From: Spirogloea muscicola
Lineage: Eukaryota; Streptophyta; Zygnematophyceae; Spirogloeales; Spirogloeaceae
Direction: 5' to 3'
Assembly: GCA_009602725.1 (NCBI GenBank)
Contig: WELB01000052.1
Span: forward strand, 372,476 to 397,037
DNA: 24,562 nt
Shown here: positions 1-24,562 of the stretch, in pieces
How the letters are laid out: the number at the start of each line of letters is the position of its first letter
Position numbering within the stretch: the stretch's first letter is position 1
The notes under the pieces: model-generated
What the model saw: only the letters and a program-made list of their open reading frames with translations
The model's database searches: none
What the model was told of the DNA's origin: nothing
Program-made: the position numbers and the translations under genes

Positions 1-140
1 AGAGAGAAGGCGCGCGGTGCGCATGAACTTGAAGCGAGGCCAATTCAAGCCAATACATTGTTCAGGCAGAAAATGCAGAAAGTGCAAAGAATGCAGCGCA
101 AAGAATGTGGCTACATGAAATGACGCCCTATACTAGGAGG
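1..140 (+). repeat. Fragment of the dispersed TGACCCGCTC-signature repeat family (internal module)
   Basis: The stretch with GGCGCGCGGTGCGC, then GAGGCCAATTCAAGCCAATA and a TTGTTCAG tail recurs, diverged, at about 7190-7250, 9185-9245 and 9860-9910 on plus and at 8290-8370 on minus. Downstream the words GGCTACATGA and CCTATACTA are shared with the copies near 7260 and 9930. It is the internal or 3' part of the family described at 7345-9087. The window begins inside this copy, so its 5' end cannot be seen. It is probably non-functional. Confidence 0.7.
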
Positions 141-500
141 GCCGGAGGTGCCACAGAGCGGTGGGAGCCGTGCTGACGGGGGCCATGTCGACTCGACCTG
201 TACCGCCTGTGTGGCAGCTGCTAGAGGAGGTTGAGGAAGCAGCAATGGCAGGAGGGAGGGCGGGTGGGGGAAAGGAGGGCCGGAGGTGCCACAGAGCGGG
301 GGGAGCCGTGCTGACAAGGGCCATGACGACTCGACCGGTTACGCTTGTGGAGCTCCTAGAAAAGGTTGAGGAAGCAGCAATGGCAGGAGGGAGGGCGGGT
401 GGGGGAAAGGAGGGCCGGAGGTGCCACAGAGTGGGGGGAGCCGTGCTGACAAGGGCCATGACGACTCGACCGGTAGCGCTTGTGGAGCTGCTAGAAAAGG
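141..500. repeat. Minisatellite, about 2.6 units of 138/135 bp
   Basis: Three tandem units begin at 141, 279 and 414, each opening with GCCGGAGGTGCCACAGAG. The first two periods are 138 and 135 bp and the third unit stops near 500. Both periods are multiples of three, and both strands stay open across the array. The plus reading (161-538) gives a 45-46 residue repeat containing LLEKVEEAAMAGGRAGGGK and GAVLTRAMTTRPV. That could be a repeat-protein exon, but there is no splice or homology support, so I call it a minisatellite inserted in the dispersed repeat. Confidence 0.85.
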
Positions 501-570
501 ATGCAAAGCAATCGCCTGGGACCGCTGTAGGCACATAGACAAACGCCCGAAACAGGGCGACGTCTTTCCG

Positions 571-602
571 CCACGGCGGCGGCGGCGGCGGCGGCGCGGG
601 GG
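571..602. repeat. (CGG)n trinucleotide tract
   Basis: About seven consecutive CGG triplets are followed by a GCGGGG run. It is a low-complexity tract just downstream of the minisatellite. Confidence 0.9.
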
Positions 603-649
603 GCAAGCGCGGGCGCCCCAACGGTCCAAAGGAAGCGGCTGCTGATATC

Positions 650-880
650 ATGAAATGAACGGGAGGCAGGAAAAAGGCTCATCATCCAAAGGGGGCGGGG
701 CTGTGAATGGCCAGCCCAGAAAGAATGAAAAAGGGTCAAAGGCGCAAAAACCCTCAGCTCTGCAAGAGACTACAGCGATTGGGAGCTTAGAACCCCCACT
801 TCGAGGCCAATTCGAGCCTCACAAAGTCCAGCTAACTTCAGCTGGCTAAGGGGGTCCCTAGTACCTGCGATCTGCACGCT
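650..880 (+). repeat. Dispersed repeat module (AAAGGGGGC...GGCCAGCCCAG)
   Basis: The core, CCAAAGGGGGCGGGGCTGTG followed by AATGGCCAGCCCAG, recurs with changes at about 5455-5525, 8040-8115, 9160-9190 and 10235-10275. The following part, with CCAGCTAACTTCAGCTGG, resembles CAGGCTAACTTGGGAGC at about 9745 and 10040. No intact coding frame was found here. Confidence 0.6.
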
Positions 881-1752
881 CATCCAAGTCGGTGGTGCCT
901 CATGGAGGACGGAGGCAGGCGGGCCTTGTGGCCAGAAGGCCGTTCATCTGTCCAGCGAGATGAATCGGTGGTTTGCCAGACGCCCGGAGCTCATCTTTGC
1001 AAAGCATGGACTGTGCACGACGTGCACTGCACTTTGTCACACAGGTGCTGACCGCACCCGCTGGAGGGGATCTATCCATGAGGCCGTAGATGTCGAGCAT
1101 AGCTTATCAGGCTGTGATGTGCGCCTCGTCTAAGAAGCAACAGTCTCACCCCCAGTATTGTACTCATTCAGTGCTGCTGTGCATGTTATTTTTGTAGGCT
1201 TGCATGAGTGTGAGACCTCGGTTGTAGCAAGGCATTGTTGGGGCCCTCTCCTTCGCTCTGGGCTCATAAGCTTCAGCTCGCTCATTCTTAGATTCCTTGA
1301 GGCTTACGCTAATTACTTGGCCTGGAGGAGGATCCCTCTATCCTCAAGTGCCACAGGGAAGCTCCAAGATTTGGGGCTCATATCTGCTGCAGTAGAACTT
1401 GACTTATAGCAAGACACCCGATGTGGCCCTGCGGTGAGTATTACACGTTTTTGACTTATAGCAAGACACCCAACGTGGCCCTGCAGTGAGTATCAAACGT
1501 CCAAAACCCTCACACATGCACATCCTGCAAACATGAGTAGTGGCGTTTGCTGCTCGGCAACTCGGGGCAGCTTCATTCTGTCTCCAAGCTGCTTCGCTGC
1601 TGCAAAGAATGTGCTCACTCACACGAGCCATCCATGCAGGTCCACACAAAACCTGCCACAGCCATCTATGCAGGTCCATGCACATGTTGAAGGACTGCAG
1701 CGGCAAGCTCAGCTTGATGCTACATGTCTGCACAGGGAGCAGCAGCCACTCC
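881..1752. other. Intergenic DNA downstream of NOL11; contains a 52-bp tandem duplication (1399-1502)
   Basis: I find no supported gene. Two tandem 52-bp units start at 1399 and 1451; both contain TTGACTTATAGCAAGACACC and GTGGCCCTGC, differing by a few substitutions. A weaker direct repeat (ATGCAGGTCCA) occurs near 1635 and 1669. This side lies 3' of the minus-strand NOL11 stop codon, so its UTR and polyadenylation site should fall here. A TGTAA word, the usual green-algal poly(A) signal, occurs on minus at about 1441-1445. Confidence 0.6.
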
Positions 1753-4700
1753 CTAATGTAGGGCAAGAAGCTCCACAGTGTAACCATCCTGAAAGCTCCC
1801 GCCAACTGCATTGTGGCTATTTCCTTGTTGATGTTGCTGGTCCCGCATGTGGGCAACGGCCCCAGCCAGTGGTGCTAAGCGACTAGTGAGAGCCACCTGA
1901 CATGCCACTAGCTGCTGGAGCCGCAGGAGGTGTGGCAGGCTGGCCCGCGCAAGCACCAGCTGTGCAAAGTGCGCATCTAAGATGGTGCTAGTCCATGCGA
2001 GGACCTGCGACAAGTGCAGTGCTCAAATGCAAGTGAGCGCGACTGAGCACTGGCAACACTTAAATGCCGGTCAGGCGGGCAACAATACAAAGCTTCGTGA
2101 CCTTAGTGCCTGGCGTTTGGGCAGTTCCCTTACCTGACTCAGCGACGGGACAGGAAAGCCTGGTTGTGACGTTGTGGGGCCTCGCAGTGCAGAACTCTGC
2201 AGCGGGCCACCAAAGAGCTCCACCCACTTGCAGAGGTAAGCCACCATCGCAGAAAGCTGGCCAGCGTCCAGCTTGGTGACAGCCGCCGACAGCACAGCCT
2301 CGTCGATATGCGGCGCTGCCACCACGGCATGTAAACAGAGCTCCTGCGGCGAGAACCCCTCCAGCGCTGCCACGGCCATGACAGCCTCTCGAGCAATGCG
2401 CGGCAGGCGGTCGCCAGCCACGTATACACCACCACCCCGTGCCTGCATGTGCACCGCAGCCTTGGCAACCACAGCCGCCGCCAGCCGCTGCCGACTGCGG
2501 ACCAGAGGCACTAGACGCTCGCCTGCAATTTCCTCCTCATTGATCAGCACAAATTTGAGGAAATGGACGAGGTCAGAGGGCGGCAGGTCCGGCATGGCCG
2601 CAAAGCAGCGCTCCAACAGCAGCACATGGCGCTGCTCCACCAGCGCAGCAATCAGGCCTGGGTGCACGGCGGCAGTGACAGCGCCAACTTCCAACAGGCA
2701 GCGTAGTGGGGCCCAGTGCGCCGAAGTGAAGCACCACCGCACGACTGCTGACACTAGCGCCGGCGAGAGGGACGCTGCAGCTCTCCGCCACCTCTTTTGC
2801 TGTCGGCTTTCCTTCTTGACTGCACTGCTTCGATTGTCACCAGAGCCGTTATCAGCATCAGGCCGCAGCCCATCTCCCCCAAGTGTGTCACCAACTTTGG
2901 TGGCTACGCCCTCCTCCACATCAGCTTCGTTGGCCCCATTCCCATCCCTCGATTGCCTGCCGGCCGCGCCATCATTGCAGGCCAGCCTGCAGACTTGGAA
3001 GTAACGCTCAAAGATACTGTAAAACTCATCCACGCCTACAGCCCCCGGTCCGCTCTTAAGCAGGTTGGTGATGAGCCCCCGCTCCGCTGCTTCCGCACCC
3101 TCCAGGTGCTCCGCGTCCCACGCCAGGCCCTTCCGCCGGCGCACAAAACCGCTCCCATTGACAAGGTCGAGCTCCTCCACTCCAGCCTCATGCCCCCTCC
3201 CTCTGCCGCCTCCCTCCTTGTCCTCCTCTCCTTGGTGCTCCACACGGGGCGATGCCACAGACACCAGCGGAGGTCTCGCTAGCGCAGCCAGCTGCTCTGT
3301 CCCCAAAACCTGCATGCCTGCCCTCGCAGCTCGGCCAGCCACGCATGGCCACCCGGCGCGGTCCACGCCAGATCCGGAGAGGGCGCCAACCACGCTGGCA
3401 AGTGAGAGCGGCTCGGTGGCAATTGTAATGGCCACCACACTGAAGATAGTGCTGACAAGCAACACATTGCTGACTGCCCACTCCATGGAAACCAGTCCGT
3501 CGCCAGGCGACAGAATGTCATTGGCATCCTCGCCAAGTCCAAGGTCGTGGATGGCATGCACGCAGCCATAGAGGGCGTCAAGCAAGGCCAGCGCCAGATG
3601 ACTACGGCCACCTTCTGTCCGCTCCCTCCGGCGGCCCACAACCACCAAGTACCGGCTGCCTGGGAGGAACTGCATCGTGGCGGGCCGCATGAGAGGTGGC
3701 AGTGGCGCAGTAGCTGCCCCTCCTTTCCGCGGCGTTGCAGCACCATTTTCACGCCTCTTCCTCGACGCAGTCGGCGTAGCAGAATGACCTGCAATGTCCA
3801 CTTGGCTTGCAAGATCCAAGTGCTGAAGCTTCCGCTGCAGAACCTGCCGCTGCCTCTCGCCAGGCAGGGCGCCGGCTCCTGTGGCGAGGAGCCGCCGATG
3901 CAACTCCCAGGTGCCATCAGACCAGAGGATCTGCGCAGCAATGGGCAGGGCTGAGAAGCCTGCTCTCAAGGATGCCCTCTGCGAGCACTCACAGATGCGT
4001 GGCAAGGCTGATGGATTATACAAAGCGGCGACCAATCTTGAGATGGTGACCCACTGTGACAAAAGTGCCGGAGGAGCTTACCGCAGCATCGCCATCCTGG
4101 CCGCAGGCCGCAGCCACCACCCGGCAGCTCGGCCCAGGGGCCACGAGCTCAGCACTGAGCACCAACTCGAGAAAGGCACCCTTGTCGCCGCCGTCTGCGT
4201 CCTCGTCTCGGCCTTGGCCAACTCGGACCACCGACAGCCGCCAATCCTTGCCGCGTCGGCCGGCCGTCGCCAGCGTCACTGTGCCCCTCGGCACGGGCGG
4301 GACATCGACGAGCAGCACGTCTCGCTCCGCTGGCGCAGGCAGGCTCGCGAGGCAGTCGCCGAGCTCGGGTCCGTAGAGCACGAGCTGCCCTGACTTGAGC
4401 AGAGCCAACACGCCGCCGCCGCCGTCGACCCCAACGTGGCCTTCGTCCTGCATACCGGACCCCACCGCCGGGGCAGGCTCGGGCAGGAGCCGGGACAGCG
4501 GGACGAGGAGGGTCGCGGGCGAGGCCAGCGGCGCCCGGCGCAAGGAGGAGACGCCCGCCAGAGGCGGCACGGGCCCAAGAGCAGCGCCGTCGGAAGGGGC
4601 GGCGGGCTCGTCCTGCCAGGAGACGAACTCGGCGGCGACGGCGGCGCCGCCGCCGGAGGCCCGCTCCACGGCGGCGTACAGGCGCCGCGACAGCCCGTCC

Positions 4701-4994
4701 CACACCGCGCCGGCGGTGAAGCTCACGCCCGGCCCGGCCGGCCAGCCGCGCAGCTGCCGCTGCGCAGAGAGCGGCCGCCACGACGTCAGAGTGTGAGAGC
4801 TGGTGGACGCGGCGAGCTGGGAGAGCGCCTGCCATGGCGGCGGCCGACGTACCTGCGTGCGAGGGCAGCAGCAAGCCACGCCGTCGCCCTGGACCGTCAC
4901 CAGCACCTCGGCNCGCCGCCGCCACAGCCGCCGCCGCCCTGCCGAGCCCGGCGCTCCGGCGGCCGGCGGGACGGGCCAGCCGGCTTTTGTACAT
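1753..4994 (-). CDS. NOL11: Nucleolar protein 11-like (NOL11), small-subunit processome component
   Basis: NOL11 belongs to the UTP-A/t-UTP complex, needed in the nucleolus for pre-rRNA transcription and early 18S processing (family knowledge). Four exons on minus have consistent phase 0: 4994-4853, 4759-4082, 3978-2134 and 2004-1753. Donors are GTACGT, GTAAGC and GTAAGG, and all acceptors end in AG. The model is about 971 aa against roughly 720 in human, the excess being acidic/Gly-rich inserts (about residue 520). Matches to animal NOL11 include the N-terminal propeller strand EVLVTVQGDGV, VVAITIATEPLSLASVVGAL (about 455), LLLERCFAAMPDLP (about 725) and the terminal VLAWTSTILDAHFAQLVLA. The protein ends in YTVELLALH followed by TAG, exactly where human NOL11 ends. 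The start is uncertain: the ATG at 4994 joins the conserved frame only if the single N at 4913 is an extra base. Confidence 0.88.
4913..4913. other. Ambiguous base (N) inside the first NOL11 exon
   Basis: As printed, the frame opened by the ATG at 4994 reads out of phase with the conserved NOL11 frame just downstream. Omitting this one base joins the two frames inside a GCG run. The base is therefore probably a spurious insertion or consensus error in a GC-rich repeat. Confidence 0.75.
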
Positions 4995-5028
4995 GGTCGG
5001 GCTTATTTAACGCCGCCCAAGAGTGTGG

Positions 5029-5056
5029 TTTAGGGTTTGGGGTTCGGGGTTTAGGA
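5029..5056 (+). promoter_or_regulatory. Four telomere-like heptamers / telo-box upstream of NOL11
   Basis: Four consecutive 7-mers in register read TTTAGGG, TTTGGGG, TTCGGGG and TTTAGGA. On the minus strand, the NOL11 sense strand, this begins with AAACCCTAAA about 35 bp upstream of the probable ATG. In land plants the telo-box (AAACCCTA) is typical of promoters of ribosomal-protein and ribosome-biogenesis genes (established knowledge), which fits NOL11. The alternative is a short interstitial telomere insertion. A TTAAATAAG word lies between it and the ATG. Confidence 0.6.
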
Positions 5057-5059
5057 ATT

Positions 5060-5300
5060 TCGTGAAACAAACGAAGGCCAAATGGCCAAGTACAAAGGCA
5101 AGCACATCTAAGACCTACATAACATACAGCAGAATGACCCGCTCGGTAATCGCGGGTCAAAACATAAAGGTCGATAAGCGACCTTTATGCCTGAATTTTT
5201 GCCTGAATACTAGACGTCAGATAAGAAGCCCTTCTGCCACCAGCTAGAGCTCGCCCAGCTTTCTGGTGCAAGGGGTTTAGGGAGGTTTTGAGGCAACACG
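5060..5300 (+). repeat. Dispersed family copy A (5' end with two hairpins)
   Basis: The shared flank CAAGCACATCT is followed by the signature TGACCCGCTCGGTA at 5135. The signature forms an inverted repeat (TGACCCGC 5135-5142 with GCGGGTCA 5152-5159). A second, perfect 11-bp inverted repeat follows (5163-5173 with 5179-5189, 5-nt loop). The ATG at 5187 opens MPEFLPEY and then a stop. Further on, the words AAGCCCTTCTGCCACCA and AGAGCTCGCCCAG match copy B. The reading frame is broken, so this is a relic. Confidence 0.75.
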
Positions 5301-5439
5301 ATGTGGGCCTGTCGCGACGCACGAGTGCCAGATGAAGCGGCGAATTTAGTGAGTTCCGTGGTTGGCGTCCCCACTCAGGTTAGCGTTCGATTGTTTCTAG
5401 AATACACGTATTCTTCCACTCACCACGAACAAGAAGAGG

Positions 5440-5738
5440 AGGAAGAAGTGGCACTCCCAATGGGGGCAAGGGCTGCAAAAAGCCAGCCCAAAAAAGAATT
5501 GACAAAAGGTTCGAAGGGGCCGAAAAAGCATTGAGCAGCTACAAAGGGGTCGGAAGATGCTACGGTAGAGCAGGGGGAGGATGGATCACTCAGTAGTTAC
5601 GAGTGAGGAGCCTCAGATCCGACAGACTAGCTGCCGGAATACTATCCCCCTGACGAGAGCCAGAGGCCGCAGCGAGAGCACGGCCAGCACGCAGATGCAG
5701 AGCGTGGGCCATGGACCGCTGAAGGGATACAGACAGTC
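5440..5738 (+). repeat. Dispersed repeat module, degenerate
   Basis: CCAATGGGGGCAAGGGCTG and AAAGCCAGCCCA correspond to the module at 680-720. Around 5600-5700, CAGATCCGACAGACTAGCTG and GGCCAGCACGC resemble the parts at about 10030-10100. No gene was recognised. The window's other copies of these words suggest several nested insertions. Confidence 0.5.
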
Positions 5739-7155
5739 TCATACGGTAGACCTGGGCCCAGGAGCCAGGGGCGTTGAAGTCAGCCGGTTGAAGTCAGCCA
5801 GCTCGCCGCGCCTGCGGGACACAGCCCGCCGCGCAAGCCTGGCCAGCAGGTCAAGCCACTGGGACCCGAGAGCCCCGTGTAAGTCCACAGCCAAGGGGAC
5901 GAAATCATCAGCAGGTGGGTGGTCGGAGTGCTTGGCCGCCTTGCTGCGAGCGGCCTTCGTGGCCGCGTGGCCAGCCCGCGAGGCAGAGAGCCCCGGGTTG
6001 GAGCGGTCGACCACATCGGTGGTGACCACGTCGGCGATGATGCGCGCGGCACCGCCCGGCGTGGACGCCACCAGGTCGACACGGCGCGTATGGGGTCCGT
6101 CAGCCCTCTGGAGGATGTGCATAACAGATGTGTTCTCCATTGCGTACAGCGGCTCACGATCTTCTGCGTGATGCCATGTTCGGCATCTTCCAGGAGGCCG
6201 GCTACACGCAGAAGATCGTGAGCCGCTGTACGTTCACCTCCAGTGGCGCAGCGGAGGATGTGCGCCGCCAGCTCCGCCGCGTCCGCCGACCGCTCCCCAC
6301 CCTCGCACTGCAGCACGCCCAGCAGGCAGGGCGGGGGGAGGCCCAGCAGGCGATGGGTGGCTGTGCGGAGCAGCTCATCAGGCAGCCGGAGGGCATCATA
6401 CAACGGAAGCGCGGAGAGCCAGGCTGCCGCGCCGGGGGAGGCAGCCGATAGCAGCCGCGCACGGCCGCGCACGTCGCTGGCCGGGAGGAGCTGCAGCGAG
6501 GCCGTGAACGACGCCGTGTCGACGGCCGCCATGTAGCGCGCCTGCGCCTGCGAGTCGGTGGTGTGGGCAAGGTGGGCAAACTGGACCACGCTCTCTGCAA
6601 GGGCAGGGTGCTCCGCAAGTAACCCGTCTTGGGCTGAGCGGAGCGCCTCCTGAAAGGGCAACGAGCCGGTCGCCACCTCCTCCACAACCTGCTGCAACAG
6701 GGGCCGCCCATCATGGAGGAAGCGCTGCGCCACTGATTTGGCGAGACCTGGGCCCAGCTGCCGAGGAATGCTGGCCTGGAGACGCGCGCGAGCGAGCGGC
6801 AGCCGAGGCCGCCCTGGCCAGGGGGCAGAGTGGCCTGGAGCGTCGCAGCTTGCGAGTCGAGGAAGCCAGGGTGGCGGATGAGGGCCGCCACGCCCTCCGT
6901 GACTCCCGCGTCGAACGTGGTGTAGGCATCCAGCACCTCGGGGCAGGGGGGGGTCGTCCGCGCCAGGTAGTGGGGACGCTGCACAACGCATCTGGTGAGC
7001 ATGGCAAGCGCCAGCTGCATGTCCTGCAGCTCGGGGAGGCGGGCCACCGGCTGGAGGTGCTCCTGGAGGCGGACGCGCAGGTGCCCGTCGACGAACGCCG
7101 GCGTGCTGAACGGGACCCCTAGGATGGTGAGGCCACTTGGGGGAACAACGAACAA
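5739..7155 (-). pseudogene. 5'-truncated, frameshifted LINE-type retrotransposon ORF (RT C-terminal part, zinc knuckle, endonuclease-like domain)
   Basis: The minus strand reads through three successive frames that together resemble the C-terminal part of algal/oomycete LINE polyproteins. The first frame (7155 to about 6770) has GLTILGVPFSTPAFV, then GQGGLGCRSLARVS and AFLGSWA. The second (to about 6205) has SLQLLPASDVRGRARLL and GAAAWLSALPLYDALRLP, then a Cys/His knuckle with CLLGVLQC, HILRC and GGERTAAHDLLR. The third (6140 to 5739) has RVDLVASTPGGAARIIADVV and FVPLAVDLHGALG, which resembles a C-terminal restriction-like endonuclease domain (inference). The catalytic palm of the reverse transcriptase is absent, consistent with 5' truncation on insertion. 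At least two frame changes and an inverted segment (6143-6232) show that it is dead. A 13-bp duplication (GTTGAAGTCAGCC) lies near its 3' end. Confidence 0.75.
6143..6232. repeat. Perfect 28-bp inverted repeat with inverted 34-nt loop inside the LINE
   Basis: The arms 6143-6170 and 6205-6232 are exact reverse complements and flank a 34-nt loop. Read on plus, arm plus loop encode RTAAHDLLRD followed by AMFGIFQEAGY, the expected continuation of the LINE motif GGERTAAHDLLR. The element itself runs on minus, so this piece is an inverted duplicate of neighbouring sequence replacing the original. A smaller stem (GATGCC with GGCATC) lies at the loop edge. Confidence 0.85.
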
Positions 7156-7184
7156 GGGCTAATTCACACAACAAGGGAGACGAC

Positions 7185-7344
7185 AGAAGGGCGCGCGGTG
7201 CGCTGGAAATGTAAGATGGAGGCCAATTCAAGCCAATACATGGTTCAGAGTCTAGTGCATATCAAACAAGGCTACATGTACTGGAGTCCTGTACTAAGGA
7301 AAGGAAGTGCTCGCCTGTACTAAGGTACCCAAGGTAATAGAAAA
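7185..7344 (+). repeat. Dispersed repeat internal module
   Basis: It contains GGGCGCGCGGTGCGC, then GAGGCCAATTCAAGCCAATA and GGCTACATGTACTGG with a CTGTACTAAGG tail, closely matching positions 1-140. The copy lies just outside the truncated 5' edge of the LINE, which suggests that the LINE landed in or beside it. Confidence 0.7.
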
Positions 7345-7815
7345 ACAAAAACTAAAGCAAGCACATCTGAAAATTTGCAGCACCTACAGCAAATTGACCC
7401 GCTCAGTAATCACGGGTCAATACATAAAGGTCGTAATCGATGCCTGAATACGAGATGGCAGATACGAAGCCCTTCTGCCACCAACTAGAGCTCGCCCAGC
7501 CTTCTGGGCATCAGCCTGGGCGGCACGCTGCAAACAGGCCGAAATTCGTCGTCGCAAGAATGAGAGATATGCAGCTGGCAAGCCCATCTCAGCCGGAAAC
7601 ACATCTGCATGTCGTGCATAGCCTAGATTGGCAATACTCTGAAGGAGAGTGTGAAAACGACGACCTAAACAGCCAAAGATGTCGACTGCAGCTGGCAGGA
7701 GCTGATCGCATTTGGGGGTAATCGACGTAGTGCTGCAGCTTTCTTTGTTCTGCACTGCCCACTGCGTGGCCAGCGATGTGCGTAGATGCTGGACCTAAGC
7801 CTCCGTAACAACAAC
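7345..7815 (+). repeat. Dispersed family copy B with remnant reading frame
   Basis: It starts in AAGCAAGCACATCT. The signature TGACCCGCTCAGTA at 7395 pairs with CGGGTCA at 7413-7419. The ATG at 7440 opens MPEYEMADTKPFCHQLELAQ, and the frame runs to about 7721. The later sequence (CTGCAGCTTTCTTTGTTCTG and CACTGCCCACTG) matches copy C read on minus. The product matches no family I recognise. Similarity to copy C ends near 7815. Confidence 0.75.
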
Positions 7816-7824
7816 CAGGCCAGG

Positions 7825-9087
7825 GGACCCGCTACCAGGTGACCAGTTTTCCTACCTGCGGCTGCTTTGACAGGGAATACTAAGTGTTTCGTAGCTACTT
7901 GATTCCCTGTGTGCTTTAGCACATTCCCTGGCCCCTTCGAACTTTGTACATCTTTCATCTGGGCTGGCCTCTCCCAGCCACTGCCTTCTCCTGGAAGCGT
8001 CTCTGGAGCTGCTAGAGGAGTGGAAGAGAAGAGAAACAGCTCTCCCAAAGTAAGGCAATGGCTGTGAGCGGCCAGCCCAGAGGAATGTTCACAGCCCAAA
8101 GGGCCGAAAGGCGCCACTGAACAAGAGCTCTCTCCTCCTCCACCTGCCTGATCGGAGTCCGTCATTCTGGCTTTCGTGGCAGCGCTCCAGCTGCCCAAGT
8201 TAGCTTGTCAGATTTGTTTGTGCTCACCCGTGGGTATTGATGTCACCTTAGGCACCTTACTTTAGGTATATTTAGCCTTGTTTAGTCTGCAGTAGCCTTC
8301 GCCTGAACAATGTACTGGCTTGAATTGGCCTCCCTTTCATTTCATGCGCCCCGCGCGCCTTCTCTCTCTGAGTGGCGGCTATCGCGTGGATGGCGGTCAC
8401 CTCCCTACGCACATGTTGCAATGCCCCACAGGACCTGAAGTGGTGGCCGTTCACAATCTCTTCCAGGATTCCCTGGCGGACTTGATGAGTGACGCCAGCT
8501 ACCACGCTGTAGTGGAGGTAAACAACATCATCTTCATCTCCACGAAAGTCCAGGGATGCCAACACCGTCGCACCCTAGACATCGTTGGTGTACAACGTTC
8601 TGGAGAGTCCACGAGCCTTGGTTGTGACGGAGATGTGGTTGTGACGGAGGCGTAAAAGTATTCAGCATGGACCACATTGCTGGCCATACAGTGGGGAGTG
8701 CAGAGCAGAGAAAGCTGCCGCACTTTCTGACTACCCCCGCATCCATCACTTACTACTGGCCGTAATTGACATCTTAGGCTGCATGGGTCCTCGCTTTTGT
8801 ACCCTACTTGAGAACACTGCAAGTCACTGATATGCACGATGTGGAGGATGTGCTTCCAGCTGAGATGGGCATTCCGGCAGCAGATTTGACGTTTTTGCGC
8901 ATCGTATGCCAGCCTGTTTGCAGCGAGCTGAGGCTCATGCTTTGAACCAGAAAGCTGGTCAAACTTTAGCTGGTGATAGAAGGGCATGTCAACTGCCGTC
9001 CGCTGATCGGGCATCAATCATCGACCTGAACGTGCTGACTCGTGACTACTGAGCGGGTCAGCTTAGCAGAAGATGACCCGCTCAGTA
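7825..9087 (-). mobile_element. Dispersed family copy C, the longest copy; unrecognised mobile element
   Basis: Read on minus, the signature TGACCCGCTCAGTA starts at 9060 and an ATG follows at 9014. The ATG opens MPDQRTAVDMPFYHQLKFDQ and the frame runs to 8499 (about 172 codons). A second frame (8565-8272) contains VVYLHYSVVAGVTHQVRQG, then ILEEIVNGHHF and REKARGAHEMKGRPIQAS. The nucleotides of that last part are the module seen at positions 1-60. The rest, to about 7825, carries the GGCTGGCCGCTCACAGCC module and CAAGCTAACTTGGG. I see no transposase, reverse transcriptase or other known catalytic motif, so it could be a non-autonomous or decayed element. Both boundaries are approximate. Confidence 0.6.
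9047..9087. repeat. Head-to-head palindrome of the family signature (14-bp arms)
   Basis: The arm 9047-9060 (TACTGAGCGGGTCA) and the arm 9074-9087 (TGACCCGCTCAGTA) are perfect inverses separated by 13 nt. The left arm begins copy C on minus; the right arm starts a plus-oriented piece that does not continue into the MPEY-like frame. Confidence 0.9.
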
Positions 9088-9159
9088 CACATATTAGTGT
9101 GTTTGCCTTTGTACTTGTCACTCAGGCCCTACATTACTCAAATCACGCTCCAAGTCCTT

Positions 9160-10290
9160 TGACAGGCGCGGTCGCTGTGAAAGGCCAGGAGGTGTGCGGT
9201 GCGCTTGGAATGAAGGTGAAGCCAAGCCGAGCCAATAAACTGTTCATGCAAAAAGCTAAGGGAACTGCAGAGGATGGGACAATTCAACGCAAAAGCCTAA
9301 GGCTTTCGTGCTGTAACCCGCCGTCATGGATAGCAGAGCGAGCAGCGCAACTATAATGTCGTCGGGTCGCCCACTCAGGTGTGCAAACTGCGCCTTGCCA
9401 TACCTTTGCAGCGTACCTTGGCCTTTGCGGCACCTTGGTTGCTGCCTCCAGGTCTCAATAGGGCCGCCTTCTATTTACCACGATCTGCAGTGTTTGTCTG
9501 GAGGGTCTTGAGCGTCCTTTTGCAGAGGTCGGACATTAGTTTCTGATAAGTTTCTGCGCCTTCCAGCCCTTTCGGTCCTTGTCCACCTCTAAAATTGGCC
9601 CCTCACAGCCACGCCTTTCCTTGCAAGAGCTATGTTTGTGTCTTTCTTTATGAAGGCCCAGGAGGGGCTGCTATGGAAGGAGGGCAAGGCTGAAGCGGAT
9701 ACAAGTAATCACGAGCACAGGGTAACACAAGAGCCCGGAGCCACAGGCTAACTTGGGAGCCTGGAGCACCGCGCAATAAGTGGTGGCCTGGCTTAGGGCG
9801 CGCCCAGCACGATAATGAAGGGCCAGGGCCTGCGAGCTCTGAGAAAGATGGAGCACTGTGCATAACTGACAAGGAGGCCAGACCAAGCCGAAGCCAATGC
9901 AGTGTTCAAAATGCTAGTGCAAAACTTGGGGCTATACAAAGCGAAGCCTTATACTAAGGGGGACTATGGGGACTGTGCTGAAGCCGGCTGAAGGGCTTCT
10001 AGTACTTACGAGTGAGCTCATAAACATCCGACAGGCTAACTTGGGAAGCTGGAGAACAGCCACGGAAGCCAGGGGCCTGGCTTACTGTGCGCCAGCACGC
10101 TGATGGACAGCCAAAGCATAGGAGCTCTGCAAACTTAGCGAATGCCAGATACTGTGACATACAACCTACAAATGCGGAGTGCTAGTATGCCTCAAGCTGC
10201 CCACCTGACTATGACGACCCGCAAAAAGAGGAGTGTGAGCTCCTCCAAAGGGGGGCGATGCTGTGAAAGGCCATGGATAGTACGAACGGG
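9160..10290 (+). repeat. Nested dispersed-repeat fragments
   Basis: Several partial copies sit in tandem: GCTGTGAAAGGCCAGG with GTGCGGTGCGCTTGGAATG (about 9165-9250), GGCTAACTTGGGAGCCTGG (about 9745), AAGCCGAAGCCAATGCAGTG (about 9885), GACAGGCTAACTTGGGAAGC (about 10030) and AAAGGGGGGCGATGCTGTGA (about 10240). Words from 9745-9830 and 10035-10110 align in order, indicating a diverged duplication of about 290 bp. No coding frame is credible. Confidence 0.6.
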
Positions 10291-10370
10291 TGCTCAACAA
10301 CCTTGCCATAGATGGCCGAAGGGCGTGGGGCTTGGTGGCTTGACCTTCTGCACCAGCTTGACGACGAGCG

Positions 10371-10883
10371 GTGTCCAGATGGCAGCAAGGCGAGCAGCCA
10401 ATGTCCATGCGCGGGCTATCTACGCTCTGTGTACTGCATGCGCCGTCTTACTGTAGCGATACTTGGCTCATGCATTACATCTGCGTGCTGGCCGTACTCT
10501 GGCTGCCGCCTGAGGCTGTTGGCGGGGTGACGCCATCCGGGCTATTGGCTGCATTGCTTCCTTTCATATGCAGAGCGTGCCTTCTCTATATCTGGCTGCT
10601 AATGATTCCAACTTGCGGCTGCTCAACTGGGGTTGTTGAGCGGCCATCCTTAGTGGTCACATTGGCGATACTGGGCGTCGTGCTGGTGATGCAAGGGCCT
10701 ACATCTCCGTCCAAGTATCTCTCAACTTCTACTCTTGCCGGCGTCTGCCTCGCCACGACCTCTGGTTATGCACTTGGTGGGCTGGCGTCTCGGCAGCCTC
10801 TGGCCTCAATTTCGACTATCACAGCACAAGTAGCGAGCCACCGGCGGCGACCACAAGTGGACTCCCTCGTCCTATTACGCTAG
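10371..10883 (+). other. Hydrophobic open frame, unrecognised
   Basis: A 170-codon frame contains Leu/Ile/Val-rich stretches such as YICVLAVLWLPPEAVGG and GLLAALLPFICRACLLYIWL that could be membrane segments. It starts at an ATG in repeat-like DNA, shows no splice signals that extend it and matches no family I can name. It may be a chance frame or a fragment of a decayed membrane-protein gene. Confidence 0.2.
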
Positions 10884-12384
10884 ACACGACAGCCAATGTC
10901 CTCCTTTCCATTAACGTATCACTTTACCACCTCGCCACTGCGACATCAGACGTTGGCCTACATCTGCCGCACTACTGCGTCCACCAACAGCATTTCTGAT
11001 GTGTTGTTGCAAGAAGCCATCTTATACTTTTCTCGAACATGTCGGCCTTACAACAGTTGACTTGGGGCAACTCAGGGGCTGACATTGACAGGCACCATAA
11101 AGCTTGGAAACTTGTACTACCATCTGACAGTAGTTCAGTATTGCAATCATTGAGCTTACACCGTATAAGTTTACGAAAATCTTGCCCACTTCATCCGGTA
11201 AAATCCAGCTGGCTTCCCACAGCTTTCATTCCATCCGCATGAAGTCACATTAGTGCCAGTATATTATCGGTTGCTTTAACGCCTCTACTCCAGTTTCTAA
11301 CCTTCATAGATTATTGCTTACAAGTGACAGTAGGGTATGAGCAGCACATGTCGAAGCTAACCATTTATATAAGTCAACCATGCCCATGGTTATTGTGGAA
11401 AGATATTCTTTTCCACCCTCTGGCCTCTTGTGACTGTGACCGGACTTGGCCTCACCTCTGTCCTCGTAGTGGCATCACCAAATGACTATGCACCTAAAAC
11501 ATAATCATTACAGTTGCCCACACTGACTACTAGCAGACATCGTTGGCGATGTAGAGTGGCAAGAAGCCATATGTGCAGGTGTAAAAGTATTACAAGTATT
11601 TACCTAGTGTATGTTGGATTCCAGAAGGATAATGTCACTGACTCGAGAAAGTGCAGCGGTTTGGGCTGGAAGCTATGTCCAGCTAGCTCCAGGCATCTCT
11701 TCCGGGCTATCTAGGCATGACATAAGGATACAACCTTCGTGTGCTACGCTCCCTGTTTCATGCAATGGTTGCACAAGTTGCAGCCAGCCAATCTTCAGCA
11801 CGTGCTTCTTAGGACTACTACTGATGCTTGTGCACATGACTCTGGCTCACATCACATTGACGTGGGCAACCTCCTGCTCCATGTTATGCACTGGTCTTTC
11901 TATGCAATGCAGAATAGCTAGGCAAGTATGACTTCCCCAGTGCATAGTCAAGCTTCTCTGAGTGCTCACAGTGCAACCCACGGATCAATAGATGGAAATT
12001 GGTGGACATCGACTAAACCCAAATCAGACGACCAAGCAGTATTGGCAAAGCCGTCTGCTGGGGAAAAATTGGACAAGCATTTGAACACTAACTAGTGTTT
12101 GCAAAGTAAGATGCTTCCTGCAATGATGCCAGACAACAGCCAATGCAATTCACATCAGATTGAGTTCAGTTGAACTTTGGAAGGTCAAAGAAGCTCGAGA
12201 ACTCTTAACCACAGTACAAATGACTTGCTTTGAGTCAGCAATAAGAACCGCCACAGGCCTTTCTGACTGACTGATCTTGACAAGGAAAAACACGTACAGC
12301 TGGCAGATACTGAATTTTGGGGCTGCCGCAGGATCACATCTGGATGACATTTGGAAGTTATCTCTGAAGAGAAGGTAGGGATAA
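10884..12384. other. AT-richer intergenic DNA with no supported gene
   Basis: I see only short, codon-biasless frames on either strand and no clear copy of the dispersed family. This is the 3' side of the minus-strand neurochondrin gene and should contain its UTR and poly(A) site. I could not pick a convincing TGTAA signal close to the modelled stop codon. Confidence 0.5.
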
Positions 12385-15300
12385 TCAAATCCCAGCTGCA
12401 ACGGCAAGTAGCATGCGCACTATAGGTTCTGATGTGCATTCATTGATGACCTCAGCCGTCAGCGGCCTGCATACAAAGATCAGAAAGGCAACTTGTCACG
12501 ATTGACAACTTTGACGTACCAACTGATGCATTATATCAAATGGTGTGATATCTACCACTTGTATATGTGATGAGTATATGTGATGAAAGTCACAAGTCGG
12601 TGCATGAGATTCAATCGGAATTTATGTACGCATAATGCGTATGCAGAAAATGGAATCTGCCGCAGACAGGTTCAACACATGCGCTGCGCCAGATTGTTAC
12701 GCAGTACTGAATATAGGGAACGGTGAAGGCCAAATCATAGGAACTGCAGAATCCTTGGTGCTGTCGACACCTTCGCTTGGTGAGGGTTTCTACCCACGAA
12801 GATGTCACAATGGCCTCTCTCAATGTTGGGAAGAGGTGCATGCACTCTGTGCATGCTGCAAACATAATGAAAGCTCTTGTCATGTATCCAGCAGCTATCA
12901 CATAGCAAGACCTTGTGTTGATATGATCATGACACAATCTTCAGTGCCAGAAGCCAGAAATACAGTCTCGGCAGCACTATGACCATAAGGTAGTGCACTT
13001 ACAAGTCACTGTAATATCCCACAGATCACGATCCTTGTCCATACTACCTGTCTCGCTTATTGCCTGCAACAATTGCAGATACTCCTATTCAACAGAAAGA
13101 CGAAATGTGACTTGCCGACGACCTAAGCATGAGATATGATGACGATTACTACTAAGTCCAGCTAAGCATTCGCCCTTCAGGGCCTAAGCTCAATATGACA
13201 ACCTCGGGGGCAAGTATTCTGGGCAACACCAGCTCTGCTACAGCCTGTTAGGGTGCTGCAACTTGCCTGATGACCGACCATGATAAAATGGACGATAAGA
13301 TGAGCCACACTAGCAAGCTTCCCAGGCTCTGCCATATATGGTGACCTCAAAATTGCCTCCTCTTCTGTCAGCTCAAGAACAGAAGCAACTACACAGGCCG
13401 GAAGACCAACTTCCACTGGGGTGCATTGTCCAGCGGCTGTGCAACAGCAAACAGAAGGTGTGGAAGATGAATAAGTAAAGCACAGGGAAAAGCAGTTATG
13501 ATGATTCAGAAACGGGGGCATGCAGAACACTTGAAGACTGCACCTGTTGCATCTCGCCAGGCCACCATGGCTGGTAACAGTGGAATGTAGTCACTTGCTT
13601 CTACAGGCTCTGGAAAGTCCTCCCTCTGCAACAACTAAGTCATTGGCCGAGCTTTAATTGCTGTAGGCACACACAAGTGCATGTGCACTATCTGAGGTCA
13701 ATGTTCATGGGCAACACCTCAACACACAGGAGAACTTTACCAAGTTAGTGCCTTGCATATTTCAGCTTCAGGACTTCTGAATAGCCATTACACTTAACGA
13801 CACTGTTAACTCACAGGGACGATGTCTACGTGCTGGACTGATAAAATGTGATGAGTTCTGTCGGGATGCAACACAGCTGAACTGTTTGAGAGCACCTAGC
13901 AGGCAGGCAGACAGGTGCAACTATCGTTTTCGACATATCACAGCAATCTATGTAACTGCATCCTCACCGTGCCTAGTAAATTCAATACAATGTTACTTGC
14001 AGCCATCAGAGGCTCCTCATCACCTGCTCCACCTACTAAGCCACCACCGGGGGCTACTCTTGCTAATGTTGTCGCGAGGGCGACAACCCGCTTGTGCCCG
14101 TGTTTCTTCACCAGTGCCTTGCACCCCTCCCCATCACTTGTGATGTGAAGAAGTGCAGGCAACAGAAAGCGAACTGCAAGCAATGGTCTGGATGCCGCAC
14201 AGGTTATCAGGAGGAATGGTCCAAAGTTCTTGCAAACCTATTGCATTGCAAGTAATGGATCAGAAATACTGAAGGCAGGGGTGAAGTGCGCAGCGAAACT
14301 TTGTACCAGCAAGCTGTGGAATGCCTTAGTCTGCAAGAAGAGGGATTGGAGACACTTACGTGTCCTCATCTGTTGCTTTCACTGTCAGCATGAAGCCAAA
14401 TAAGCGTAACACACGCTTTTGGTGTGCCTCTGGGACTTCAGCTAAGAAATGCCCTACCAATCGCACTGCTGCCAGCACACTGTCATCCTTACTCCATTTC
14501 TTTTCCTGTTGGCCACAAAGACCTGGTAAGAGTGCATGGCACTGGACGACTTCCAGATTACTTCTGGTGGACATTTGAGCAAAGCGAAGCTGGACCTTCG
14601 TAAATATCTAGTCATCAAAGAGGTGCTTGACTTGCCTTTGCCTTCTCCAAGAACTCAAGGACCACAGCAATTATGTCTCCTAATGATGCCACTGCTTTAC
14701 GTAGTGCAATCTGGCTCACCACACCTGCATCCATTCTGTCTGTCAATGCAGCAGCCTTTACACATTGAGGATACAGGAAGCTGCCCTGATCACAGCACGC
14801 AGTCTGATACAAACTATTGGAAGGCATCGTTGACGACCAACAACTGAAACTGCTTAACTACTAGAGGGCCAGTTAATGTGAATTTTCTTTAACTGGTACC
14901 CCAGATACTGCTTGCCATCCAAATCATCTGGTGCTTCGTATTTTCTGTTGACAAGTTCCTCACAGGAGCTGCTGAAATGATTAATGCACCACTTGCTCAG
15001 GCAGATTGACCACGGATATACCTTGCTTCTCTTCCATCTGCTCCTGAGGGGGATCCGAAGCTGCTGCTGCTGTTGCCGTTGCCTCGATTATATGCTCAAG
15101 AAGCAAAAAGTAATCTGAGACTTTCAGCTGCAGTTGCAGAAGCTTGTCCTGATGCACAGTCTGGCCACTTGTTTGCATCCCATGGACCAATTCTTGTAGA
15201 AGAATGGGAATCTCAACAGTCAGCGTCTCCACAATCAAAAGGAAGAACCTGCTCCAGAGAAGGCCAGACATCAGTTGCGGAGATGTGATATTATCAAGTA

Positions 15301-17361
15301 GTTTGGAGCCTCAACTGGAACATGCAGAGTCACCACAGGTTTGTACGGCACGCAAGAGCTTGAGCACCAGCTTGAGCACCTCTCAGGAAGGTATGTTGTC
15401 CTTTCTTTCGGCTTGGTCATGGGTCCCAACAGCCAACCCTCGTCACTGATGTCAACAACCTCATTCGCAAGTCGCAGAGCAGCTTGTCTGTGTTCCGGGG
15501 CTGTACCAATAGACAATGTATGGTTGCAATGTCGCAGAAGGGGGGTCATGCAGATAGACATCAGTGAGCAATTTTTCAAGCTCGATCACTTCTGCTTTGG
15601 ACAATCATTTAATCACCTTAATCAGGTCTCACAGCAAAGTGCTGTTTGCAGTCGCTCAACATTCCAGGATTCTCAGGGCTGTCACAAGAATCAGGACACT
15701 TGAAAGCATATCAAGTGTCCCGCCTCAAAAGATAGAGCTATCTCACCGACTCGACTGTGCAGGATCTGACCAATTCCTGTCCGCACAGATCGAAGCCAAT
15801 TTTTGTCATCTGTTGACCTCAACTTGGATTTGATGGCGCTCTGTCACAATCACCACATCCCGGGTATCATATGCAGTCAAGAGTACAGAAAATGCTCAGC
15901 AAAGCCAGTCGCTATCTACTGCCAACTCTTTGTGGAGATTTAATGATAGATCAATGTCATATTCTGTTGTGAGAGGTGTCTTTGCTTAGCTCACAGAGTC
16001 AGCAGACTTCAGAAGCACCAGAAGGCAGGTCAGTGTGCCAAACTTGAGCTCATCTTGTCTTGCGCCAAATTCACTACCAAGGACAGTAACCTGCAGTAAA
16101 TGTATGCAGAAGTGCTGCCTTGAGTAAGCTGGATTGCTCATAATGCACTTGTCTCGAAAATTCCTTACTGGCTGTGCTTTTGGCGGCTTAAAACCTGTGC
16201 ACTAGAGAGGTGTAGCTGCTTGATTCACGTGCTACGCAAGCACATGTAGTTGTCGCTTGATTTTGTCTGATAATTGCAAAATCACAACAAGCAGGTAGGA
16301 ACGCACCGTGGTGGCCAGGCTTTCTACATTGTCTGATCCAACTCCCTCGGAGTAGCCCTCACTTAAAACAAGCACCAGGAGATGTAGAAGTGGAGTAAAC
16401 CACGGTGCAGCTGCAGAAAGCGACATGTGACAGTTCAGGCGAAGAAGTCAGCATGTACTCCACTGCTGCACACCTAGACTAGCAGCCGTCCAAGCTGAAG
16501 GAGACCAAACTCAAGCAACATGAATCCACGAGGACATGTGCCAGCAACCCATGCTGTACATGCTGGTATCTGGAAGTTGGAGGTATGAGAGAGCCAGACC
16601 GGATGCATTATCAGTCGAGATGACCCCGGCTGCCACTGCAAGTGTGTTTGCTGACAAGAGTGCTTGTAAACCTTCTCTCGAGGAGACTCCAAGTGCGAGA
16701 AGGTAGTCTAGAGCTTCCTTCTTCTGAAGGTCTCCTTGCCTGCCGCACACAAAGCAAGACATCATTTCCTCATCAGCACACAAGTAACGTAGCAGGCGCG
16801 CATTGTACTGCAGTTGCTGCCTCCTGAAGGAGGTTCAAAACTTGTCGCCTCAGGAGGGAGCGAGTAGTGAAATTTGCTAGCTGCTATGAAGGTCAACATA
16901 ATGCTGCTTTCTAAAGCTTGCACGCAAGACTCTAACATGAAGCATTTGCTGAACGCTACTGCATCGAGTACACTGATCACAGTCGTCACTACTATATCTT
17001 GCAGGCTTTAAGTGGCTGACCAGACACTGTTGGACTAGGATAGAGGATAGAGGCGTGACGCAGCTAGAACTCGCCGGTCCCTGCGGCGCTGGCACACTCT
17101 GAAGGGGGAGAGTACTCTGCAGGCCTAGTTCAGGTGGCAGGAGACTCAATGCCCCGTGGCAGCGCCCGCTTGTCTGGCAAGTGGCAAGCCTGGGGACGTT
17201 GTCCAGATCCATATCACCTGTCACGTCTCCAGAACTGCGGAGGCGCGATCCTGGAGGCGCGATCACCGAGCGGACCCGGACGACAAGAGTGACACGCTTC
17301 TGAGGCAGGCAGCTTACTCGCTGCGTAGCACCTCCAGGAACACCGGGATCCTCTCCACCAT
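12385..17361 (-). CDS. Neurochondrin family protein (alpha-helical repeat)
   Basis: Fifteen minus-strand exons join with consistent phases into about 593 codons: 17361-17318, 16739-16600, 16410-16307, 16090-15995, 15840-15747, 15500-15380, 15248-15022, 14724-14636, 14505-14360, 14187-13968, 13625-13544, 13436-13267, 13084-13003, 12855-12771 and 12466-12385. Matches to plant/animal neurochondrin are MVERIPVFLEVLRSE (exon 1), ARQDELKFGTLTCLLVLL (exon 4), NWLRSVRTGIGQILHSRV (exon 5), AALRLANEVVDISDEGWLLG (exon 6), LAAVRLVGHFLAEVPEAHQK (exon 9), FLLPALLHITSDGEGCKAL (exon 10) and CMHLFPTLREAIVTSSW (exon 14). The family is a cytosolic, armadillo-like scaffold; its role in algae is not established. 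Two introns use GC donors. Exon 15 is the least certain. About 100 N-terminal residues of the family are missing: either the ATG at 17361 is a short start, or an upstream exon exists, since CCGCCAG just before it could be an acceptor. Confidence 0.85.
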
Positions 17362-17583
17362 CTCTGGCGGGGCGTCAGGAGGGGGGCGCCGTCCGCGTCG
17401 GCTAAGGAGTCCCTGGCGGCGCCGGCGACGGCTCCAGCGACGGCGGCGGTGTCAGGCTGCCGCGGCCGCCCGGGGGGGGTCATGGGGGCGGGGCGGCAGT
17501 GGCGAGCATGTGTGGGGGGGTCGCAGGGATGGGAACCGGAGGCCGGGAGAGCTCCGACATGGGCTGCAGAGGCGGCGCGGGTA
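17362..17583. promoter_or_regulatory. Putative bidirectional promoter between neurochondrin and NOP53
   Basis: About 220 bp of very GC-rich DNA lie between the modelled minus-strand start (17361) and the modelled plus-strand start (17584). No TATA box or telo-box is visible. Both starts are provisional, so the true promoter could be shorter or lie inside the modelled exons. Confidence 0.4.
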
Positions 17584-20500
17584 ATGGGGGCCTCACCGGG
17601 GCGGGGGTCAGCATGGAGGGGGCCGCGGACAGGTGGCGAGCAGCGGCCAGGCCTCGGGCGCGCGCCCGGGCCCAAATATCTGCACCCCGGCGTCGCGCCC
17701 TGGGACACGCGGCGGGGCCCCGTCGGCTCCGTTAAGCCTCAGCNCGGGGCGTCGCGGCGCGGGAAGAAGGAGTGGCGGCGCATCGATGCCAGCGACCTCG
17801 AGGCCGCGGCCGCGGCGGAGGCCGCGGACGTGCGCTGCGGCGGGCCGCTGGTCGCCGTGCCGGACGCCGACCTCTTCTTCCTCGACAAGGCCGAGGCCCC
17901 CTCGCCGCCGCTGAGGAAGACGGAGCGGCACCGGCGCCGGGCGCTCCGCTGCGACAGCGCGCTGCAGCGCGCGTCCATGGTGCCGGCGGTCGCGTGGCCC
18001 GCGCGCCAGAAGCGCGCGGGCGCCTTGCCAGGCGACGTGACCAAGCCGCCTGCCGCCAAGGCGTCCGTTAGCCTGGCCCGAGCCAGGCCCCCCAAGGTGA
18101 GCGCCATGCTCAAGGGCACAGCCGACTGCCGGCCGGCGGTCTAGGACGTCACGCCAAGCCAATCTACGCCTCTTTGTTTGGGCCTCGCCGACAAGCATTC
18201 AGAAGTGTCTAGTAGAGACAGAGTAGCACGGCACACTAGAGTGAAGTAAGGCCGAAGCGCTAGGATAGGCTCGACAGAAACCTAGGAAGCTACCTGGGTT
18301 GCAGATGTACTTCCCCTCTCGTGCGTGCACGACCTTCCGCACTGTTGCTTGGCCAGCTGTGTGCCCAGTCAATGCCGTCATTGACACAAGGCTGCATGCG
18401 AAGGACGGCATTGAGCTGCTCGCGCCGGCTGGCCCCCCACTCCACTCCCATTCCCCACCCTGACCTCTCAGGAGGCTTACTCAGCAGTACGTAGAGACCT
18501 ACTGTTGAGGTTGTTAGCACTCCGGACTTGCCAGGGCTTTCTAAAAGTGCGCAGGATAGGACTACAAGGGCATAAGATACCTCTGACTCTTCTGACCATT
18601 TGTCCTTGGCTGCACAGAACCACACGCCTCTCCTTGCAGTGCTAGTGCATGATTAAGAAGCTCGCCCTTTTGGACGGCCGTGCTGACAGTTTGCATAACT
18701 TGTCGGACGACAGCTCCTCCAGGCAGTGTCACAATTGGAGGAGGCAAAGGACGTTTGGAATGGAGCAGCTCCAGGAGACAAACCAGACTTGCCGATATCC
18801 GCCAGCACTATCACCCGCAGATTGTCGAAGCAGGTGTCTACGGCTGCGGTAGCAGTGGAGATTGACGTTCCTGGCTGCTCCTACAATCCTTCCCAGGAAT
18901 CCCACCAGGTAAGGATGTGCCTTGCAGACGGAATTGCAACGTAAAATTTCACGATGCATCAGCTTATTGCCAATCTGAGCATACTTAAGCAGGAGCTCAT
19001 GATGAGCCCTTTCGAGTTGCGTCTTTGCACCACAGGACGCGCTTGGTGTGGCCGTTGCACAGGAAATGCGAACGATGCTGCAGAAGGAGCTGGAACCTGA
19101 ACCGGTGCCTATGACTCTGCCTGAAGGCAGACCACCGCTCAGCGAGGAAGAGGTCAGTTTAGGGATCACATTACCCTCTGCTGCTGTGCTGTGCTGTGCA
19201 GACTGGACTTCGTGGCCAGTTGCCACCGTCTTGCACAGGCGTTTGCTATTTGCATTACCACTCATTACACGTCTCTCAGCATCTTGTCTCTCTGCATATG
19301 GGGAAATAGATGTTTTACCTGGAGACTGCGGAGGACAAAGAAGGGGATGATGAGGAGGTGGACGGTGCACAACCTACCCAAGTCAAGTATGGACTAGCTG
19401 CTGACTGGCACAATCTTCAATTTCTAACCCGAGTGTTGGCATCTGCTTTACACATCTGCTTGTCGCTGTGACATGGCAAGGCAGGGTCTGTCCTTAGCTA
19501 TCTTGTCACCATGACTCTTATTGATCCGCTGAGTCTTTTGCTCATTGCAGAGGTCAACGCCAGACGAAGCTGACAAGAGCTGACTTGAATCGGCGGATGC
19601 GAAGAGTTGCTGCTGAAAAGCTACAGGCTGAGCAGCTTGTGAAAAAGCGATCAGCCAAGGACATTGCAAGGTATGAGACAGTTACAGCGTGGCTGACTTG
19701 ACAATCCCCTTGATTGATGTATGCTCCTCTGTCATTTTGGAACCTTCAGATCTGTATGCTGTTAGCACTCCGTCCACCCTACTGCTCTACCATTCACACA
19801 CGGAGTTGCCCAATTTCCTAAAGCCTGAAGCCTAAAGCCTAATTCCAATAGCTGACTCCTTGTTGATGCGCTTATTTAGGATTCCTTTCAACAATACAAG
19901 CTTAGCCAGTTTAATCACCTCTTTCCATGGAAACCCCGCTATCCTGTATTCTGAACATCATTGGCAGATAATACAGATCATTGGCAATCAAAAATAGTCA
20001 CCAAGGAGTATGTGAACGATCAAAGAGTCAAGTCATCCTTAACAAGTCTTTGCTGATGATGCTCTGAGAAGACTGCCTGAGTTACTGGAGGAGCTGGAAG
20101 GTAATGAACAGTCATTACTGGACCGACGTGTGCGACGGAAAATAGCGAGGGAGGAGAAGCGGCTGGAGGGTCCCCCTCGGTTAGGAAAGCAGAGGTACTT
20201 TTCATGCAGCTCTGTGGTGATGGCATCTTGAGCTCAGAATCTAGGTTTTATGGTGCAAATTTGTGAGCTGCTCCAGTTTCTCTAATCTGTTACCTGTTGA
20301 GTTTGTTGATCGGGTAAGCCAAGCTTAGTGTGTGGCTGTCCTGCTGTATGTGACTTGTTGCCACCGTGCTTCACGACACTAGGTTCAAGCCAGAGCCTGT
20401 GCAAGTACTTCTGACAAACGAACTCTCGGGATGCCTGCGGAAGCTGAAGGTGAATACCTGATCAAATTACTTGGTTTCAGTCACCTTCCTTTTTGTTTCT

Positions 20501-20956
20501 TAGGTATTCCTTGTTTCAGTTGCTTGCTTGCCAATAGTGTCTGACAGTCTAGTTGCTGTGCCAGGGGTGTAGCACATTAACAAGAGAAAGATTCAAGAGC
20601 TTTCAGCGCAGGGGGATCATAGAGCCACGACTTCCTGTCAGGTATGCCAGCTTCTCATATATGTGTGGTCATATTGCTGGCTTTGCTGATTGCTCTGTTT
20701 GTTAAAATGGGAGACATTATGTCCTTGTCAATTTCTGACAGCTTTAGTAATGCCTCACCCTATGCGCAGGAGAAAGCTGAGGAGAAAGAGAAAGGAGGTG
20801 GTGCAAGGTAGTCAGGGCCAGAAGGAGCGAGAGGGTCATGTCGAAATTCTTGCCATGCAAGAGGCTAGACGACTTCGTGGCAAGGTTGCGTCCAATGTTG
20901 GTAGTGATGCTTTTAAAAATCCTAGCACAAATCAGATTAGTTCTCATAGAAGGTGA
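17584..20956 (+). CDS. NOP53: Ribosome biogenesis protein NOP53 (GLTSCR2/PICT1 family)
   Basis: NOP53 is a nucleolar 60S assembly factor that recruits the exosome helicase Mtr4 for ITS2 (7S) trimming (family knowledge). Nine plus exons with matching phases: 17584-18096, 18714-18908, 19036-19152, 19310-19386, 19551-19670, 20072-20194, 20383-20449, 20565-20641 and 20770-20956, about 491 aa (human 478, yeast 455). Landmarks in order are RRGKKEWRRIDASDLE (about 58-75), LFFLDKAE (97), KDVWNG in exon 2 (the family DLW element), EIDVPGCSYNPSQESHQ, TKLTRADLNRRMRR, RRKIAREEKRLEGPPRLGK, VLLTNELSGCLRKLK and RFKSFQRRGIIEPRLPVRRK. The C-terminus is longer and more degenerate than in yeast. Start uncertain: the ATG at 17584 is the nearest upstream in frame, and an N at 17744 falls between it and the conserved core. 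The acceptors of exons 2, 4 and 6 each have in-phase alternatives a few codons away. Confidence 0.88.
17744..17744. other. Ambiguous base (N) in NOP53 exon 1
   Basis: It lies just before the conserved GASRRGKKEWRR motif. As printed, the frame continues upstream to an in-frame ATG at 17584. Unlike the N in NOL11, dropping this base would meet a TAA at 17733-17735, so it is better read as one real but unresolved base. Confidence 0.6.
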
Positions 20957-21886
20957 CTATAACAAGCATTCATTTTTTAGTCTTGAGGCCAAATATTGTC
21001 ACGACGCAGTGGAGATGCTCACTTCTTTGGCTTTGGGTCACTCATGTAGCCTGACATGTGATGATATCAGGACATTGAAACCTCGTCATCTCCGCATCTT
21101 TTAACAGACTATGGCCTCTGCATCGTCAGATCCACTTTCAGCAATTGAATGTGCTGGGAGGTTCACGGCTCAGCAATATTGTTGCCAGCAACAATGGTGA
21201 CAGGTTGCGAGTGGCAGGTGACAGATCCATCCAGGCAAAAGGCCACTGCTGGCTGCCCAAGCTCGGATTGATATCTATGTGGAGAATTCCTTGGAATAAT
21301 TGTTACCAGCTGTCACCCCGGCTTCACCATCAAAATCGGCAGAAGGTGTAGGATGAGCGTCCTGCTTTAGATTGCTGATGCTGCAGAGCCTGTCACAAGG
21401 GCAGGTGTGAGCAGTGCCAACTTTTCTCCACTAGATAGGTCGAGACCTACTTCCAGGAGGCAGCGGATTCGGACTACGAAGGGAGCATTCTACGAAGTAG
21501 GAAGTGGAGGTCGAGTGGAGTTTGACAGTGTAACTGAGAGCAAGTTGTATAAGCTGATACTTTCTACTGTTCTTTACCTTAAGAGTAGGTGAAAGTCTAG
21601 TCAATCTTGGTAGCGCTGCTTGACCAGAGTGCCAGCTTTATGGACGATAAATAGTACATGTGAAGAGGTACCCAGTCTAAGCGGACTTGCAAGATGAAGC
21701 TGACCTTCAGATCAGATTGACACATATCTCATATCGCATTTGGTAGTGGGTTGGTCTTAAGTGCCTCACAGGCAGCATCCCTCAGCCAGTTGGACCTAAT
21801 ACAGGCTACAGCGTGTAAGCAAGTCAGTTATAGATTCTCAGCATTTTGAGAATGTGACGGATAACAGTTCTGCACAAGGCACTTAC
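20957..21886. other. Region downstream of NOP53; only exon-like scraps
   Basis: It should contain the NOP53 3' UTR; a TGTAA word occurs at about 21529. Short plus-strand pieces look weakly coding: MASASSDPLSAIECAG from the ATG at 21111, LLAAQARIDIYVENSLE near 21245-21300 and VETYFQEAADSDYEGSILRS near 21430-21490. They do not join in phase, and the second meets a TAA, so I do not call a gene. Confidence 0.35.
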
Positions 21887-22128
21887 GATGCCAATTTGTG
21901 CTGCTTGCTGGGCAAGACATCTTCTGCAATACCTGATGACACAGCAGACCCCAGAGCTAAGCGAGAGAATGCAGTCAGCCTTGGGCCGCTCGACATCCCT
22001 GAGATTGCCTGAGACAGCCATACATAGAGTTGGTATGCTTAGCTCGAAGCAAAGCATGACATGTTGATGACTCTGTGGGCATTGTTTTACCAAGATCTCT
22101 GTCATTGACGAGACAAGGGTCGCTGAAC
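21887..22128 (-). CDS. Possible internal exon of an unrecognised minus-strand gene
   Basis: A minus-strand block of 242 bp is bounded by an acceptor (GTCCAG) and a consensus GTAAGT donor. It encodes about 80 residues, including ATLVSSMTEILVKQCPQSHQ, VMLCFELSIPTLCMAVSG and CCVIRYCRRCLAQQAAQIGI. The composition suggests helical-repeat (HEAT/ARM-like) protein, but I recognise no family. The next possible exon, after an acceptor near 21800, ends quickly at a stop. It could instead be chance. Confidence 0.3.
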
Positions 22129-22560
22129 CTGGACTAATCCTTCTGGACATACAATACTAATGTGAAGATTAGCCTCTGAGGATGAAACCTCAAGTCAATC
22201 CAACACGTATGCATATTGTCACATGTCACACTGCAGGAGCCAAAGGCCAGACATGTACTCGTCATTTACTAGATCGAAGCGGATGAGCTCCGTGGCTGAG
22301 AGAGACACTGGAACCCCAGTTGGTCTTTAGACCCATAGCATGACACAGTGGTTTGTCTTATGTTGCGTATCTTTCCGAAGGTAAGGATACACTCCATCAG
22401 GGCATGTGTGGGTCGAAAAATGCCTGCAAACACACGAGCCACTTGCAAGAGCATCCCTAGCCATCTGGTGAAGGGCCGAGACTCGAGTATACCGTGAAGC
22501 ATCCAAAATGCACAGGCGACATACCTACCCTGGCAAGCACATGTCCGCTGGTGGGACGGC
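22129..22560. other. Unassigned; open frame of uncertain status on minus
   Basis: On minus, two overlapping frames stay open for about 60-90 codons after a possible acceptor (GCTTGCCAG) near 22535. One contains WLGMLLQVARVFAGIFRPTH and the other ARDALASGSCVCRHFSTHT. Neither has recognisable homology and they contradict each other, so no exon is called. Confidence 0.3.
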
Positions 22561-22615
22561 GTGCATGCAGCGCATGCAGCGCGCATGCAGCACGGGATCG
22601 AGCGCGCATGCAGCT
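22561..22615. repeat. Short array of GCATGCAG palindromic words
   Basis: Four GCATGCAG units (22563, 22572, 22583 and 22606) lie in a CpG-rich stretch. Each contains the palindrome GCATGC. It is a local simple repeat of unknown role. Confidence 0.8.
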
Positions 22616-23482
22616 GGTAAGTAAATCAAGCTAATAAAGCTGCGCGAGAGCACTGCCTAGGCTGCTTGGCTGTGCCCGGGACGGTCCTTGTTTCATTACA
22701 ATAAGTGTAGGCATGTGAGCAACCTCCAACACGTAAGTAAGCCCACGATCTCAAGTACAGTGTCACTAGTAGATCCGCCATCATAGTCCACCGTAGTTAC
22801 GTATCCCACCTCCACAGTCACCTACCGGGTAGCCAGCATCCTCCACCAGCCTTTGCATTAGAATTCCTGCCATCTCAGATCCACTACGCAATCAAGCATG
22901 TAGAGCACGATTGTCTAGCCACGCTTGCCACACAAGCGCACCAGCTGTCAGTTAAGCAGGCAGCTAAATTAGCTGCCGTTACCAGCAGCAAGACAAGATG
23001 TTCTCCTTCTGCGGATTGGTGACGCCGTATGCAGATTAGTGACGAAGGTCGAGTTTCGTGAACACCAATAACACATCTGCACCATAATGGGCGACTAGCT
23101 AAGAGGAGTCTCTGATAACATAGAGCTGGTCATGATAAGGCATGCAGCGTACATAAATGTCAAGCCAGATTTTCTGCTAATCACTGCAAAATTGACTAAA
23201 CCCCATCATATGTAAGGTCAGTTCCCTCCCTTTCTTCCACTATCTTGTGCTCGCCCATATATCCTTCTTGACAAGGAAAAGCTTTTAAATAAAGACATGA
23301 GTATGCTGCAGTGTCTATTAAGACCCATGTCTATGTAGCATACCAGCCTCGCCCGTGGCTAGTGTGGTCCTTGTGCTCTGCATCGCTTGTAAGAGGGACC
23401 TGCGCTCTGCATCAGTTGGAGGAGTGACAGGTAAGAACCACAATACGTGTTAGCAGAAAATAAGCAAGCCTCAGAAGAAGGA
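22616..23482. other. No gene seen
   Basis: AT-richer DNA holds only short frames. I found no copy of the dispersed family, no convincing splice-bounded coding block and no RNA gene. Confidence 0.45.
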
Positions 23483-23753
23483 TTAATATGCAGGTAATAT
23501 GTGCCCATAAGCGGTGGCCCCATCGTCTGTAAGAACACAATTTGGCCAGTATTGTGTATCATGCTTCACACTTATGCAGCCCATAGGAATAGTAATGTCT
23601 CTTGGCACTCCAGAGATGCATGATGCATGCTCTTCCTGTGGCACTCGCAAATTCTTCTGAGAGACACTCTGCAATCAACAAAAGATCCCGCACTCCTGCA
23701 GATCGAAAAGTAACCTGTATATGAAGGGTGGCACTTGAGGAGTGAGCCCCTAT
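23483..23753 (-). CDS. Possible exons of an unrecognised minus-strand gene
   Basis: Two minus-strand blocks look coding. The first (23753-23715), between TTGCTAG and a GTTACT donor, encodes RGSLLKCHPSYT. The second, after TTGATTGCAG near 23670, encodes SVSQKNLRVPQEEHASCISG, VPRDITIPMGCISVKHD and TQYWPNCVLTDDGATAYGHI before a stop at 23483. The Trp/Cys/Pro-rich pattern is protein-like, but I cannot name the family. The splice phase between the two blocks does not match as drawn. It may belong with the block at 21887-22128. Confidence 0.35.
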
Positions 23754-24174
23754 CTAGCAAGGAAGTAGTTGACAAGAAGCAGCTAAACACCTGTCAGCAC
23801 TATGCTAAGCTTGCATGGCCAGGGGTTATGAGACTGTCAATGCTTTCTTGGAGTGATGAAGAAACATGAGGTAAAGAAAGAGCTTGTCACAAGGAACACG
23901 GGCATGGTTTGACAACATTCACATACGATTCTAAGCACCAGATCAGAGTGCTATGTTGGTAGTATACAGAGAAGGTGGCGCACTAACTGCCAGAATAGCT
24001 GCCAGATGGAAGCTCGCTTACATATAAGGGAGAAAGCAAGGTGGCGTGCACAGGGCAGGAGGTCAACCAGATATTGAAGCCTGCTGGTGCATTGGAACGG
24101 AGCGTGTATTGAAAATAGAGGGCCTGAGTGGGTAATCACATAGGCAAGCATATCAACAGATGCACATCACCTGC
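23754..24174. other. No gene seen
   Basis: I see only short frames on both strands and no recognisable motif. The sequence immediately precedes family copy D. Confidence 0.45.
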
Positions 24175-24380
24175 TGCTAAGCTGACCCGCTCGGTAACCA
24201 TGAGTTAGCACGTAGAGGACGCTAAGTGATGCCCGAATATCGAACAGCAATTGACAAGCCAAATCTGCCATTTGAGGCCACCGCTGGCTCTACCATCAGA
24301 CAAGGGATGTGGCTCCCTCAGTGTCCTCAAGCCAAGTACGGAAACATCACAATTCATCATAATGTACCGCCAGGCAGCAT
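24175..24380 (+). repeat. Dispersed family copy D (5' part)
   Basis: CTGCTAAGC leads into the signature TGACCCGCTCGGTA at 24183, and an ATG at 24229 opens MPEYRTAIDKPNLPFEA. The spacing from signature to ATG (46 nt) equals that of copy C. Similarity to the other copies fades within about 60 bases after the ATG. This copy lies about 15 kb from the main cluster, so the family is truly dispersed. Confidence 0.65.
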
Positions 24381-24547
24381 TGCTTGACTAGTAAGGAACA
24401 TCTTCAGAGAAGACACAGGTGAATTTGCGGTGAGAGGGCTGGTGCTGGTGTATGAGTGATGCCGTGGAAACTGTAGCCGATAACTTTGGTAACCCTCCTC
24501 TTGTGTGAGGAAGAACAGAGCTTCTGACAGATCTGGCCAAGGAACAA

Positions 24548-24562
24548 CCCCCCCCCCCCCCC
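24548..24562. other. Terminal poly(C) run
   Basis: Fifteen consecutive C end the window. This is more likely a contig-end or sequencing artefact than biology. Confidence 0.7.

Follow-up and report, generated by a model that had tools for sequence, protein, structure and literature searches.

A recurrent 14-nucleotide signature in Spirogloea muscicola, very probably the 3' end of a dispersed R2-like LINE read antisense

LINEs of the Dualen/RandI type are present in Chlamydomonas. Passages of PMC4640811 on LINE endonucleases indicate that most restriction-like-endonuclease LINEs are target-specific, that Dualen/RandI carry both endonucleases and that HERO is a restriction-like-endonuclease clade with many non-specific members. 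For the restriction-like endonucleases of LINEs, an excerpt of PMC5678591 describes a catalytic D...D and a KX2KY motif, whose second lysine is less conserved, and a linker spacing of CX2-3CX7-8HX4C. Here, a 14-mer that recurs in the window (the whole stretch of 24,562 nucleotides analysed) is compared with these systems. The signature is very probably the 3' end of a single-ORF, R2-like non-LTR retrotransposon (LINE), read on the antisense strand.

The signature and the frame that ends in it

The signature TGACCCGCTCRGTA has exact matches in the window at 5135–5148(+), 7395–7408(+), 9047–9060(-), 24183–24196(+) and 9074–9087(+), with about 0.0004 expected on both strands from base composition alone. 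The first four correspond to copies A to D of the initial annotation, whose positions were correct; the fifth was absent from it. With up to three mismatches, 7 window matches were found against a shuffled mean of 3.1, and 4 of 100 shuffles reached 7; only the exact matches are therefore telling. In the 153-Mb assembly, 2,335 exact matches occur (1,184 + 1,151), the first 100 or so of those listed being spread along contigs C1–C3, and the pattern read backwards has none (0 + 0). The reverse complement, TAC TGA GCG GGT CA, comprises the last tyrosine codon and the TGA stop of a LINE reverse transcriptase (RT) ORF whose product ends in LYVLTRGY. An uninterrupted frame of 1,267 aa, counted from stop to stop, was found in 9 of the 143 matches listed. 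Open frames run into the signature at L028, L030, L031 and L032 and are complete in L033 and L034 (L033 and L028 are the same locus, as are L034 and L031). The initial annotation recognised no known domain, and Pfam searches of six window ORFs gave no match, presumably owing to the broken state of the copies there; intact copies do encode an R2-like reverse transcriptase.

The element has a single ORF, which encodes a putative N-terminal Cys/His finger, an RT with a YADD motif, a linker containing Cys-Cys-His-Cys and a C-terminal domain carrying D...D...KXXXY. Pfam RVT_1 matches the element's own ORF with 68.3 bits (E 1e-18, cut-off 29.6), and zf-C2HC_2 matches residues 244–267 with E 4e-4 at 20.5 bits, below its cut-off of 27; C247, C250, H262 and C266 are invariant in the three ORFs compared. 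The same holds for D1113, D1128, K1155 and Y1159, with 14 residues between the two aspartates and the K–Y motif after the linker reading KLRHY or KELKY (three residues between K and Y), in agreement with the excerpt of PMC5678591 on the restriction-like endonucleases of LINEs. The C-terminal domain gave no relevant match in the PDB (profile search) or in Pfam.

These motifs and the RT comparison suggest that the element is probably an R2-like, restriction-like-endonuclease LINE with dispersed insertions. Among the 12 PDB sequences listed for a three-ORF profile, R2 took the best three places (3.4e-11, 5.5e-11 and 2.3e-10), followed by a chain labelled simply RNA-directed DNA polymerase (2.5e-4) and named LINE-1 chains (4.7e-4). 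When the whole ORF served as a single-sequence PDB query, group II intron and retron-type RTs (2.9e-4 to 5.3e-4) scored slightly better than R2 (7.3e-4), and a 271-aa RT piece found nothing below 0.7. In the linker, Cys-Cys-His-Cys is present and invariant, but its spacing of CX1CX11-12HX3C departs from the one given in the excerpt of PMC5678591. The GXW motif that the same excerpt places after the fourth beta-strand was not seen, GCLG or GALG standing at the presumed place as judged by eye. An apurinic-endonuclease LINE of the L1, RTE or CR1 group instead appears unlikely. The deviating linker spacing and the dispersed insertion would suit such an element. However, Pfam matches of the 1,267-aa frame, taken up to E 1, include no apurinic endonuclease domain, R2 scores better than LINE-1 with the RT profile, and KXXXY and the two aspartates after the linker are invariant.

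Truncated copies in the window and in the genome

Copy A (5064–5273, minus strand) is the LINE 3' end of an L036-like subfamily (blastn of L036, 78.7% over 211 columns, window 5273–5064; protein match of aa 1295–1350 at 5334–5146), with its stop codon mutated to TAC CGA. It is followed at 5593–7146 (minus strand) by a frameshifted fragment of a related, L038-like family comprising the RT end, linker and C-terminal domain; tblastn of the L038 ORF recovered aa 897–1031, 1031–1215, 1224–1342 and 1338–1403 in three frames at 54–74% identity. Copy B (7351–7839, minus strand) is a second L036-like 3' end (blastn 84.2% over 476 columns, 7815–7351; tblastn of aa 1202–1339 at 66.9%), with TAC TGA at 7408–7403 and a broken sense frame. 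Copy C, with its sense strand on the plus strand, is a decayed LINE 3' end at 8367–9152 (blastn of L033, 75.5% over 734 columns, 8388–9117; tblastn of aa 1046–1141 and 1123–1267), plus a 5' remnant at 8142–8169(+) whose left edge was set by eye. Between them lies an inserted repeat of about 200 bp, R (8170–8366, minus strand), which is no LINE part and is absent from L002: this locus matches the copy C query at 1–1134 and 1332–1700 without 1135–1331, i.e., it is the empty site for R. The length of about 1.2 kb originally assigned to copy C is thus too long, the LINE-derived part being about 0.8 kb. In the sense direction, its signature at 9047–9060(+) reads as the last tyrosine codon and stop, and the second, inverted signature at 9074–9087(+), in the 3' UTR, was made by a 7-nt insertion that is also found in L002. 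Copy D (24096–24260, minus strand) is a short 3' end (blastn of L033, 80.4%, 24259–24118; nhmmer match 24241–24102; similarity to the tail in L038, 24230–24096), and its stop codon is also mutated to TAC CGA.

Loci L001–L020 hold 37 pieces matching the element. Its last 50 bases are present in 30 of them, whose starts are scattered over many positions between 1764 and 3925 (26 inside the locus, 4 cut by the locus edge). Selection of the loci for similarity to copy C biases this sample of 5' starts, and some starts may be alignment limits. Copies share a common 3' end and show variable 5' truncation. Retention of that end in every truncated copy explains why the signature is common. The element is about 3.97 kb long, and L034:575–4552 (3,978 bases, one whole copy plus about 50 bases of flanking DNA) contains 0 inverted repeats, no terminal direct repeat of at least 25 nt and a single direct repeat, internal and of 28 nt. 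Insertions are dispersed, so the site-specific 28S rDNA insertion of R2 in the strict sense does not apply; the nine readable 3' flanks are all different. In a target-site duplication test, 3 of 10 copies matched their own flank over at least 6 nt (one of them over 8 nt), compared with 10 of 90 pairs of mismatched flanks; an eleventh copy, with N at its 3' end, was left out. Over 3,927 bp, two copies that lie on different contigs and have unlike 3' flanks share 99.975% identity, which indicates that activity is probably recent.

A non-autonomous, SINE-like or MITE-like element with a borrowed LINE 3' tail would also leave short matches, and some pieces do span only the last 52–200 bases (L007, L011, L014, L016 and L020), while 5 of the 30 start at 3273–3303. 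It is nevertheless highly improbable, as piece lengths in the 20 loci form a range that runs into the RT ORF, and the cluster of starts is probably a selection effect because it lies just beyond the end of the locus-picking query (element position 3313). For an R2-like LINE, the element would copy itself by target-primed reverse transcription: the predicted C-terminal restriction-like endonuclease would nick the target, and the RT would then copy the element RNA from its 3' end, leaving many 5'-truncated copies.

Sense and antisense readings of the 3' end

The sense frames of L034, L036 and L038 comprise 1,267, 1,350 and 1,403 codons. Between two intact families, the sense-strand dN/dS is 0.15 across 1,244 codons and 0.058 within the final 270, and 549 of 913 differences fall at third codon positions of the sense frame. 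Judged by these substitutions, the sense frames are under purifying selection. A dN/dS comparison among copies had been proposed as a check; a conserved frame does exist, on the sense strand, and the antisense frame is not kept. The initial annotation had placed an ATG 52, 45, 46 and 46 nt after the signature in copies A to D and taken it as a start codon behind a fixed leader. Both the offsets and the peptides read as given, but the "conserved ATG" arises from reading an Ala-Ser codon pair, 12–13 codons before the stop, in antisense.

That the signature marks an undescribed element with its own gene on the antisense strand deserves next to no credence and is refuted both by the intact ORFs on the sense strand and by the antisense frame, which is not kept: related peptides in B, C and D, a 172-codon antisense ORF in copy C and a 75-codon frame from the one antisense ATG of L038, of a third family (counted in favour although its peptide is unrelated), stand against the lack of any such ATG in the first 80 bases of the intact L034 ORF, the frames of 4, 14 and 21 codons from three such ATGs in L036, the stop after 8 residues in copy A and interfamily changes that fit sense codons. 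What stands of the original idea of an ancestral mobile element with its own gene is the dispersed mobile element and a similarity that stems from coding sequence; the gene lies on the opposite strand. The candidate for an undescribed element has turned into an ordinary LINE, and the case illustrates how a conserved 3' end, when read in antisense, can mimic a leader and a gene.

The stop-codon hairpin and comparison with known systems

The signature was also described as palindromic, which does not hold for the 14-mer alone; an inverted repeat lies across the stop codon, and the 14-mer supplies most of one arm and some of the loop. In copy C, this hairpin lies at 9034–9062(+), with arms at 9034–9042 and 9054–9062 and the TGA (9050–9052) in the loop. 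The palindrome is, by its predicted pairing, a conserved RNA hairpin enclosing the stop codon: its 9 pairs are kept in 93.2% of cells (36 distinct sequences). RNAalifold, applied to 38 sequences of the entire 3' end, returned only a weak 6-pair structure elsewhere (-3.53 kcal/mol); the hairpin was then named by hand and its pairs were counted in another alignment, of 39 sequences (36 distinct). Its double changes track the division into subfamilies and may thus represent few independent events. Rfam at gathering thresholds matched no known RNA family in the window. Both the 3'-end and the hairpin alignments include a row for the L034-like tail in L038. A 3' tail common to these two families, whose proteins are 42% identical, was considered and rejected: L038 ends at a stop of its own, and the L034-like tail, which begins about 30 nt beyond it, is most likely a separate truncated insertion.

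The stop-codon hairpin is possibly part of the 3' RNA recognised by the RT, which provides a testable idea on template recognition by such an enzyme. A wider proposal, tentative and rather doubtful, is that the green lineage harbors dispersed, recently active R2-like LINEs whose 3' recognition RNA would start inside the ORF at a stop-codon hairpin of about nine pairs, where termination and template recognition by the RT would use the same bases and might exclude each other.

Among known systems, R2 (PDB 9nl2, 9nl3, 9dou) shares with the algal element the single ORF, an N-terminal Cys/His finger (putative in the alga), the central RT, a C-terminal Cys-Cys-His-Cys with an endonuclease-like region and 5'-truncated copies, and it gives the best RT profile match. 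Unlike R2, which inserts at one 28S rDNA site, the algal element is dispersed with different flanks, and its linker spacing and GXW deviate. Dualen/RandI resemble it as green-algal LINEs with a restriction-like endonuclease; they differ in that no apurinic endonuclease domain was found in the algal element. HERO, likened here by its description in passages of PMC4640811 only, probably has the same endonuclease group and inserts non-specifically. Among the open-licence papers listed, none reports an R2-like LINE from a green alga in its title or opening abstract lines, which is weak evidence of absence. Searches for host markers gave 68 chlorophyll a/b-binding matches, one of which matched PDB chains named chlorophyll a-b binding or LHCI proteins, and no match to the RuBisCO large chain. 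An algal family whose exact 3' signatures are dispersed and number in the thousands, and whose intact copies are nearly identical, is a useful addition because, in those same passages (PMC4640811), most restriction-like-endonuclease LINEs are target-specific. A further parallel is BLAG of the German cockroach, which, in the portion of PMC7650587 that describes it, also has an R2-like ORF, inserts without site specificity and is similar in size (3.2–3.7 kb against about 3.97 kb), whereas it is present in 3–6 copies each, compared with the 2,335 exact 3' signatures here, and its host is an animal rather than an alga with chlorophyll a/b-binding proteins.

Strand and coding origin of the signature

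The 14-nt signature is present as exact matches at the four reported positions in the window (copies A at 5135, B at 7395, C at 9060 on the minus strand and D at 24183), and a fifth exact match lies at 9074. Across the whole assembly (153,112,186 bases, 471 contigs), 2,335 sites match it exactly and no site matches the reversed pattern; chance is excluded as the source of the exact matches. Reverse-complemented, the signature reads TAC TGA GCG GGT CA, which is the final codon and stop of an ORF on the strand opposite to the one first read. The initial annotation had taken a conserved downstream ATG as a gene start, and its ATG offsets and peptides were reproduced as described. This ATG lies antisense to the codons GCA TCA (Ala-Ser), 12–13 codons upstream of the stop, a position that accounts for its nearly fixed spacing and for the related peptides, all of which read a single coding sequence in antisense.

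In a blastn comparison of copy C with the assembly, 40 of the 2,101 first-look candidates were scored and yielded 46 matches. Aligned copies share one end near 9152, the other side running past the limit of copy C. Longer copies carry a reverse transcriptase (RT) ORF on the opposite strand, which at two loci (L021 and L022) ends in ...RASVSDLYVLTRGY followed by TGA, with small changes at this end in L023 and L024. When a segment of the RT was used as query, 142 of the 1,672 first-look candidates were scored and 143 matches listed; the open frame is exactly 1,267 aa in 9 of these 143. Among the neighborhoods from this search, the frame is open into the exact signature at L028, L030, L031 and L032, and L029 has the RGY ending without the exact 14-mer.

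Families, termini and selection

Over 3,927 bp, two longer excerpts taken from separate contigs share 99.975% identity. In the 10 copies compared, the 5′ end lies about 46 bp further out, at AACGGCTCCCC, in seven, and the 3′ terminus is exactly ATACACGCATTT in eight (a slight difference in one, N in another), with 3′ flanks that all differ among the nine readable. Two of these copies (L053 on C151, L043 on C329) have a similar extra sequence, ATCAGCAGCCGCT..., near the 5′ end, absent from the others; it can be read either as a 5′ variant or as a template switch.

In 20 loci chosen by their match to copy C, 30 of 37 element-matching pieces reach the last 50 bases and start at many different positions, the pattern expected from target-primed reverse transcription. 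The other seven are either extra pieces inside loci or pieces at a locus edge. Five of the 30 start at 3273–3303, just past the end of the locus-picking query (3313), which we read as an effect of how the loci were selected.

A second family (L036, 1,350 aa) is 77% and a third (L038, 1,403 aa) 42% identical to the first (L034, 1,267 aa). An L034-like 3′ tail starts about 30 nt past the stop of L038, most likely a separate truncated insertion, less probably a tail capture. L034 and L036 show 913 differences over 1,244 codons, 549 at third positions, with dN/dS of 0.15 overall and 0.058 in the last 270 codons; more distant pairs give 0.29–0.36, but there dS approaches saturation. The families do not conserve the antisense frame: L034 has no antisense ATG at this place, antisense frames are short in L036, and L038 has a 75-codon frame of unrelated sequence.

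The impression of a palindrome has a basis in a hairpin formed by the sense-strand RNA, GCUGACUCG-(11 nt including UGA)-CGGGUCAGC. Counted over 36 distinct of 39 sequences, with relatedness between sequences ignored, 93.2% of cells are paired (90.6% when shuffled, 15–41% in slid versions). Double changes occur in 12 cells (shuffled mean 4.9, as high in 0 of 500 shuffles) and are confined to two pairs, C-G to U-A in nine sequences and G-C to A-U in three. Covariation is suggestive only, because the numbers of doubly changed pairs and of pair types are not above shuffles (reached in 430 and 412 of 500) and relatedness is uncontrolled. The hairpin may serve template recognition.

Fragments in the window

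Copies A (5064–5273, minus) and B (7351–7839, minus) are L036-like LINE 3′ ends, and between them lies a frameshifted L038-like fragment (5593–7146, minus) that has a degenerate stop of its own near 5593. Copy D (24096–24260, minus) is a short LINE 3′ end; the stop is lost (TAC CGA) in A and D. Degenerate TTTAGGG-like repeats (5020–5060) adjoin the 3′ end of copy A, distant from a contig end; TTTAGGG is the plant-type telomere repeat.

Copy C (8142–9152, plus) is an L034-like piece interrupted by R (8170–8366, minus), a dispersed repeat roughly 200 bp long, possibly a SINE, with further copies at 1–72, 7182–7259 and 9187–9254. A related locus, L002, has the LINE site without R, and a possible 4-nt duplication (TCTG) is seen at the insertion in copy C. 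The inverted second signature (9074–9087) was created by 7 nt inserted into the 3′ UTR of copy C. The insertion is also present in L002 with one base different, is absent from the other 36 aligned rows and looks like a templated local inversion.

Protein domains and R2 affinity

The ORF contains RVT_1 (1e-18) and a C2HC finger scoring under its cut-off, and all three ORFs match the NCBIfam group II RT/maturase model well under its cut-off. When a single sequence was searched against the PDB, the hits were weak and of mixed kind, and RTs of group II introns and of retron type ranked a little above R2; the 271-aa RT piece alone gave no match below 0.7 and the C-terminal 270 residues alone no relevant match. 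With a three-sequence profile, R2 proteins came clearly top.

According to PMC4640811, LINEs with a restriction-like endonuclease are mostly target-specific, and HERO includes many non-specific ones; dispersed R2-like elements are carried by a cockroach, according to PMC7650587. Among the titles and abstract openings listed, which take in part of the open-licence literature, none describes a dispersed R2-like LINE in a green alga; the host assembly encodes chlorophyll a/b-binding proteins. The three ORFs share invariant motifs, two Asp followed by KXXXY and a Cys-Cys-His-Cys linker. Compared with the LINE endonuclease description in PMC5678591, the catalytic residues agree, whereas the Cys/His spacing of the linker and the GXW motif fail to match, and for this reason we hold with more confidence that the element would work like an R2-like LINE than that it belongs to a named clade.
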